Shown piece after piece: positions 1-64,000 of a DNA stretch of 64,000 nucleotides. The stretch spans positions 1 through 64,000 of the forward strand of contig JADDQF010000117.1 of NCBI GenBank assembly GCA_016781505.1. Direction: 5' to 3'. The position numbers and the translations under genes were made by a program. The DNA comes from a bacterium. Its GTDB lineage: Bacteria > Chloroflexota > Chloroflexia > Chloroflexales > Kallotenuaceae. Every line of letters begins with the position of its first letter. Positions within the stretch are counted from its first letter, which is position 1. The notes under the pieces are model-generated. The model was not told where the DNA came from, searched no databases, and saw nothing but the letters and a program-made list of their open reading frames with translations.

Positions 1-25
1 CATCCTGTCATATTTGCGTTTATAC

Positions 26-31
26 TATAAT
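26..31 (+). promoter_or_regulatory. possible -10 box upstream of the PadR gene
   Basis: A TATAAT hexamer lies about 70 bases before the PadR start codon. No good -35 match is visible at the right distance, so this is a weak call from the -10 alone. Confidence 0.25.
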
Positions 32-103
32 TATTTCCAGCACTCTTGATTAGCCTTTAGATCGATTCTGCGGCACAAATACAGCTAGCACGAGGTATGC
101 TGC

Positions 104-721
104 ATGGCAGAACAGCCCGAAACCTATCCTATTACCTATGGTGTGCTCGGCCTGCTTGCGTTTGGGGGTTCGATGTCGGGATATGATCTGAAGCAAGCGT
201 TTGATTGTTCCCTGGCGCCACTGTGGAACGCCACACACAGCCAGATCTACAATGAACTACGGCGGATGCTGGTGTTGGGCTGGGTTGAGATGGAGCGGCA
301 CGAACAGGAATCGCGGCCTGACAAAAAGGTGTATCAGATTACGCAGGCCGGGCGAGCGGCGCTGGGGGCGTGGCAAACACAGCAACCGGTACGCGGCTTG
401 CAAATGCGTGACGAAGTGCTGCTGCGGTTTATTTTTGGTTCCTTTGCCGAGCCACAGGCCTTGGCTATCACTCTTCGCGCCGCAATCAAGGATCACGAGC
501 AACGGATGGAGCTTTACCGGCTCACGGCACAACGACTCCCGCCCACACCGCCAGGGAATGGGGCTTTGGCGGGGCAGAATACCGGCAGCGAGCCTGATCC
601 ATTTTTTGTTGAGCTGGCGCGTTTTGCGATCATGTTTGAGGAAACATATCTTCACTGGCTGCAGCAGGCCATGGCATTTGTGGAAGCGCGCATCGCCAGC
701 GAATCACACCGAACAACCTGA
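104..721 (+). CDS. PadR family transcriptional regulator
   Basis: A 205-residue protein with the PadR layout: an N-terminal winged helix of about residues 10-85 (YGVLGLLAFGGSMSGYDLK at the start, then a recognition-helix region and a wing ending near KVYQITQAGRAAL), followed by a helical C-terminal dimerisation domain of the Vir_act_alpha_C type (about 95-200). Such proteins are dimeric repressors that usually respond to small molecules. The ATG is preceded by GAGG at a suitable distance. The next gene, pyrC, starts about 200 bases downstream behind a terminator-like hairpin, so they are probably separate units. A ligand or target cannot be inferred; no transporter gene lies next to it inside the window. 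Confidence 0.85.
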   Translation: MAEQPETYPITYGVLGLLAFGGSMSGYDLKQAFDCSLAPLWNATHSQIYNELRRMLVLGWVEMERHEQESRPDKKVYQITQAGRAALGAWQTQQPVRGLQMRDEVLLRFIFGSFAEPQALAITLRAAIKDHEQRMELYRLTAQRLPPTPPGNGALAGQNTGSEPDPFFVELARFAIMFEETYLHWLQQAMAFVEARIASESHRTT

Positions 722-778
722 GGAATGCGCTTCACATCATTGCTCCCACTGCACTAACAAATCGTGCGGCTTTCCAAC

Positions 779-807
779 TTGCACAATCCAAGAACCCATG
801 CTAGCAT
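779..807 (+). promoter_or_regulatory. possible promoter of the pyr genes
   Basis: TTGCAC at 779-784 and TAGCAT at 802-807 are separated by 17 bases. The match to the sigma-70 consensus is moderate. Transcription from here would give a leader of about 115 bases containing the hairpin at 874-902. Confidence 0.3.
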
Positions 808-873
808 TATGTCCCGGTATGCATAGCAGCATCAGCAACCGGCGATTACGCCACAATCTGTTCTCCAGCGACC

Positions 874-908
874 AGCGTCAGCGGCCTCGCGCCACTGGCG
901 CTTTTTTT
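874..908 (+). terminator. intrinsic terminator, candidate pyr attenuator
   Basis: AGCGTCAGCGGC at 874-885 pairs with GCCACTGGCGCT at 891-902 (one G-U pair and one C-A mismatch) across a five-base loop, and seven T follow at 902-908. This is a good rho-independent terminator shape. It ends only 19 bases before the pyrC start codon, inside the presumed leader rather than just after the upstream PadR gene. That position suits transcription attenuation, which is known for pyr operons in other bacteria. It could instead simply end read-through from upstream. Confidence 0.55.
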
Positions 909-927
909 ATACCTAACGGAGGGGCCG

Positions 928-1995
928 ATGACCACACTCAAGCTGCCCGGTTTGATCGACGTTCATGTTCATCTGCGTGAGCCTGGCGGCGAACATAAGG
1001 AGGACTACGCCAGCGGCACGGCAGCGGCTCTCGCCGGTGGCTTCACCTGCGTCCTGGATATGCCTAACACCACCCCGCCGACTACCGACGCCGAGCGCCT
1101 CCAAGCGAAACAAGCCTTGGCCCGTAGTGGCGCGCGGTGCGATGTGGGCATCTTTGCCGGAGCGAGTACGGACAATGCCAACAGCGTCGGGCAACTCGCC
1201 GGCAGCGCGTGCGCCCTTAAGATTTATGTCAACTCGACCTTCGGACCGCTGCGCGTGGACAACTGGACGCTGCTCGACCAACACATCGCGAACTGGCCGG
1301 CGACCAAGCCGATCGTGACCCATGCCGAGGGCGACGTTCTGCCGCGGGTGCTGGAGATCGCCCACAAGCACAGCCAGCCACTGCATGTCGCGCATGTAGC
1401 CACCCGCTTGGAGATCGAGACGATTGTTGCGGCTAAGGAGCGGGGACAGCAAGTTACCTGTGAGGTCACGCCACATCATCTTGTGCTTAGCCGCGACGAT
1501 CTGCCGCGGTTAGGTCCGCTGGGCGACGTACGGCCACGCCTGGCCAGCGCGGATGATCGCGCCGCCTTGTGGCACTACCTGGCATACATCGACTGTGTGG
1601 CGACCGACCACGCACCGCATACATTGGACGAGAAGCACGGCCCGCAGGTGCCCCCAGGATTGCCTGGTCTGGAAACGTCGCTTCCGCTGATGCTGACGGC
1701 GGTGGATCAAGGACGGCTTACGCTAGACCGCCTGATCGAGCTTATGGCTACCGCTCCGGCGCGCATTTTTGGCCTTCCGCCGCAGGCCGAAACCTTTGTG
1801 GAGGCTGAAGTCGGGCCGCGCTACCAGGTCACCGGCACTAAGCTGCAAACAAAGTGCGGTTGGACGCCTTTTGAGGGCGTCGAGGTTGCTGGGCGGGTTA
1901 CTAAAACGGTGCTGCGCGGCGCAACGGTGTTTGATGGCGAGCGGGTGCTCGCGCTGCCGGGCACCGGGCAAGTTTTATACATGGCGGCGAGCTAA
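928..1995 (+). CDS. pyrC: dihydroorotase
   Basis: A 355-residue amidohydrolase that cyclises N-carbamoyl-aspartate to dihydroorotate, step three of UMP synthesis. The metal-binding DVHVHLREPG motif is at residues 11-20. Further features are NTT near residue 50, a lysine in ALKIYVN that could be the carbamylated bridge, HAEGD, HVAHV and the catalytic aspartate in ATDHAPHT. The protein starts almost at the first barrel strand, so it lacks the N-terminal beta-sandwich strands of longer dihydroorotases and resembles the compact dihydroorotase domain of CAD. The ATG follows GGAGGGG at good spacing. pyrB starts 46 bases downstream behind its own strong ribosome site, so the two are probably co-transcribed. 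Confidence 0.93.
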   Translation: MTTLKLPGLIDVHVHLREPGGEHKEDYASGTAAALAGGFTCVLDMPNTTPPTTDAERLQAKQALARSGARCDVGIFAGASTDNANSVGQLAGSACALKIYVNSTFGPLRVDNWTLLDQHIANWPATKPIVTHAEGDVLPRVLEIAHKHSQPLHVAHVATRLEIETIVAAKERGQQVTCEVTPHHLVLSRDDLPRLGPLGDVRPRLASADDRAALWHYLAYIDCVATDHAPHTLDEKHGPQVPPGLPGLETSLPLMLTAVDQGRLTLDRLIELMATAPARIFGLPPQAETFVEAEVGPRYQVTGTKLQTKCGWTPFEGVEVAGRVTKTVLRGATVFDGERVLALPGTGQVLYMAAS

Positions 1996-2041
1996 AGGCG
2001 GTTGTGGTCCACGGCTATAACCCACACGCATAGGAGGTTTT

Positions 2042-3031
2042 ATGGTCAATCGTCCCCGAATTTTTAGCCTGGACGACACACCCCAGGCGGTGTTGAACGA
2101 GCACGGCTTTCACGGCCAGGACATTTTGTCGGTCAACCAGTTCACGCCGGCCAGCCTGGAGTATATTTTTGATGTTGCGGAAGAAATGCGGACCATGGTC
2201 GAACAGCAGGGCGGCGCGGAGCTGCTCAAAGGCCGTGTCCTCAGCTGCTTGTTTTACGAGCCCTCGACCCGCACCAGCGCCTCGTTTATTGCCGCCATGG
2301 AACGCTTGGGCGGCTCGGTTATTCCGATCACCCAGGGCGTACAGTTCTCGTCCGTTTCCAAAGGCGAAACACTGCACGACACGATCCGCACGCTTGAGCA
2401 ATATTCCGACGTGATTGTGCTGCGGCATCCTGAAAAAGGCGCGGCCGCAATCGCCGCTGCCGCCGCCGATATTCCCGTGATCAATGCCGGTGATGGCGTG
2501 GGTGAGCATCCCACCCAAGCCTTGCTGGATCTGTTTACCATTCGGGAAGAGCTGGGGCGACTGGACGGCCTGCATATCGCCATGGTGGGCGATCTGCGCT
2601 ACGGTCGTACCGTGCATTCTTTGACTCAACTGCTGACCAACTATGATGTCCAGTTTTCATTTGTGTCGCCGGAAACGCTGCGCTTGCCGCTCGACTATAT
2701 GAACCAGGTGCGGGATGCAGGCAAGACCGTGCGCGAAACCTACAACGTCGTGGATGTGATCGGCAGCGCCGATGTGCTGTACGTTACCCGGGTCCAAAAA
2801 GAGCGCTTCGCCGACCTGACGCAGTATGAAGAGGTAAAGGATTACTATCGCATCACGCCGGAGCTTATGGAGCGCGCCAAGTCCAACACAGTGATTATGC
2901 ATCCGCTGCCGCGGGTTAACGAAATCGATGTGCGGGTAGACGGCGATCCACGCGCGGCCTATTTCCGCCAGGTCAAGAACGGCATGTACATGCGGATGGC
3001 CCTGTTGGCCGCGGTCTTGGGCAAGGCTTAA
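2042..3031 (+). CDS. pyrB: aspartate carbamoyltransferase catalytic subunit
   Basis: A 329-residue enzyme that condenses carbamoyl phosphate with aspartate, step two of UMP synthesis, in the cytoplasm. The carbamoyl-phosphate site is clear: [11 protein letters not shown], then [38 protein letters not shown] and the C-terminal [16 protein letters not shown] are also present. The length is normal for a catalytic chain; no regulatory pyrI lies nearby. TAGGAGG sits just upstream of the ATG. The gene follows pyrC and precedes the pyrF-pyrE fusion, an order that groups most of the de novo pathway without carAB or pyrD. Confidence 0.95.
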
Positions 3032-3105
3032 TGCGGCTGATCAACGATCGGTTTGAGCAGGTAGGCACTCAGCGGGGGCTGCCTGCGAAAAAGCCAACAG
3101 TTCGG

Positions 3106-3111
3106 TATAAT
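3106..3111 (+). promoter_or_regulatory. possible -10 box of the pyrF-pyrE gene
   Basis: A perfect TATAAT lies in the 144-base gap between pyrB and the fusion gene. The best -35 at 17 bases (CTGCGA) matches only half the consensus. It may give the fusion gene its own promoter. Confidence 0.3.
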
Positions 3112-3175
3112 GCCGTTTAGTTTCATATGAGTTCTCGTGATTGAGGACTTAATGACTAGTCCGAAGGAAGACCGT

Positions 3176-4621
3176 ATGCACTTCTTCCAGCGTTTGCAGG
3201 AAGCGAGCGATCGCAACAAGTCCCTGCTCTGCGTTGGCCTGGACCCCGAGCCCAAGCGTTTGCCCGACTGGTGCCTCGACTTCGCCGATCCGGTGTTGGC
3301 CTACAATCGGCACATTATCGACCTCACCTCCGACCTCGTCTGCGCGTACAAACCGAATGCCGCCTTCTACGAAGCCCTCGGCGGACATGGTTGGTCCACC
3401 CTGTATGACACAATACGATATGCGCATGAGGCTGGCGTTCCGGTGATTCTGGATGCGAAGCGTGGCGACATTGGGTCAAGTGCAGCCAATTATGCCTGTG
3501 GCGCGTTTGAACGGATGGGCGCGCACGCCATCACCGTGAATCCATACATGGGCTGGGATGCGGTCGAGCCGTTTGTGCGGTACGCCGAGCGGGGTGTGTT
3601 TGTGCTCTGCCTCACCTCCAACGCCGGCGCGCAGGATTTCCAGATGTTGGACGGCAACGGTCGGCCACTGTACGAGCGTGTGGCCGAGCAGTGTGCCGGC
3701 TGGAACGAGCGCGGCAACGTTGGGCTGGTCGCAGGGGCAACCTATCCCGATGAGCTGTGCTGTATCCGAAGGCTGGCTCCCGATCAGTGGATTTTGTTGC
3801 CGGGCGCTGGCGCGCAGGGCGCTAATCTGGACATCGCGCTTGAAAATTCCCTGGCCAGCGATGGCAGCAAGGTTGTCGTGAACGCGTCGCGGTCGATCTA
3901 TTATGCCGATGATCCGCGCGAGGCGGCTATGCTGCTCCGCGAGCAGGTTGAGGCCGCCCGCGAGCGCAAGCGGGCCGCGACTGCGCGCGACCGGCGCCAA
4001 ACACCGCGTGCCATCGCCGACCCGAACAAGGTCGATCTGGCGCTGGCCCTCCACGATCTCCAGGCGATTCAGTTCGGCAACTTTACGCTCCAATCAGGAG
4101 TGCAATCGCCGATCTATGTCGATCTGCGGCTGTTGGTCAGCAACCCTCAGGGTCTTTGCCTAGCAGCCAGTCAGTACGGCAAGATTCTGGACGACCTGAT
4201 CTTTGATCGGCTGGCTGCCATCCCATATGCGGGCCTCCCGTTAGGAACGGCCGTTGCGATGCAAACACGCACGCCCCTGATCTACCCCCGTAAAGAAGCC
4301 AAGGAGTACGGCACGGGCCGCACGGTTGAGGGCTGGTACCATCCAGGCGAGACAGTTGTGGTACTGGACGATCTGATTTCAAGCGGGGGGAGCAAGGTTA
4401 CGGCCATCAAGCCGTTGGTGGCGGCCGGCCTCAAGGTGCAGGACGTCGTCGTGCTGATCGACCGCGAAAGTGGTGGGCGCGAAGAGATGGCCGCGCAGGG
4501 TATCGCCGTCCACAGCGTCTTCAAATTGCGCGACTTGCTGGATATTCTGGTGCAGCATCAACGGATCACAGCCGAACAGCGCATGGCCGTCGATTCGTTT
4601 CTGAAAGAGCAAGCTGCATAA
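3176..4621 (+). CDS. pyrFE: fused orotidine-5'-phosphate decarboxylase / orotate phosphoribosyltransferase
   Basis: One chain of 481 residues carries the last two steps of UMP synthesis. The N-terminal part (about 1-265) is OMP decarboxylase: LLCVGLDPEPKRLP, the catalytic DAKRGDIG with Lys95, and a group 2 barrel ending near LLPGAGAQG and VVNASRSI. An arginine-rich linker (about 265-285) leads to an orotate phosphoribosyltransferase domain with LALALHDLQAIQFGNFTLQSG, PRKEAKEYGTG and the PRPP loop VVVLDDLISSGGS (Asp398, Asp399). The order is opposite to animal UMP synthase; the same PyrF-PyrE order is known in kinetoplastids and some cyanobacteria. I chose ATG 3176 because AAGGAAG stands before it; the frame is also open to GTG 3137 and ATG 3152. 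A hairpin follows the stop. Confidence 0.93.
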   Translation: MHFFQRLQEASDRNKSLLCVGLDPEPKRLPDWCLDFADPVLAYNRHIIDLTSDLVCAYKPNAAFYEALGGHGWSTLYDTIRYAHEAGVPVILDAKRGDIGSSAANYACGAFERMGAHAITVNPYMGWDAVEPFVRYAERGVFVLCLTSNAGAQDFQMLDGNGRPLYERVAEQCAGWNERGNVGLVAGATYPDELCCIRRLAPDQWILLPGAGAQGANLDIALENSLASDGSKVVVNASRSIYYADDPREAAMLLREQVEAARERKRAATARDRRQTPRAIADPNKVDLALALHDLQAIQFGNFTLQSGVQSPIYVDLRLLVSNPQGLCLAASQYGKILDDLIFDRLAAIPYAGLPLGTAVAMQTRTPLIYPRKEAKEYGTGRTVEGWYHPGETVVVLDDLISSGGSKVTAIKPLVAAGLKVQDVVVLIDRESGGREEMAAQGIAVHSVFKLRDLLDILVQHQRITAEQRMAVDSFLKEQAA

Positions 4622-4643
4622 TCTGCGAACAAATGGATCAGGC

Positions 4644-4669
4644 CAGGAGCGCACCCAGGTGCGCTCCTG
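4644..4669. terminator. hairpin between convergent pyrFE and fumC
   Basis: CAGGAGCGCAC and its exact complement form an 11-base-pair stem around a four-base loop (CCAG), 22 bases after the pyrFE stop. No long T run follows on either strand, but the position between convergent genes suits a bidirectional terminator. Confidence 0.6.
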
Positions 4670-4748
4670 TGTTGGTTAAGATCCGGGCGACCGTCTTGCA
4701 GGCGCTGTGCCGACCCCTGCCGCTCCCACTCGCCACGAGCGAGTCCAC

Positions 4749-6152
4749 TTAACGTCCGGGAATACCCGGCTCGGTCATGTCGCGCACATTCAAGATCGTG
4801 TCGAGCTGTGCTTCGGTCAACAGCCCGCGCCGCTTCACCACATCCCGCACCGACTCGTTGTTGGCCGCGGCTTCTTTGGCAACTTTGGCCGCCTCGTCGT
4901 AGCCAATGCTCTTGTTGAGCGCCGTTGCAATCGACGGGTTGCGCTCCAACAGCTCCTGGGCGCGCTTGCGGTTGGCGGTAATGCCCTCCACACACATGGT
5001 TCGAAACGCGTCACTGACGGTGGTCAAGATCGCAATCGATTCGAGCAGGTTATGCGCCATGACCGGCATCATCACGTTCAGCTCGAAGTTTCCGTGCTGC
5101 CCACCGATCGTCACGGTCACATGGTTACCCATGACCTGCGCCGCCACCATCATCACCGCTTCACATTGCACCGGATTGACCTTGCCCGGCATGATCGACG
5201 AGCCCGGCTGGATCGCCGGCAACGTAATCTCGGCTAAGCCCGAGGTCGGGCCGGAAGCCATCCAGCGAATATCGTTGGCGATCTTCATCAACGATGTTGC
5301 CAGTGTGTTGAGCGCACCCGAGGCGTAGACATAGGCGTCTTTGGCGCCCTGCGCCTCGAAGTGGTTGTCGGCTTCCCGAAATTGAATGCCGGTGTACTGC
5401 GCAATCCGGCGGATGGCGCTTTGCGAAAATTCGGGCAGCTGGTTGGTGCCGGTGCCCACGGCGGTGCCGCCCAGCGCCAGCTCGGCCAGATCCTCGGAAG
5501 CTTCCCGCAGCCGCCGAATGCCATGCGCGAGCTGGCTGGCATATCCGCCAAACTCCTGGCCCAAGCGCACCGGAGTCGCGTCCATCAGATGCGTCCGACC
5601 GCTCTTGAGCACGTCGTCGAAGTCGGCAGCCTTGGCCTGCAGCGCATCCCGCAGCCGCTCGATCGCCGGAATCAGCTCCTTTTCGATCGCAACACGCGCG
5701 GCGATGTGCATCGCCGTGGGAATCACGTCATTCGAGCTTTGGCCCATGTTCACATGATCGTTGGGATGCACCTCTTTGGAGCCGAGCTCCGCCCCCAAAA
5801 TTTGCGACGCACGGCTGGCCAGCACTTCGTTGGTGTTCATGTTTGTGCTGGTGCCGGAGCCGGTTTGAAAGATATCAAGCACGAATTGGGCGTCAAGGTC
5901 GCCGCGGATCACTTCATCGGTGGCCTGAATAATCGCCTGGCCACGCCGTTCGTCCAACTCGCCCAGCTCCATGTTGACCTCGGCCGCCGCCTTTTTGATC
6001 AGGCCCATCGCGGCAATAAACGAGCGGGGAAATCGGAGGTTGGAGATAGGAAAATTCAGCACGGCGCGCTGGGTTTGTGCTCCATAGAGAGCGTCGCTCG
6101 GCACCTGCATCTCACCCATCGAGTCTTTTTCGATCCGCAGTATGTCTGACAT
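4749..6152 (-). CDS. fumC: class II fumarate hydratase
   Basis: A 467-residue iron-independent fumarase that interconverts fumarate and malate in the TCA cycle. Family features: TGSGTSTNMNTNEVLA near residue 100, the GRTHLMDATPVRLGQEFGGY region holding the catalytic histidine, and the superfamily signature GSSIMPGKVNP with the catalytic serine loop around residue 320. The length and the early MPSDALYGAQTQRAV-like start fit FumC rather than aspartase; NPxQCEAV after the signature also agrees. The ATG follows AAGGAGTG. A TATAAT promoter lies 38 bases upstream on the same strand. It is transcribed alone, convergent with pyrFE. Confidence 0.93.
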   Translation of the reverse strand: MSDILRIEKDSMGEMQVPSDALYGAQTQRAVLNFPISNLRFPRSFIAAMGLIKKAAAEVNMELGELDERRGQAIIQATDEVIRGDLDAQFVLDIFQTGSGTSTNMNTNEVLASRASQILGAELGSKEVHPNDHVNMGQSSNDVIPTAMHIAARVAIEKELIPAIERLRDALQAKAADFDDVLKSGRTHLMDATPVRLGQEFGGYASQLAHGIRRLREASEDLAELALGGTAVGTGTNQLPEFSQSAIRRIAQYTGIQFREADNHFEAQGAKDAYVYASGALNTLATSLMKIANDIRWMASGPTSGLAEITLPAIQPGSSIMPGKVNPVQCEAVMMVAAQVMGNHVTVTIGGQHGNFELNVMMPVMAHNLLESIAILTTVSDAFRTMCVEGITANRKRAQELLERNPSIATALNKSIGYDEAAKVAKEAAANNESVRDVVKRRGLLTEAQLDTILNVRDMTEPGIPGR

Positions 6153-6189
6153 GTATCACTCCTTGTCCACGAAGGGTAGTCCGGCGGCG

Positions 6190-6218
6190 ATTATAGCTGA
6201 GCCCTGTTGGCAGAACAA
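6190..6218 (-). promoter_or_regulatory. fumC promoter
   Basis: Read on the minus strand, TTGTTC, 17 bases, then a perfect TATAAT. The -10 ends about 38 bases before the fumC ATG, leaving room for the visible ribosome site. Confidence 0.55.
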
Positions 6219-6370
6219 GATGACCAAACAAATAACGGACGAGCCAGCGCCCATCCGTCGCGAGTACATGAATCCAGCGCAGCACGCTACGTGCCACAGC
6301 CTGCTGCCGGTCACCAAAACATATCGTCCAGCCCAGCGTTTGGCTGCGCACTCAGGTACGCAGCCAACGG

Positions 6371-6376
6371 TATAAT
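6371..6376 (+). promoter_or_regulatory. -10 box immediately before the VTT gene
   Basis: TATAAT lies seven bases before the ATG at 6384. A normal transcription start would fall on or beside that ATG, which points to a leaderless or nearly leaderless message. No clear -35 hexamer is seen. Confidence 0.4.
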
Positions 6377-6383
6377 GAAGGGA

Positions 6384-6974
6384 ATGATTGACGAAACAAC
6401 GAGCAGCCGAGCCAACGGAACACAGCGGCGCTCGGCCCGCAACGTACGATACGTCCGCATCGCCGCCCTGCTGGTCGTGGCACTTGGTCTGAACCTGCTG
6501 GTGCTGGCAATTCCCGGCAGCTGGATCGCAGGCTTACGGGGATATGGCCTGTTAGGGTACGCCGCCGCGTTCGGCATTACGGCGCTGGCCAATGCTTCGG
6601 TGGTGGTGCCCGTGCCCTACCCAACCATGATCGCGCAGCTGGCACGGGTTATGGACGATGCACTTGGAGTTGCGATCGTGGGGGCAGCCGGGTCGACAAT
6701 CGGCGAGACCACTGCCTTCGCCGTAGGCCGCGCAGGTCGGGCCGTGATCGAAGACACCCGCTTCGGCCGTTGGCTCAAGCAGCAGCTCCGCTCGCCGCTG
6801 CGGGCTTGGCTCGTGTTGTTCCTGCTCAGCGCCCCGCCCAACCCCTTTTTCGATGTCGCCGGTCTCACGGCTGGCTCGCTCGGCGTGCCGTTTTCCGTCT
6901 TTTTCACGGCAACCTTTGCGGGCCGCATCATCAAGCTGCTGATCTTCGCGGAGCTTGGCCGAGGCTTGTTGTAA
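6384..6974 (+). CDS. VTT-domain (YqaA/DedA-like) membrane protein
   Basis: A 196-residue protein with about four or five hydrophobic segments. After a short basic N-terminus comes a first helix (IAALLVVALGLNLLVLAI). The VTT core follows: ALANASVVVPVPYPTMIA, a glycine-rich stretch AIVGAAGSTIGETTAFAVG, and a second half APPNPFFDVAGLTAGSLGVPF before a last hydrophobic helix. VTT/DedA proteins are membrane transporters or scramblases with re-entrant helices; the PNPFFDVAG motif is closest to the YqaA-type subgroup. The frame is open further upstream, but the sequence before residue 1 is not family-like. ATG 6384 or ATG 6375 could be used. It is convergent with the next gene and stands alone. Confidence 0.75.
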   Translation: MIDETTSSRANGTQRRSARNVRYVRIAALLVVALGLNLLVLAIPGSWIAGLRGYGLLGYAAAFGITALANASVVVPVPYPTMIAQLARVMDDALGVAIVGAAGSTIGETTAFAVGRAGRAVIEDTRFGRWLKQQLRSPLRAWLVLFLLSAPPNPFFDVAGLTAGSLGVPFSVFFTATFAGRIIKLLIFAELGRGLL

Positions 6975-7057
6975 CGCCCAAACCCGGCAGGCCATCGCGG
7001 CAGCCGCATGCCTGTCGCCCTGGTCCTCAGTTAGTCGTCGAATACCAGTGCTTGCCG

Positions 7058-9313
7058 CTACTTGCCCGGCACCCCCACACTCGTCTCGCCGCCGCGGCTT
7101 TCCGGTCCGGCCACATAGATCGAGCGCTCGGCTACCACGGGCCGGCTAGCCGTGATGATTGTCGTCACGACGGGCTGATCGGGTACGTCGGCGTTGGCTG
7201 AAACGGTGAGCCGCGCCATGGAAGGAACCGTATACTGGCGCTGCTCCCGCCGACCGTCGGCCAGCACATAGACGACCTCGAACTTGACCGCCCCACGATG
7301 GGGATTGGCAATCAGCAAAAATTGCGCGACGTACGGCTCGTTGGTGCCGTCGACCAGATCCGTCGATCCTTCCACAAAGGTCCAGCGCGTCGCGAGCTCG
7401 ATCGCTCCGGCGGTAGCGGTCGCGCCGGCACCGCCATCAAAGCTAATTACCCGCTCCGCGGCAACCGGCCGCTCGGCTTGGACCTGCATCGCGAATGGGA
7501 GCGCCGGCACAACGTCGTTCAGCGTCAGAATGAAGCGGGACTGAGCAGGCACTGCGTAGCGCCGGCTGAGCGAGGTGCCGTCCTCGCTCATCACCTGCAG
7601 CGAAACTGCCACCTGCTGCGGCCATGGATTCAGCAGGTACAGCGTCGTGGTGACGCCATCGGTGGTGGTACCTTCCGCAAAGGACCAGCTGCGGCTTAGC
7701 TGAGGCACGCCAGTGACCAGATGCGCCGCTCCTCCAGCCAAAAAGACTGATCGCTCCGCTACCACCGGTTGCGAAGCAACGACCTTGAGCCCGAACTGCG
7801 CGTTCGGCACCAGGTCGTTCAGCCGCAGCGAGGTACGACTACGCGGCGCGAGTGTGGCGGTTTGCGTCAGCGGCGCGGTGCCGTCAGGATAAAACGTCAG
7901 CGTCGTCGAAACTTCCTGGTTTTGCGGATTCAGGAGCAGCAACAGCGTTTGGGTATCCGTGACCGTCGAGCCTTCACCAAAATACCAGGTACGCGCGGGC
8001 GTGGCAGCGCCGGTGCTGCTCAATAGCTCCTGACCCACAATCATGCTGCGCTCGGCCAGCAATGGCCCATCCGCCTGAATATCTAAACCAAGGCTCGTCG
8101 TTGTCGGCAGCGTGGTATTGAGCGTTACGTCAACACGCTGACCCGCCGGTACAACGACCGAGCGGCGCTCTTCCCCGCCGGGCAGGTAGGCCGCCAAGGT
8201 TGCACGCGCTTCGGTCGCCCCCGGATTAAAGAGCGCGACTCGCTCAGTCGCGCCATCGGTACTTCCTGCCGCAAACAGCGTGCGCGAGCGAACAACCGCT
8301 CGGCCGATGGCTGGCCGCAGCTCATCGACAACATCCTTCAACCGCTGGGGCGCATCGGCCGCCGCTTCCACAGCCGCAGTCGGCACGCCATAGCTGGCCG
8401 TCAGCCAGGCCAACAGGCCGATCAGCCGGGCTTGCGCGGCTTCACTGACCCCTTCCGCCTCGGCATTCGCCAGCACCGCTAACCGGACCGTGCCCCCAGC
8501 TACACCCGGAATACGCCGTGTCACACTGCCATAACCCTCGAACAGATTGCCTTGACCGTCGATTAAATAATGGAAGGGTAGCTCAGCCTGTCCCTGCAGG
8601 GACTGACTAGCCCAGCGCAGCGCCCGCAGGGTGGCTAGCGGATTTGGATCGTCGGCCGGAGCCAGCACCTGCGCCAGCTCCACGCGTTGCGGTGTTTGGG
8701 GCTCGCCGGTAGCCTGGGGTGGCGCTCCCGCCCATTCGGCGCGCGCGATCGCTTCGGGAGCAGGCGTCAACGTCGCAGGACCCGCCAAGGGCACACGTCC
8801 AACGATCTCGGAAAGGCTGGGCCCAGCCGTCGAGCCGATATAGGTAACGGTGATTTGGTCCAACGCGGGCGATCCGTTGGTGCCGGTGAAACCAACGCGA
8901 TACTGCAGGTAGCTGGTGAACAGCCGAAACACAAACACCTGGGACAGGGCACGTCCTTGCTCTACCGTGGGGCTGGCGCGGCGCCACTCATCCCAGACCT
9001 GGCCATCCGTGCTGGAGCGTACTTCAACAGTCAGCGCCTGTTCAGGACCGACCGTTGCCAGCCATTCCACCACGCCAGCGTTAAAGCCAAACGGCGCCTG
9101 TAATGGCGCCGAAAGATACTCGCCCATCGCTTGGCCGTCTTGCAGCCGCACGACGCTGCCGTCAACAAACGTGTTGGTGAAGCTGCCCGGCAGCCAATCG
9201 TTAAGCTCACTGTGCGTCCACGATCCGGTCTGAACTGGCGGACCTTGCCGCAGGGGAGCGGCAAAGGCAGCCAGCGGCAACAGCGCAAGCATCAACGATA
9301 GCAGACGGCGCAT
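7058..9313 (-). CDS. secreted protein with degenerate PGRP/amidase domain and four WxFxEG beta repeats
   Basis: A 751-residue exported protein. It has a signal peptide (MRRLLSLMLALLPLAAFAAP), a region of about 30-165 resembling a beta-sandwich, then about residues 205-315 that resemble the peptidoglycan-recognition/amidase_2 fold (FHYLIDGQGNLFEGYG, LLAWLTASYGV). The zinc-binding histidines expected near the start of that fold and in the AHV segment are absent, so it is probably a binder rather than an amidase. The C-terminal 400 residues are four repeats of about 100: W-F-x-EG-T, LLNP, a DG turn, VPAxSR-x-TLxLND and PVVAERS, like the DUF5719 repeats of Actinobacteria and Chloroflexota. Its likely place is the cell surface. 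The preceding gene on this strand (lipoprotein) ends 78 bases upstream behind a hairpin. Confidence 0.7.
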   Translation of the reverse strand: MRRLLSLMLALLPLAAFAAPLRQGPPVQTGSWTHSELNDWLPGSFTNTFVDGSVVRLQDGQAMGEYLSAPLQAPFGFNAGVVEWLATVGPEQALTVEVRSSTDGQVWDEWRRASPTVEQGRALSQVFVFRLFTSYLQYRVGFTGTNGSPALDQITVTYIGSTAGPSLSEIVGRVPLAGPATLTPAPEAIARAEWAGAPPQATGEPQTPQRVELAQVLAPADDPNPLATLRALRWASQSLQGQAELPFHYLIDGQGNLFEGYGSVTRRIPGVAGGTVRLAVLANAEAEGVSEAAQARLIGLLAWLTASYGVPTAAVEAAADAPQRLKDVVDELRPAIGRAVVRSRTLFAAGSTDGATERVALFNPGATEARATLAAYLPGGEERRSVVVPAGQRVDVTLNTTLPTTTSLGLDIQADGPLLAERSMIVGQELLSSTGAATPARTWYFGEGSTVTDTQTLLLLLNPQNQEVSTTLTFYPDGTAPLTQTATLAPRSRTSLRLNDLVPNAQFGLKVVASQPVVAERSVFLAGGAAHLVTGVPQLSRSWSFAEGTTTDGVTTTLYLLNPWPQQVAVSLQVMSEDGTSLSRRYAVPAQSRFILTLNDVVPALPFAMQVQAERPVAAERVISFDGGAGATATAGAIELATRWTFVEGSTDLVDGTNEPYVAQFLLIANPHRGAVKFEVVYVLADGRREQRQYTVPSMARLTVSANADVPDQPVVTTIITASRPVVAERSIYVAGPESRGGETSVGVPGK

Positions 9314-9350
9314 ACACCTCGTCCCTTCACGTCAGCGTGATCACACACGA

Positions 9351-9381
9351 GGGTGTGGCGGCCCATCTGTTCGCCACACCC
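9351..9381 (-). terminator. hairpin between two secreted-protein genes
   Basis: GGGTGTGGCG and its exact complement form a 10-base-pair stem with an 11-base loop, just after the stop of the lipoprotein gene on the minus strand. There is no T run, so termination efficiency is uncertain. Confidence 0.45.
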
Positions 9382-9391
9382 CCTCATTCAG

Positions 9392-11422
9392 CTATTCCTG
9401 CGGCTTAAGCGCCGCCGCCTCGTAGTCGTTATCGGAGTCCCACAGCGCCCAGCCGGCAACGCCGTTCTCGCGGTTTTTCTCAGCCGCATCGATCTGGAGC
9501 CGCACTTCCCGTGGCCCATACTTGGTGATCGGCCGCACCCAGATCAGCGTGAAATCTTGCAGCCAGGGCCGGACTTTCGCGCGCTTGGCCTCGCCGTCCA
9601 GCTGATTCTTGACCAGCTGCATCGATTTATCCACCAGCTCGAACGGATGCTCGCCCGGCACATCAAAGCCTAGCTCGCCCGGAACGAAGTGTGACGGATA
9701 CACCATCGGATACACATAGTCGGCGTACTTGCCCATGACATGGAGGTTTTGGCCGATGTTGGCTTGAGGCTTCCACGCGACATACCCGAACACGTCGACG
9801 CCAAAGTACGCTCCCGCGCCGTTAATTTGACGCTGCGCCCGCTCCATAAAGCGTCCAATTGTGTTGAACATCTCGTCGGGATTGTTGCGCCAATCGCGCG
9901 GCCCCTTGAACTGCGCGCCTTCCAGGTTCCCATCGGAGGGAAAACGGATATAGTCAAATTGAATCTCGTCGAAGCCAAGCTGCGCGGCCTCGACCGCGAG
10001 CTTAATGTTGTAATCCCACACGCGCTCGTCGTAGGTGTCCAACCAGGCGATGCCGAAGTCCGCAAACCAGGGCTTGCCGTCCTTCTGCACATACCAATCG
10101 GGGTGTTTTTCAAGCAGCGCGTTGTCGTGCGCAAAGATATGGATGCGGGCGATTGTGTAAATATTGCGCTTCTTGGCCTCGGCCAGCATCGCCCGGATCG
10201 GCATATAATCGGCCGATGTTTCGGCTTCGACAACCTCAGCCACCTGGGATTGGTAGTAGATAAAGCCGACATCAGCCAGGTTGTCGGATTTGATATCCAG
10301 CACCACGGCATTGAGCTCGGTGTCGTCAACGATGTCATAATATTCGTTGACCGTTTCCATGCCGCTTGCCGCGACATTGGCTTTGATATACAGCGCTTTG
10401 GCTTCGAACGGTTCAAGCTTGAGCTCAGAGGCCAGGCTGCCGACTTTTACCTGCGTTTCGCCCCGCCGATAGCCCGGCAGCAGCGCCTTGATGAAGGCGC
10501 CTTCGGGCACATTCTCCAAGGTATAGCGCCCCTGCGCGTCGGTCCGCGTGTAGGCCACATCGGTGCCGGTGATCGTGGCCGTGGCGATCACGGTGACCGC
10601 TTCGAGCGGCTTGCCGTCCGCTCCATCGATCACCGTTCCTTGAATCACGTTGGGGCGGAGTGTGGCGTCAAGCGTGGTACCCTGCGGCAAAGGCTGAACG
10701 ACCTGATCGTAGCCTGGGCCATTAAAGCTGACCTCACTCCCCTCGGCGATATTCTTGACCTCGTACGTTCCATCCGCGTTGGTGGTGGCCGTTGCGTCAC
10801 CTACGCGTACCTCGACGCCGCCGATGCCTTGGCCGCTGTAGGTATCCTTGACCACGCCGCGCAAGACCGTGGGCCGCAGGGTTAGCTCGTGGGAGGTCGC
10901 TCGGGTAATATCTGCGCGTGCCTCGCCATAGTCGGGCGCGTTTACGGCAATTTGAAATGCTTCCGGGACGTTCGTCAGCGTGTAGCTGCCATCCGCTGTG
11001 GTGGTTGCGCTGATAACTTCCGACACCATGACCTGGGCATTTGCGACCGGAGCGCCGGTAAACGCATCCTTAATGGTGCCCTGCAAAACGTTCGGGCGAA
11101 GCGTTGTTTCCAGCGTGACGATGGTTGCTTCCGTCGCCGCCAGCTCCGGCTTTTCCGCCAGGTTGACCGTCGCCGCCTCATAGCCGGGCGCTTCCACCAC
11201 AACGGTATCCTTGGACGACCAGTCAGAAGTCGTGTAGCTCCCGTCCTCCGTCGTCTGGATCGGTTTTTGTTTGCCGAAGGTCAGACTCGCATTCTTGACG
11301 GGTTGATTGGTATAAGCGTCGATGACGCGACCATTGAGCGCAACTTTGGGCGCACCGCAAGCAGCCAGGGTAATGAGCGCAAGTAACAGGAATGGCGCCC
11401 GCCGTAGGATGGAAACGAACAT
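9392..11422 (-). CDS. lipoprotein with carboxypeptidase-regulatory-like repeats and a DUF4015-type glycoside-hydrolase-like domain
   Basis: A 676-residue lipoprotein: the signal ends in the lipobox LITLAAC. Four tandem beta-sandwich repeats of about 75-85 residues follow (G-x-V-x-D-x-x-T/S-G-x-P-V/I..., TTADGSYTL-N-VPEG pattern), typical of carboxypeptidase-regulatory-like (Cna B/TonB-box-free) modules used as spacers. From about residue 345 to the end is a TIM-barrel-like domain of the putative glycosyl hydrolase group DUF4015: LNAVVLDIKSD, IARIHIFAHD, LGFDEIQFDYIRFPSDG, VDVFGYVAWK, YVYPMVYPSHF and GVAGWALWDSDNDY. The DYIRFPSDG motif carries likely catalytic acids. The substrate is unknown; a cell-surface polysaccharide is a guess. 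A strong promoter lies 42 bases upstream. Confidence 0.8.
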   Translation of the reverse strand: MFVSILRRAPFLLLALITLAACGAPKVALNGRVIDAYTNQPVKNASLTFGKQKPIQTTEDGSYTTSDWSSKDTVVVEAPGYEAATVNLAEKPELAATEATIVTLETTLRPNVLQGTIKDAFTGAPVANAQVMVSEVISATTTADGSYTLTNVPEAFQIAVNAPDYGEARADITRATSHELTLRPTVLRGVVKDTYSGQGIGGVEVRVGDATATTNADGTYEVKNIAEGSEVSFNGPGYDQVVQPLPQGTTLDATLRPNVIQGTVIDGADGKPLEAVTVIATATITGTDVAYTRTDAQGRYTLENVPEGAFIKALLPGYRRGETQVKVGSLASELKLEPFEAKALYIKANVAASGMETVNEYYDIVDDTELNAVVLDIKSDNLADVGFIYYQSQVAEVVEAETSADYMPIRAMLAEAKKRNIYTIARIHIFAHDNALLEKHPDWYVQKDGKPWFADFGIAWLDTYDERVWDYNIKLAVEAAQLGFDEIQFDYIRFPSDGNLEGAQFKGPRDWRNNPDEMFNTIGRFMERAQRQINGAGAYFGVDVFGYVAWKPQANIGQNLHVMGKYADYVYPMVYPSHFVPGELGFDVPGEHPFELVDKSMQLVKNQLDGEAKRAKVRPWLQDFTLIWVRPITKYGPREVRLQIDAAEKNRENGVAGWALWDSDNDYEAAALKPQE

Positions 11423-11463
11423 GAAAAACTTAGCTCCTGTGGGGTTCTACCTTGATCTGCGGT

Positions 11464-11492
11464 AGTGTAGTGGCAAGGTTGGGCGCTGTCAA
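11464..11492 (-). promoter_or_regulatory. promoter of the lipoprotein gene
   Basis: On the minus strand a perfect TTGACA, exactly 17 bases, then TACACT. This is one of the best sigma-70-type matches in the window, and it faces the lipoprotein gene. Confidence 0.7.
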
Positions 11493-11593
11493 GCATCGGC
11501 ACAAGGTCGGTCCGGAAGTTAACTGATGGGGTGGACAGGTCAGCAGAGAAATCGCTGCAACACGCTTGGGACCAAAGCGGACAGCCTGGACGG

Positions 11594-13285
11594 CTACCGC
11601 AGCCGGTAGACACGCGCCTCAAAGGCGCGGAGCGTGAGCTGGCGGATATCCTCGGCCGCAGCGACAGCATAGTTGCTGATTAACAACTCCTTGGTGGCAA
11701 AGGGCACCTCCGGTGGGAGCATAAAGTCGGATGGGTCCTTGCTAAAGTTCAGCATGATCAGCAGGCGCTCAGCTTGCCAGCTCCGGGTAAAGGCATAGAT
11801 CTGCTCATGCTCCTCGAGGATCAGATCGTATGTTCCGTAGACAATGATCGGGTTTGACTTGCGCAACCGGATCAACTGCTGATAGTAGGCAAAGATCGAG
11901 TTGGGGTCGTTCAGCGCTTGCTGTACGTTGATCTCCTCATAGTTGGGATTAACCTTGATCCAGGGCGTGCCAGTGGTGAAGCCGGCATGGGCGCTCGCGT
12001 CCCATTGGATGGGTGTGCGCGCGTTATCACGGCTCTTGGCGTGAATGATTGCCATGGCAGCTTCGGGAGCGACGCCTTTGTCCTCCACAAACTCGCGATA
12101 AATGTTGAGCGTCTCGATGTCGCGATAGTCTTGGATCGACGGGAACTTAACGTTGGTCATCCCGATCTCTTCACCCTGATAAATATAGGGCGTGCCGTGC
12201 AGCATATGCAGAAACGTAGCGAGCAGCTTGGCCGACTCAACCCGGTACTGCCCATCGTCGCCAAAGCGCGATACGGCCCGCGGCATATCGTGGTTCGTCA
12301 GGTACTGGCTGTTCCAACCCTTGCCTGCCAAGTCCTTTTGCCAGCGCGTCATAACCTGCTTCAGATCGCGCAGCCGCCACGGCCAGATGCTCCGCCGAGA
12401 TAACGTCGCGCCGGGGTCTTCGTCGATGCCCATATGCTCGAATTGGAACAGCATATTCAGGTGGCCCAACTCTTCGTGGGTAAGGGCAATGCCGTGTTCA
12501 GTGGTGACCATGGGCGTCTCGCCGACGGTGACAACGTCATACTTGGACAACACCTCGCGCTTCATCTCAGCCAGGAATTCGTGTAGCCGTGGCCCGTTGA
12601 TGAAATACTGGCCGCCAAACTGATAGCGATCGCCGGTTACCTGTGGAGCATCCGGCAAGCCCGGCGCTTTCGAGATCATGTTGATCACATCCATCCGAAA
12701 GCCGTCAACACCTTTCCGCAGCCACCAGTGCATCATGGCATAAATCTCAGCGCGAAGCTGGGGATTTTCCCAGTTGAGATCCGGCTGCTTTTTTGAAAAT
12801 AGGTGCAGGTAATATTGCGCGCTAGCATCGTCGTACTGCCAAACAGAGCCACCAAAGAAAGACGCCCAGTTATTCGGTTCGCGCCCATCCTGGCCGTCGC
12901 GCCAGATGTAGTACTCGCGATAGGCACTCTCCTTGGATGCCCGCGACTGGGCAAACCAAGGATGCTCGTCGGATGTATGGTTGACCACGAGGTCCATGAT
13001 CAGCCTGATGCCGCGCTGGTGCATCCCCGCGAGTAATTCTTCCCAGTCCAGCAGCGTGCCGAACTCGGGCATGATATCCTGGTAATCGCTGATATCATAG
13101 CCATTGTCGTCGTTGGGTGACCGATAAACCGGACACAACCAGACAACATCAACGCCCAGTGCTGCGAGGTAGTCCAGCTTCTCAATAATGCCCCGCAGGT
13201 CGCCGATACCGTCGCCATTACTGTCATAAAAGCTGCGGGGATAAATCTGATACACGACGCTTTCTTTCCACCACGTCTGCTTCAT
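11594..13285 (-). CDS. GH13 alpha-glucosidase (oligo-1,6-glucosidase type)
   Basis: A 563-residue cytoplasmic enzyme of glycoside hydrolase family 13. It shows VVYQIYPRSFYDSNGDGIGDL (region of the first barrel strand), DLVVNHTSDEHPWF, the nucleophile in GFRMDVINMI, the acid/base glutamate in VGETPMV and the transition-state stabiliser in NHDMPRAVSRFG. The QPDLNWENP motif and the valine after GFRMD fit the alpha-1,6/alpha-1,4-glucosidase subfamily (MalL/DexB-like) rather than alpha-1,4 exo-amylases; the precise linkage cannot be fixed. I chose the ATG at 13285, eight bases after GGAGGAG; an in-frame GTG three codons earlier overlaps that site. It is transcribed away from the serine hydrolase gene. 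Confidence 0.88.
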   Translation of the reverse strand: MKQTWWKESVVYQIYPRSFYDSNGDGIGDLRGIIEKLDYLAALGVDVVWLCPVYRSPNDDNGYDISDYQDIMPEFGTLLDWEELLAGMHQRGIRLIMDLVVNHTSDEHPWFAQSRASKESAYREYYIWRDGQDGREPNNWASFFGGSVWQYDDASAQYYLHLFSKKQPDLNWENPQLRAEIYAMMHWWLRKGVDGFRMDVINMISKAPGLPDAPQVTGDRYQFGGQYFINGPRLHEFLAEMKREVLSKYDVVTVGETPMVTTEHGIALTHEELGHLNMLFQFEHMGIDEDPGATLSRRSIWPWRLRDLKQVMTRWQKDLAGKGWNSQYLTNHDMPRAVSRFGDDGQYRVESAKLLATFLHMLHGTPYIYQGEEIGMTNVKFPSIQDYRDIETLNIYREFVEDKGVAPEAAMAIIHAKSRDNARTPIQWDASAHAGFTTGTPWIKVNPNYEEINVQQALNDPNSIFAYYQQLIRLRKSNPIIVYGTYDLILEEHEQIYAFTRSWQAERLLIMLNFSKDPSDFMLPPEVPFATKELLISNYAVAAAEDIRQLTLRAFEARVYRLR

Positions 13286-13676
13286 AGCTGTCACTCCTCC
13301 CCCGGAGCCGGAATATCGCTCGGCTCCTTAGCGTAACATAGGTTTGCTGCCGGGTGCAGATCAAGCATGGCGGCAGGGCGACACAGTCGCGCTGTATGCG
13401 GCTCAATCCCTCCACGCGGACCTGACGGCGGAACGGGTGCAGCAAGCGGCAGTATGCTCCCAATTCCCCGCCGACAAGTGCAAGCACTACCTACTTCATG
13501 CCGCTGATACCCAGCATACCCGGAGCCGAAACGCCAGCCTGGCCCGCTGAGCGTACCAGATTTCGCCCAGGTTTTTGTCATATTGAAGTAATCGAAGCCG
13601 GCCAGGCGCTGTGCTATGCTGGCGCCATCTGCCGCAAGCGGTGCATTAGCGGCCGACCGTCCATAAGGAGCTTCAT
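13286..13676. other. divergent intergenic region
   Basis: About 390 bases lie between two divergent genes. It holds the possible GH13 promoter on the minus strand and a TATGCT at 13615-13620 that may be a -10 for the serine hydrolase. I see no convincing operator or small gene. Confidence 0.5.
13335..13364 (-). promoter_or_regulatory. possible promoter of the GH13 gene
   Basis: On the minus strand TTGATC, 18 bases, TATGTT. The match is fair and the distance to the ATG is about 50 bases. Confidence 0.35.
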
Positions 13677-15356
13677 GTGCGTCCATCCCACCTCCTTGCT
13701 GTTGTGTTGCTGGCTGTCGCCGTGCTCGTGCCTGGCTCTGGGCAGGCCGCGGAATCACCATCCATCAGGCCATCCTCGGCCCACCCACACTCGTACGACG
13801 AAAACAAGGAGGCCCCAGCTGCCACTGTCAGCACCACTCCTACACCCGACGTCGCTCTGCGCTGGGCCGCCGACGATGCCCCGATCATCAACGGTGACAG
13901 CAGCCATACCTGGACATGGGGCCCGCAGATTTTTCGCAGCACCGCCGAAGCATACGCCGAAGCTCCCAATAGCCTCCGCGCCGTGTGGTATTTGGACAAA
14001 GCGCGCATGGAATTAACCTACCCCCACGGCGACTCAGACGAGCCCTGGTTTGTGACTTCGGGCTTGTTGGTGCGAGAGATGATGAGTGGCCGGATCCAGA
14101 CCGGCGACGCGACCTACGAGACGCGCACGCCCCCGGACACTCCCCTAGCCGGCGATTTGGACGCTCCCGCGGAGGCCACGATCACCTTGCTTGATCTGCA
14201 ACCGCTGGCCTCGCTCAACAACGACAGGCGCGCTCCTGCCCGGACTGACTATGATGCGAGCGTGGTGGAAGTTCTTGGCAAAGGTGGGGTAGTAACTCAG
14301 GCTGAGCGTTTGCTGCAGTATGATGTGCATCTCCGCAGCTATGACCCGGTGCTGGGCCATAACATCGCGCATGTTTTCACTGATGCGCTGCCGACTGATA
14401 AGCTGCTGTACACGGCCGGTCGGCCACTGAGCGAGCCGTACTGGACGGTTGTGCCGATCAAGCATGTGCCGACCGATGTGCTGGTGCAAGCGTTTGAACG
14501 CCGGATCCTGACCTACACGCCCTCGAATCCGGCGGGGTGGCAGGTTGAATGGGGCAATGTCGGCCGTCAGTATGCGCAATGGCGGTATGGCCAAGCCGAG
14601 ACAGGCCAGCCGCTCAACCCCGTGTTGTTGCTGGAAGCCAAGCCGGGCATTCGCAAACTGGAAACCTTGTCGCCGGAAGCAGCGGGGATCGCGGAAGAAC
14701 GGCAAGTCATTGTTGGCGTCGCGGTGCTCAATATGCGGACCGGCGACATCTACAGCGTCCGCGGCAGCCGCTCGTTCCCGATGTATAGCACCGCCAAAGT
14801 GCCGATCATGGTGGGCGTGCTCAGCAAAGCGCAGCGCGAAAAACGCGCCGTTGCCGACTGGGAAGACAGCTTGATTCGCGCCATGATTCAGCACAGCGAC
14901 AACGATTCGGCGACCACGCTGATCACGCACGCTGGCGGCGCCCAAGCCGTCACGCAATACCTGCACGCCATCGGGCTGGATGCCACCACCATGGATAACG
15001 ACGCCTGGGGCTATAGCACAACTACGGCGCAAGACATGGCCCGGCTCATGGCTAAGCTCGGCAACTGCACCATTCTCAATCCCGAGCTGTGCCTTTATGC
15101 GCTGGAGGTCATGCGCGGCGTAACACCGGGGCAGCGCTGGGGCCTCAGCGCGGGCCCACCGGAAAGTGTCTCTGTCGCCTTTAAGAACGGCTGGTCGCCG
15201 GACGACGGAGGCTGGACGATCAATTCCATCGGGTATGTTAAGGGCAAACAGATGCGCTACGCGGTGGCCGTGTACAGCGGGCCCAACCCCACCATGCCCA
15301 ACGGGATCGAAACAATCGAAGCGATTTCGACGGAGATTTATGCGGCGATGAGATAA
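13677..15356 (+). CDS. secreted class A beta-lactamase-like serine hydrolase with N-terminal surface module
   Basis: A 559-residue exported protein. A signal peptide (ends near GSGQAAE) is followed by an approximately 290-residue region with two copies of a surface module also found at 40034-42205 and 54652-55752; its second copy ends with FERRILTYTPSNPAGWQVE. The C-terminal 220 residues are a class A beta-lactamase/PBP-like domain: Ser371-x-x-Lys374 in MYSTAKV, Ser407-Asp408-Asn409 in HSDNDSA, and Lys503-Asn504-Gly505 in place of KTG. All three active-site boxes are intact. It may act on peptidoglycan or beta-lactams; the omega-loop glutamate typical of true beta-lactamases is not obvious. 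GTG is the start, because AAGGAG lies seven bases before it; the overlapping ATG is in another frame. Confidence 0.8.
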   Translation: MRPSHLLAVVLLAVAVLVPGSGQAAESPSIRPSSAHPHSYDENKEAPAATVSTTPTPDVALRWAADDAPIINGDSSHTWTWGPQIFRSTAEAYAEAPNSLRAVWYLDKARMELTYPHGDSDEPWFVTSGLLVREMMSGRIQTGDATYETRTPPDTPLAGDLDAPAEATITLLDLQPLASLNNDRRAPARTDYDASVVEVLGKGGVVTQAERLLQYDVHLRSYDPVLGHNIAHVFTDALPTDKLLYTAGRPLSEPYWTVVPIKHVPTDVLVQAFERRILTYTPSNPAGWQVEWGNVGRQYAQWRYGQAETGQPLNPVLLLEAKPGIRKLETLSPEAAGIAEERQVIVGVAVLNMRTGDIYSVRGSRSFPMYSTAKVPIMVGVLSKAQREKRAVADWEDSLIRAMIQHSDNDSATTLITHAGGAQAVTQYLHAIGLDATTMDNDAWGYSTTTAQDMARLMAKLGNCTILNPELCLYALEVMRGVTPGQRWGLSAGPPESVSVAFKNGWSPDDGGWTINSIGYVKGKQMRYAVAVYSGPNPTMPNGIETIEAISTEIYAAMR

Positions 15357-15456
15357 CATCGTTGCGGAATGCGTTGTGGGCGCAAACCTGGAAGGCCAGT
15401 TGCGTGCCACCCGTAGTCATGTTAAGCTCACCGGCAATGGAGGCCGAAGGAGTTGT

Positions 15457-15645
15457 ATGGCGATCACAGTGAAGCTAAGCGATGTTATTCCGCCGCGCAT
15501 GATGGAACAGCATCGGGAGCATATTCAAGATTTCCTGCTGCAGGAGGGCATTGAGCCAGATGAGCAGGAGCTGGGCGACACCAGCATGACCGAACGGCAG
15601 GTCAAGGAGCTGCTGGAAGAGCTCGCCAGCGACCTCCAAGCATAA
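15457..15645 (+). CDS. 62-residue acidic protein of unknown function
   Basis: A small acidic protein beginning MAITVKLSDVIPPRMMEQH and continuing with a predicted helix, then a second helix (MTERQVKELLEELASDL). AAGGAG stands six bases before the ATG, and the codon usage matches neighbouring genes. The frame is open another 27 codons upstream, without a ribosome site. I do not recognise the family. It follows the serine hydrolase by 100 bases and could be co-transcribed. Confidence 0.6.
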   Translation: MAITVKLSDVIPPRMMEQHREHIQDFLLQEGIEPDEQELGDTSMTERQVKELLEELASDLQA

Positions 15646-15901
15646 ATCGCCCTCTGGACCAGTGCCAGATCCTCCTAGCGCCAGATCGGCGGCTTGATGT
15701 TGGGCACCCTACCGATTGCCCCGGCCCCGCCCCAAAAGCTACCGCCCCCGGCACTTGCAGCGCCTGCCACGGCCCGTACCCCTGCATATCGTAAACAAAG
15801 GTATGCTTCACAGCACATCTGAGTGTGCCTTTTTTGCTGTTGCCAGATCGCGTACAATGCTTGTCCGAGAATGATGAGGACCGGCATACAAGGATTAGCG
15901 C

Positions 15902-18832
15902 ATGGCTCAGCCCACCCAGTCGAGCACCGAACCACCGCACACTCCAGCGCAGGACTGGATCATCGTGCGGGGCGCGCGCGAGCATAATCTTAAAAACGTC
16001 GATGTCGATATTCCCAAAAATAAGCTGGTGGTCATCACCGGCTTGTCCGGCTCGGGCAAATCCACGCTCGCCTTTGATACCATTTTCGCCGAAGGCCAGC
16101 GCCGCTATGTCGAGTCGCTGTCGGCGTATGCGCGGCAGTTCCTGGGCCAGCTCAACAAGCCCGACGTCGATCATATCGAGGGCTTATCGCCAGCCATCGC
16201 CATCGACCAAAAATCGACCACGCGTAATCCACGCTCAACGGTGGGCACCGTCACCGAAATATACGACTATTTGCGCCTGCTCTTTGCCCGCATCGGCACG
16301 CCCCATTGTCCCATGTGTGGCCGGATCATTCAGCAGCAAACGCCCCAGCAAATTGTTGACGCGCTTTTGGCGCTGCCGGATCGGACTCGGCTGCTGATCT
16401 TAGCGCCGTTGGTCGAAAACAAACGGGGTGAACACCACAAAGTGTTGGACGATGCCCGCAAGGCTGGCTTTGTGCGTGCCCGCGTCGACGGCGCCGTGTA
16501 TGACCTGGACGAAGAGCTCAAGCTTGAAAAACACAAAGCACATACCATCGAGGTGGTGGTTGATCGGCTGATTATTCGCCAGGCCGAGCCGCCCGTGCCC
16601 GTCGCCGAGCACCCCGACCGCATCCGCGTCGCCGACTCGGTCGAGACCGCCTTGAAGCAGGGCGCTGGCGTCCTGATCGCCCAGATTGTGGATGACGCTG
16701 AGCTGCGCTTTTCCGAACATTATGCTTGTCCCGAGCACGGCGCGCTGCCCTACGGCCCGTTCGAGCCGCGCGACTTTTCGTTTAACAATCCGCGCGCAGC
16801 CTGCGAGACCTGTGGCGGCCTCGGCAGCGTGCTGGAGATCGACGCCGATCTGGTGATTCCCGACCGCAACCTGTCCATTGCCCAGGGCGCGATTGCTCCG
16901 TGGTGGCGGACAGGCCGCAATGCGCGGCGCTACTTCGAAGAGCTGTTAGGCTCCGTCGCGCAACACTACGGCTTTAACTTCGACACGCCCGTGCGCGATC
17001 TTTCGCCCGACGTCGTCAACGTGATGCTGTACGGTTCCAGCCAACCGCTGCCGCTCCGCTACCATGTTCGCGGCCGAACGCACACGGTTGAAACTCCATT
17101 TGAAGGCGTGGTGCCCTACCTCAAGCGCCGTTTGAGCGAGTCGACCGACGAGTCGTCGTCGGAGCTGTTCACGCAGTACATGAGTCCGCGCCAGTGCGGC
17201 ACTTGCAAGGGCGCCCGGCTCCGCGTCGAGCCGCTCGCCGTCACCATCCGCGACCGCAACATCGCCGAAACGTGCGCCCTGCCGATCGCTGCTGCGCTCG
17301 CCTGGTTTGACGGTCTTGCACCGCAACCGGGTGCCTCCATTGCCGATGGCGCGTTGTTGCCGCGCCAGCAAACGATTGCCGAGCCGATTATTCGAGAAGT
17401 AGGCGCACGGCTGCGCTTTTTGCTCGACGTCGGCCTGGATTACCTGACGCTGGATCGTACCGCCGCGACCCTGTCCGGGGGCGAGGCCCAGCGTATTCGG
17501 CTGGCCACGCAGATCGGCTCCGGGCTTTCGGGTGTGCTGTATGTGCTGGACGAGCCCAGCATCGGGCTCCATCCGCGCGACCACGACCGCTTGCTTCAAA
17601 CGATCATGGGGCTGCGCAACCTGGGCAACTCTGTGCTCGTGGTCGAGCATGACGCCGAGACCATGCGCGCCGCCGACTATCTGATCGACGTTGGCCCGGG
17701 TGCGGGCGAGCACGGCGGTGTGGTGATCGCCACCGGCACGCCCCAGCAAATCATGGGCAATCCCCGTTCGTTAACCGGCGCTTTCTTGAGTGGCAGCCGC
17801 GCGATCCCGCTGCCGCGGCAGCGCCGCCCCGGCAACGGCAACCAGCTCGTGATCGAGGACGCGCGGGAGCACAACCTCAAAAAGATCACCGTCGCGCTGC
17901 CGTTAGGAACGCTGATCTGCGTCACCGGTGTTTCTGGCTCGGGCAAGTCCACGCTGGTCGAAGATATTTTGTCCCGCAAGCTGCACCAGCACTTTTACAA
18001 CAGTCGGGCCCAGCCCGGAGCCCACGCGGCCATCCATGGCCTTGAACATCTCGACAAAGTCATCGGCATCGACCAGTCGCCGATTGGCCGCTCGCCACGC
18101 TCCAATCCGGCCACCTATACCAAAGTCTTCGACGCTATGCGCCAGCTGTTCGCGCAAACGCCCGAAGCCCGCGCGCGTGGCTACAATGCCGGCCGCTTTT
18201 CATTTAACGTCAAAGGCGGACGGTGCGAGAACTGCAAAGGCGAGGGCATGATCGAGGTCGAGATGCAGTTTTTGCCCGACCTGTTCGTGCCCTGCGAAGT
18301 CTGCGGCGGGGCGCGCTACAACCGCGAAACGCTCGACATTCGCTACCGCGGCCGAAACATTGCCGAAGTGCTCGAGATGACGGTTGAAGAAGCGCGCGGC
18401 TTTTTTGAGCGCATCCCGGCGATCCATGGCCGTCTCCAAACCCTGCACGATGTTGGCCTCGATTATCTGCGGCTGGGCCAGCCCGCCAACACGCTTTCTG
18501 GCGGCGAGGCGCAGCGCATCAAGCTCGCCAGCGAACTGGCCAAGCGATCCACGGGCCGCACCATCTACATCCTGGATGAGCCAACCACTGGCCTCCACTT
18601 TGCCGATGTCGAACAGCTGCTCAGCGTGCTGCAGCGCCTGGTCGACGCGGGCAACACCGTGCTGATCATCGAGCATAATCTGGACATCGTCAAAAGCGCG
18701 GATTGGGTCGTGGACATCGGGCCGGAAGGCGGCGCGGCCGGCGGCGAGGTGATCGTTGCGGGGCCACCAGAAAGCGTTGCCCAGCATTCGGCGTCGTATA
18801 CCGGCCACTACCTGCGGTCGGTCATCCGCTAA
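15902..18832 (+). CDS. uvrA: excinuclease ABC subunit A
   Basis: A 976-residue DNA-damage sensor of nucleotide excision repair. Two ABC ATPase modules are complete: Walker [15 protein letters not shown] near residue 47 and [13 protein letters not shown] near 677, two signature loops LSGGEAQRI, and two Walker B segments ([24 protein letters not shown]). The [19 protein letters not shown] loop is typical of UvrA. The C-terminal zinc finger is regular (CENC ... CEVCGG). The first one reads CPEH ... CETC, so one usual cysteine is histidine. AAGGA precedes the ATG. No uvrB or uvrC lies in the window. A stem follows the stop codon. Confidence 0.96.
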
Positions 18833-18841
18833 TACCTTTTT

Positions 18842-18866
18842 AGCGGCGGGAGCATCACCCGCCGCT
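18842..18866 (+). terminator. stem-loop after uvrA
   Basis: AGCGGCGGG and its exact complement form a 9-base-pair stem with a seven-base loop, nine bases after the uvrA stop. No T run follows, but the T run is on the upstream side, so only termination of antisense transcripts would be classic. Confidence 0.4.
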
Positions 18867-19038
18867 GTCCCTATACCGGACGCATGGCCCTATACCCTGC
18901 ACCCCTTGGCTGCCCGCCCGCGCTGTATCGTCGCCTTCCTCCCGCGTGGCTTGCTCGTCCACAATCTGTCACCACGAGCCCCTAGCCTCGCACCCATAAG
19001 TACTACAAAAGCTTCCCCCTGGGGCATAGGCGCAGCCG

Positions 19039-19068
19039 TTGACGCTCGCTTCACGGCCTGGGTAGAAT
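19039..19068 (+). promoter_or_regulatory. promoter of the V4R-kinase operon
   Basis: TTGACG at 19039-19044, 18 bases, then TAGAAT at 19063-19068. Both hexamers are close to consensus. The predicted start near 19075 leaves a 55-base leader before the V4R gene. Confidence 0.6.
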
Positions 19069-19131
19069 GACGCCAGGAGCGCATCGTCCCAGTCCACAGC
19101 CACGTCTCGTTGCATCGAAGGAGCTGATCAT

Positions 19132-19785
19132 ATGCCGGCGACCAATCCAAGTGTTGCGCGTACTGAGCTGGAGCCTCGCTTTTACCCCAACAAAATTGGA
19201 CGCTTGACATTGCTGAGCCTGGAAGATGTGATGGGCCGTAATGGCGTTAATGCGCTGCTCAATCTAGCCGGTGCAAAGCAGTGGGTCAACAGCTTTCCAG
19301 CCAACGATTACAAGCGCGAGATTGCCTACTCGGATTTTGCCGCGGTTATGGAAGCGATGGAAATGATGTACGGCGTGCGTGGCGCGCGCGGCATGGAGCT
19401 TCGGGCCGGGCGCTATGCCTTTAACCTGGGACTGAAAGAGTTCGGCCCGCTGCTGGGCGTTGGCGACCTCGCGCTCAAGCTGATGCCGATGACGATCAAG
19501 ATGAAGATCACCCTGAATCTAACGGCGCGCACCTTTGCCAGCTATGCCGACCAACCGACACGCCTTGAAGAGCGCAAAGGCCAGTTCTTGTACATCATCG
19601 AGAAGTGTCCGGTCTGCTGGGGACGACACACGGACAAGCCGAGCTGCTTTATCGCGCAGGGCATTCTGGAAGAAGCCCTGAGTTGGGTCACCGGCGGCCG
19701 CAACTTCAAGGTCGAGGAGATTGAGTGTTGCAGCGTCGGAGGCACGAGCTGTACCTGGGCGATCGACAAAGAGCCGATCGACTAG
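19132..19785 (+). CDS. V4R-domain protein (probable ligand sensor)
   Basis: A 217-residue soluble protein; the C-terminal 90 residues look like a V4R (vinyl-4-reductase) domain. Its cysteines are arranged CPVC ... C ... VEEIECCSVGGTSC. The last cysteines and the preceding glutamate have the same spacing as the zinc site of V4R-containing phenol sensors such as MopR (Glu, Cys three later, Cys eight later, and another Cys about 27 before), so a zinc-stabilised ligand pocket is a reasonable inference. The N-terminal part (residues 20-120) resembles the alpha/beta start of the same domain family. It opens the operon that contains the response regulator and the giant kinase. V4R domains often feed bacterial signalling, so this is probably the sensor protein. 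Confidence 0.65.
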   Translation: MPATNPSVARTELEPRFYPNKIGRLTLLSLEDVMGRNGVNALLNLAGAKQWVNSFPANDYKREIAYSDFAAVMEAMEMMYGVRGARGMELRAGRYAFNLGLKEFGPLLGVGDLALKLMPMTIKMKITLNLTARTFASYADQPTRLEERKGQFLYIIEKCPVCWGRHTDKPSCFIAQGILEEALSWVTGGRNFKVEEIECCSVGGTSCTWAIDKEPID

Positions 19786-19936
19786 CCGACCAGGGGAACC
19801 GCACCGGGTCACAAGCCCAACCGGGAGCGTGCCGCGTGACTTCAGCGACCGGAGGGTCTACGTACACAAGCAACAGTTGTTGTCCTGCCGGGCACTGGTT
19901 GTCGCCACACGCAGCGACTGATGGAGTGAATGGTTT

Positions 19937-21211
19937 ATGAAGCGCGTTGTTTTGCGTGCGCCTACCCCAATTGCACCGTTTGGAGAGCCAGCGCGTGAGC
20001 TGCGGATCCTGAATAAGCCGTTGTGGCTGCTGCAGCGCGACGTGCTCGCGCGCCATTGCCAAAGCACCGTCGAGATCGATACCCTTGACGAGCTGCCGGC
20101 AGGCGCTGGCGAGCTGTTGGTCCACAAAGACAATCAGTTCTTCAACGAAGCGCTGATCGACACCTTTATTGTAGCGGCGCGGCGATCCGGTCATGCCTGC
20201 CAACTTGCGTTCACGTTGGACGATAAAGCCATCACCACCCATGCGCTGCGTCTGCAGGATGGCATTCGCCGGCAAGGCGATGTGTATGTCGCCGATGTTT
20301 TTTACTATCCCCATGGAGCGCAGGCCAACCCCGAGCCGTTGGTTGTCGCGACCGAGCCGCGTGAGATGGGCTACTACCATATCCCGTCGTATATGGCGCC
20401 CAACCACGGCGATCTGACCTACCAGATTCCACTGCGCGCTTTTTTGTCGCTTGAGCATTGGCTCCATGTCTTTATCGCCAATTCGCCGTTCGGGGTCTTC
20501 GCCTGGGCCCGCAAAATGGAGCACGAGGTTGAGGCGAGCTGGCGCACCAAGCTCCGGGTAAGCGCCCGCGCTCTGATCGAGCGGAGACATTTTCTCCAGT
20601 GCTCGGCGCTAGTGAAAATCGGGAAAAACTGCTCGATTGATCCGACCGCCATCATCCAAGGGCCAACAGTGATCGGTAACAACGTCCATATTGGAGCCGG
20701 GGCTGTGGTTGTATCCAGCTTGATCGGCAACAACGCGACCATTATGCAGGGCTCGCAAATCATGCTCAGCGTGGTCTCGGATCGTTGTTACCTGCCGTTC
20801 AATGCCAGCCTGTTTATGACCACCTTGATGGAAAATTCGATGGTGGCCCAGCTGAGCTGCCTGCAAATGTGCGTTGTTGGCCGAAATACCTTTATTGGCG
20901 GCGGCAATATCTTTACCGACTTTGACCTGATGGGTAAGCCGATCACAGCCATGTGGAAAGGCGAATTGCACGAAGTCGGGATGCCGGTGCTTGGCTCGGC
21001 GGTTGGGCATAACGTCAAGCTTGGTTCGGGGTTTGTGGTGTATCCGGCGCGGATGATTGAATCGGACACGGTGCTGGTCTACGCCGACGACCACGCGGTT
21101 ATTCCCAAAAACGTTACAACGGGGGTGTACACCCGCCCGCCCGTCTTTTATCCGACGCGCGATCCGCGCGTGCAGCTCCACGATCCGCTCGATGGTCCCG
21201 TTACGCGGTAA
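19937..21211 (+). CDS. left-handed beta-helix (hexapeptide-repeat) protein
   Basis: A 424-residue protein. About residues 20-215 form an alpha/beta region that I do not recognise beyond a loose resemblance to nucleotidyltransferase-like N-termini. From about residue 225 hexapeptide turns start (VKIGKNCSIDPTAIIQGPTV, IGNNVHIGAGAVV) and recur to about residue 390, the left-handed beta-helix used by acyltransferases and GlmU-like enzymes. No catalytic histidine assignment is possible. The ATG is preceded by GGAG at 10 bases. It follows the V4R gene by 151 bases and precedes the response regulator by 43. The operon context suggests a structural or regulatory partner rather than a sugar-pathway enzyme, but this is inference. 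Confidence 0.6.
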   Translation: MKRVVLRAPTPIAPFGEPARELRILNKPLWLLQRDVLARHCQSTVEIDTLDELPAGAGELLVHKDNQFFNEALIDTFIVAARRSGHACQLAFTLDDKAITTHALRLQDGIRRQGDVYVADVFYYPHGAQANPEPLVVATEPREMGYYHIPSYMAPNHGDLTYQIPLRAFLSLEHWLHVFIANSPFGVFAWARKMEHEVEASWRTKLRVSARALIERRHFLQCSALVKIGKNCSIDPTAIIQGPTVIGNNVHIGAGAVVVSSLIGNNATIMQGSQIMLSVVSDRCYLPFNASLFMTTLMENSMVAQLSCLQMCVVGRNTFIGGGNIFTDFDLMGKPITAMWKGELHEVGMPVLGSAVGHNVKLGSGFVVYPARMIESDTVLVYADDHAVIPKNVTTGVYTRPPVFYPTRDPRVQLHDPLDGPVTR

Positions 21212-21254
21212 CGGCACTTGCCGACCGCACCACATTTTTCAGGAGATTACCTCG

Positions 21255-22190
21255 GTGTCGAAGGATTCATTGCTTATCGTCGAAGACGCGCCTGATATCC
21301 AGATGCTGCTCAAAATCTACTTCTCGTCGCAAGGCTATGACGTGCATGTCGCCGGACGCGGCTCGGAAGCGCTTGAGCTTGTACGCAAGCAGCTGCCCAA
21401 TCTCGCCCTGCTGGACGTCAACTTGCCCGATATGTTGGGCTATGACATCGGCAAGGCCATTCGCGCCAACGCGCGCACCCGCAATGTCCCGATTATCTTT
21501 CTGACGGCGCGTACCGAAAAGCAGGATATGCTGGTCGGGCTCGGCGAGGTCGAGGCCGAAGCCTATATTGCCAAGCCGTTCGATATTGAGCTGCTGCATC
21601 TGGAAGTGCGCAATACCCTCAAGCGGGCGCGCCAGAAAAACCAGACGCATCCGGTTACGAATCTGCCGACCGCCGACGCCGTGAACGAGCAGCTGCGGGC
21701 CTTGCTGACGCGCACGGGCTGGGCGCTTACCATGATTCGCATCGAGCAGTTCGATGCCTTCACGCAGGGCTACGGCTCGGTCAGCGGCGAAGAGGTGCTC
21801 AAGTTCATGGCGCTGCTGGTGAACGAGATCGTCGGGGAGCTGGGCCAACCCGAGGATTTTGCCGGCCAGATGACCACGGGCGCGGAGTTTATCCTGATTG
21901 GCGCACCCGCAACCAGCCGCACCATCGCAAAACTGCTTGCCGAACGCTTCGACGCCCAAATCGGGCTGCACTACAACTATCGCGACCGCAAGCTTGGCGG
22001 AATGAAGCTGTTCGACGGCAACGGAAACGAGCAAACTGTCGCCTTTATGTCGCTGGCGATTGGCGTGCTTGACGCTACCAAAGGTCCGTTCTATGACATT
22101 CGGGAGTTGACGGAAACCGTGGAAGCCGTCCGCCAAAGCGCCCGTTCCTTGGCCAGCAGCACAGGCAAAAGCGCGACTGTTGTCGCTTAA
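21255..22190 (+). CDS. response regulator with degenerate GGDEF-like output domain
   Basis: A 311-residue protein. The receiver domain (1-120) is intact: LLIVEDAPD acidic pair, phosphorylatable aspartate in LLDVNLPD, TAR threonine and the lysine in IAKPF. The second half begins with NLPTADAVNEQL and has GYGSVSGEEVLKFMALLVNEIV, the pattern of diguanylate cyclase domains, but the GGDEF loop reads TTGAEF, so cyclic-di-GMP synthesis is unlikely. The start is GTG with AGGAG nine bases upstream; an open frame extends further 5' into the preceding gene but lacks family similarity. The stop lies close to the kinase start, so the two are translationally linked, and phosphotransfer between them is probable. 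Confidence 0.78.
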   Translation: MSKDSLLIVEDAPDIQMLLKIYFSSQGYDVHVAGRGSEALELVRKQLPNLALLDVNLPDMLGYDIGKAIRANARTRNVPIIFLTARTEKQDMLVGLGEVEAEAYIAKPFDIELLHLEVRNTLKRARQKNQTHPVTNLPTADAVNEQLRALLTRTGWALTMIRIEQFDAFTQGYGSVSGEEVLKFMALLVNEIVGELGQPEDFAGQMTTGAEFILIGAPATSRTIAKLLAERFDAQIGLHYNYRDRKLGGMKLFDGNGNEQTVAFMSLAIGVLDATKGPFYDIRELTETVEAVRQSARSLASSTGKSATVVA

Positions 22191-22203
22191 AGAAAAGCAA
22201 CTC

Positions 22204-25200
22204 ATGCCGATCAAGCTCTCGTCCCCGCAAGCCGGCTTTCAAGCCATTGCCGCGCTCGCTCGTTGGCTGCCGCACGCGCCAACTGCTGCGCCAGCGGTCG
22301 CCGCGTGCATCCCGGCCCTGCTAGCCGCCGAGCTACCCGGACTCCGGCTCAGCCTTGCGCTTGAGCAACAGGGCGCCTGGCTGCTTCATGGAGAAACGAG
22401 CCAAGCCGCGCAAGCCTGGCTGGCACACCAGGCCGTTCAGCCGCTGCCACCTGTCGCTTCAGCAAGCGCGTCTCGGCCGGCACAGGAACAACCTGTCCAC
22501 AGCACAGTGCTGGAACCTGCTGGTGAGCTGCGCGTGGCGCTCGCTATCTGGAGCAAAGCGTTTTCGCCCGACGCCTTTGCCGCGCTTGCCGCGCAGATCG
22601 CGCTTGCCTTCACCAGCCTACGTTGCACTCGGCCCGGCGCTACCCGGAGCAGCACGCGCGAGCTGCAAGCGCTCCAGCATGTAGCCGGAGAATTGAACGC
22701 GACCTTGGACCTGGATCGGGTGTTTGCGGCGGTGCTTGCGGAAGCGTGTGCCACAACTGGAGCGCTGTACGGCGGCATTGCGCTGCGCCAAAACGACGAT
22801 GAGTTTAGGTATGTACAAGCCACCGGTCCAGACGAGCGCGGCGCTGAATCATTGCTCCAGGGAGGTTTAAGTCAATCCGCACGTGCTGCCGTGGAGCAGA
22901 ACAAGCCAATCGTTGTCCTGCCGCTGGAGCAAGCGGCTGGCTCGCCGGAAGCGCACGTAGCCACAATCGATGTTCCGATCCACTACGGCGAGCAGGTCGT
23001 CGGGCTGCTTACGCTGCATTCACCCCCAGCTACAACCGGCGTTGCTGACCATGTTCCATTTATCCGCCTGCTGGCCGACCAAGCTGCCATCGCCATCGGA
23101 AATGCCGAGCACGCCGCCGAGCACCTGCGTCAGCGCGAGCTTTTGCAACAACGGGCCAGTGTGCTTAACGAAGTTCTTGAAGTTGGACATCTGCTGCGCG
23201 CTGACCGAGCACTGGCCGACATGCTCAACGACATTGCGTATGGCATCGTCAATGCCGTCGGGTTCCGGTCGGTGATCATCAACCTCCGGGACGAAGCAAA
23301 TCCGGCGTGTTTTGTGCCGCTGGCGTTTGCCGGTGTACTGCCGCACGATGTGGACAGATTGCGCTCTGAAGGACTCTCCGCGGAGCTCGTGGACCAGCTG
23401 TGTGCCGCGCAGTGGCGCTTAAGCTCGTCCTACCTCGTCCCAGCCTCAGCTGTGGACGGGGTGGCTGCGCGGAAGCTCGATCAGCTAACCACACCCAGCG
23501 TACCCGATCAGCACGGCAGTTCCGGATGGCAAGCCGGCGATCTGTTTATCACGCCGCTCAAAGACGCGGCCGGCACGCTGATTGGCTTGATCTCGGTTGC
23601 GGAACCATTTGACCGGCGTCGGCCCACCCGCCGCTCTGCGGAGGCGATCGAAATCTTTGCCAACCAGGCCACGATCGCGATCGAGAATGTCCGTTTGTAC
23701 AACGATTCGCAGTGCCGCCTGACGGAACAAAACGCGCTCAATCGCATTCAACAATCGATCAGCGCTTCGCTTGACGTACGCGATATGCTGCGCGCCGTGT
23801 ATGTTGGGTTGGCGTCGGCGCTGGAGATCGACTCGTACTACAGCTTGATCTACGACCAAGATAATCCCGACATCGGCGTGGCAGTCTCGGTTGACGAGGG
23901 GGAGTGGTATATCGAGCAGATCAGCGGCCTGTACCAGTACCGTGGCTTACACGCCTACCTGATGCACACGCGACAACCATTATGCTTCAACGATCTGCGT
24001 ATCGAACAGATCAACCTGCCGGCCGAGTTTCGGGTGGTTGCATTTGGCGATAACAGCAAGCGCTCCGCCTCGTGGATGGGCGTTCCGTTGATCGCCCACG
24101 ACAACGAGCTGATCGGCGCACTGTCGGTGCACTCGTACACGCCCCATCGCTTCGGGCGCAAGGAACTAGCCTTTTTGCAAGCTGTCACCCACCAGGTGGC
24201 GATCAGCTTCCAAAATGCGCGCTTGTTCGCCGAGCGTGAGCGCCGCCTCCATGAAGTCCATGTTGTCAACCAGCTAGCGCAAGCCCTGGCCGCGCCGATC
24301 AGCCCGGAAGAACTAGCCGATGTGCTGTACACCCAGCTGCATCAGGCGCTCCATACCAGCTCGGTGCTGCTGGCAGTGCATGATCGCAAAAACGATCTGC
24401 TGGAGTTTCCGCTTGTTGTTGACCAGGGGCAGCGCTGCCATATCGCGCCGATGCCGGGTGGTCAAGGTGTGGTGGAGCACATGCTGCGCACCCGCCAGCC
24501 CCTGCTGTTGAACGACGATATCACGGCGCAACTCAAGCTGCTTAACATCGAGGACGCGGACGAAGGGGCCCGCAGCTTCGTTGGCACGCCGCTGCTGGTT
24601 GGAAATGAGGCCGTGGGCGTGATCGTGATTCGGGATTACGAGCGTAACAATGCCTTCGGTCAGCATGAGCTCACATTTCTCCAATCTCTCGCACTCCAGG
24701 TTGCATCCGGCATCGAGAAGGCGCGCCTTCTACAGGAACGTGAGCGGGAGATCAATCAGATGCATACGTTGAACAACATCGGCAAGGTTTCAAGCTCAAC
24801 GCTTGACCTCCATGCGCTGTTCACTGCGATGTACACTGAGCTTATCCGCTACCGCAAAATCGACATATTGATGGTCAGCGTGTGCGAACCCGCTACGCAT
24901 ACCCTGCTGCAAATGCTGACCGTCGACAACGGCGAGCTCCAACAGGTCGATGGCCCAAGACCGATTCCGCCACATAGCTATACTGATGTTGTGATGCGGA
25001 CCGGCGCGCCGCTGCTGCTGCGGGATGCCCGTACCGAAAAAGCGCTGCATGAGATTGCGCCCGTTGTGCACGGCCAGGGCGTCGAAGCCTTATCACTCGT
25101 CTGCGTGCCGCTGCTCAACACCTCAGGCCAGCGCTTCGGGGTGTTGTCGATGCAGAGCTACGCCGCGAGCCAATACGACCTGCGCGACATTGACTTCCTG

Positions 25201-28200
25201 AGCAATGTTGCCCATCAGATCGCGCTCAACATTCAAAATGCGGCGCTTTTCAGGCAATCGCAGGAGCAGGTCAAGCAGCTTGCGAGTGAAATGGAGCGGA
25301 TGGAGCTGATTAACCGGGTATCTAGCTGGGCTGGCGAGCTTCTGGATGTCCAAGAACTGCTCCAGCGCACCGTGAATGAGATGGCGCGCGTCACCAAAGC
25401 GGACCAGGTGCGCCTGTTGCTGCTTGATCGCGCGCGCGATATCGGCATTTGTCAGGCTGAGCTCCACGACACAGGGTCAGTTGGCCGCTTGGTTGTACAG
25501 CTGACCGGCAATCCGGCGATCGAGTGGTTCGACCAGCATCGCACCTCATTGCTGATCCCGAACGCCGTCCATGATCCCCGCTTCGCGGCGGTCCATCATG
25601 TTTGGCGGGCCGAAAATATTCGTGATGTGCTGATTGTGCCGTTGATCGTGAATGGCGAGATCATTGGCTCGATCGGGCTGGATGCCCAAGCACGCGAGGA
25701 AACGTTCGCCGCGCGCGACGTGGCGACCTGTGAAACAATCGCCAATCAAGTAGCCGTCGCCATCGAAAATGCGCGGCTGTGGCAGGCGACCCAACAAAGT
25801 GTCCGTGAACTGACCACGCTCTACGACATCAGCCTCAAGCTCACCACCATGGTTGATCTTGATGCGATTTTGGCAACCCTGGCCAGCGCCGCGGTTGAGC
25901 TGGAGCAGGCCGATCTCGGGGCGATTGTGCTGCTCGACACGGCCCAGCGCGTCAGCCGTTTCGCCGGGCGAACACGCTGCGGCGAGCAGGTCGATCCGAC
26001 GCCCTTCAGCACCAACCCATATATTTTGGAGCTGATGCACGAGCCAAAGCCGCTGGTTGTGAGTGGCTTTGGCGATGGGAGCCGGAACGCCTGGCTAGAG
26101 CTAGCCGAGCCGATGCACAGCGGCATTATGGTGCCGATCGTCGTCAAGAGCCAGCCCGTGGGCGTGCTCATGATCGCCGCTGGGGAAGCCCGCGTCTGGT
26201 CCGAGCGAGAACAGTCACTGTTGTCGATTTTGGGCGGCCAAGCCGCCTCGGCCATCGAGAACGCATCCTTGTTTACCTCGGAGCAAGAAAAGCGGCAGCT
26301 GGCCGATACATTGCGCGAAGTTGGCCTCGCCCTCACCTCAACACTCGACCTGCGCGAGGTGCTGGAGATGATCTTGGTGCAGCTGCGGCGCGTCGTACCG
26401 TATGACAGCACATCCATGCAGCTGCTGCGCGACGACAATCAGCTTCAGATCATCGCGGGCTGCGGCTTCGACGACATGCGCTCGTTTGACAACATTTCGT
26501 TTCCGGCGGATAGTCCCGACCACCCAAACCACTGGGTGATCGAAACGCAGCGCCCCTTGATCGTTTCCAACACGCGGGTCGAGTATCCATGCTTCTATGT
26601 CGGGCCGCAATCGGATCATATCCGCTCCTGGATGGGCGTGCCGCTGGTGTATGGCAACCAGGTGCTTGGGATGATTGCACTTGATAGCCGAGAGCTCAAC
26701 TTCTACACCGACGCGATGGCCGATGTTGCCCTTATGTTTGCCACGCAGGCCGCTCAAGCGATCGCCCAAGCCCGCCTGTTTGACCAAATCCGCCAGTTCA
26801 ACGTCGAGCTTGAGCACAAGGTGGCGGATCGAACTGCGGCGCTGACAGCCGAGAAAGAACGCCTCGAGGCCGTGCACGCCATCACCACAACCCTGACGGC
26901 TTCGCTTGATATCGACGAAATCGTGCTTAAGACCTTGGAGCTTGTCGCCGGCGTAATCGGCGCGCGTCGCGGCTCCCTCTTGATTCGTGATCCGATGCGC
27001 GAAGCGCTGATCTACCGGGCCGTACTAACCGAGCCCGAAGGAGTGATCGCAACAGACAAGCCGTTTGATTTACCGCCCGGGAACATGGTGCAGTGGACAA
27101 TGGAGCATGAACAGGGCGTTGTGATCGCGGATGTATGCAACGACGAACGTTGGCTCAACACTGGCCCACAGTCCAACCATATCCGGTCGTTTATTGCGGT
27201 ACCGTTGCTGGCAGCGGATGTACCGCTAGGTGTGCTGATGCTCAATCACAGCGAGCCAGGATTTTTCAATGAAGGGCATTTGCGGTTGCTCTCGACCATC
27301 GCCAGCGAGGTAGCGATTGCGGTGCACAACGCAGAGCTGTACAACTTTATCAACGAACAAGCTACCCGGCTGGCCGAGTTGCTGCAAGCGCAACGGGAAG
27401 AAACAGGCAAGAACCGAGCGATCTTGGAGTCGGTCGCCGAAGGGGTGCTGGTGCTGGACGAGCAGGATACCATCGTGCTGTTCAATCAGGCAGCCAGTCA
27501 AGTCCTGCAGATTGCCGACACGATCATTGTCGGCCAAAGCCTGCGACGCATGGCCGAGCACGGCGACGCGGCGGGCCAAATGCGGGTGTTGCCGTTGTAC
27601 ACGGCGCTGGTGGAAGGCATTGCCGGTGCGCGCCAGCACAGCGATCCGATCAACCGGCTGCTTGAACTGCCGGGACAAACCATCGACCTGACCTTTACGC
27701 CGGTCACTACACCTGACGGCGATCGCCTGGGGGTGGCCGTGGTGCTGCGTGACATTACGCGCGAGATTGAGTCGGACAAGGCCAAACGTGAGTTTATCGC
27801 GACCGTATCGCACGAGCTACGCACGCCGCTGACCTCAGTCAAGGGCTATATCGATCTGCTCTTGCTCGGCACCGCTGGGCCTATCAGCGAGATGCAGCAG
27901 AGCTTCTTGCAGGTGGTGAAGTCCAATGCGGACCGGCTCAATGGGCTGGTGGAAGACCTGCTGGAAATTTCACGGCTGGAAAACGGCAAGCTGACCCTCA
28001 ACATCAAGCCGCTGCACATATGGGATCTGATCAACGACATTGCGGCGTTGTTACGCACGGAAACCGAGCGCAAACGCATGCAGCTTGTGCTGGAGATCGA
28101 GCCTACGCTTCCGCTGATCGAGGCAGACGGCAAACGGATCAGCCAAGTGCTGACAAATCTGTTGTCGAACGCGCACAAATACACTCGTGATGGTGGTGAA

Positions 28201-28521
28201 ATCACCGTGCGCGTGTATCGCCGTGACGCGCTGATCCAGGTCGATGTGTCCGACACCGGCGTGGGCATCCCACCCGACGAGCTATCCAAAATGTTTTCGC
28301 GCTTTTTCCGCTCCAATAACTCGCTCAAAGACGAAGTCGGCGGCACAGGCCTGGGCTTGTCGATTGCCAAGTCTTTTGTGGAACTGCACGGCGGCACAAT
28401 GTGGGTCACGAGCGAGCTTAACGTTGGCAGCACGTTTAGCTTTACGCTGCCGATCCAGTACCGCCCACCGCTGGTAGACGGCGTCAGCCACGCTTTGAGC
28501 GAGGTAGTAGATGCGGCCTAA
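22204..28521 (+). CDS. giant sensor histidine kinase with nine GAF domains and a PAS domain
   Basis: A 2105-residue soluble kinase. After about 150 N-terminal residues it has nine GAF domains in series, each about 160-170 residues and each ending in the same pattern (...QAAIAIxNAxLY/LF), at about 155-310, 315-510, 515-690, 695-855, 860-1020, 1025-1195, 1200-1360, 1365-1530 and 1540-1715. A PAS domain (GVLVLDEQDTIVLFNQAA, about 1735-1860) follows. Then come a HisKA dimerisation helix with His1870 in VSHELRTPLTS, and an HATPase_c domain with the N box (LTNLLSNAHKYT), DTGVGIPPDE, F box and GTGLGLSIAKSF. No transmembrane helix is visible. A TTG eight codons earlier also lies in frame and overlaps the response-regulator stop. 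ATG 22204 is my choice. Confidence 0.88.
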   Translation: MPIKLSSPQAGFQAIAALARWLPHAPTAAPAVAACIPALLAAELPGLRLSLALEQQGAWLLHGETSQAAQAWLAHQAVQPLPPVASASASRPAQEQPVHSTVLEPAGELRVALAIWSKAFSPDAFAALAAQIALAFTSLRCTRPGATRSSTRELQALQHVAGELNATLDLDRVFAAVLAEACATTGALYGGIALRQNDDEFRYVQATGPDERGAESLLQGGLSQSARAAVEQNKPIVVLPLEQAAGSPEAHVATIDVPIHYGEQVVGLLTLHSPPATTGVADHVPFIRLLADQAAIAIGNAEHAAEHLRQRELLQQRASVLNEVLEVGHLLRADRALADMLNDIAYGIVNAVGFRSVIINLRDEANPACFVPLAFAGVLPHDVDRLRSEGLSAELVDQLCAAQWRLSSSYLVPASAVDGVAARKLDQLTTPSVPDQHGSSGWQAGDLFITPLKDAAGTLIGLISVAEPFDRRRPTRRSAEAIEIFANQATIAIENVRLYNDSQCRLTEQNALNRIQQSISASLDVRDMLRAVYVGLASALEIDSYYSLIYDQDNPDIGVAVSVDEGEWYIEQISGLYQYRGLHAYLMHTRQPLCFNDLRIEQINLPAEFRVVAFGDNSKRSASWMGVPLIAHDNELIGALSVHSYTPHRFGRKELAFLQAVTHQVAISFQNARLFAERERRLHEVHVVNQLAQALAAPISPEELADVLYTQLHQALHTSSVLLAVHDRKNDLLEFPLVVDQGQRCHIAPMPGGQGVVEHMLRTRQPLLLNDDITAQLKLLNIEDADEGARSFVGTPLLVGNEAVGVIVIRDYERNNAFGQHELTFLQSLALQVASGIEKARLLQEREREINQMHTLNNIGKVSSSTLDLHALFTAMYTELIRYRKIDILMVSVCEPATHTLLQMLTVDNGELQQVDGPRPIPPHSYTDVVMRTGAPLLLRDARTEKALHEIAPVVHGQGVEALSLVCVPLLNTSGQRFGVLSMQSYAASQYDLRDIDFLSNVAHQIALNIQNAALFRQSQEQVKQLASEMERMELINRVSSWAGELLDVQELLQRTVNEMARVTKADQVRLLLLDRARDIGICQAELHDTGSVGRLVVQLTGNPAIEWFDQHRTSLLIPNAVHDPRFAAVHHVWRAENIRDVLIVPLIVNGEIIGSIGLDAQAREETFAARDVATCETIANQVAVAIENARLWQATQQSVRELTTLYDISLKLTTMVDLDAILATLASAAVELEQADLGAIVLLDTAQRVSRFAGRTRCGEQVDPTPFSTNPYILELMHEPKPLVVSGFGDGSRNAWLELAEPMHSGIMVPIVVKSQPVGVLMIAAGEARVWSEREQSLLSILGGQAASAIENASLFTSEQEKRQLADTLREVGLALTSTLDLREVLEMILVQLRRVVPYDSTSMQLLRDDNQLQIIAGCGFDDMRSFDNISFPADSPDHPNHWVIETQRPLIVSNTRVEYPCFYVGPQSDHIRSWMGVPLVYGNQVLGMIALDSRELNFYTDAMADVALMFATQAAQAIAQARLFDQIRQFNVELEHKVADRTAALTAEKERLEAVHAITTTLTASLDIDEIVLKTLELVAGVIGARRGSLLIRDPMREALIYRAVLTEPEGVIATDKPFDLPPGNMVQWTMEHEQGVVIADVCNDERWLNTGPQSNHIRSFIAVPLLAADVPLGVLMLNHSEPGFFNEGHLRLLSTIASEVAIAVHNAELYNFINEQATRLAELLQAQREETGKNRAILESVAEGVLVLDEQDTIVLFNQAASQVLQIADTIIVGQSLRRMAEHGDAAGQMRVLPLYTALVEGIAGARQHSDPINRLLELPGQTIDLTFTPVTTPDGDRLGVAVVLRDITREIESDKAKREFIATVSHELRTPLTSVKGYIDLLLLGTAGPISEMQQSFLQVVKSNADRLNGLVEDLLEISRLENGKLTLNIKPLHIWDLINDIAALLRTETERKRMQLVLEIEPTLPLIEADGKRISQVLTNLLSNAHKYTRDGGEITVRVYRRDALIQVDVSDTGVGIPPDELSKMFSRFFRSNNSLKDEVGGTGLGLSIAKSFVELHGGTMWVTSELNVGSTFSFTLPIQYRPPLVDGVSHALSEVVDAA

Positions 28522-28585
28522 CGTCTTGATCGCCGATATTGGAGCCATACGCTCCACGCAGTTGGTCTTGGTACATGTGGTATGA
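28511..28585 (+). CDS. 24-codon ORF bridging the kinase and hydrolase genes
   Basis: An ATG inside the last codons of the kinase opens a 24-residue frame (MRPNVLIADIGAIRST and eight more hydrophobic residues) that stops with TGA overlapping the ATG of the alpha/beta hydrolase (ATGA). Both ends therefore interlock with neighbours. The hydrolase has no visible ribosome site of its own, so this frame may serve translational coupling. The amino-terminal NVLIADIG resembles the first strand of ASKHA-fold proteins, so a remnant of a longer gene is also possible. No evidence shows that the peptide itself is functional. Confidence 0.3.
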   Translation: MRPNVLIADIGAIRSTQLVLVHVV

Positions 28586-29415
28586 GCGCAATCATTGTCC
28601 AACAACACCTCACACACTACGAAGTTATAGGGCGGGGGCAGCCGGTGCTCTTTTTGCACAGCTGGCTGGGGTCGTGGCGCACCTGGATGCCCACCATGGA
28701 AATGATTGCCGACCGCTACCGCGCGATTGCGCCCGATTTTTGGGGCTTTGGCGACTCAGCTTCCCGCGGCCAGCCCGCTCACATCGACGATTATGTCGAC
28801 CAAATAGTGGGTTTCGTCGACGCGCTTGGCATGCTGCCGCCCCATCTGGTTGGCCATGGGCTAGGTGGCGTTGTGGCGATTCGCGCTGCAAGCGTGCAGC
28901 CGGAACGTTTTGGCAAGGTGCTGGTTACCGGGACACCGGTGCTGGGGCCGCTGTTGCAAACCGTAGTGAAGCCAAGTGGCCTGGGACGCTTGCTCCAGCG
29001 AAGCTCGGGCAACGACCTGTGGATCAAGCTCGTGCGGCAAGTGTCCAACGGCGACGCGGCCTATAACGAAGTGGTCGAAGATATTGCAGCGACCGATCCC
29101 ACAATCCTGCAACACGTGCTCGACGACATGATCACCATCGATCTGCTGCCCGATATCGCGCGCTTGGCGCAGCCGCTCCTGGCAATCTATGGCGGTCGCG
29201 ACCGGGTATTAACCGCCGAGCACGGGCAACAGATCACGGAAACGCACGGCACGTTTCGCCAAGTGTTGACCCTGGAAAAAAGTGGTCACTTTCCGTTCCT
29301 GGATCAGCCGACGCAGTTCAATCGGGCGCTGCTTGAATTTTTAGGCGGCAGCGCGGGCGCGATCGAGCTTAAGGAACTATGGAAGCGCAGGGTGAGCCAG
29401 CGCGAGTTCTTGTAA
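28582..29415 (+). CDS. alpha/beta-hydrolase fold protein lacking the serine nucleophile
   Basis: A 277-residue alpha/beta hydrolase. The fold is clear: LFLHSWLGSW (oxyanion region), DFWGFGDSA, the nucleophile-elbow segment LVGHGLGGVVA, YGGRDRV with Asp207 and KSGHFPFLDQP with His236. In the elbow the consensus GHSxGG reads Gly-His-Gly93-Leu-Gly, so the serine nucleophile is missing while the acid and histidine are kept. The enzyme activity is therefore doubtful; non-catalytic members can be ligand receptors. It lies directly downstream of the kinase through the 24-codon ORF, and a terminator-like hairpin follows, so it is the last gene of that operon. It may be a signalling accessory, by inference. 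Confidence 0.8.
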   Translation: MSAIIVQQHLTHYEVIGRGQPVLFLHSWLGSWRTWMPTMEMIADRYRAIAPDFWGFGDSASRGQPAHIDDYVDQIVGFVDALGMLPPHLVGHGLGGVVAIRAASVQPERFGKVLVTGTPVLGPLLQTVVKPSGLGRLLQRSSGNDLWIKLVRQVSNGDAAYNEVVEDIAATDPTILQHVLDDMITIDLLPDIARLAQPLLAIYGGRDRVLTAEHGQQITETHGTFRQVLTLEKSGHFPFLDQPTQFNRALLEFLGGSAGAIELKELWKRRVSQREFL

Positions 29416-29437
29416 GCAAGCGCCCAACTTCTTCGGG

Positions 29438-29473
29438 CCTCCGATGCAGTTTCAAAACCCGTCGGAGGATTTT
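29438..29473 (+). terminator. terminator of the kinase-hydrolase operon
   Basis: CCTCCGA and TCGGAGG form a perfect 7-base-pair stem with a 17-base loop, followed by ATTTT. It lies 22 bases after the hydrolase stop. Confidence 0.5.
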
Positions 29474-29717
29474 GTCGCTTTCCGTGTAAAGGGGCCTCCA
29501 CAAAGACAAGCATAGGCTAGCACCCGCAAGTCGGTTACTGCTCAACCCCCTCCACGAGATAGTGCTACGCAACGAGGCGCTGTTTGACGCCCACTTGCAA
29601 ATGGGGCATCAAGGCTGCATGATATACGGATGTCACTTGTCCGACGGATGGGGGCCGATGGCGCCGCAGCAAGCGCGGCAAAGCCTGGACTGTGCGTCTA
29701 TGCTCCATACACGTACA

Positions 29718-29734
29718 TTACGTGCGCCACGTAA
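29718..29734 (+). promoter_or_regulatory. inverted repeat, candidate operator of the DNA polymerase gene
   Basis: TTACGTG and CACGTAA flank CGC, a perfect 7-7 palindrome with a three-base spacer, ending 17 bases before ATG 29752. If translation starts at 29752 this is a plausible repressor site or short hairpin. If the GTG at 29692 is used, it lies within the coding frame. Confidence 0.35.
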
Positions 29735-29751
29735 AGGCAGTGCAGCCACCG

Positions 29752-32217
29752 ATGTTGTTGCAAGCGGAGCGCGACAAGCTGATCGACGAGCATCTTTTTG
29801 GCTGGGACCCGACCCCAGGCATCGTATCCGTGTGGGCCGACCGGCTTGGATCGGCCTGGGTCTGGCAGCGCATTGCAGGGCAGGTCCGTTGCACAGAAGA
29901 TGTGTTCTGTCCCTGGCTGCTGGCGACGACCCTGGCCGATCTAGCCCAGCTTGGACCGTCGTTGCAGCCGGAGAACGGGCAAGGAGAGCTTGACGCGGCG
30001 GTAAGCTATCGCGAGTTGGACGGACCGCACGACGGGTATCGCTTCCTGCTGTTGGCACGACCCGGCTTCGCGTTGGAGCGAGCGATCATTGCGGGGGCCA
30101 GCCGGCGCCTCGGCCGGTCCGTTCAGAGTATCCATGACCTGGATGACACCTACTATCGCGTAGGGCCGGTCGAGCAGTACCTGATGGCCAGCGGGCGGGT
30201 GTATTTTCGCGGCCTGGTCTACGCCGATCTGCACCGGCTCCAGTTCGACCTTGAAACAACCGCGCTGGACCCTGAGCAGGGGCGCATCTTCATGATCGCC
30301 GTGCGCGACAGCCACGGGCTGGCCTTGACGCTGGAAGCGCCGACGGCGCGGGATGAAGCGCGTTTGATTCAAGACCTGTGCCGGGTGATTCGGGAGCGCA
30401 ATCCCGACATCATCGAGAACCACAACCTGTTTGGTTTCGATCTGCCATTTTTGCAGCGCCGCGCGGAGTTGTTGGGTGTGCCGCTCGCGCTGCGCCGAGC
30501 CGGCCCCCCTGGCGCACAGGCTCGTCCGGCAGACGTCGAACATTATGGCGATCCGTTTCGCTGGCACAGGAGCAGGCGGCGCTCACGCATGAGCATCCCC
30601 GGACGTGAGCTGATCGATACGCTGGACGCCGTCCGCCGCTATGACTTCGCCGCCCGCGATCTGCCCAGACATCGCTTGAAGGACGTGGCCAAACATTTTG
30701 GGGTAGCCCGGCCGGAGCGGGTTTATCTTGCGGGCGCCGAGGTATTCGCCACGTACCGCACGCAGCCGGAGCGCGTCCGGCAATATGCGCTCGACGACGT
30801 GGCCGAGGTTGATAGCTTATCCCAGCGCCTGCTTGGAGCACCCTTCGCGTTAGCCGGGATGGCGCCCCGCCGTTATGAACGGCTGGCATCGGCAGGCCCG
30901 GCGATGGGCATTTTGGAGCCACTGTTGGTACGGGCGTATGTACGGGCCGGCGCGGCGCTGCCCCGACAACACGCGGCGTCTAGCGACGAACCCGATCCCC
31001 ATGCGGGTGGCGCGCTTCATCTGTATGCGACGGGGATAGCGGAACAGGTCGTCAAGGCGGACGTAGCATCGCTGTACCCGTCGATCATGCGTACCTATCA
31101 GATCGGTCCAGCCTGCGACCGACTGGAGGTGCTGCTCGCGCTGGTTGATCGATTAACGGATCTGCGCCTCCAACACAAGGCTGCAGCCCAGGCTGCACAG
31201 CCGGGGTCGCTCGCGGCAGGTGTCCACACGGCCTACCAAGCAGCCATGAAAATCCTGATCAACTCTGCCTATGGGTATCTCGGGGCAGGCCAAATGGCGC
31301 TGTTTGCGGATCGGCAGGCGGCGGGTGAGGTGACCCGGCGTGGTCGCGAGGTTTTGGACCAGGTGGTGGCGGCGCTGCAAGAACGCGGCATGGCTCTGAT
31401 CGAAGCCGATACCGATGGCGTGTATTTCGCCGTGCCCAGCTCGTGGGATGAGGCCCGGGAACGGGCGCTGGTGGCCGAGATCGGGCAGCGCTTACCGGTG
31501 GGTATTCGCCTTGAGTTCGAAGGGCGCTATCAGGCCATGTTCAGCCACGAGGTTAAGAATTACGCCTTGCTGACCTACGCCGGCGAACTTATCGTGCGGG
31601 GAGTGGCGCTCCACTCAAGCCGGGTTGAGCCCTTCGGGGAGCGCTTTCTGCGCCAAGCATTACGCTGCACACTACGTGGCGATGTTGCCGGCGTACGCGC
31701 TGCCTTTCTTGCAACCGAAGCAGCGTTGCTCAACCAGGAATTGACGGTGGCCGATGTGGCCAGCCGGGTACGATTGTCCAAATCGGCGGAGACGTACGCC
31801 GAAACACGCGCAACTCATCGTGAACAACACTACGAGGCGCTGCTCAACGCCGGGCGCACGACCTGGTCCATGGGTGAGCGGATACGTGTGTATCGGGGCC
31901 AAGACGGTAACGCCGTGTGGCTGCCCGACGAGCACGACGACCACGAGATCGGTGGTAACTGGGCCAGGCGCGATACATCAAATCAGTCCACAAAAGCAGA
32001 GCTGGCCGAGCCGCCAACCGCCGAGCGGCGCGACTATGACGTTGAGCATTATCTGCAGGTGCTCGTCTCTTCCTACGCCAGCCGGCTCCGTAAAGCATTT
32101 GCGCCCGCCGACTTCGATCAACTTTTTCGGCTCGACTTGCAGCGGGGACTGTTCGACCTACCAATTGAGCAGATCCAACCTTTATGGATTCGCTGCGACA
32201 CGCCCTCAGACGGTTAA
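29752..32217 (+). CDS. family B DNA polymerase with 3'-5' exonuclease
   Basis: An 821-residue family B DNA polymerase. The exonuclease motifs are DLETTAL (Asp166, Glu168), NHNLFGFD (Asn223 to Asp230) and Y345-x-x-x-Asp349. The polymerase palm has motif A KADVASLYPS (Asp437), motif B K500-x-x-x-N-S-AYG and motif C ADTDG (Asp553, Asp555). All catalytic acids are present, so both synthesis and proofreading should work. Such enzymes are rare in bacteria other than DNA polymerase II; this one resembles archaeal types and occurs in Chloroflexota. I start at ATG 29752, where family similarity begins (FGWDPTPGIVSVWAD follows 15 residues on); the frame is open to GTG 29692. A replication or repair role is likely, not proven. 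No partner genes lie beside it. Confidence 0.85.
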   Translation: MLLQAERDKLIDEHLFGWDPTPGIVSVWADRLGSAWVWQRIAGQVRCTEDVFCPWLLATTLADLAQLGPSLQPENGQGELDAAVSYRELDGPHDGYRFLLLARPGFALERAIIAGASRRLGRSVQSIHDLDDTYYRVGPVEQYLMASGRVYFRGLVYADLHRLQFDLETTALDPEQGRIFMIAVRDSHGLALTLEAPTARDEARLIQDLCRVIRERNPDIIENHNLFGFDLPFLQRRAELLGVPLALRRAGPPGAQARPADVEHYGDPFRWHRSRRRSRMSIPGRELIDTLDAVRRYDFAARDLPRHRLKDVAKHFGVARPERVYLAGAEVFATYRTQPERVRQYALDDVAEVDSLSQRLLGAPFALAGMAPRRYERLASAGPAMGILEPLLVRAYVRAGAALPRQHAASSDEPDPHAGGALHLYATGIAEQVVKADVASLYPSIMRTYQIGPACDRLEVLLALVDRLTDLRLQHKAAAQAAQPGSLAAGVHTAYQAAMKILINSAYGYLGAGQMALFADRQAAGEVTRRGREVLDQVVAALQERGMALIEADTDGVYFAVPSSWDEARERALVAEIGQRLPVGIRLEFEGRYQAMFSHEVKNYALLTYAGELIVRGVALHSSRVEPFGERFLRQALRCTLRGDVAGVRAAFLATEAALLNQELTVADVASRVRLSKSAETYAETRATHREQHYEALLNAGRTTWSMGERIRVYRGQDGNAVWLPDEHDDHEIGGNWARRDTSNQSTKAELAEPPTAERRDYDVEHYLQVLVSSYASRLRKAFAPADFDQLFRLDLQRGLFDLPIEQIQPLWIRCDTPSDG

Positions 32218-32556
32218 GGAAGCATCGACGCCGGTCCTGAGCTCCCTACCAGCAGCCGCAGCACCTTCGGTTGTTGTACCGGTTGGCTGGCGGCAACCAG
32301 CTACTTGCCAGCCGGTGTACACTGGGCATAATCCCACATTTTGTCGAAGGTCGTGCCTTGTCCACAGCAGCGACTCAGCAACCGGGGTGCGCGCATCTGC
32401 CACCGCGCTGTTTGACCGCGGACGCAACCCGATTGGCAAGAACGTACCTGTGCGCGCCCCTGGCAATGTGCTTGATCGGGGGTGGAGCAGGGAGTATTGG
32501 CAGCATGACGGTCTGAAATAACTCAGGGATTTGACGTGTGACTTGAGGAGGTCGGT
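32218..32556 (+). other. intergenic region before the tandem GNAT gene
   Basis: About 340 bases without a supported gene. A 9-base-pair stem with two G-U pairs sits at 32283-32315, and a promoter candidate overlaps its end. Confidence 0.45.
32305..32332 (+). promoter_or_regulatory. possible promoter of the tandem GNAT gene
   Basis: TTGCCA, 16 bases, CATAAT. Each hexamer misses consensus by one base. The transcript would have a leader of about 220 bases, which is long. Confidence 0.35.
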
Positions 32557-33636
32557 ATGAGCAACCTGGGCGACAACGTGACTGCATTTGATCCACGCGC
32601 AGCCAGCCAGCACCACTACGCGGCACTCGCGGAGTTTGACAATCGACTACGGGCAGAGCGCTTGCCGGACGATCCGCCCACGCCGCAGGCGGAACTGATC
32701 GTTCGCTGGCAGCATACGCCGCCGTTTGTTGACGTTTCCGCGTGGTCGATCTGGGATGCCGCCGGCACCACGATCATCGCTCATGGCGATGTCAGCTTTT
32801 TGCATACCGAGGAAAACAAGCATGTGGTGTGGTTTAACATTCAGGTGGCGCCGGAGTGGCGGCGTCAAGGCTTGGGACGGCGTTTGCTTGCCACGTTGGT
32901 GCAAGTACCGCAACGTGAGCAGCGCCGACTGATGACCACGGAAACGACGGATCAAGTTCCGGCCGGCGCAGCGTTCATGGAACGGCTGGGAGCGAAACGA
33001 GGCATTGCAGCACATACCAACCAACTCATCCTCGCTGACCTAGACCGCAACCTCCTGCGTCAATGGCAGGAGCGCGCGGGGGAACGAGCGGCGGGCTTTG
33101 AGCTTGGCCTGTGGGTAGGCCCGTACCCCGCAGAGCATCTGGCGGCAGTGGTTAGTCTCCACGAGGTAATGAATACCGAGCCACGCGACGATCTCGACGT
33201 CGAGGATTTTCACGTGACGCCGGAACATATTCGTCAGATGGAGCAGTCGATGGTAGCTTCGGGAACCGAACGTTGGACCATGTATGCGCGTGAGCGGGCG
33301 ACAGGAGCGTTCGTCGGCTTCACCGAAGTCTTTTGGAACGCCAACCGGGCCGCTTTGCTGTTTCAAGGCGCCACCGCCGTCGCGCCACCCTATCGTGGCC
33401 GCGGTTTAGGGCGTTGGCTCAAAGCAGCCATGCTGGAAAAAGTGCTACAGGAGCGCCCGATGGTCCGCTTTGTGCGTACGGGCAACGCCGATTCCAACGA
33501 TCCGATGCTGCATATCAACCATGCGCTTGGCTACAAGCCGTTTATGTCGGAGTGCGTGTGGCAAGTTGAGACCGCCCAGGTTGCGCACTACCTAAGCGAG
33601 GCAATGGCTGAGCTGCCGAGCCAAGCGACGAGCTAG
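32557..33636 (+). CDS. tandem GNAT acetyltransferase
   Basis: A 359-residue protein made of two GNAT folds. In the first (about 30-160) the acetyl-CoA loop is VAPEWRRQGLGRRLL, a Q/RxxGxG/A pattern. In the second (about 185-345) it is VAPPYRGRGLGRWLK, with N-x-x-N-D-P-M-LHINHALGY downstream. Both P-loops look complete, so both halves may bind acetyl-CoA. Such duplicated GNATs often acylate small-molecule amines or peptides; no substrate can be named. GAGGAGGT precedes the ATG at ideal spacing. It is convergent with the ABC-transporter operon. Confidence 0.82.
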   Translation: MSNLGDNVTAFDPRAASQHHYAALAEFDNRLRAERLPDDPPTPQAELIVRWQHTPPFVDVSAWSIWDAAGTTIIAHGDVSFLHTEENKHVVWFNIQVAPEWRRQGLGRRLLATLVQVPQREQRRLMTTETTDQVPAGAAFMERLGAKRGIAAHTNQLILADLDRNLLRQWQERAGERAAGFELGLWVGPYPAEHLAAVVSLHEVMNTEPRDDLDVEDFHVTPEHIRQMEQSMVASGTERWTMYARERATGAFVGFTEVFWNANRAALLFQGATAVAPPYRGRGLGRWLKAAMLEKVLQERPMVRFVRTGNADSNDPMLHINHALGYKPFMSECVWQVETAQVAHYLSEAMAELPSQATS

Positions 33637-33715
33637 CGCGGTCATGCGACAACTGGTGCATTGCGCGGCAAATGTAAAGCAATCGCAGGTCGTCGCGGTA
33701 CGAGCAGCCAAATCA

Positions 33716-33754
33716 AAAGGAGCTGAGACGCCCCCGCAGCATCTCAACTCCTTT
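33716..33754. terminator. bidirectional terminator between GNAT and ABC transporter genes
   Basis: AAAGGAG-C-TGAGA pairs with TCTCA-A-CTCCTTT, 12 pairs with one mismatch, and a 13-base loop. On the minus strand the stem is followed by TTTTGATTT, so it best ends the transporter operon; it can also stop GNAT read-through. Confidence 0.65.
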
Positions 33755-33870
33755 CGTAGAAAAATATACGAAACCACATGCAAAATGGATGCCTTGTTTG
33801 CAGGGGAATTTTCAGGGTCTACGATCAAACGAAGCTGATTGATCTACCGTCACAAGGAACTGCCCAGCAA

Positions 33871-34887
33871 CTAGCGCTTCAATCGTGGATCGAGCGCATC
33901 CCGCAGACCATCTCCCAGCAGGTTGAAGCCAAGCACGGTGATAATGATCGCCAAACCAGGAAAGGCCGGATACCACCACTTGCCCTGAACCACATAGTCG
34001 CGGGCACCGGCCAGCATCGTGCCCCACTCAGGCCGCGGAGGTTGAGCGCCGAGGCCCAGAAAGCCGAGCGCCGCCACACTGATGATCGCGGTTGCCATGG
34101 TCAGAGTGGCCTGAACCAGCAAGGGCGCCAAGCTATTTGGCAGAATATGGCGGAACAAGATGCGATTTCCCGTTACCCCGGTCGCGCGCGCTGCGGTGAC
34201 AAACTCCTGGTTGCGCAGGGCAATCACGGTCGCGCGGGTAATGCGGCCAAAGATCGGAATTTCCACGATGCCAACCGCAATCATGGCGTTGAAGAGCTGC
34301 TGATCCAGCACGCGGCCGATACCAGGAACGGTGGCTAAGGAATTAAAGATGCGGGTCGAGAAGGTGTCGGGGCCGCTCGCGGCCGTGGTAATCGCGATGG
34401 CCAGCAGGATGCTGGGAAAGGAGAGCATGATGTCCATGATCCCGACCGCAACATTGTCGACCCAGCCACCAACATAGCCCGCGACCATGCCCAGCAGCGC
34501 CCCAAAGAAGACGGCGAAGGCGACCGAGAAGATGCCGACCGTCAGCGAGATCGGCGCGCCATGCAGCACGCGCACAAACAAGTTGCGGCCAAGCTCGTCC
34601 GTACCAAACGGATACGACCAGGTATCGACCTTAAGCCGCTGCTGCGTCGGCTGATCCATCAGCATCGAGGGCGGCTGGAGGCGCAGGCGCAAGTTTCGGT
34701 CACGCGCCGGATTGTACGGCAGCAGCAGATTGATAAAGAGCGCCAGCAGAATCAGCAGCACCGTCATCGCTAAGCCAATGCGACCCGCGCTGCTGTCAAT
34801 CAGCCGCCGCCAAGCATCGCCCCATAAGCTGCGCTGTGGTCGCTCGGTCTCCACCCGCCGCGGTGCCGTTTGGGTCACTGCCGCCAT
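33871..34887 (-). CDS. peptide/nickel-type ABC transporter permease (DppC-like)
   Basis: A 338-residue inner-membrane permease. A long N-terminus precedes the first hydrophobic helix (IGLAMTVLLILLALFINLLL). The family FGTDELGRNLFVRVLHGAPISL segment and the ATPase-contact EAA loop in the RATGVTGNRILFRHILPNSLAPLLV region are visible. It pairs with the DppB-like permease 15 bases upstream and the binding protein beyond it. The ATPase subunits that energise such importers are not in this operon. The final residues (LLGDGLRDALDPRLKR) are typical of DppC proteins. Confidence 0.88.
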   Translation of the reverse strand: MAAVTQTAPRRVETERPQRSLWGDAWRRLIDSSAGRIGLAMTVLLILLALFINLLLPYNPARDRNLRLRLQPPSMLMDQPTQQRLKVDTWSYPFGTDELGRNLFVRVLHGAPISLTVGIFSVAFAVFFGALLGMVAGYVGGWVDNVAVGIMDIMLSFPSILLAIAITTAASGPDTFSTRIFNSLATVPGIGRVLDQQLFNAMIAVGIVEIPIFGRITRATVIALRNQEFVTAARATGVTGNRILFRHILPNSLAPLLVQATLTMATAIISVAALGFLGLGAQPPRPEWGTMLAGARDYVVQGKWWYPAFPGLAIIITVLGFNLLGDGLRDALDPRLKR

Positions 34888-34902
34888 ACGTCCTCCTAGT
34901 GC

Positions 34903-35946
34903 CTAGCGATGTTGAATGCGTGGGTCGAGAAACGCATACGACAGATCAACCAGCAGATTAACCACCACAAACACAAACGCCACAAAGATAATTCCGCTTT
35001 GCACGATCGGATAATCGCGGCCCTGGACGCCGGCATAAATCCAGGTGCCAATGCCCGGCCACGAAAAAACAGTCTCGGTCAGGATCGCTCCGCTGAGCAG
35101 ACCGCCAAGCTGCAGCCCAATAATGGTGACGACCGGCAGCAACGCATTGCGCAGGGCATGGCGCATGACCACGATTCGGCTACGCAAGCCCTTGGCCTTG
35201 GCGGTCCGTACATAATCCTGGCTGAGCACTTCCAACATCGCCGAGCGCGTCATACGGGCGATGATCGCCATAGGCACGGTGGAAAGCGCAATCGCGGGCA
35301 TGATCAGATGCTTGATGGCGTTCCACGAAAGCTGGGGCCGGCCGAGCAACAGACCGTCGAGCACGTACAAACCCGTCACGCCCTGAAAGCCGCGGCTAAA
35401 CTCGGTATCCAGCCGTTGGCTCACCGGCAACCAGCCCAGGTTAACGGCGAACAAATACTGCATCATCAGCCCGAGCCAAAAGATCGGAATCGAAACGCCG
35501 ATCAGCGCAAACACAGTGCTGCCGGCGTCGATGGCGGAACCACGACGGAGCGAGGCGATAATGCCGATCAGGATACCGACCACAACCGCGATCAACAGCG
35601 CCGCGAGCGTCAGCTCCAACGTCGCGGGAAAGCGCTGGCTGAGCTCGGTCGACACATTGGTCCGGCGCACAATCGAGGTGCCCAAATCGCCGGACAGGAG
35701 CTGCCGCATAAAGCCAAAATACTGCGTGTCAAAGACGTTCCGCTCGCCGCTGAAATCGAAAAAAAGCTTTTTGTCCAGACCCAGCTGAGCGCGGATCTGC
35801 GCGAGCTGCTGCGGCGTGGCGCGCTCGCCCAGCATAGCCAGCGCCGGGTCGCCCGGAATCAACCGCAGCACGGTAAAAATCAGAAACGAAATCCCAAACA
35901 ATACCGGAATCAGGCCCAGGAAACGGCGAATGGTGTAACGCAGCAT
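34903..35946 (-). CDS. peptide/nickel-type ABC transporter permease (DppB-like)
   Basis: A 347-residue permease starting MLRYTIRRFLGLIPVLFGIS, the standard DppB opening, and ending AFLDPRIQHR. The six-helix core includes the FWLGLMMQYLF segment, an EAA-like contact loop (YVRTAKAKGLRSRIVVMRHALRNALLPVV) and FSWPGIGTWIY. I place the start at ATG 35946 rather than the longer open frame upstream (14 more residues without family similarity). The gap to the DppC gene is 15 bases. Confidence 0.88.
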   Translation of the reverse strand: MLRYTIRRFLGLIPVLFGISFLIFTVLRLIPGDPALAMLGERATPQQLAQIRAQLGLDKKLFFDFSGERNVFDTQYFGFMRQLLSGDLGTSIVRRTNVSTELSQRFPATLELTLAALLIAVVVGILIGIIASLRRGSAIDAGSTVFALIGVSIPIFWLGLMMQYLFAVNLGWLPVSQRLDTEFSRGFQGVTGLYVLDGLLLGRPQLSWNAIKHLIMPAIALSTVPMAIIARMTRSAMLEVLSQDYVRTAKAKGLRSRIVVMRHALRNALLPVVTIIGLQLGGLLSGAILTETVFSWPGIGTWIYAGVQGRDYPIVQSGIIFVAFVFVVVNLLVDLSYAFLDPRIQHR

Positions 35947-36012
35947 AGTGATACCAGAGGGCCAAAGGGCGAAAGATGACCCGGTCACCTTTCGCCCTTC
36001 AACGCTCAGAAC

Positions 36013-37854
36013 CTACTTCTGGATCGATAAGCCCTTCCACGGCTCATGGCCGAACGGCGACGGCTCCCAGCCTTGCAGTGCCTTCTTGGCTGCGTAGACT
36101 GGCGGCGCATGCACAACCGGAATGCGCGGCACTTCCTGCGCGATCAGGGTTTGGGCCTCCTGGAAGATCCGAACCGCTTCTTCCTGCGATGTAGCGCCAC
36201 GAGCTTGATCCAGCAGCTCAATGATCCGCGGATTGCTGTAGCCTTGCTGTTCCTGGCCGGTCGGGCCAAAGAAGGTGTACAAGAAGTTATTGGGATCATT
36301 GTAGTCGCCGGTCCAGCCCAGCATCCACATGCCATGCTTCTTGGCCGCATCGACATTGTCGAGATACACGCCCCAATCCTCGGTCTTGAGCTCGACCTGA
36401 ATGCCCACGTCCGCCAGCTGCGCGGCAAAGGCCTCGGCGACCGGCTTGGGCGTGGAGTAGTACGGGCGTGACACCGGCATGTACCAGAACTCAAGGGCGG
36501 TCTGCGTACCGTCCGAGAGCGTCATGGTATCAAAGCCATTGGGGAAGCCGGCCTCGGCCAGCAGCGCCTTCGCCTTTTCTGGATCGTATTCATAGGTCGG
36601 GGCGTCGGTCGGGCGATACTCTTGCATCGCTTCGGGCAGGAAGGTATTTGCGACCTCGCCAACGCCACCGTAGAAGGCGTCCAGGATTTCCTGCTTGTTG
36701 ATCGCATGCGCGATCGCCTGGCGGACCCGCACGTCATCGAACGGCTTGTCGCTAGTGTTAATGGCGATGTAGGCGACATTGAACGGGTCAACCTGCGGCT
36801 CGGTCAGGTTTGCGTCGCTTTGAATTGTTTCGCGCACATCGGGTGCTAGACCAAGGGTAAAGTCGATGGCGCCGGCCTGCAGCTCGGCAAAGCGAGCCGG
36901 AGCATCGGCGATAAAACGCACGACCGCGCCCGGCATCTTGGCCTTGTCGCCCCAATAGTCTTCGTTGCGCGTCAAGATAATGTTCTCGCCAGCATTCCAC
37001 GCTTCGAGCTTAAAGGCGCCGGTGCCAACCACACCGCCCGCAGCCGTGCCATAGGTCGCGCCCGCAGCCCGGACTGCCTCAGGGCTCGACAGGCTGAAGT
37101 ACGTAGCCGACAACAGCTCCGGCAACAGCGGGAACGGCCGCGACATCACGAAGCGGACAGTGTTTTCGTCGACCGCCTCAACCGATTGCAGCGCCGAGGC
37201 CGGATCGCCCATATCGCCGCCAAACAGATCGGCGATGATGGGATAGACCAGGCCCTGATCACGGAAGCCGAACTCGGAGTTCGGATTACCGGCACGCTCA
37301 AAGTTGAAGACCACAGCATCGGCGTTAAAATCGGTGCCGTCGTGGAACTTCACGCCCTGACGCAGCTTGAAGGTCCACTCGGTGGAGTCCTCATTGTTGT
37401 CCCACGACTCCGCCAGCAGTGGCTCGAGGTCGCCGGTGGTGCCACGCGCGATCAGCGTTTCTTCGATCTGCTCGGCCACGGTCAGCGCCTGCCCGGAGGT
37501 GGTTTGGAAGGCATCGAGCGAGTCGGGCTCGCCGGGATTGCCATACACCAAAAAGTTCGCGGTATCTTCGCTGCCCGTGCCACCCGCCGCCGAAGCAGCA
37601 ACGCTTGCGGCGGCGCTCGCCGCCGTGGTGGCCGCGGCACTTGCCGCCGTGGTGGCCGCAGCGCTGGCCGCCGTAGTAGCCGCCGCCGATGTTTCTGTAG
37701 CACCCCCGGCAGCACCCTGGGCCGAGGCGGCAACACTTGCGTCACCCGTGGTCGTCCCACCCGGAGCAGTGCCACCACAGGCCGCCAAGATCGGTAGCAG
37801 CAGCGCGGCGAGCAGGAGCCATGTCAAACGTGTACCTAGCTGATTGAGTTTCAC
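36013..37854 (-). CDS. ABC transporter substrate-binding lipoprotein (family 5)
   Basis: A 613-residue lipoprotein of the DppA/OppA family (SBP_bac_5). The signal peptide ends at LPILAACGG, and a 70-residue low-complexity linker of Ala/Thr/Ser follows (encoded by a 24-base tandem repeat). The mature domain has the family pattern WTFKLRQGVKFHDGTDFNADAVVFN, PFDDVRVRQAIAHAINKQ and YNDPNNFLYTFFG. The ligand is likely a peptide or related solute; it cannot be narrowed. GTG is the start, with GGAGGAAG six bases upstream. It is the first gene of the transporter operon and lies directly behind a TATAAT promoter. Confidence 0.88.
   Translation of the reverse strand: MKLNQLGTRLTWLLLAALLLPILAACGGTAPGGTTTGDASVAASAQGAAGGATETSAAATTAASAAATTAASAAATTAASAAASVAASAAGGTGSEDTANFLVYGNPGEPDSLDAFQTTSGQALTVAEQIEETLIARGTTGDLEPLLAESWDNNEDSTEWTFKLRQGVKFHDGTDFNADAVVFNFERAGNPNSEFGFRDQGLVYPIIADLFGGDMGDPASALQSVEAVDENTVRFVMSRPFPLLPELLSATYFSLSSPEAVRAAGATYGTAAGGVVGTGAFKLEAWNAGENIILTRNEDYWGDKAKMPGAVVRFIADAPARFAELQAGAIDFTLGLAPDVRETIQSDANLTEPQVDPFNVAYIAINTSDKPFDDVRVRQAIAHAINKQEILDAFYGGVGEVANTFLPEAMQEYRPTDAPTYEYDPEKAKALLAEAGFPNGFDTMTLSDGTQTALEFWYMPVSRPYYSTPKPVAEAFAAQLADVGIQVELKTEDWGVYLDNVDAAKKHGMWMLGWTGDYNDPNNFLYTFFGPTGQEQQGYSNPRIIELLDQARGATSQEEAVRIFQEAQTLIAQEVPRIPVVHAPPVYAAKKALQGWEPSPFGHEPWKGLSIQK
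37621..37692. repeat. 24-base tandem repeat encoding an Ala/Thr-rich linker
   Basis: Three near-identical 24-base units in the binding-protein gene, beginning CGCCGTGGTGGCCGC on the plus strand, encode AAATTAAS on the minus strand. The units give the flexible tether after the lipid anchor, and their number may vary by slippage. Confidence 0.75.
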
Positions 37855-37973
37855 AGAACTTCCTCCATACAAGAACACAACGAACGCGCGTTTTGAACCT
37901 AAACGGTGAAGGGGAGCCACCTCCTTTGCATCGACAAACAATCAGGAAGTGTGCGGACATGTGAGTTGGCGCG

Positions 37974-38001
37974 ATTATAGCAGAGAATGCAAGTTGGGCA
38001 A
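37974..38001 (-). promoter_or_regulatory. promoter of the ABC transporter operon
   Basis: On the minus strand TTGCCC, 16 bases, TATAAT. The -10 is perfect. The leader to GTG 37854 would be about 115 bases. Confidence 0.5.
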
Positions 38002-38085
38002 CACTCGCCGCCACCACTGGCACATGGCTGAGCAGAGGTGTTACCGAGAATCACCGCACCCCGCCGTGCTTGGTTCAAATCAGCT

Positions 38086-38114
38086 TTGACGCTCCCGCCA
38101 CTTCTTGCTACACT
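38086..38114 (+). promoter_or_regulatory. promoter of the DUF318 permease gene
   Basis: TTGACG at 38086-38091, 17 bases, TACACT at 38109-38114. It is the same type as the lipoprotein promoter at 11464-11492 and places the start about 35 bases before the ATG. Confidence 0.7.
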
Positions 38115-38154
38115 GGCGCTGCCACAGCACCAATCCACCACAAAGGATTACCCT

Positions 38155-39186
38155 ATGCGCACGGAACCGATCATCGCCGCGCACGCGCCGCGCAAAGTCC
38201 ACCTCGAACTGGGGTGGCTGTTGTATCTGCCGCTCCTGCTGCTGCTCTGGCTGGGCAGCGGCCGCGCTTTGCCAGCCGTGTTCGCGCCACTTACGCCGCG
38301 AATTCAGGGGTTGATCACCATCTTTTTAGGCATCTTTATCGAGGCCTTGCCCTTTGTGCTAGCCGGCGTGCTCGTCTCATCCGCGATCGCTATTTTCGTC
38401 AGCGACAGGGTGATCCAGCGGCTGGCGCCGAAGCAGGCGTTCGGGAGCGCGTTGGTCGGTTCGCTGCTCGGCCTGGCGTTTCCGGTCTGCGAATGTGGAA
38501 CAGTGCCAACAACTCGCCGCCTGCTGCATAAAGGCGCGCCGCTGCCATTCGGAGTCGCGTTTTTGCTGGCAGCGCCGGTGATCAACCCGATTGTGATTGC
38601 CTCAACCTTTGTGGCCTTTAACGGCGACTGGCTGATGGTTGGTGGGCGGATCGGGCTCACCCTGCTGATTGCCGTGAATGTTGCCCTGGTGCTTAGCTGG
38701 CTGCCACGACCAGATAGCTTGTTGGCCAAGGGCGTTGCCCACACCGAGGGTGGCTGTGCGTGCCAACACCAGGCCCACCCGCGTTCCATGATCGGCGTGC
38801 TGCGGCATAGCGCGGAAGAGCTGCTGGAGATGAGTCGCTGGCTGATTCTGGGCGCTTTGCTGGCGGCAACGCTGCAAACGTTTGTGCCGCAGTCCACCTT
38901 GCTGCGGATTGGCAGCGGAGATGTGGTTTCGGTGCTGGTGCTGATGGCCCTCGCGGTGGTGCTGTCGGTCTGCTCCACGGTGGATGCGTTTCTGGCGCTG
39001 GCGCTCAGTGCTACGTTTGGTCCGGGCGCGTTGCTGGCGTTTTTGGTCTTCGGCCCGATGATCGACGTCAAGAGCACGCTGATGTTTTTGACCACGTTGT
39101 CGCCACGGGCGGTGGCGTTGATTGTGGCGCTAGTCGTGCCGCTTGTGCTGGCCGCTGGCATCTCGATCAACATCGTAGTGAGGTAG
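38155..39186 (+). CDS. DUF318/ArsP-type permease
   Basis: A 343-residue membrane protein of the YraQ/ArsP family (DUF318). It has about eight hydrophobic helices in two halves. The family motif FPVCECGTVPTTRRLLHKGAPLPF lies in the first half, and a GPMIDVKSTLMF motif in the second. A long loop between halves is cysteine- and histidine-rich (GGCACQHQAHP), which suggests metal binding. Related ArsP proteins export trivalent organoarsenicals; other members are uncharacterised. AAAGGA precedes the ATG. The TIGR03943 partner starts three bases after the stop, and the two form an operon. Confidence 0.8.
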   Translation: MRTEPIIAAHAPRKVHLELGWLLYLPLLLLLWLGSGRALPAVFAPLTPRIQGLITIFLGIFIEALPFVLAGVLVSSAIAIFVSDRVIQRLAPKQAFGSALVGSLLGLAFPVCECGTVPTTRRLLHKGAPLPFGVAFLLAAPVINPIVIASTFVAFNGDWLMVGGRIGLTLLIAVNVALVLSWLPRPDSLLAKGVAHTEGGCACQHQAHPRSMIGVLRHSAEELLEMSRWLILGALLAATLQTFVPQSTLLRIGSGDVVSVLVLMALAVVLSVCSTVDAFLALALSATFGPGALLAFLVFGPMIDVKSTLMFLTTLSPRAVALIVALVVPLVLAAGISINIVVR

Positions 39187-39189
39187 CGC

Positions 39190-39936
39190 ATGGCCACAAT
39201 CCAGGCATACGAATCACATAGCGCGACTAATTGGCGGGCGGCGATCGAAGGCTGCTTGTTGGTAGGCCTTGGCGCGATGCTGCTGCGCAAAACGTGGGAT
39301 GGCCAGCTCGCGCTGTATATTCACCCCCGCTATATCGGGCTGATTTTGGTCACAGCTATCGCGCTGCTGGTGATCGGCGCATTTCGGCTATGGCTCGTCG
39401 GCTCTGACGCAGCGGTGAACGGTGGGCAGGCTCGCCGCGGGAATGCCGTTTACGCCTTGCTGCTTGCGCCCTTATTGCTCGGCGTGCTGATACCGGCGAA
39501 GCCGGCCGGCTCGGCGCTGGTCGATCCCGCCCAGCTAAACGTCGCCCGGCGCGGGTACACGCCACGCAGCGCGTTGGCCGACGCCGACTCGGCTAAGTGG
39601 ACGCTGTTTGAGTGGATGTTCGCGCGCTACACGCTGAAGCCGGAGGAAGCGCAGGGCAAGCCGGTGGATGTGATCGGCTTTGTGTATCATGGCCCGGAGC
39701 AGGCGGCCGACGAATTTTATGTCGTTCGCTATACGCTGGCCTGCTGTGTGGCCGATCGCTCCGGCGTTTCCCTGCCGGTCAAGTTCGCCAATGCCAATAC
39801 CCTGCCAGACGACACCTGGGTGCAGGTCACGGGCACGATCGAGTCGCGGCCGGGCAATGGCGCTCAGGAACTCGTGGTGATCAACTCCCAGGTTACCCCA
39901 GTGGCGCAGCCAGCCGAGCCGTACTTGTACCCTTAA
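39190..39936 (+). CDS. TIGR03943 family permease partner protein
   Basis: A 248-residue protein of the TIGR03943/DUF1980 type, which normally sits beside a DUF318 permease. It has two or three N-terminal hydrophobic helices (IGLILVTAIALLVIGAF, VYALLLAPLLLGVL) and a soluble C-terminal domain of about 110 residues ending with the family pattern FYVVRYTLACCVADRSG and WVQVTGTIE. The paired cysteines in ACC are conserved in this group and may bind metal. It begins three bases after the permease stop. The role is unknown; the pair is presumed to move a solute together. Confidence 0.78.
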   Translation: MATIQAYESHSATNWRAAIEGCLLVGLGAMLLRKTWDGQLALYIHPRYIGLILVTAIALLVIGAFRLWLVGSDAAVNGGQARRGNAVYALLLAPLLLGVLIPAKPAGSALVDPAQLNVARRGYTPRSALADADSAKWTLFEWMFARYTLKPEEAQGKPVDVIGFVYHGPEQAADEFYVVRYTLACCVADRSGVSLPVKFANANTLPDDTWVQVTGTIESRPGNGAQELVVINSQVTPVAQPAEPYLYP

Positions 39937-39944
39937 ATAGTTTC

Positions 39945-39975
39945 GAGCGGACGACCTCCAGGAGGTCATCCGCTC
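39945..39975. terminator. terminator between convergent permease-partner and 5'-nucleotidase genes
   Basis: GAGCGGA-C-GACCTC pairs with GAGGTC-A-TCCGCTC around a CAG loop: 13 pairs and one mismatch, eight bases after the TIGR03943 stop. Confidence 0.65.
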
Positions 39976-40033
39976 AACTGATAAAGGGGCCTGGACAGAC
40001 GGCTTCGATTGATGCCCGTCCTTTGTTTCGCTG

Positions 40034-42205
40034 CTACTCTTTGACAATCCGACCTTCAGCCTGTGCCGTAAAGGGCTGCGGCAGCTTGGCGATATAGTCA
40101 ACCAGCGCATCCAGATCGACTGGTCCCCCTTGCCGCTCCGTGCCTTGCTGCAGCACGGTAAAGCCGTCGCCGCCGTCGGCCAGGAAGCTGTTGACGGTAA
40201 CGCTGTACTTGGCGGCCCGATCAATCGGCTGCCCGTTCACGCGCACTTCCTTGATCTTGTTGCCGACCGGATTGGCCTCGACGTAGGTGTAGGATAGCCC
40301 GGAGATTTGCAGGATCCGCACGATCAGCGTGCCGTCCGATTGGGGCTGCCACTGCTGGTTGAGCAGCGCGTAGACCTGCTCGCCGGTCAGGTTCATCTTG
40401 ACGAGGTTGTTTCCAAACGGCTGAATGTTGAAGAGCTCGCCGTAGGTAACTTCGCCCGCGTCAAGCGGGGCGCGAATGCCACCCGGATTCATAAACGCCA
40501 TTTGTGTGCCCATCTTGTCACGCTGCGCGTCCGCGATCAGGTTGCCCAGCGGCGTATCCGTTCCCGCATTCCGTTCGTTGGACAGTGCGGTCGCGGAGGT
40601 GCCGACCACCCGGTTCACCAACGGCGCGACCTGCGCCTCGTATTTGCTGACCAGCGCGCCGATTTCAGGATCGGGCGTCATGCCTTCCGCAAAGGTCGTC
40701 ACGATCTCGGCCTTTTTGGCCACGATGTCGCGGGTGGCCCGGTCGATCGTCACATCGATGTCGGCAAACGCGGTGCTGTACGAGAACGCCTGGGTGATCA
40801 GCTTGCCGTCGACCACCGCATTGGTGAACGTATGCGTATGGCCGCTGGCAATAATATCAACCTCGTCGTCGAGATTGTTGGCAATGCTCACAATCGGACC
40901 CGACAGTTCCCCGGCCGGCTGATTTTGCGCTTGCCTGCCGCCCTGGTGGATCAGCACCACGATCGCCTTGACGCCCTGTTTCTTGAGCTCAGCAACGGCG
41001 GCGTTGATCGACTCAGCCTCATCGCGGAACTCCAGGCCGGCTACCCCGCTGGGCACCACGATTTCCGGCGTGCCTTTCAAGGTAGCACCGACAAAACCAA
41101 TCCGGGCGCCCGCAACATTTTTGATCAGATAGGGCTGGAACAGGGTCTTGCCCGAAGCAGTGTCAAAAATATTCGAGGTGATGTACGGAAACTTTGTTCC
41201 GCCCCACGCGCCGGCTGTGGGATGCGCGCCACCCTCGACCAAGCGCTTGAGCTCGGCCGCCCCTTCGTCAAACTCGTGGTTGCCGGGCGTGCCCACGTCG
41301 AAGCCCAACGTATTCATAAATTCCATCGTCGGCTGGTCTTGCAGCAGCGCGGAAACCAAGGGACTTGCGCCGATCATGTCGCCGGCGTGAACCGTGAGCG
41401 AGTACGGCACTTGTTGGCGGCGCTGTTTGATATACGCGGACAGCAAGGCTGCACCACCGGCCGGCCGGTTCGCAACCGTGCGTCCGGTCGAGAGCTGGCC
41501 ATGGAAGTCGTTGACCGCGAAGATCTTCATGTTGAGCGGAACCAGCGCTGCGCCCAGCCGTGTCAGCAACACTCGGCGCTGGCCCTGTTGGACATGAACT
41601 TCCATGCGCGCCCGCTCGAAGTGCTGCGTCAGCACGGTATCGCCGTCGATGTTTTGCTCCTCCTGCGGCTGTGACAAGGGCAAGCCCCACAGCGCCAAGG
41701 ATTCGCGGAAGCTGATGCCGCGGTCTCCGAGGTTAAGACCCTGGGAGCGCCAATAGCGCAGGAAATCACCGCACACCGTGTGCTGCGTTTCCCCAAACGC
41801 AATGCAGTTGGCCCGGGCATTGGCCTCCTTAGGGAAATCACGCCAGTTCCGGCCTTCGCGGACCAGCACCTCGTCGTTAGCGCGGCCGATCAGAATGTTG
41901 TATGGCGCTTGGTTTTGGGGGTGAAGCTCAAAGCGATTGCGCTCAAAGTACTGGACCAGAAACGAGCCTTCTGGCGTTTGCTCTTGTTTCGCGCCAGCCA
42001 GCGGATAGCCGAAGACAGCGAGACCGCCATTGCCCTCCCAGAATTCGCGAAACTCGGGCGCGACACACGCCGTCACACCCGGCTGGTTGAAGCAGAGCTC
42101 TCCTGGAGCCGCCTGCGGCACGGCAATCACGGCCAATGCAATCATGATCGCCGCGACCACTGCCAGCAGCTGTTTCCGACCTTGATCCGTTCTCATCATC
42201 GCCAC
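40034..42205 (-). CDS. secreted 5'-nucleotidase/2',3'-cyclic phosphodiesterase-type metallophosphatase with surface modules
   Basis: A 723-residue exported enzyme. A signal peptide (AAIMIALAVIAVPQAAPGE) is followed by two surface modules (about 35-215) of the kind shared with 13677-15356 and 54652-55752: FWEGNGGLAVFGYPL, VQYFERNRFELHPQN, then GLPLS ... FERARMEVH. The metallophosphatase domain has IFAVNDFHGQL, HAGDMIGASPL, GNHEFDEGAAE, LIHQGG and ASGHTHTF with all metal ligands. The 5'-nucleotidase C-domain follows: NLIADAQRD, GGIRAPLDAGEVTYGELFNIQPFGN and SYTYVEANPVGN. Phosphate scavenging from nucleotides is likely. I prefer GTG 42205 with GGAGG five bases upstream; ATGs at 42199 and 42220 are alternatives. 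Confidence 0.88.
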   Translation of the reverse strand: MAMMRTDQGRKQLLAVVAAIMIALAVIAVPQAAPGELCFNQPGVTACVAPEFREFWEGNGGLAVFGYPLAGAKQEQTPEGSFLVQYFERNRFELHPQNQAPYNILIGRANDEVLVREGRNWRDFPKEANARANCIAFGETQHTVCGDFLRYWRSQGLNLGDRGISFRESLALWGLPLSQPQEEQNIDGDTVLTQHFERARMEVHVQQGQRRVLLTRLGAALVPLNMKIFAVNDFHGQLSTGRTVANRPAGGAALLSAYIKQRRQQVPYSLTVHAGDMIGASPLVSALLQDQPTMEFMNTLGFDVGTPGNHEFDEGAAELKRLVEGGAHPTAGAWGGTKFPYITSNIFDTASGKTLFQPYLIKNVAGARIGFVGATLKGTPEIVVPSGVAGLEFRDEAESINAAVAELKKQGVKAIVVLIHQGGRQAQNQPAGELSGPIVSIANNLDDEVDIIASGHTHTFTNAVVDGKLITQAFSYSTAFADIDVTIDRATRDIVAKKAEIVTTFAEGMTPDPEIGALVSKYEAQVAPLVNRVVGTSATALSNERNAGTDTPLGNLIADAQRDKMGTQMAFMNPGGIRAPLDAGEVTYGELFNIQPFGNNLVKMNLTGEQVYALLNQQWQPQSDGTLIVRILQISGLSYTYVEANPVGNKIKEVRVNGQPIDRAAKYSVTVNSFLADGGDGFTVLQQGTERQGGPVDLDALVDYIAKLPQPFTAQAEGRIVKE

Positions 42206-42470
42206 GGTAGCCTCCCTCATGACGTTGCAATGCCAAAGACAGATGGAGCAAAGGGCGGCTTTATCATAGCACCAACCGCATAATCGCACTATCGGGACAC
42301 AACCAGGCTGGTCTTTGTCTTTACAAATAAATCAAGTCGTTGGCAAGCAGTGATTTGTTTCATCTCCGATACCACCGTTAGTCTGAGCTTGTCGGCCGCA
42401 ATCCCCTAGCAGCAAAGCGACGTAGCCCACCTATGTTATGATTAACGGAGTACGGCGTTGTTTTTTGGTC

Positions 42471-43517
42471 ATGGACGGGCACTTGAGCGACGATACAACT
42501 GAAACGCGCAAAGTTGATCATTTGCGGATTGTGTTGGAAGAAGATGTGGCGGCGAAGGGCGTTTCATCGGGGTGGGCGCGCTATCGCTTCCGGCACTGCG
42601 CACTGCCCGACATCGATCTCCGTGATATTGACACCAGCATTGCGTTTCTGAGCAAACGGCTGAGCGCACCCCTGCTAATTTCGTCCATGACCGGCGGCGC
42701 GGCCGAGGCTGAGCGCATTAATTTGCTGCTGGCAGAAGCCGCCGAGACGCTGGGCGTGGCGATGGGCGTTGGCTCGCAGCGAGCGGCGTTGCGGAATCCC
42801 GCCCTGGCGCGAACATACAGGGTGCGGAAGGTGGCGCCCACGGCGGTGCTGTTGGCCAATCTTGGCGCGGTGCAGCTCAACTACGGCTATGGTGTCAGCG
42901 AGTGTCGGCAGGCGGTGGAGATGATCGAAGCCGATGCCCTGATTCTGCATCTCAACCCACTGCAAGAAGCGGTGCAGCCTGAAGGCAACACGAACTTCAA
43001 GGGCTTGCTGCCAAAGATCGAGGCCGTTTGTCGGGAGGTCGAGGTGCCGGTGATCGTCAAGGAGGTTGGCAACGGCATCAGCGCCGAGGTTGCCCGCCGG
43101 CTGGTCGACGTGGGCGTGGCCGCGATCGACGTGGCAGGCGCGGGCGGCACATCGTGGAGCGAGGTTGAACGGTATCGGCATACGGTCGCGCAAGGACGCA
43201 CAACGGCGGCGGTCTTTGCCGGCTGGGGCATCCCGACAACCCAGGCGATCCAAGAAGTGCGCACGGCGCTGCCCCATACGCTGCTGATCGGCTCGGGCGG
43301 GGTACGGACCGGCCTGGATGTCGCCAAGGCGATCGCCCTTGGCGCGGACCTGGTAGGCTCGGCAGCGCCGCATCTGTTTAGGGCGGCCGACGACCGAGGT
43401 CTGCAAGCGATCTTCGATGGGTTGCGGGGCTTTCAGGAAGAGCTGCGAATCACGATGTTTTTGGTCGGCGCTGCTGATCTCCCAGCTCTGCGGCGCGCGC
43501 CGCTTGAATTCGTGTAG
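42471..43517 (+). CDS. fni: isopentenyl-diphosphate delta-isomerase, type 2 (FMN-dependent)
   Basis: A 348-residue FMN enzyme that interconverts IPP and DMAPP for isoprenoids. Type 2 motifs are visible: LLISSMTGG near residue 60, MGVGSQRAAL, LANLGAVQLNYG, LHLNPLQE, VIVKEVGNGIS, VDVAGAGGTSW and LIGSGGVRTGLDVAKAIALGAD. The start is uncertain: ATG 42471 begins the family-like DDTTETRKVDHLRIVLEEDV segment after five residues, but no Shine-Dalgarno sequence precedes it, and the frame is open to ATG 42438. A TATGAT -10-like box is at 42437-42442. recF starts four bases after the stop, so the two may be co-transcribed. Confidence 0.9.
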   Translation: MDGHLSDDTTETRKVDHLRIVLEEDVAAKGVSSGWARYRFRHCALPDIDLRDIDTSIAFLSKRLSAPLLISSMTGGAAEAERINLLLAEAAETLGVAMGVGSQRAALRNPALARTYRVRKVAPTAVLLANLGAVQLNYGYGVSECRQAVEMIEADALILHLNPLQEAVQPEGNTNFKGLLPKIEAVCREVEVPVIVKEVGNGISAEVARRLVDVGVAAIDVAGAGGTSWSEVERYRHTVAQGRTTAAVFAGWGIPTTQAIQEVRTALPHTLLIGSGGVRTGLDVAKAIALGADLVGSAAPHLFRAADDRGLQAIFDGLRGFQEELRITMFLVGAADLPALRRAPLEFV

Positions 43518-43520
43518 CCG

Positions 43521-44717
43521 ATGTACGTTTCGCATCTCAGCTTACGCAACTTTCGCAACTACCGCGAACTTGAGCTTCCGCTGCAGCCCGGCACGACCTT
43601 GTTCTACGGACCCAACGCCGCCGGCAAAACAACGCTCTTGGAAGCGCTGTATTATCTGGCGACCACGAAATCGCCGCGCTCATCCGCCGACCGCGAGCTG
43701 ATCAATTGGGACACAACTGCAGACCTTGGCATCGCTCCGTTTACTCGCCTCGTGGCCAACGTACAGCGGCGGAATGCACATGGGGCAGTGAGCAACAAGG
43801 ATGAGCGGCTGCTGATCGAGCTCGTGGTGCAACGCCGACAAGATGCGGCCGGCACACCTCTGCCGACCACGCAAAAAACAATTCGGGTGAATAAAACAGC
43901 TCGGCGGGCCTTGGATCTGGTCGGACAGCTTCGGGTCGTTTTGTTTACGCCGCTGGACATCGAGCTGCTCACAGGACCGCCCGCGGACCGGCGCCGTTGG
44001 CTGGATATCATGCTGTCGCAGCTCGACGGCCGCTATGTCCGCGCCCTGTCGGAGTACCAGAAAGGCTTGCTCCAGCGCAATGCGCTGCTCCGCTCGTGGC
44101 GTGAAAGCCGGCGGCCGCGGCCTGACGAAGCCCGGCGGCAGCTGCGCTTTTGGGATCAGCAGCTGACCACGAACGGAGCGTATCTGATCGCGGCCAGACA
44201 CACTGCCATGGAGCAGATCGCCGAGTTGGCAGCGCCGATCCATCGCGAGATTGCGGGTGTGCCGCAAGCCTTAACGATAACGTACACGGCTACCATTCCG
44301 GGCGCGACCGAGCGGCGAGCATTGGAGCAGCTGTTTGCCGAAGCGCTGGAGCGCAGCCTGCGCGAAGAGCTGGAGCGCGGTCAAACCCTGATTGGACCGC
44401 ACCGCGACGATGTGGTATGTCGGCTCGATGAGGTCGATATTGGCGTGTATGGCTCGCGCGGACAGCAGCGCAGTTTGACCCTGGCCTTGAAACTGGCGGA
44501 AGCCGAGCTGATGCGGCTGCGGACCGAGGACGCGCCGGTGCTGCTGCTGGACGATATTTTGTCGGAGCTGGATGCCGCCCGCCGCGCCCACCTGTTGCAA
44601 TTCATCGACCGCCCGGATCAGCAAACGCTGATGACCGCGGCTGACCTCGCCGATTTCGATCCCTCGTTTCTGGCCCGGATTAATCGCGTACGCGTCGACC
44701 ACGGCCGTGTCCTGTAG
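43521..44717 (+). CDS. recF: DNA replication and repair protein RecF
   Basis: A 398-residue SMC-like ATPase that loads RecA at gaps through RecFOR. The N-terminal opening LSLRNFRNYRELEL, Walker A GPNAAGKTTLLEALYYL, the family LLTGPPADRRRWLDIMLSQ, the signature YGSRGQQRSLTLALKLAE and Walker B LLLDDILSELDAARR are all present. Walker A has Ala where Gly is most common, still within GxNxxGKT. It starts three bases after fni. dnaA, dnaN and gyrB, common neighbours of recF, are not in the window. Confidence 0.94.
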   Translation: MYVSHLSLRNFRNYRELELPLQPGTTLFYGPNAAGKTTLLEALYYLATTKSPRSSADRELINWDTTADLGIAPFTRLVANVQRRNAHGAVSNKDERLLIELVVQRRQDAAGTPLPTTQKTIRVNKTARRALDLVGQLRVVLFTPLDIELLTGPPADRRRWLDIMLSQLDGRYVRALSEYQKGLLQRNALLRSWRESRRPRPDEARRQLRFWDQQLTTNGAYLIAARHTAMEQIAELAAPIHREIAGVPQALTITYTATIPGATERRALEQLFAEALERSLREELERGQTLIGPHRDDVVCRLDEVDIGVYGSRGQQRSLTLALKLAEAELMRLRTEDAPVLLLDDILSELDAARRAHLLQFIDRPDQQTLMTAADLADFDPSFLARINRVRVDHGRVL

Positions 44718-44735
44718 CACAGGTTAAAACCAAAC

Positions 44736-44777
44736 CGGCGCGCCGAATCTGGCAGAATAGCCTCGTTCCGCGCGCCG
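44736..44777. terminator. possible terminator between convergent recF and a hydrolase-like gene
   Basis: CGGCGCGC and GCGCGCCG form an 8-base-pair stem with a 26-base loop that contains a smaller GGC/GCC stem. There is no T run. The position between convergent stops favours it. Confidence 0.35.
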
Positions 44778-44795
44778 ACAGGAAAACTGGAACGT

Positions 44796-46343
44796 TTAGC
44801 GGGACATGATTGGCAAACGCGTTCGGTACAGATTGAACCCTTGCTCCGCAATCGTCTGGTATGTATTGTAAGAGAGCTTGTAATGCTGTACTGTGCCGGC
44901 TGTAGAATAGTCACAGCTCTGCCGACTTGCCGGGTCTGGTACCGGTATTGGTTGAGCGCACGGTTCAGTCGACGGTCTTGGAACAAGGCGAACTAGACCA
45001 AAGTTCCAATTACCCACACTAGGCGAGTCGTTTGGCACTGCAAAGTCCTCGTACTTAAACCAGAACACGTTCTCTACAGACGCTCGCTTCAGCCATAGCA
45101 TCCAGTATGCTTGCCGTAAAAAGTCTGCCTGACGACCCTCGTTAGGGAGAGCTGGGTCAGCCGAACTACCGCTTAGGGCCGGAGCACCCCGGTCACCCAT
45201 CTCTGTGATCCATAATTTGTTGCCAAGATCACCATTTTGCACCATAACGTTGCGCATTTCATTCAGGCGCTGCGGGATGCGGAACAAGTGGTAATAGCCA
45301 TGTTGGGATTCTTCTGGTCCCTCAGGCACGAAGCTAGCCTGCATTTCAGTCGGGTATGGATGGTAGCCAACGCCGTCCAGGGGAAACACATTGCCGGGAG
45401 CATAATGCTGGAACGCAGATGATTTGTAGACAGCATTGAGGTACTGACGGTCATTCATGCGGGTGCCATCAGCATTCCTGGTGCAATCATCGCAACGGTC
45501 AGGATGGATTCCGCCCAAGATAATTTTCACTGCGTCGCGGTTGCCAGTAACCGGCAGCTGTGCCGTACCACCTTGCTTGTGTACACGATAAAACTTGGTT
45601 AATAGCGTGGCGACTGATTCCGGTTTCAAGCCCTTACCGCCTCCGTTGAGGTAGCGGTTTTCTTCATTTAAAACCTCAAATGCGGCAATACCAGAACCCT
45701 TAGTGCTGGACGTGGCAGGCTTATAAGGAAACGCATTGGCGACGGTTAACGCATTTTCGAGCCAGGTTCGCATATACGTGTTAGTCCCACAGCCATAAGG
45801 ATAACGGCTTCCATTTTCAGGTTTGCCACATGCTAATGGGTCGTCGGAGGGAGGATCATCGCTTGGCGCTTCCAATAGCTCCGGGTTCTGATAAAATCCA
45901 TTTCGATCCCGGACTAGCGGCGTTGCAAGCAGCGCAAGTACCTTCAGACCATTGTCCGGAGCTACTGTGTTGATAAAATAATCGTACTTAGCAACGTCAA
46001 CCATGCCCCGCAAGTCCACATCCGGGTCTGGATTGAGATCAAACTCCTCGGCAAAAATCTCAATCCGCACCCACCGTACACCAGCAACTCTTAGGTTTTT
46101 GCCCATCTCATCTAAGAACCGCTTGTTAACGGTATAGGGCTTCTCCGGGACGGTACCCCATTCATAATGTGGGTCCCGAGCCACCATGCCCATAAAATCG
46201 CCGAGTGGCGCAGCCGGCACATCGGGAACGTACTCATTCACAGCCGTGATCGGAGGCGCTGCACCCGTTGTGGAGCCAGCAGCCGGCAAAACGGCCGCGC
46301 AAAGTGTTAGCAGCAGTGAAACAATAAACCAGCGACGCGCCAT
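44796..46343 (-). CDS. secreted protein with clan-A glycoside-hydrolase-like domain
   Basis: A 515-residue exported protein. A signal peptide (MARRWFIVSLLLTLCAAVLPAAG) precedes a TIM-barrel-like domain with the clan A pattern: an acid/base Asn-Glu in AFEVLNEENRY near residue 225 and a candidate nucleophile in LWITEMGDRG near residue 385. The fold resembles GH5/GH39-type enzymes, but I cannot assign a family. A polysaccharide substrate is inferred. The gene is lower in GC than its neighbours by eye: a hand count of 45661-45720 gives 29 of 60 G or C, against 41 of 60 in recF at 44521-44580. Transfer is therefore possible. The ATG is preceded by AAGGAGAGG. Confidence 0.68.
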   Translation of the reverse strand: MARRWFIVSLLLTLCAAVLPAAGSTTGAAPPITAVNEYVPDVPAAPLGDFMGMVARDPHYEWGTVPEKPYTVNKRFLDEMGKNLRVAGVRWVRIEIFAEEFDLNPDPDVDLRGMVDVAKYDYFINTVAPDNGLKVLALLATPLVRDRNGFYQNPELLEAPSDDPPSDDPLACGKPENGSRYPYGCGTNTYMRTWLENALTVANAFPYKPATSSTKGSGIAAFEVLNEENRYLNGGGKGLKPESVATLLTKFYRVHKQGGTAQLPVTGNRDAVKIILGGIHPDRCDDCTRNADGTRMNDRQYLNAVYKSSAFQHYAPGNVFPLDGVGYHPYPTEMQASFVPEGPEESQHGYYHLFRIPQRLNEMRNVMVQNGDLGNKLWITEMGDRGAPALSGSSADPALPNEGRQADFLRQAYWMLWLKRASVENVFWFKYEDFAVPNDSPSVGNWNFGLVRLVPRPSTEPCAQPIPVPDPASRQSCDYSTAGTVQHYKLSYNTYQTIAEQGFNLYRTRLPIMSR

Positions 46344-47046
46344 GAACCTCTCCTTCTAAGCAGGGGAATGCTAGCAGCTTTGGATGCGAATACAAGCCGC
46401 CAACGATGACAACAACCTGACAACCGGATGGGGTTTTGTTGGAAAGCTGATATGCACGCTTAAAGGCTATAACAAACGCTTGCGGCGGCAGTGTACCGTA
46501 CGAGCGCCACAATCGCATCGGTCAAAATCCCTATTGCTCGGCGTCGGCCAACCACCCCGATCTTCACCGCGCCACCTCAAGGGCAACGAGAGCCGCGGCA
46601 GCCGCCGAAATGCCGGCGGTGGCACAACAACCAGGAACAGTGCTTGTTGGCCAGCAGCTGAGGTCGACTAACGTAGAATAAGCGACCCTGCAAGCTCGAA
46701 ACACATTACGATCTGTAAATGATTCCAGCAGCACGGCTTGCCAATGCGCTAGTCGGCAGAATTTCGATGCTTCCGGGACCCTTGAGTATCAGAACAATAA
46801 TGCCCGGAACTCACCTTTGGCTTTGCGATGCCTTAAGCTTTCACCGCCATGTGAGTAGCCGCGACAAATAAAGCCGGATCCTATCGACCAATTCTATATG
46901 ACTTTGCTCAGCCATCAAAGAATAAAGTCGGATCCTAGCGGGGAGACATGTTTCAGCTGGTGATTGTTCTAGGCCCTGTTACACATACCATGGTATTGGA
47001 GGCTAACCAGCGGATAGCCCTACGAACCCATCTTTTGAATTGGGCA
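46344..47046. other. gene-free AT-richer region
   Basis: About 700 bases with no supported gene in any frame. GC is low by eye (29 of 60 in 46921-46980). It holds the promoter side of the hydrolase-like gene and the direct repeat below. No tRNA, insertion sequence or terminal inverted repeat was recognised. Confidence 0.5.
46867..46940. repeat. direct repeat pair
   Basis: AATAAAGCCGGATCCTATCG at 46867-46886 recurs as AATAAAGTCGGATCCTAGCG at 46921-46940: 18 of 20 bases match, with a 54-base period. It may be a duplication or an attachment-type scar. Only two copies are seen in the window. Confidence 0.6.
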
Positions 47047-47583
47047 TTACGTCCGATCCGGCTCATAGATGAGCGCCGCCACGCCTGAGCTGAATGCTTG
47101 TGTTTCCACCAGTTTGAGCGTCGCCGTGGTTCCCTCTTGAAAGAGACGCTTGCCTGTGCCCAGCACCACCGGGTAGACCAGCAGCCGATAGCGATCCACC
47201 AGATCATGGCGAATGAGCGTTTGCACCAAGGTGGCGCTGCCGTGGACCGTAATGTCCTTGCCGTCCTGCTGCTTGAGTTTGATGAGTTCTTCCACGATGT
47301 TGCCTTTGATCAGCCTTGAGTTGTTCCACTCCACCGTGTCCAGGGTCGTTGACACTACGTATTTGCGCACGCTGTTAAAGTAATCCGCCCCTTCATCCGT
47401 GCTCTCCGGCCATGCTGCTGCAAACCCTTGATAGGTTACGCGTCCTAGCAGCAAGGCATCGCTGGCGCTCGTCTCTTCGCCCTTAAACTTCGCGATCTCA
47501 TCATTCCAGTAGGGGAACGTCCATGCGGGATGTTCCATGATGCCATCCAACGACAAAAACTCGGTTACAACGATCTTTCGCAT
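47047..47583 (-). CDS. dihydrofolate reductase family protein (RibD C-terminal-like)
   Basis: A 178-residue protein of the DHFR/RibD C-domain family. It begins MRKIVVTEFLSLDGIMEHP, has LLLGRVTYQGFAAAWP, then VVSTTLDTVEWNNSRLI, an HGSATLVQTLI motif and VDRYRLLVYPVVLGTGKRLF, the usual order of the fold. Such proteins bind NADPH, but most, like this one, have unknown substrates; true DHFR is unlikely. The ATG follows AGGAG by eight bases; a longer frame has ten extra residues with no family similarity. The MDR oxidoreductase lies upstream on the same strand with a 54-base gap. Confidence 0.82.
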   Translation of the reverse strand: MRKIVVTEFLSLDGIMEHPAWTFPYWNDEIAKFKGEETSASDALLLGRVTYQGFAAAWPESTDEGADYFNSVRKYVVSTTLDTVEWNNSRLIKGNIVEELIKLKQQDGKDITVHGSATLVQTLIRHDLVDRYRLLVYPVVLGTGKRLFQEGTTATLKLVETQAFSSGVAALIYEPDRT

Positions 47584-47637
47584 GGTGGTTCTCCTTGTGT
47601 TGGTCAATGTCACCCTGCTCAGTTGGAGCGCTGCAGA

Positions 47638-48666
47638 TCAAGGTGTTAGGACGATCTTACCGAACTGCTGCCCCGACTCAAGTGCGCGGTGGCCTTCCTG
47701 AATGTGGGCCAGCGGCAGTACGCGATCCACAACGGGCTGCAGCTTGCGCTCCCAGAAGACAAGCCGCATCACGGTGTTGAACTCGCGGCGGTTAGCCATG
47801 GTCGCGCCGACAATACGGTACTGATTCCAGAACAGGGGACGCAGATCCAGCTGGACCTGTGACCCGCTGGTTGCGCCGTACACCACGACGTGGCCGCCCT
47901 TGGCAACCGCGCGCAGGGCACGGTCCCAGGTAGCAGCGCCCACGTTTTCCAAAACAACGTCGACACCCCGCTTGTTGGTCAGCGCCCGCACCTGTTTGCC
48001 AAAGTCGGCCGCGCTATCAAGCACCTCGTCAGCGCCCAGCTCCCGCGCCCGTTGGCGCTTCGCCTCGTCCCGTGAGGCCGCGTACACCTTGGCGCCAGCC
48101 AGCCTGGCAATCTGAATAGCCGCCGTTGCGACCCCGCCACCCGCGCCTAGAATCAGGATCGACTGACCCGCGCGAAGCTGAGCCTGGGTCATCAATGCGC
48201 GCCAGGCAGTCATATAAACAAGTGGCGCGGCGGCGGCCTCCTCGAACGGATAGTCGTCGGGAATGCGGAACAGATGCATGGTTGATACTACCAGGTATTC
48301 AGCTGCGCCGCCCGGAACATGCTCGCCAATGATGCGAAACTTGACGCATAGGCTTTCCTCGCCGGCGATGCAAAATTCGCACGCGCCGCACCAGAGCGCG
48401 GGATTGACTATCACGCGTTCGCCTTCACGCCAGCCGGCCACACCAACGCCCACCGCCGCTATCTCGCCGGCGATGTCGGAGCCGCCAATATGGGGAAACC
48501 GGAGGTTGAGGCCAGGAATGCCCGCACGCGTGAACAAGTCTAAGCGATTAAGCGCAACCGCTCGGACCCGCACCACCACTTCGTTGGGCCCTGGCACCGG
48601 CGTTGGCAGATCCCCGTACTCTAGATTTTCAATAGGACCGTGTTGGTGAAAAAAAGCTGCTTTCAT
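47638..48666 (-). CDS. zinc-type MDR oxidoreductase (quinone/alcohol dehydrogenase-like)
   Basis: A 342-residue medium-chain dehydrogenase/reductase. The N-terminal GroES-like domain includes the structural zinc loop CGACEFCIAGEESLC, complete with four cysteines. The catalytic-zinc positions look altered: VALNRLDLF lacks the usual CxxD cysteine, and the GHE motif reads GGSDIAGE. The Rossmann fold has ILGAGGGVATAAIQIARL and VDVVLENVG. It should use NADPH or NADH on an enone or quinone-like substrate; the exact substrate is unknown. GGAGG stands just before ATG 48666; seven extra in-frame residues upstream are unlikely. The next gene on this strand (methyltransferase) ends 31 bases earlier. Confidence 0.85.
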   Translation of the reverse strand: MKAAFFHQHGPIENLEYGDLPTPVPGPNEVVVRVRAVALNRLDLFTRAGIPGLNLRFPHIGGSDIAGEIAAVGVGVAGWREGERVIVNPALWCGACEFCIAGEESLCVKFRIIGEHVPGGAAEYLVVSTMHLFRIPDDYPFEEAAAAPLVYMTAWRALMTQAQLRAGQSILILGAGGGVATAAIQIARLAGAKVYAASRDEAKRQRARELGADEVLDSAADFGKQVRALTNKRGVDVVLENVGAATWDRALRAVAKGGHVVVYGATSGSQVQLDLRPLFWNQYRIVGATMANRREFNTVMRLVFWERKLQPVVDRVLPLAHIQEGHRALESGQQFGKIVLTP

Positions 48667-48696
48667 AATCCTCCAAATAACGGGCAATGGCAGCAG

Positions 48697-49326
48697 TTAA
48701 GCCTGAGGTGTGGGAAATGCTTCGTGCGCGCGTCTGCCGACAAATCCGGCCAGGGCTCGGGGCTGTCCCTCTTCCGCAACCACCCCTTCGGAATATTCCA
48801 GCACGTCGAGTGTTGGGAAGAGTTGTGGAAGCTCGCCGGGCTGTAACAGCAGTGCAGCAGTTTGAGGGCCGCCTGCAAGCTGCTGCTGAGCGACCGTGAA
48901 TGTTTCATACAGCAGCACGCCACCCGGACCCAGCGCCCTTTCCAGCCGAGGACACAACGAGCGGTCAAGAAAACGAAACACACAGATCAGGTCGAAATGC
49001 GCGGTGGGCAGGGACCACTCCCCAACGTCAGCTGCCACCAAGTCGACCTTGAGATTACGCTCCGTGGCAGCGGCGCGCGCAATGCGCAGGCCTACCGGCG
49101 AAACGTCGACGCCAACGACGCGCCACCCATAGGCCGCCAACAGAACGGTGTTGCGCCCCGCGCCGCAGGCCACATCGAGCGCATCGCCCGGAGGTAGCCG
49201 TGCGAGCCAACGTTGCAGCAATGCGGATGGAGGGCGAGGCTGGTAGCTCGCGCGATAGCGTGCGTCCCAGTGCCGGCGATGCGGATGCACCGACAGTGCA
49301 GCGGTGGAAAGCTCCTGATTAGACAT
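48697..49326 (-). CDS. class I SAM-dependent methyltransferase
   Basis: A 209-residue protein. The N-terminal HWDARY segment is like TehB-type and small-molecule methyltransferases. Motif I is ALDVACGAGRNTVLLAAYG near residue 50, followed by VVGVDVSPVGL and VAADVGEW, then FDLICVFRFLDRSL (motif IV region) and LGPGGVLLYETFTV. All SAM-binding elements are present; the acceptor substrate is unknown. The gene is upstream of the MDR gene on the same strand by 30 bases, perhaps as one unit. The ribosome site before the ATG is weak. Confidence 0.85.
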   Translation of the reverse strand: MSNQELSTAALSVHPHRRHWDARYRASYQPRPPSALLQRWLARLPPGDALDVACGAGRNTVLLAAYGWRVVGVDVSPVGLRIARAAATERNLKVDLVAADVGEWSLPTAHFDLICVFRFLDRSLCPRLERALGPGGVLLYETFTVAQQQLAGGPQTAALLLQPGELPQLFPTLDVLEYSEGVVAEEGQPRALAGFVGRRAHEAFPTPQA

Positions 49327-49688
49327 GATCTACCAACTTCTGGCACAAACTCGTCCAACGCTGCGCTCGGCATCAGGCCAGCGATTATGTATCACGTTCG
49401 CCTGGCTGTCCAGCCAAAGTTCCGCCATGGCAGGTAAGCCAAGGTTGCACAACGTTGGGATCTTAAAGCTTCCTACGAGCAGCTAGCGCTATGCCAGGCT
49501 ACTCGCACTCGTTGCCGGTGATGCGCAGGCTGTTTGCGCTCCTGCCTTCAAATGTTTCTGAATGCCAGACCAAGAGGCGTAGTCCTCGCTGCCGCCACTG
49601 TTCCATGGAGTGTGCATCTGCGGAAATTTGTTCTCGATTCACGTCCAAAATGGGGCTTGTCAAACCACGGTCAGGTTTGATAGTATGA

Positions 49689-49700
49689 AAGTGATCACTT
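49689..49700. promoter_or_regulatory. perfect 12-base palindrome, candidate operator
   Basis: AAGTGATCACTT reads the same on both strands and lies in gene-free DNA about 190 bases before the 110-residue gene. A regulator site is possible. No regulator gene is adjacent. Confidence 0.35.
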
Positions 49701-49721
49701 GAACACGCTATGCCGCTTGTC

Positions 49722-49744
49722 TAGCCGCGCCATTGGTGCGGCTA
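49722..49744. other. stem-loop upstream of the 110-residue gene
   Basis: TAGCCGCGCC pairs with GGTGCGGCTA (one G-U) around a three-base loop. No T run follows, so a terminator is unlikely; it may be a leader RNA hairpin. Confidence 0.4.
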
Positions 49745-49891
49745 CATCGTCGCTCTCCCACTGCACGCATAGGTGATCGGACCTTTCAGCCTGCGCATTC
49801 TAGCCCGCATTGTAGCCGCTGGTTCTGCGTCATGCACAAACGCGGACACAGCCCCATGCTGTACCGCGGAGTTCAGAAAAAGGATACCGCC

Positions 49892-50224
49892 ATGAGCCAG
49901 AGCCTGTCCGCCTACCTTGACGAAGCGCCCTCGCTTGACGAGCTAGCCGCTGAGCTGACCCTGCTTGGACTTCACTACCGTCATACCCTGCCGCCGCGGG
50001 AGCGCTGGCAATATCCGCTGCACGTCTTTGGCATGGGCGATCTGCGCGTTGTGTACCATGAAGGCGATCCAGACGCTTCCAAAGCTGTGGTCAACACCAC
50101 CGTTCGGCGCGGCGACACATCCATTGGTGCAACGCAGCTCCGTCTCGTCAGCACGCGCGTGGTCAATCGCTGGGGTGGGGAAGTGTACGATCCCCAAATC
50201 AAGCGGCGGCTTGTGCTCAACTAG
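49892..50224 (+). CDS. 110-residue protein of unknown function
   Basis: A soluble protein starting MSQSLSAYLDEAPSLDELAAE, then a basic central segment (RYP/WQYPLHVFGMGDLRVVY) and a conserved-looking end (VVNRWGGEVYDPQIKRR). The pattern is beta-rich after the first helix. I do not recognise the family. AAGGA lies eight bases before the ATG. It stands alone, flanked by opposite-strand genes. Confidence 0.6.
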   Translation: MSQSLSAYLDEAPSLDELAAELTLLGLHYRHTLPPRERWQYPLHVFGMGDLRVVYHEGDPDASKAVVNTTVRRGDTSIGATQLRLVSTRVVNRWGGEVYDPQIKRRLVLN

Positions 50225-50321
50225 CATTGCTTTCGGGTAGTCTCACTCGCCCGGCCTGGTCTGCATGACTCTGTGATATGCAGTCGTTTCTCGCTACCCA
50301 TCGGTACGTTTCGCGCATCAC

Positions 50322-51125
50322 CTATCCCAGGGGCACCATCCGCCGCTCGCGCTGCGCGAACACAGCGATCTCCCGGTAACCCACCGCCCGTAACAGCTCA
50401 ACCGCCGCAGCATAGCCTCCCGCCACATGTTGCGGCGCGTGCGCATCCGACGACAGCGTGACCGGCACGCCATAGTGGTGGCAGCAGGCCAGCAGCTCGG
50501 CCCGTGGATAACAGTCGGCGATGGATTTTCGCCAGCCCGAGGTGTTTAGCTCAACCACGACGTTGGACTCGACCAGCACCCGCACCGTCTCCTCCAGCAG
50601 CGGCGTGATCGATAGATCGGGGATATGCCCGCTGGTCTTCAAGCAATCCAAATGCCCAATGATGTTGTAAGCCCCACTGCGCGCTGCCGCCTGGGTAGTA
50701 TGGAGATATTCGGCATAGATGTCGTCTGGCGTGCGGCCAGGAGGCAGATTGGGGTCAAAGATCGACCAGCCGCCGAGCCAGTGCACCGAGCCGATCACAT
50801 AGTCGAGCGGGAACTGCCGCCACAAGGCGCGGTAGTGCTCATCCCAACCGAGCACATAATCCGATTCCACTCCCAGCCGCACGGGTATTCGGCCGGCAAA
50901 ACGCTCGCGGACCGCCTCCATCTCCGCAACATAGGCCGGCAGTTCATGCTGTGACATCGCGGTACGCGGCCGGGGCTGCGGATCAGGACCGAGATGATAG
51001 ATCGGACTATGATCGCTCAGGCCGATCTCGTCGAGCCCGGCGGTAATAGCCGCCTCCACATACGCATCAAGCTGTCCCTCGGCGTGCCCACAGCGATAAT
51101 GATGGGTATGATAATCAACCAGCAC
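50322..51125 (-). CDS. PHP-family phosphatase (HisJ/histidinol-phosphatase-like)
   Basis: A 267-residue metal-dependent phosphatase. PHP motif HTHHYRCGHAEG is at residues 6-17, then LSDHSPIY, a glutamate region VRLGVESDYV, DYVIGSVHWL, IGHLDCLK and SSDAHAPQHVAGGY. These metal ligands are those of the HisJ type. Its start overlaps the end of otsA by 11 bases: AGGTGG lies five bases before GTG 51125. Translational coupling with otsA is likely, so a role in trehalose-phosphate dephosphorylation is conceivable; histidinol-phosphatase is the database-like default. No his gene lies nearby. Confidence 0.78.
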   Translation of the reverse strand: MLVDYHTHHYRCGHAEGQLDAYVEAAITAGLDEIGLSDHSPIYHLGPDPQPRPRTAMSQHELPAYVAEMEAVRERFAGRIPVRLGVESDYVLGWDEHYRALWRQFPLDYVIGSVHWLGGWSIFDPNLPPGRTPDDIYAEYLHTTQAAARSGAYNIIGHLDCLKTSGHIPDLSITPLLEETVRVLVESNVVVELNTSGWRKSIADCYPRAELLACCHHYGVPVTLSSDAHAPQHVAGGYAAAVELLRAVGYREIAVFAQRERRMVPLG

Positions 51126-52557
51126 GGCCACCACCTGACTGCAAAAAGCTGTTGACCCACCAGAAGATATCCTGCTCACGCACAATCTGCCGCAGGGCAG
51201 CCAGCCGCGTCCGCCGCTCCGCTTCCGGCATAGCCCAGGCTTGATAGATCGCGTCGGCCACGCCATTCACATCATACGGGTTGACCAACAAGGCGCCCAC
51301 CTCCATCTGCGGAGCCGCTCCGGCAAATTCGCTCAAAATTAGCACACCCGTCTCGATGCTGCTGGCACAGTATTCTTTGGCCACCAGGTTCATGCCATCC
51401 TTGAGCGGCGTGACCAGGGCGATCTCAGACGAGCGATAATACGACAACAGCTCCGTACGATCCAGGCTCCGAAACAGATAATGGATCGGCACCCAGCCGG
51501 GCGTGGTAAACTGACCGTTGATCTCGCCCACCAGCCGCTCGATCTCGGTTTTGAGGTCGGCGTATTCCCGAATATCTGTGCGGCTGGGAATCACAACCTG
51601 CACAAAGGTGATTTTGCCATGCAGATCTTGGTGGCGCGCGACCGCTTGGCGAAACGCTTCCAGCCGCTGGGGAATTCCTTTGGTGTAATCAAGCCGGTCC
51701 ACACCCAGCACCAGCTGGCGATTCGGCAATGCTTCGCGCAGTGACCAGGCTGCGTCCGCCACTTCCTTGCTCACGGCGTGCTCGGCGAACTCGTTGAAGT
51801 CGATCCCGATCGGAAAGAAGCCCAGGCGCGTGGTACGGCCGCCCCGCTCAACCAGAACGACCTCGCCGTCCTGCTGGATGCGAGCATCTTTGAGCAGTGC
51901 CTGCACGCACAAGGTAAAGTTTTGCAAATCGCGGTGTGCTTGAAAGCCTACCAGCGAGTACTCCAGCAAGCCTTCCAACACCTGCGCGCGCCAGGGAAGC
52001 TTGAGAAAAATATCGGGCGGCGGGAATGGAATATGTAAAAAGAAGCTTGTCTGACGCTCAACCTCCTGCTTCCGCAGCTCTTGTGCCACGTTCATCAGGT
52101 GATAATCCTGCACCCAGACATAGTCGTCCGGCCGCGTTTGCTCCGCAATCACTTGGGCAAACGCTTCGTTGACATCTTCGTAACATTCCCAGAAGCTCGG
52201 CTCGAATCGACAAAACGACTGCAGATCATGAAAAAGCGGCCAGATTATTTCATTGGAAAATCCAAGATAAAATTTGTCTTGCTCTTCCGCGGTTAGCTCA
52301 ACCGGAACCAGGGTATAGCCGGCATCCTCGGTAGCACTGGCCAGCAGCGGCTCAAGCTCGACCTCGTCCTCTTTCACGGTACCCGGCCAGCCGATCCAGA
52401 GCCCACCGCGACTGCGCAGCACGGGAGCGAGCGCGGTCACCAGACCACCCGAGCCCGGCTTCGACTGCCAGCTGCCATCTGCGCCTTTGCTGAGTACGAC
52501 CGGCAGCCGGTTCGAAACAATGACCAGCCGCTGATTCGCTGCGTTGGGTAGCGTCAC
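51115..52557 (-). CDS. otsA: alpha,alpha-trehalose-phosphate synthase (GT20)
   Basis: A 480-residue glycosyltransferase that joins glucose from UDP-glucose (or another nucleotide glucose) to glucose-6-phosphate, giving trehalose-6-phosphate. Motifs: [74 protein letters not shown] and the FAGAA segment. The start is GTG 52557, seven bases after GGAGG; the frame is open eight codons further upstream. A trehalose-6-phosphate phosphatase domain is absent, and no otsB lies beside it. The overlapping PHP gene follows directly. Confidence 0.92.
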
Positions 52558-52951
52558 AAAAAAACCTCCATCCCGTACCACAAACAGGGCATAGCTCCAG
52601 GCGAGGCTCCAATTGCCACGACAGTGCTGTTATACAGCTGTAGCATCAAAAGGACCGCAGCCGTTAGGCCTGCACACTGCGTGCCACTGTCGCCGCTGCG
52701 TAGCGCCTCCTAGCTGGCTCTCGCTTAGCTTGGCGCCCAACACGGGGGGGATTATGGCGGATCAAAAGTTGGCCATTGGGCAACAAGCGTGCTCTGTGTT
52801 ATAAGCTAGCTGTTGGATCGGCGGAGCGATGGACCCGTAGCTGGAGCATAGCGGCTGCACGTGTCTTTCTCGAACAAAGGGGCGCTGTTGCGTCCGTCAC
52901 ACACGCTTAGCAACGGATTGCGCCCCCAGGACAGGACGAGGAACAAAGACC
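52558..52951. other. divergent intergenic region
   Basis: About 390 bases between otsA and the pseudogene. It includes minor TATAA-like boxes near 52642 and 52799 that could be -10 elements, but no full promoter is convincing. Confidence 0.4.
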
Positions 52952-54515
52952 ATGACACAGGAGCTGATTCTGGCGATCGATCTGGGCACACAAAGCGTCA
53001 GAGCACTCGTCTTCGACCTGCAAGGCAATCTCGTAGCCAAGTCGCAGGTGATGTTGGAGCCGTATTTCGCATCGCAGCCGGGCTGGGCCGAGCAGCAGCC
53101 AGCCTACTACTGGCAACAGCTGTGTTATGCGTGCGAAGGGTTGTGGCAGCAACCCGGAGTCTGCAAGGAAGCGCTGATCGGCGCAGCGCTCACCAGTCAG
53201 CGTGGCACCCTGATCAACGTTGATCGGGATGGTACGGCATTACGGCCCGCCATTACCTGGTTGGACCAACGCAGAACGAACGGGCTCAAGCCCGTTGGCG
53301 GACTGTGGGGCTTGAGCTTTAAGCTGGTCGGTATGACGGAAACGGTGGCCTACGCGCAGGCCGAAGCCGAGGCCAACTGGCTCCGGGTGCATCAGCCTGA
53401 GATCTGGGAACAGACGCACAAGTTTTTGATGCTGTCGGGCTACCTGACCTTTCGGCTGGTCGGCCGGTTTGTGGACTCGGTGGGGTCACAGGTGGGCTAC
53501 GTGCCGTTCGACTACCGCGGGTTGCGCTGGGCTAACCGCTCCGATTGGAAGTGGCAAGCCTTTCCAATGCGTCCCGACCTTTTGCCCGAGCTCGTGCCGC
53601 CCACGGCAGTTTTGGGCGAAATAACGGCTGTGGCGGCTGCGGAAACGGGCATCCCGACCGGTTTGTCACTGATTGCTGCCGCTACTGACAAAGCGTGCGA
53701 AGCACTGGGAGCAGGGTGTGTGGCGCCCAGCACTGCCTGCCTAAGCTACGGCACAAGCGCCAGCGTGATCGTTACCCAAGCCAAATACCGCGAAGTGCGG
53801 CCCTTGATCCCGCCGTATCCGTCGGCGCTGCCCAACGCGTATAACCTGGAGATTCAGATTTATCGCGGCTACTGGATGGTCGAGTGGTTTAAGCAGCAGT
53901 TTGGTCATCCCGAGGTAGCTCTAGCCCAAGCGCTAGGCCAGGCGCCCGAGCTCCTGTTCGACGATCTGGTCCGGCAAGTGCCGCCCGGCGCATAGGGGCT
54001 GATGTTACAGCCTTTCTGGTCGCCCGGACTCAAAGTGCCGGGTCCGGAAGCAAAAGGCGCGATCATCGGCTTCGGCGCGCTCCATACCCGCGCCCATGTG
54101 TATCGGGCAATCTTGGAGGGCGTGGCGTATGCTCTGCGGGACGGCAAGGAGCAGCTCGAGCGACGCACCGACGTGGCTATTCGTGAGCTCCGGGTAGCAG
54201 GCGGCGGATCCCAAAGCAATGCCGCGCTGCAACTGACGGCCGATCTGTTTGGAATGGCCGCTACACGGCCACATATCACCGAGACCTCGGGATTGGGCGC
54301 GGCGATCGACGCAGCGGTAGGACTGGCTGTTATCCGGATGTGGCCAGCGCCGTCCGCGAGATGACGCGCGTTGGCCGTGTGTTCGAGCCGAACGGGGAAG
54401 CAGCGGCCCTGTATGACGAGCTTTACCGGCGGGTGTACCGGCGGATGTACGAGCAGCTGCACCGCTCTACGCGGCGATCCGCGATATCAGCGGCTATCCT
54501 CAGCGTTTGCCTTAA
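52952..54515 (+). pseudogene. FGGY-family carbohydrate kinase, inactivated
   Basis: The sequence encodes a sugar or glycerol-type kinase: [15 protein letters not shown] (first ATP loop), [39 protein letters not shown], then PGPEAKGAIIGFGALHTRAH, RELRVAGGGSQSNAALQL. The frame is broken three times. An in-frame TAG at 53993-53995 stops the reading after PPGA while the same frame resumes with GLMLQPFWSPGL. A one-base loss near 54325 must be restored to give CYPDVASAVREMTR after VGL. A second one-base loss near 54464 restores LYAAIRDISGYPQRLP to a TAA ending at 54515. Three separate lesions support a pseudogene rather than a single sequencing error. A hairpin follows. Confidence 0.85.
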
Positions 54516-54547
54516 CATCGAGTTCCGCGCCATAGCAATGACACCAT

Positions 54548-54596
54548 AAGACCCTTCCGCAGACGGCTAAACATCTGCCGCCAGCGGAAGGGTCTT
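54548..54596. terminator. terminator after the FGGY pseudogene
   Basis: AAGACCCTTCCGC at 54548-54560 and its exact complement at 54584-54596 form a 13-base-pair stem around a 23-base loop that has its own CGGC/GCCG stem. It sits between convergent genes. Confidence 0.65.
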
Positions 54597-54651
54597 GCAC
54601 TGTTCCCGGGAATGCGTCGCACTGATAGCCAGCACGAGCAAGCAGGTCAAG

Positions 54652-55752
54652 TTAGTTTTGAATAATCACCGGCGTGCCTTCAGGCGTCCAATCATACAGG
54701 ATTGCGGCGGCCTCCAAAGGCAGGTTGACACAGCCATGGCTCAGCCGCGTGCCCGTGCCGAACTTATCGTGCCAGTACGCTCCATGCAGCGCAACATCGC
54801 CATTGAAGTACATCACGTGCGGCACATTCGGCACCACCCACGACTCGCCGCCCAGTGTGCCGCGCATCGTCTGCTTGGCATGTTTGAGGTACACCTTGTA
54901 GCTGCCGGTCGGCGTGTTGAACCCGTCCTTGCCGGTGGAGACCGGCGCATCGTACACGATCTCGTCCCCGGCGTAGGCGGTGAGCCACTGCTCCGAAAGG
55001 TCGACCACAATTCGTTTCGCGCCGGCAGTAGGCGACGGAAGCGTACCCAGAGCCCGTAACGCGTCGCTGCCGATGTTGCCGCGCTCGACCTGCCAGCCGG
55101 CGGGATTTTGCGGATCAAAGGTCAAGATCGTGCGTTCAAAGGCCTGCATGGTGATCGTACGGCGGGCGCCATGTTTCGTCGTTTGAGCTGTGACAACGTT
55201 GCTCAACGGTAAGCCAACGTCATGCAGCCAGCCGCCGGGAAATAGCTCCGGCCGGTTGATATAGCTCCAAAAGACGTCGGGAACGACATAGCCCGGCGCG
55301 GCGCGCAGGTGGGCATCGAGTGGCACAAAGACGCCGCCTTCAACGGCAACGGCGCCAGAGGTGAAGCCGGCGGGAACCGGCTGCCGCTCCGCCGACGCAC
55401 GCCGCAAATCGGCGTAGGTCAAGTTCGTACTGTTGGCCAAGTTGTCGGGCGCACGCTCCATAAGTTCGGCCGTTACGCGGCCATACATCATCCGCCAAGC
55501 CGGGTCTTTCGTATCAGCCTGGTGATCTTCGAGACGACCCTTTTCAAAGTATTGGGCCGGATAGCCATTAACCTTGCGTATCCCGGCCTGGGGTACGCCC
55601 AGCAAACGTATGCCATCGTGCGTCTCGTAAAAGTTCCTGAAGGCACGTCCAACATAGCTGTCGGTGAGGGCATAGACCGGCGTCCATGGCATGAGGCTAA
55701 GCAGGGCGATTGCCAGCCCAAGCCCAAGCAGTAATCGGCGTACACGTGACAT
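54652..55752 (-). CDS. secreted L,D-transpeptidase (YkuD) with N-terminal surface module
   Basis: A 366-residue exported protein. A signal peptide (LLLGLGLAIALLSLMPWTPVYA) is followed by a surface module shared with 13677-15356 and 40034-42205, ending ILTFDPQNPAGWQVERGN near residue 235. The last 120 residues are a YkuD catalytic domain: VSTGKDGFNTPTGSY, then the active-site block HGAYWHDKFGTGTRLSHGCVNLP with the cysteine nucleophile. L,D-transpeptidases cross-link peptidoglycan by 3-3 bonds, or anchor proteins. ATG 55752 is chosen because AGGAG lies eight bases upstream; 18 extra codons upstream are in frame. The gene is convergent with the pseudogene. Confidence 0.87.
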   Translation of the reverse strand: MSRVRRLLLGLGLAIALLSLMPWTPVYALTDSYVGRAFRNFYETHDGIRLLGVPQAGIRKVNGYPAQYFEKGRLEDHQADTKDPAWRMMYGRVTAELMERAPDNLANSTNLTYADLRRASAERQPVPAGFTSGAVAVEGGVFVPLDAHLRAAPGYVVPDVFWSYINRPELFPGGWLHDVGLPLSNVVTAQTTKHGARRTITMQAFERTILTFDPQNPAGWQVERGNIGSDALRALGTLPSPTAGAKRIVVDLSEQWLTAYAGDEIVYDAPVSTGKDGFNTPTGSYKVYLKHAKQTMRGTLGGESWVVPNVPHVMYFNGDVALHGAYWHDKFGTGTRLSHGCVNLPLEAAAILYDWTPEGTPVIIQN

Positions 55753-56173
55753 ATATGCACTCCTGGTTGTTAGTGGCGCAGGAGCGCGGCCATCCGCGCT
55801 CTGCACCTAGTCTATGCCGATGACCTAAAATAGACGATTGCAGTGCGGTGAAGCGCATTTGAGACACGTCTGAAGCAAGGCGTGACGCCATGCCTCTCGT
55901 CGTCAGCAAACGGCGAGACTGTTACGATGCCGTTAACATGTCGGCGGGGAAGGTGTCAGTTTGGAGTAAGCGAGAATTCAGTGCTTAAGACTTTGGGCGG
56001 AGCTCTGTCTGATACGACTGTGAAGGCGGTTGCTCAGCGGTGATGATTAATCTGAGAGCACGTCCGGTGGTCGGGGTGGCGACGGGCTGAAGCCTCCGGC
56101 CAGTGAGCGGGTGCCTATTGAGCGGCCTAGGTTTGGATGAAAATGGGCGGAGCATTACAGTAGCACGTCCAGC
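55753..56173. other. gene-free region
   Basis: About 420 bases without a supported gene between two minus-strand genes. The motif GGGCGGAGC occurs near 55995 and 56148. No riboswitch or tRNA was recognised. Confidence 0.45.
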
Positions 56174-57652
56174 CTACGCCTCGTCCACCACCTGGAGCGC
56201 CACAACCGTCATATCGTCATGCGCATCAGCACCCGCAGTAAAGGCTTGAACGTGGGCCAGGATGCCATCTACAACCTGTTGGGGCTGTTTTCCACCCAGC
56301 GCGGCGAAGACCGTTTCAAGCCGGGCAAAGCCCCAGATTTCTTTAGCCTGATTCATGGCCTCGACGATGCCATCACTCACCAGCAACAGCATATCGCCCG
56401 GTTGGAGCATGATCGTGCGCTGCTCGTAGCTTGTATCAGCCGCAGCGCCCAAGGGCAAGCCACTGCTGTCAACATAGCTAATCGCTCCATCACGCCACCA
56501 CAAAGGTGCGATCATCCCGGCCGTGGCTAACGCAGCTTCACGCCGAGCACCATCGATAGCCACCGTCAAAAAGCCCGTCTGCATATTGCTTTGCAGCAGG
56601 CGTGGGGCGAGCGCTCCATTGCATGCCGTCAGCAGGGCGCCCTGATCGCAGTAGGCATCGACCAGCATTTCAAACGTTCGCAACGAGAAGGCCATCAGCA
56701 GCGCCGCCGGAATACCTTTGCCACTTACATCGCCAACCGCCACCTCAAGCCGGCCATCCGCGAACAGATGATACGTGAAGAAGTCGCCGCCAACCTCCCG
56801 CGCTGGGATCGATCGGCCGGCGACGCGCAGGTGCGGCAGCTGCGGCGTGCTGCGCGGCAGCAGGCTCAGCTGGATATCCCGCGCAATCGTCAGCTCACTC
56901 TGGACCCGCTCCTGAATCGCCAACGATGCCGCGAGTGCACTGGTACGGCTTTTGACTTCCGCCTCCAAGTGCTGGTTTACCTGCAGCAGGGGGTTGAACA
57001 GCTGCTGCTTGACCACCTCATAGGTCATGAAGAGCATCCCAATCGGGATCATATAGGTTTGGATGGTGATGGCGGGGCTGACCAGCGCAACAACGATGGT
57101 AGCAACCACGATCAGCACGCCAATCGTTAAGTGCCAGCGCTGCCGCCAGGCGCGTTGCCGCCACAACGTCAACACCGCAAGGCCGATAAAGCCATACAAA
57201 AACGCGGACAGCGATACTCCGAGCGGCGATATCGTGAAGTGTAGACCACCGATAAAGTCGCGAGTGGGATTGGTGATGATCATGTGCCGAAACAGCAAGA
57301 TTGTAAACGGCAGATACGCGGCTATGGCCAACGTATTGACCGCCCAAAACCACTGGCGAGGTAGACGCTCAAAGCTTTCCACGAACCAGAACAGGGTAAT
57401 GCCAATCGAGGCAAAGCCGAGCGATAACCAGTTGAGCACAAGCTGCGCGTCACCGCCGAGCTGCGGCACATTGACGAACAACCGGGCCAACATGCTTCCG
57501 CCCATCCATAAACACACCGCGGATAGCAACAAAGCAAAGCTAAGGTTTGTCCAGCGGCGCGGGCCGAGCCACACCACAACCAGAAGAGCAGCAAGTGACA
57601 CGACCAGCGTTACCGTATTTGCACTTTGCGCCACCCAGAAAAACGAGGTCAT
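56174..57652 (-). CDS. membrane PP2C-type (RsbU/SpoIIE) serine phosphatase
   Basis: A 492-residue phosphatase. Residues 1-230 contain about seven hydrophobic helices, similar to a 7TM sensory region. A coiled coil (about 230-275, [21 protein letters not shown]) leads to a PP2C domain: [51 protein letters not shown] and [12 protein letters not shown]. The metal-binding aspartates in GGDFF, VGDVSG, SDG and DDM are kept. Proteins of this type dephosphorylate anti-sigma-factor antagonists in stress pathways; the partner genes (rsbV/rsbW types) are not in the window. The start may be ATG 57652 or the adjacent GTG. Confidence 0.86.
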
Positions 57653-57851
57653 CACAGGTTGTTCCTTGGTTCGACATGAGGGTACGTGGGAACTAATGCG
57701 CTGTCAAGGCGACCCCAACAATGTAAAGGAGCGTCCCGCGGACCAGCCATGTGATGACCAAGCAATACTTGATCATGCCGGATCTTACAAAGCAGCGACG
57801 CGCATAGCTTGCGCCTCCCGCCAAATCCTAGCAGTTTACTCTGTGTCCAGG

Positions 57852-59909
57852 CTACCCCGGCACGTTCTGCCGCAGCTCTTCCAGCCAAACCACGGCCTCC
57901 GCATCGCTGGGCGCGCGCCAATCGCCACGTGGAGACAGCGAGCCACCCGAGCCAACCTTGGGTCCATTGGGCACGGCCGAGCGCTTGAACTGGCTGAGCT
58001 TGAAGAAGCGATACAGAAACACGTCAAGCCACTTCTTGATCGTTGCCAAGTCGTACTCGTTGCGCTGAGCTGCCGGTAAACCCTCCGGCCACGCGCCGCG
58101 TGTCTTGTTGCTCCAGGCCTGGTGGCTCAGAAAGGCCACTTTGCTGGGCCGGAAACCATAGCGCGTGATGTAAAAGGTATTGAAGTCCTGCAGCTCGTAA
58201 GGCCCGATCTTGGCCTGCGTGCTCTGCGCCGGCTTGTCTTTTTCGTCGCCGCTATGCGGCACTAGCTCGGGCGATATCTCGGTATCCAGAATCGACTGAA
58301 GAATCACGCTGGTCTCGTCATCAAACTGGCGCGTGCCGATGACCCAGCGGATCAGGTGCTGAATCAACGTTTTGGGCACCGACGCGTTGACGTTATAGTG
58401 CGACATATGATCGCCGACGCCGTAGGTTGCCCAGCCAAGTGCTAGCTCGCTCAAGTCGCCGGTTCCCAGCACGATCCCATTGTGAAAGTTGGCCAGCCGG
58501 AACAGATGCGACGTTCGCTCGCCCGCCTGCACATTCTCGAACGTGATATCGTAAACGGGCTCGCCCGCGCTGAAGGGATGGCCTATATCCCGGAGCATCT
58601 GCAGACATGAGGGCCGAATGTCGATCTCTTTAGCGCTAATGCCCAGCGCCCGCATCAAGCCGTGGGCATTGGCCAGCGTAACATTGCTGGTGGCAAAGCC
58701 AGGCATGGTGTAGCCCAAAATGTTCGTCCGGGGCAATTGCAGTCGATCCATGGTCTTCGCCGCCACGATCAGCGCGTGCGTCGAATCAAGGCCCCCCGAC
58801 ACGCCGATCACAATCTTGTCGATGCCGGTGCTGGCGAGGCGCTTCATCAAGCCATGTACTTGAATGTTGTATGCTTCATAGCAGCGCTCATCACGAGCCG
58901 CGGGATCGTTGGGCACGTACGGAAAGCGATCAACCTGGCGCTGCAGCGGAATATCGGCGGTTGGCACCTCGAATTCAAACTCAACGCGGCGCAGCGTCCG
59001 AAGGCGCTCTTGATGATCGCCGGCCGCATCGTGAAAGCTGGTCAGGCGCATGCGATCCTGCACGAGCCGTTCCAGGTCGATATCCGCAGTGATCACCTGC
59101 TCGTCCGCTGCGAAGCGCTCGGACTCGGCCAGCAGCTCGTTGTTTTCATAGATCAGCGCATACCCATCCCAGGCCAAATCAGTCGTCGACTCGCCTGGCC
59201 CCGCCGCGGAATACAGGTAGGCCGCCTGACACCTGCTGGATTGCGCGGCGCACAAATCGCGGCGATATTCGGCCTTGCCGATCGTGATATTGCTGGCCGA
59301 CAGGTTAGCCAGCACCGTCGCTCCTGCTAAAGCGGCATAGGTACTGGGTGGAATCGGCGTCCACACATCCTCACAAATCTCCACATGGAGCACAAAGTCT
59401 TTGACATTGCGCGCGGCAAAGATAATGTCGTTGCCGAATGGAACACGCTGCCCCAAAAAGTCCACTTCACGACTCGCCGCATGACGGCTGGCGGTAAACT
59501 GTCGCTTTTCATAAAACTCGCGGTAGTTGGGCAGGTAGCTCTTGGGCGTAATACCCAGCACCTGGCCTCGATACACCGTCAGCGCGCAGTTAAAGAGCTT
59601 GCCCTCAAAGCGGAGCGGCGCTCCCACCAGCAGCACGGGCGTCAAGGTACGGCTGGCCTCGACCAGTCGGGCCAGTGCCGCTTCAGTTGCTTCAAGCAGT
59701 GCGTCTTGGTGAAACAAGTCTTCGTTTGAATAGGCTGAGATGCCAAGCTCAGGAAACAGGGCTACGGCCGTACCGAGGTCGGAAGCGCGCCGTGCCAGCC
59801 CCAACGTTCGCTCAACATTGTAGGCTGGATCGGCCACACGCACGAAAGGAACACAAACGGCTGCCCGAATAAACCCATGGGAATAAATCGAATAAAACGG
59901 ATGTTGCAT
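57852..59909 (-). CDS. nadE: glutamine-dependent NAD+ synthetase
   Basis: A 685-residue two-domain enzyme that amidates nicotinate adenine dinucleotide with ammonia from glutamine, the last step of NAD synthesis. The N-terminal nitrilase-like glutaminase has Glu in FPELGIS, Lys in [16 protein letters not shown] and the nucleophile Cys179 in VEICEDVW. The C-terminal synthetase has the ATP loop [15 protein letters not shown], then [16 protein letters not shown] and the family C-terminal [22 protein letters not shown]. The length is normal for the two-domain type. ATG 59909 is chosen (GGGAG nine bases upstream); 25 further codons upstream are open. A palindrome covers a putative -10 box about 90 bases upstream. 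Confidence 0.94.
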
Positions 59910-60205
59910 GGTGCTACGCTCCCGCCGAGGGCCTAAGGTGTGAGTTGTGAACGGCTTGGCAACGCTGCCGCCGCTCCAGATCAACGCACGACTATGTGTA
60001 TATTATACACGAAGTCTATCACGCGTACCGCTTCCAGTTACTTAACCGATTACACTGCTGTGCATCGTCGGCGGCGGAACGTGCAAGCGGCATACCAGTG
60101 TCCAAGCAGTCGCCGCCGATCTTGTATCATCAAGCCGCTTGATCCATAAGGAGAAGGTTCGCGGATAGCATCGGGAGCAGGCGAGCAAGTAGTTGGCGAG
60201 TCGGC
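59910..60205. other. upstream region of nadE
   Basis: About 300 bases between LD-carboxypeptidase and nadE on the same strand, containing the operator-like palindrome at 59996-60010. No other feature was recognised. Confidence 0.45.
59996..60010 (-). promoter_or_regulatory. palindromic candidate operator overlapping a -10 box upstream of nadE
   Basis: GTGTATA-T-TATACAC is a perfect 7-7 palindrome around one base. On the minus strand it contains TATAAT. A repressor bound here would cover the promoter about 90 bases before the nadE ATG. NrtR or NiaR control of NAD genes is known in other bacteria, but no such regulator is in the window, and I do not claim either. Confidence 0.5.
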
Positions 60206-61153
60206 TTACAGCACTCCTGGCTCTAGGAAGCGCAGCTGCTGGCCCGAAGCGTCCAGCTCCACCCGCGCTCCCACGGGCAGTGTTGCAAGGTGGTGTCCAT
60301 GTCCAATCGGCAGCCCGTACAGCATCGGTACGCCGAGCGGTCGAAGCAGATCAGCAAAGACCTGCTCTAAACGCAGTGACTTATGGGGTTCGCCGGGCTC
60401 GCAATCAACATGCTCGCCAATCACGATCCCGGCACACTCCGTCAGACCTCCCGCCATGATCAGCTGGGTCAGCATGCGGTCGATCCGGTACGGTTGTTCA
60501 CCGACGTCCTCAAAGAAGACAATCTTCTCGCGCAGATCCCAGGCCCACGGCGTCCCCACCAACGACACCATCAATGACAAGCAGCCGCCCACCAGCACGC
60601 CCTGCGCCCGCCCGCCGACCAGTGTTTGCAGAGGTGGACCATCTGGAGCTGAATGGATCAGAAATGGCTCAGCGGTCATCAGCGCCTGCCTAAAGGCCTC
60701 AAGGGTGTAAGCGGTGGCATCTGCGAACGACGAAATCATGGGACCATAAAATGTCGTCCAGTGCAGCTCATGCTGCAACAGCGCATGAAGGACGGTAATG
60801 TCGGAATAGCCCACAAACGGCTTGACCGGCCCGTGCCGCAGCCGACGCAAGCGGTCCAGATCGAGCGCTTGGATGGTACGCGCGGCACCATAGCCACCAC
60901 CCAAACAGACTACCGCATCCACATCGTCGCGCTCCAGCATCGTAAGGAGGTCGTCGGCGCGTGCAGCATCTGCTCCGGCTAGGAAACCATACGTCTCGTG
61001 GACGTGTGCGCCCAGCACAACCTCGAACCCTAGCTGTTCCAGCCGCGCGAGGCCACGTTCCACCTTGCCCGGCGTACGAACCGGGCTGCTCGGTGCGATC
61101 ACACCCAACGTCATGCCAGCTACCAACCGCCGCGGCTTTGCTTGTACGCCCAA
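60206..61153 (-). CDS. LD-carboxypeptidase (S66 family)
   Basis: A 315-residue peptidase of the LdcA/MccF type. It has LGVIAPSSPVR at the start, then LGGGYGAART (an elbow region), the nucleophile serine in VGYSDIT, TFYGPMIS, GVLVGGCLSLMVSLVGTPW, FFEDVGEQPYRIDRML and the histidine segment YGLPIGHGHH. Active-site residues of S66 (Ser, Glu, His) are visible, so it should cleave an LD-peptide bond of the cell wall, cytoplasmic in most members. TTG is the start, since AAGGAG lies seven bases before it. nudC lies 14 bases upstream on the same strand, so they probably form one operon. Confidence 0.88.
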   Translation of the reverse strand: MGVQAKPRRLVAGMTLGVIAPSSPVRTPGKVERGLARLEQLGFEVVLGAHVHETYGFLAGADAARADDLLTMLERDDVDAVVCLGGGYGAARTIQALDLDRLRRLRHGPVKPFVGYSDITVLHALLQHELHWTTFYGPMISSFADATAYTLEAFRQALMTAEPFLIHSAPDGPPLQTLVGGRAQGVLVGGCLSLMVSLVGTPWAWDLREKIVFFEDVGEQPYRIDRMLTQLIMAGGLTECAGIVIGEHVDCEPGEPHKSLRLEQVFADLLRPLGVPMLYGLPIGHGHHLATLPVGARVELDASGQQLRFLEPGVL

Positions 61154-61167
61154 CCCAGCGCTCCTTC

Positions 61168-62022
61168 TTAGGCTCGGAATGAGCTTTGTCCGTCCAGCAG
61201 CTCCCGCCGTCGCGATGCTGCCCAGGCGTCGATAATGCGGCGCGACAAGCTCATCGGGGGCGGCAGCTCAGGCAACGCGTCGACGTGAAACCAGGCGGCA
61301 TCGTCCAGCTCCGCTGTATCGATCTCGAGCATTCCACCCGCGTATTCGGCCATATAGCCAATCATCAGCTGATCGGGAAAGGGCCACGGCTGGCTGCCGA
61401 CATAGCTGATATTGGCAACGGCTACGCCCACTTCCTCCTCAACCTCGCGCTGAACGCACGCTTCCAGCGACTCGCCCGGCTCGACAAAGCCGGCAATGAT
61501 GCTGTACCTCGCGCTCCACCCAGGCTTGTGCGTGAGCAACACCCGGTCACCGTCGTGCACCAAGGCCAGGATCGCCGGGCTAAGCTGCGGATAGCGCGTG
61601 TGACCGCACGTGGAGCAGCGCCGGCCCCAGTCGCCCTGCATTGGCTCAGTGGAGCTGGCACAAACAGGACAAAACCGACTGGTACGCTGCCACAGCAGCA
61701 GATGCGCCGCATAGCCTGCGATCTCATACAGCGCGTCGTCAAGCTTGCCGTAGAGCTCACGCAGCCCAATCGCGTGCCAACCGGTTGGCAATTCAGCGGT
61801 GGAAGACAGCTGACACGAAACACAGGGTACGCCGTCGAGCGACCCCAGCAACACTGGCGGCTCAAACTCAAGCCCGGCTACCACGTCCATGCCCCCGTAC
61901 AGGAGCGCAGCTTGGCCGTCGTCCTCACGCACCACTACGTCAGGACCGCAGAACGGCAACCACCAGTAAGCGCCAGCGGGAAGTTCAGCCGGTGGATACG
62001 CGCGTCGAAAAAGTGTTGTCAT
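61168..62022 (-). CDS. nudC: NADH pyrophosphatase / RNA decapping hydrolase NudC
   Basis: A 284-residue Nudix enzyme that cleaves NAD(H) and NAD caps of RNA. The zinc ribbon CPVC ... CSTCGH is at about residues 118-140. The Nudix box is GFVEPGESLEACVQREVEEEVG, followed by the NudC signature SQPWPFPDQLMIGY. Both family signatures are complete. It is co-oriented with the LD-carboxypeptidase 14 bases downstream and lies in the same neighbourhood as nadE, so NAD turnover is a local theme. A weak ribosome site precedes the ATG. Confidence 0.92.
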   Translation of the reverse strand: MTTLFRRAYPPAELPAGAYWWLPFCGPDVVVREDDGQAALLYGGMDVVAGLEFEPPVLLGSLDGVPCVSCQLSSTAELPTGWHAIGLRELYGKLDDALYEIAGYAAHLLLWQRTSRFCPVCASSTEPMQGDWGRRCSTCGHTRYPQLSPAILALVHDGDRVLLTHKPGWSARYSIIAGFVEPGESLEACVQREVEEEVGVAVANISYVGSQPWPFPDQLMIGYMAEYAGGMLEIDTAELDDAAWFHVDALPELPPPMSLSRRIIDAWAASRRRELLDGQSSFRA

Positions 62023-62129
62023 GAATGTCTCACTTCAATCGCCTTCCAGCCGACAAGAAAGCGGGACGCGCATCTCGCCCCGCCACCCGGCCGTGCTCCG
62101 CTTGGACCACCCTAGTGTGCATGGCACAG

Positions 62130-62411
62130 CTACAGCACGATGCGGCGCTCGGCGATCAACTTTTGCTTCGCCCGTCGAAACAGCTCGTCGTAGTTCATGC
62201 GGCCCATCACAATATCACTGCGATGCTCATCCAACATCTTGCGCACTTCGGCATCGAGCCGTTCTTCCACTGTCAGCTCGTCAATCATCACCGCCCGAAT
62301 TGCCTGACGGAGCTTAAGATCGTCGGCTTGCAGCCGCACATCGTCCTGCTCCGCGAGCACATCCACAATCCGCTCGCTTAGCAGATCAATTCGTGGCTCG
62401 GATAGTTTCAT
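62130..62411 (-). CDS. DUF507 family protein
   Basis: A 93-residue charged helical protein, MKLSEPRIDLLSERIVDVL at the start and an IDELTVEERLDAEVRKMLDEH segment in the middle, ending LIAERRIVL. This fits DUF507 (unknown function), a family of small helical proteins. AAGGAG precedes the ATG at good spacing. It lies between two minus-strand genes, with about 75-110 bases on each side. Confidence 0.8.
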   Translation of the reverse strand: MKLSEPRIDLLSERIVDVLAEQDDVRLQADDLKLRQAIRAVMIDELTVEERLDAEVRKMLDEHRSDIVMGRMNYDELFRRAKQKLIAERRIVL

Positions 62412-62486
62412 GCGCCTGTCTCCTTGTGCTGCATAGCACCCTTCCCTGCTTATTATCTGAACTGCCGGCTACCGATGTCCATCATG

Positions 62487-63320
62487 CTATTCAAACCGGA
62501 TGCCGAGCCGGTCCAAAAACGCGGCACAATCTCCAGCTGGCCTACCCCGCAGCCCTTGCGCCGGATGATGCGAGTCGGAGCCGGCAGTTACCAGCAATCC
62601 ATGCGCTGCTGCCAGAGTGCTGTAGAATTGCTGTTGCTCCGACGAGTGGCCACTGTACAAGGCCTCGATGCCGTCCAAACCCACGGCCACCATTGCCGCA
62701 ACATCCTCAGCCGTCGCGGGAATTGCGTACACGCCCTTGGAGCGGCCTGGATGCGCCAGTACAGCCAGCCCACCCTCCTGATGCGTGACCGCCACAGCCT
62801 CATCCACCGTGACCGGCCGATACAGATGGCGCAGCTCGGTCATGATCCAGCCTGTGCCAATGGCTTCGTCTTCCACGCCCGGCTGGGGCGGCACGAAGCC
62901 GTGCTTGACCAACGCATGACCCACATCGGCCACCGTTGGCTGGCGCTCCAGTGTTTGGAGCCAGGGTAGGGCATCGCCTTGCTGTCGGAAGTGGTCCATA
63001 ATGTCTTGGGCATCGCGAGCATTGCGCTCGGCTACGGCCGCTCCCAGCGCAACAATCGCCGGCGCTGCGGGATCAACACCATAGATCAAAATGTGCCACA
63101 GCTTGGCCCCAAAGGCAGAGTCCAGCTCAAGCGCCGGGATCAGCGTCACGCCCTGCTGGGCAGCGGCCGCCTGCGCCGCCTTGACCTGACTGGTTGTGTT
63201 ATGGTCGGTCACGGCTAACACGCCAATCCCATGCGCTTTGGCATAGCGCACCAGCGCATCCGGCTCCCATGTAGCATGATGTGGCGTTGCAATCGTATGC
63301 GTATGCAGATCGATCAACAT
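62487..63320 (-). CDS. PHP-domain phosphoesterase
   Basis: A 277-residue PHP protein. The metal motif LIDLHTHTIATPHHAT lies at residues 2-17, then VLAVTDHNTTSQ, the IPALELDSAF segment, a mid-domain VADVGHALVKHGF and LAVLAHPGRS, and the closing GSDSHHPAQGL. The arrangement matches PHP enzymes that act on 3',5'-nucleoside bisphosphates or RNA ends (RNase AM/YciV-like), distinct from the HisJ-type at 50322-51125. The substrate is not assigned. ATG 63320 is selected; five upstream residues are unlikely. GGTGAG precedes it. Confidence 0.78.
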   Translation of the reverse strand: MLIDLHTHTIATPHHATWEPDALVRYAKAHGIGVLAVTDHNTTSQVKAAQAAAAQQGVTLIPALELDSAFGAKLWHILIYGVDPAAPAIVALGAAVAERNARDAQDIMDHFRQQGDALPWLQTLERQPTVADVGHALVKHGFVPPQPGVEDEAIGTGWIMTELRHLYRPVTVDEAVAVTHQEGGLAVLAHPGRSKGVYAIPATAEDVAAMVAVGLDGIEALYSGHSSEQQQFYSTLAAAHGLLVTAGSDSHHPAQGLRGRPAGDCAAFLDRLGIRFE

Positions 63321-63368
63321 TGGTATGCTCACCAAACTCGCTGCTTGCTCTACACCCAGCGCCAGGCG

Positions 63369-63665
63369 TTATGCTTCCAGCTCATAATCAAGCACGAGCA
63401 TATGGTCAAGATGCGCTTTGGTGCGCTCGAAAGCGGCGACGTGCACGGGATGCGCCTGATAGCGCTGGAGCGCTTCCCGATCCGCAAAACGACTCACCAG
63501 GCCGAAATGGCAGGAGACCGGCCGGCCCACGATATCGCGCGCAACTTCCAGATGTTCGATCTCCGGAATCGCCGCCGGCAGCGCTTCAAAGTTGGCCATC
63601 AGGTCGGAAACAAGCAGGTCGTCGACCGATTCGTTAAGGCGAAACAGAACAATATGCTGAATCAT
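63369..63665 (-). CDS. Dabb family stress-responsive alpha/beta-barrel protein
   Basis: A 98-residue protein with the Dabb pattern: MIQHIVLFRLNESV at the start, IEHLEVARDIVGRPVSCHFGLVSRF in the middle, LQRYQAHPVHVAAFE and a closing MLVLDYEL. Dabb proteins form dimeric barrels of mostly unknown function. GAGGAG precedes the ATG. It lies 48 bases from the PHP gene. Confidence 0.82.
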   Translation of the reverse strand: MIQHIVLFRLNESVDDLLVSDLMANFEALPAAIPEIEHLEVARDIVGRPVSCHFGLVSRFADREALQRYQAHPVHVAAFERTKAHLDHMLVLDYELEA

Positions 63666-63704
63666 ACGCTCCTCATGGCTGCTCCCTGCACGGCTGGTGC
63701 TGCG

Positions 63705-64000
63705 CTATTTGGGCAGCGGTCTGCCCCACGACTCCCCAAACGCAAGCTCGTCCACGCTTTTGCGCTGCGGCGAGGCCCAGTCGATGGTCGGGCGCTTCAT
63801 GTCAGGCGCGACGTAGCCGAGGCGGAAGAGTACCAGCAATGCCTGATCCGCGGGCACCTGGAGCAGCTTCACGATCCGCTCCCATTGCCCCTCAACCTCC
63901 ATCGGCGTCGAAACAAACTGCATGCCAATGCCAAGCGACGTTGCCGTGAGCCAGATCGTTTGGATCACCGCCCCCAGCGAGATCACCGAGTACAGCGCCG
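63705..64000 (-). CDS. nitroreductase family protein, C-terminal part
   Basis: The stop codon is at 63705 and the frame runs off the window end, so the start is missing. About 98 residues are visible: ALYSVISLGAVIQTIW, TATSLGIGMQFVS, IVKLLQVPADQALLVLFRLGY. This is the C-terminal part of an FMN-dependent nitroreductase fold, with AxxLGxG near the flavin-binding surface. Full assignment needs the missing upstream half. Confidence 0.7.
   Translation of the reverse strand, partial: ALYSVISLGAVIQTIWLTATSLGIGMQFVSTPMEVEGQWERIVKLLQVPADQALLVLFRLGYVAPDMKRPTIDWASPQRKSVDELAFGESWGRPLPK

Follow-up and report, generated by a model that had tools for sequence, protein, structure and literature searches.

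Does the run of five genes at 19132-29415 encode a single signalling system, and if so, does it correspond to one already described? The genes lie in the window, the whole 64,000-nucleotide stretch analysed here (contig JADDQF010000117.1 of a Kallotenuaceae genome, order Chloroflexales), and encode a V4R protein, a hexapeptide-repeat protein (LbH), a response regulator (RR), a large histidine kinase (HK) and an alpha/beta hydrolase (ABH2). A first-pass annotation had read them as one system, with a combination of parts matching no described pathway. On both counts it holds up: we also found no described pathway with this combination in the open-access papers searched, where absence is no proof. 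Its promoter and its bridging ORF are not supported, and it missed the larger context, namely a second receiver gene (RR2), an active paralogue of the hydrolase (ABH1), and a module of DUF4388, Ras-like GTPase and Roadblock proteins.

Gene content of the locus

The five genes have the order and positions first described, all on the forward strand, and Pfam domains could be assigned to their products (Table 1). All five proteins look soluble; the highest hydropathy over 19 residues is 2.0, reached within a GAF domain of the kinase.

Table 1. Genes and candidate signals at the locus (positions in the window)
Feature	Position	Strand	Description
uvrA	15902..18832	+	neighbour upstream of the cluster
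Sigma-70-like match TTGACG-18-TAGAAT	19039..19068	+	not clearly above regional chance
V4R protein	19132..19785	+	217 aa; Pfam V4R E 6.3e-11
LbH protein	19937..21211	+	424 aa; Pfam Hexapep E 5.6e-12
Response regulator (RR)	21255..22190	+	311 aa; GTG start; AGGAG just 5'; Response_reg 6e-24
Histidine kinase (HK)	22204..28521	+	2105 aa; ATG start; GAF, PAS, HisKA, HATPase_c (Pfam)
Dead alpha/beta hydrolase (ABH2)	28582..29415	+	277 aa; Abhydrolase_6 1e-21
Weak candidate terminator hairpin	29438..29468	+	9-bp stem, then AUUUUGU

The elements said to bracket and bridge the genes fared less well. The supposed single promoter is one of 7 such matches, and shuffled sequences give 3.5 (sd 1.9). The proposed terminator does exist as a hairpin, but a weak one with a short U run and a z of about -1 to -2, and the consensus terminator scan missed it; promoter, terminator and Rfam scans of the region gave nothing decisive. 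The bridging ORF had been given without coordinates, and the frame most likely meant, 28539-29066, shadows the hydrolase gene out of frame, with similarity in other genomes only where that gene is present.

The kinase and the response regulator carry the sequence features of a two-component pair. A scan of overlapping pieces bore out the nine GAF domains of the kinase, one in each of nine pieces (the second is a weak match), in addition to one PAS domain, HisKA (SHELRTPL at 1869) and HATPase_c. The H, N, G1 and G2 boxes are intact (SHELRTPL, NLLSNA, DTGVGI and GTGLGLS), and the receiver residues D54, T84 and K107 of RR are conserved. Because the H-box, the ATP-binding motifs and these three receiver residues are all in place, it is quite likely on sequence grounds that the kinase phosphorylates the receiver encoded next to it. 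Orthologues of the kinase range from 1654 to 3651 aa. The GGDEF-like domain of RR (Pfam 3e-4, below cut-off) has indeed lost its motif, which reads TGAEF in the window and mostly as a VGPDF type in relatives, in place of GG(D/E)EF; the loss is thus conserved.

The LbH protein combines a conserved N-terminal domain of about 225 aa, for which no relative was found in Pfam or the PDB, with a left-handed beta-helix, and the Hexapep match agrees with its first description as a hexapeptide-repeat protein. Its structure model is poor (pLDDT 47), and the alignment of orthologues contains many invariant residues. No catalytic motif was recognised in the sequence. Two enzymatic identities were considered and rejected. 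A GlmU-type sugar nucleotidyltransferase/acetyltransferase would have a pyrophosphorylase domain, which LbH lacks, and only the beta-helix aligns. A gamma carbonic anhydrase needs three zinc histidines; only H177 and H358 are invariant in LbH, and H177 lies outside the helix.

Conservation of the cluster within the class

The gene order is not unique to this genome. Using tblastn on neighbourhoods, we found LbH-RR-HK-ABH in all 32 of the examined same-class contigs that span the genes, which come from families f1-f4 of the order and from f6 and f8 outside it. Of these 32, 18 have V4R directly upstream, and 18 show a 4-bp overlap between the genes for the kinase and the hydrolase. Every Chloroflexales family that has the genes keeps them in this order, which is also found in other classes. 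In the Chloroflexus-like family f4 (Chloroflexaceae-like), V4R has a different location, flanked by a MoCF_biosynth-type gene and a gene for an ECF sigma factor. The upstream position of uvrA is shared by f1, f2 and several f4 genomes; we do not think this gene is part of the signalling system.

V4R is matched in 34 of the 41 most closely related genomes and in 69 of the 158 genomes of the class, across which the genes are present or absent jointly: V4R, LbH, RR and the ABH orthologue are all missing from genera g5 (11 genomes) and g31 (2 genomes). The five genes almost certainly form one functional unit. That unrelated genes came to lie side by side by chance would fit the lack of a clear promoter or terminator signature and the 151-bp gap between V4R and LbH, but the conserved order has already refuted it. 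This order is kept in about a dozen families drawn from several classes, and the 4-bp overlaps and the joint loss of the genes also speak against chance, to which we give practically no credence. The set was once larger in this lineage: RR2 is present in Herpetosiphon-like genomes and in a genome of the window's own genus (G003), and was therefore lost in the window lineage.

A Ras-like GTPase module in other classes

Outside the class, LbH is encoded at 42-59% identity in 24 genomes of families f19, f25, f51, f74, f77 and f82, which are probably Anaerolineae. There the genes belong to a longer operon, DUF4388 - Ras-like GTPase - ABH1 - V4R - LbH - Z - RR - kinase - RR2 - ABH2, in which RR2 is a single-receiver protein and most kinases have 2300-2490 aa. 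Pfam and NCBIfam matches identify DUF4388 (3e-25), the GTPase (Ras 2e-11, ATP_bind_1 1e-21) and, in locus L127, Roadblock (8e-18). The DUF4388-GTPase-ABH1 group lies near or upstream of LbH in 13 of 15 loci, the RR-kinase pair follows LbH in 11 of 15, and every one of the 11 loci traced beyond the kinase has RR2-ABH2 there. Roadblock adjoins V4R in L127 and in L036, where the arrangement is Roadblock-V4R-RR.

Co-occurrence extends this association to genomes in which the genes are unlinked. Among 301 genomes of the phylum, LbH is found in 53, V4R in 56 and the GTPase in 57; all 53 genomes with LbH have V4R and 52 have the GTPase (Fisher values of about 1e-51 to 1e-56, which overstate independence owing to relatedness and shared ancestry). 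LbH-bearing Chloroflexales have the GTPase in 28 of 29 cases, at a separate locus, which in several genomes is beside mnmA (named from sequence reading). Two genomes without LbH (G236 and G362) have the GTPase and V4R genes side by side. The sole LbH/GTPase exception is the window's own genome (96% complete), in which no copy was detected; the GTPase is also missing in G002 and G004.

The adjacency of a Ras-like gene in other classes suggests an undescribed bacterial G-protein signalling system, and we lean slightly towards a coupling to the GTPase in most lineages. Alternatively, the locus could encode a stand-alone, multi-input two-component system, with the GTPase module merely adjacent elsewhere and co-retained as both would suit large filamentous genomes. 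In its favour are the complete kinase and receiver motifs and a GTPase that is either lacking or encoded apart from the cluster in this genome and its order; the GTPase's near-constant company with LbH (52 of 53), its position next to V4R even where LbH is absent, and the Roadblock-V4R-RR arrangement of L036 all speak against it, and we consider it improbable. Under the coupled reading, the relay in the window's genome may work without a GTPase.

Two known kinds of locus invite comparison. In actinobacterial conservons (CvnA kinase, CvnB Roadblock, CvnC, CvnD GTPase and the accessory CvnF/E), a Roadblock protein and a GTPase are coupled to a kinase, which is stimulated by an accessory protein of the GAF type (PMC13343842). 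The clusters outside the class resemble them in bringing together a kinase and a Ras-like GTPase, in some loci with Roadblock, and in tying GAF sensing to the kinase. They differ in having response regulators, V4R, LbH and two hydrolases at their core and in the fusion of the GAF domains to the kinase. A GTPase and Roadblock beside the kinase are not found in the window, whose operon lacks the GTPase gene that is part of the longer operon outside the class. The second kind comprises the MglA/MglB/RomR polarity module and the neighbourhoods in which PATAN (DUF4388) genes adjoin MglA and MglB homologues (PMC4316618). These share the Ras-like GTPase, Roadblock, PATAN and a response regulator with the longer operon, whereas V4R, LbH, the multi-GAF kinase and the dead hydrolase occur in no described module that we found, and the GTPase is not in the window.

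Candidate ligand sensors and a proposed relay

The V4R protein belongs to its family by Pfam domain and by fold. Foldseek matched its AlphaFold model (pLDDT 75) best to H-NOX (E 6e-6), then to TRAPPC3, DmpR and MopR, so the predicted fold is of the H-NOX/V4R/TRAPPC3 type. The zinc-site-like cysteine pattern noted at first is real (C159-x2-C162..C199..C207, near the C-terminus). Most members of both lineages retain it, but the cluster is nearly gone in Herpetosiphon-like genomes, whose orthologues keep only C207. For mouse TRAPPC3, other contacts have been reported in place of a zinc site (PMC10933270). V4R domains bind hydrophobic ligands (PMC2253512), and the protein is probably a hydrophobic-ligand sensor.

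Two more specific identities were rejected. As BchJ, the protein would be expected among bacteriochlorophyll-biosynthesis proteins, and no curated model for these matched; only MsvR scored in NCBIfam, weakly. As an H-NOX heme sensor it would need a proximal histidine, and the V4R alignment contains no invariant or nearly invariant histidine. As in H-NOX/HnoK-type pairs, a stand-alone sensor of similar fold has as its neighbours a histidine kinase and receivers whose c-di-GMP domains are degenerate, but V4R lacks a conserved heme histidine. DmpR, XylR, MopR and PoxR likewise have a V4R ligand domain with a Cys cluster, as the fold matches indicate; here, in contrast, V4R stands on its own, with neither AAA+ nor DNA-binding parts.

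The hydrolase was said to lack its nucleophile, and this is so: Gly replaces Ser at position 93 (GHGLG), while Asp207 and His236 are kept. Every aligned member from Chloroflexales has GHGLG or GHGMG in place of GxSxG, with invariant Asp and His. All 35 ABH2 sequences compared, from two lineages, have Gly, Ala or Asp where the serine would be, and the paralogue ABH1 has Ser throughout. Since the ABH2 of other classes is also serine-free, the loss is not specific to Chloroflexales. In the tree, one branch (92/84) parts ABH1 from both ABH2 groups, and the ABH1 side includes L109 of the outgroup family f6, whose terminal-position hydrolase bears the serine. Provided that the tree is rooted on the ABH1 side, it is consistent with one duplication and one loss of the serine.

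In RsbQ-RsbP and in D14, KAI2 and GID1, an alpha/beta hydrolase serves as ligand receptor for a signalling protein; D14 also turned up in our profile search. We propose a similar role for ABH2, which differs in having lost its nucleophile while a separate paralogue stays active. A fixed pseudo-hydrolase with an active paralogue is a candidate bacterial ligand receptor. Whether V4R and ABH2 together provide the ligand inputs seems to us evenly balanced.

These same proteins could instead belong to an operon for lipid or acyl-chain metabolism with its own regulator, in which LbH would be an acyl- or acetyltransferase, Z would make fatty aldehydes, ABH1 would hydrolyse acyl esters, and V4R and the kinase would sense the product. 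Z, whose gene forms part of the cluster at 12 of the 15 loci from other classes, resembles PigE (3e-66) and long-chain acyl-ACP reductase (TIGR04058 E 1e-35, well short of the model's cut-off), the relatives of LbH are acyltransferases, and the hydrophobic ligands of V4R domains would suit such a role. Yet family f1 has no Z, none of the Chloroflexales examined has it in the operon, it is the dead hydrolase that these operons retain, and LbH shows no recognised catalytic motif. The co-occurrence with the GTPase would also be left unexplained, and this reading is rather unlikely.

As the best explanation of the whole, which we hold tentatively and with slightly less than even confidence, we propose a cytoplasmic two-component relay with hydrophobic-ligand sensors and an ancestral coupling to an MglA/Roadblock-type GTPase switch. 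V4R, the GAF array and the dead hydrolase (as a binder unable to cleave) would read small hydrophobic or acyl-type ligands and so control how far the multi-GAF kinase autophosphorylates. The kinase would then phosphorylate RR and, where present, the single-receiver RR2. The dead GGDEF domain and LbH would act as protein-binding outputs, not as enzymes. In the ancestor, and probably to this day in most Chloroflexales, the relay would pass its signal to, or receive it from, a GTPase switch of the MglA/Roadblock/PATAN type, as in conservons. We propose a ligand-responsive relay that was coupled, in the ancestor if not throughout, to a small GTPase because the gene set is conserved and inherited jointly, with intact phosphorelay motifs and dead enzymatic domains, and because conservons and the PATAN-MglA/MglB neighbourhoods provide precedents. 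A bolder version, which we regard as quite unlikely, is that the TRAPPC3-fold V4R, Roadblock and the dead hydrolase regulate the Ras-like GTPase together with the giant multi-GAF kinase. This would be a distinct Chloroflexota G-protein system built into a two-component relay, a counterpart of the GTPase/Roadblock/TRAPP machinery of eukaryotic membrane traffic.

A guess from a single genome thereby becomes a conserved set of about ten genes across several lineages of one phylum, with specific predicted partners (V4R, Roadblock, GTPase, dead hydrolase and kinase) and culturable hosts in Chloroflexus, Roseiflexus and Herpetosiphon. Filamentous members of this phylum glide. The likeliest output of the relay would be spatial or envelope control, with surface motility of filaments as our favourite, although an envelope or motility output is a guess and a doubtful one. 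A search of open-access papers for kinases involved in Chloroflexus gliding, or for V4R combined with PATAN, yielded nothing relevant. A link to PilT-like secretion ATPases is only suggestive, g5 being one clade: these ATPases are missing from all 11 g5 genomes, in which the system is also missing, and g31, likewise without the system, keeps one.

Interval between the kinase and the hydrolase

The locus of a congener (L040, genome G003) carries a complete second single-receiver gene, RR2, between the genes for the kinase and the inactive hydrolase. Only a 60-bp gap separates these two genes in the window genome, which has therefore lost RR2.

Coordinates of the features discussed
Feature	Sequence	Position	Strand
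RR2 gene	L040	about 6260-6700 of locus	-
Conserved N-terminal 225 residues of LbH	window	19937-20611	
Gene 3' of the operon	window	29692-32217	
V4R neighbourhood, Chloroflexus-like	L057	3813-6707	
V4R neighbourhood, Chloroflexus-like	L059	3907-6545	
Z-like protein of about 700 aa (example)	G026:C1	4438956-4440041	

LbH and the downstream neighbour

The N-terminal region of the hexapeptide beta-helix protein LbH is a conserved domain with no match in Pfam or the PDB. The gene downstream of the operon reads, by eye only, like a family B DNA polymerase.

Distribution of the components

The whole system and all PilT-like secretion ATPases are absent from genomes of genus g5 (G007, G028, G033, G035, G037, G039, G077-G081), and the GTPase is absent from the six g5 genomes tested. 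In Chloroflexales (L138-L148), DUF4388 and the Ras-like GTPase make up a separate locus; a second locus comprises Roadblock, DUF4388 and a GTPase, together with the active hydrolase in L142. Proteins of about 700 aa in this order, missing in family f1, resemble the acyl-ACP-reductase/PigE-like protein Z in their N-terminal half (about 42%). In Chloroflexus-like genomes the setting of V4R differs from that in the operon: a MoCF_biosynth (MoaB-like) gene lies on one side of it and an ECF sigma factor gene on the other, and in L057 a small protein without family assignment comes next.
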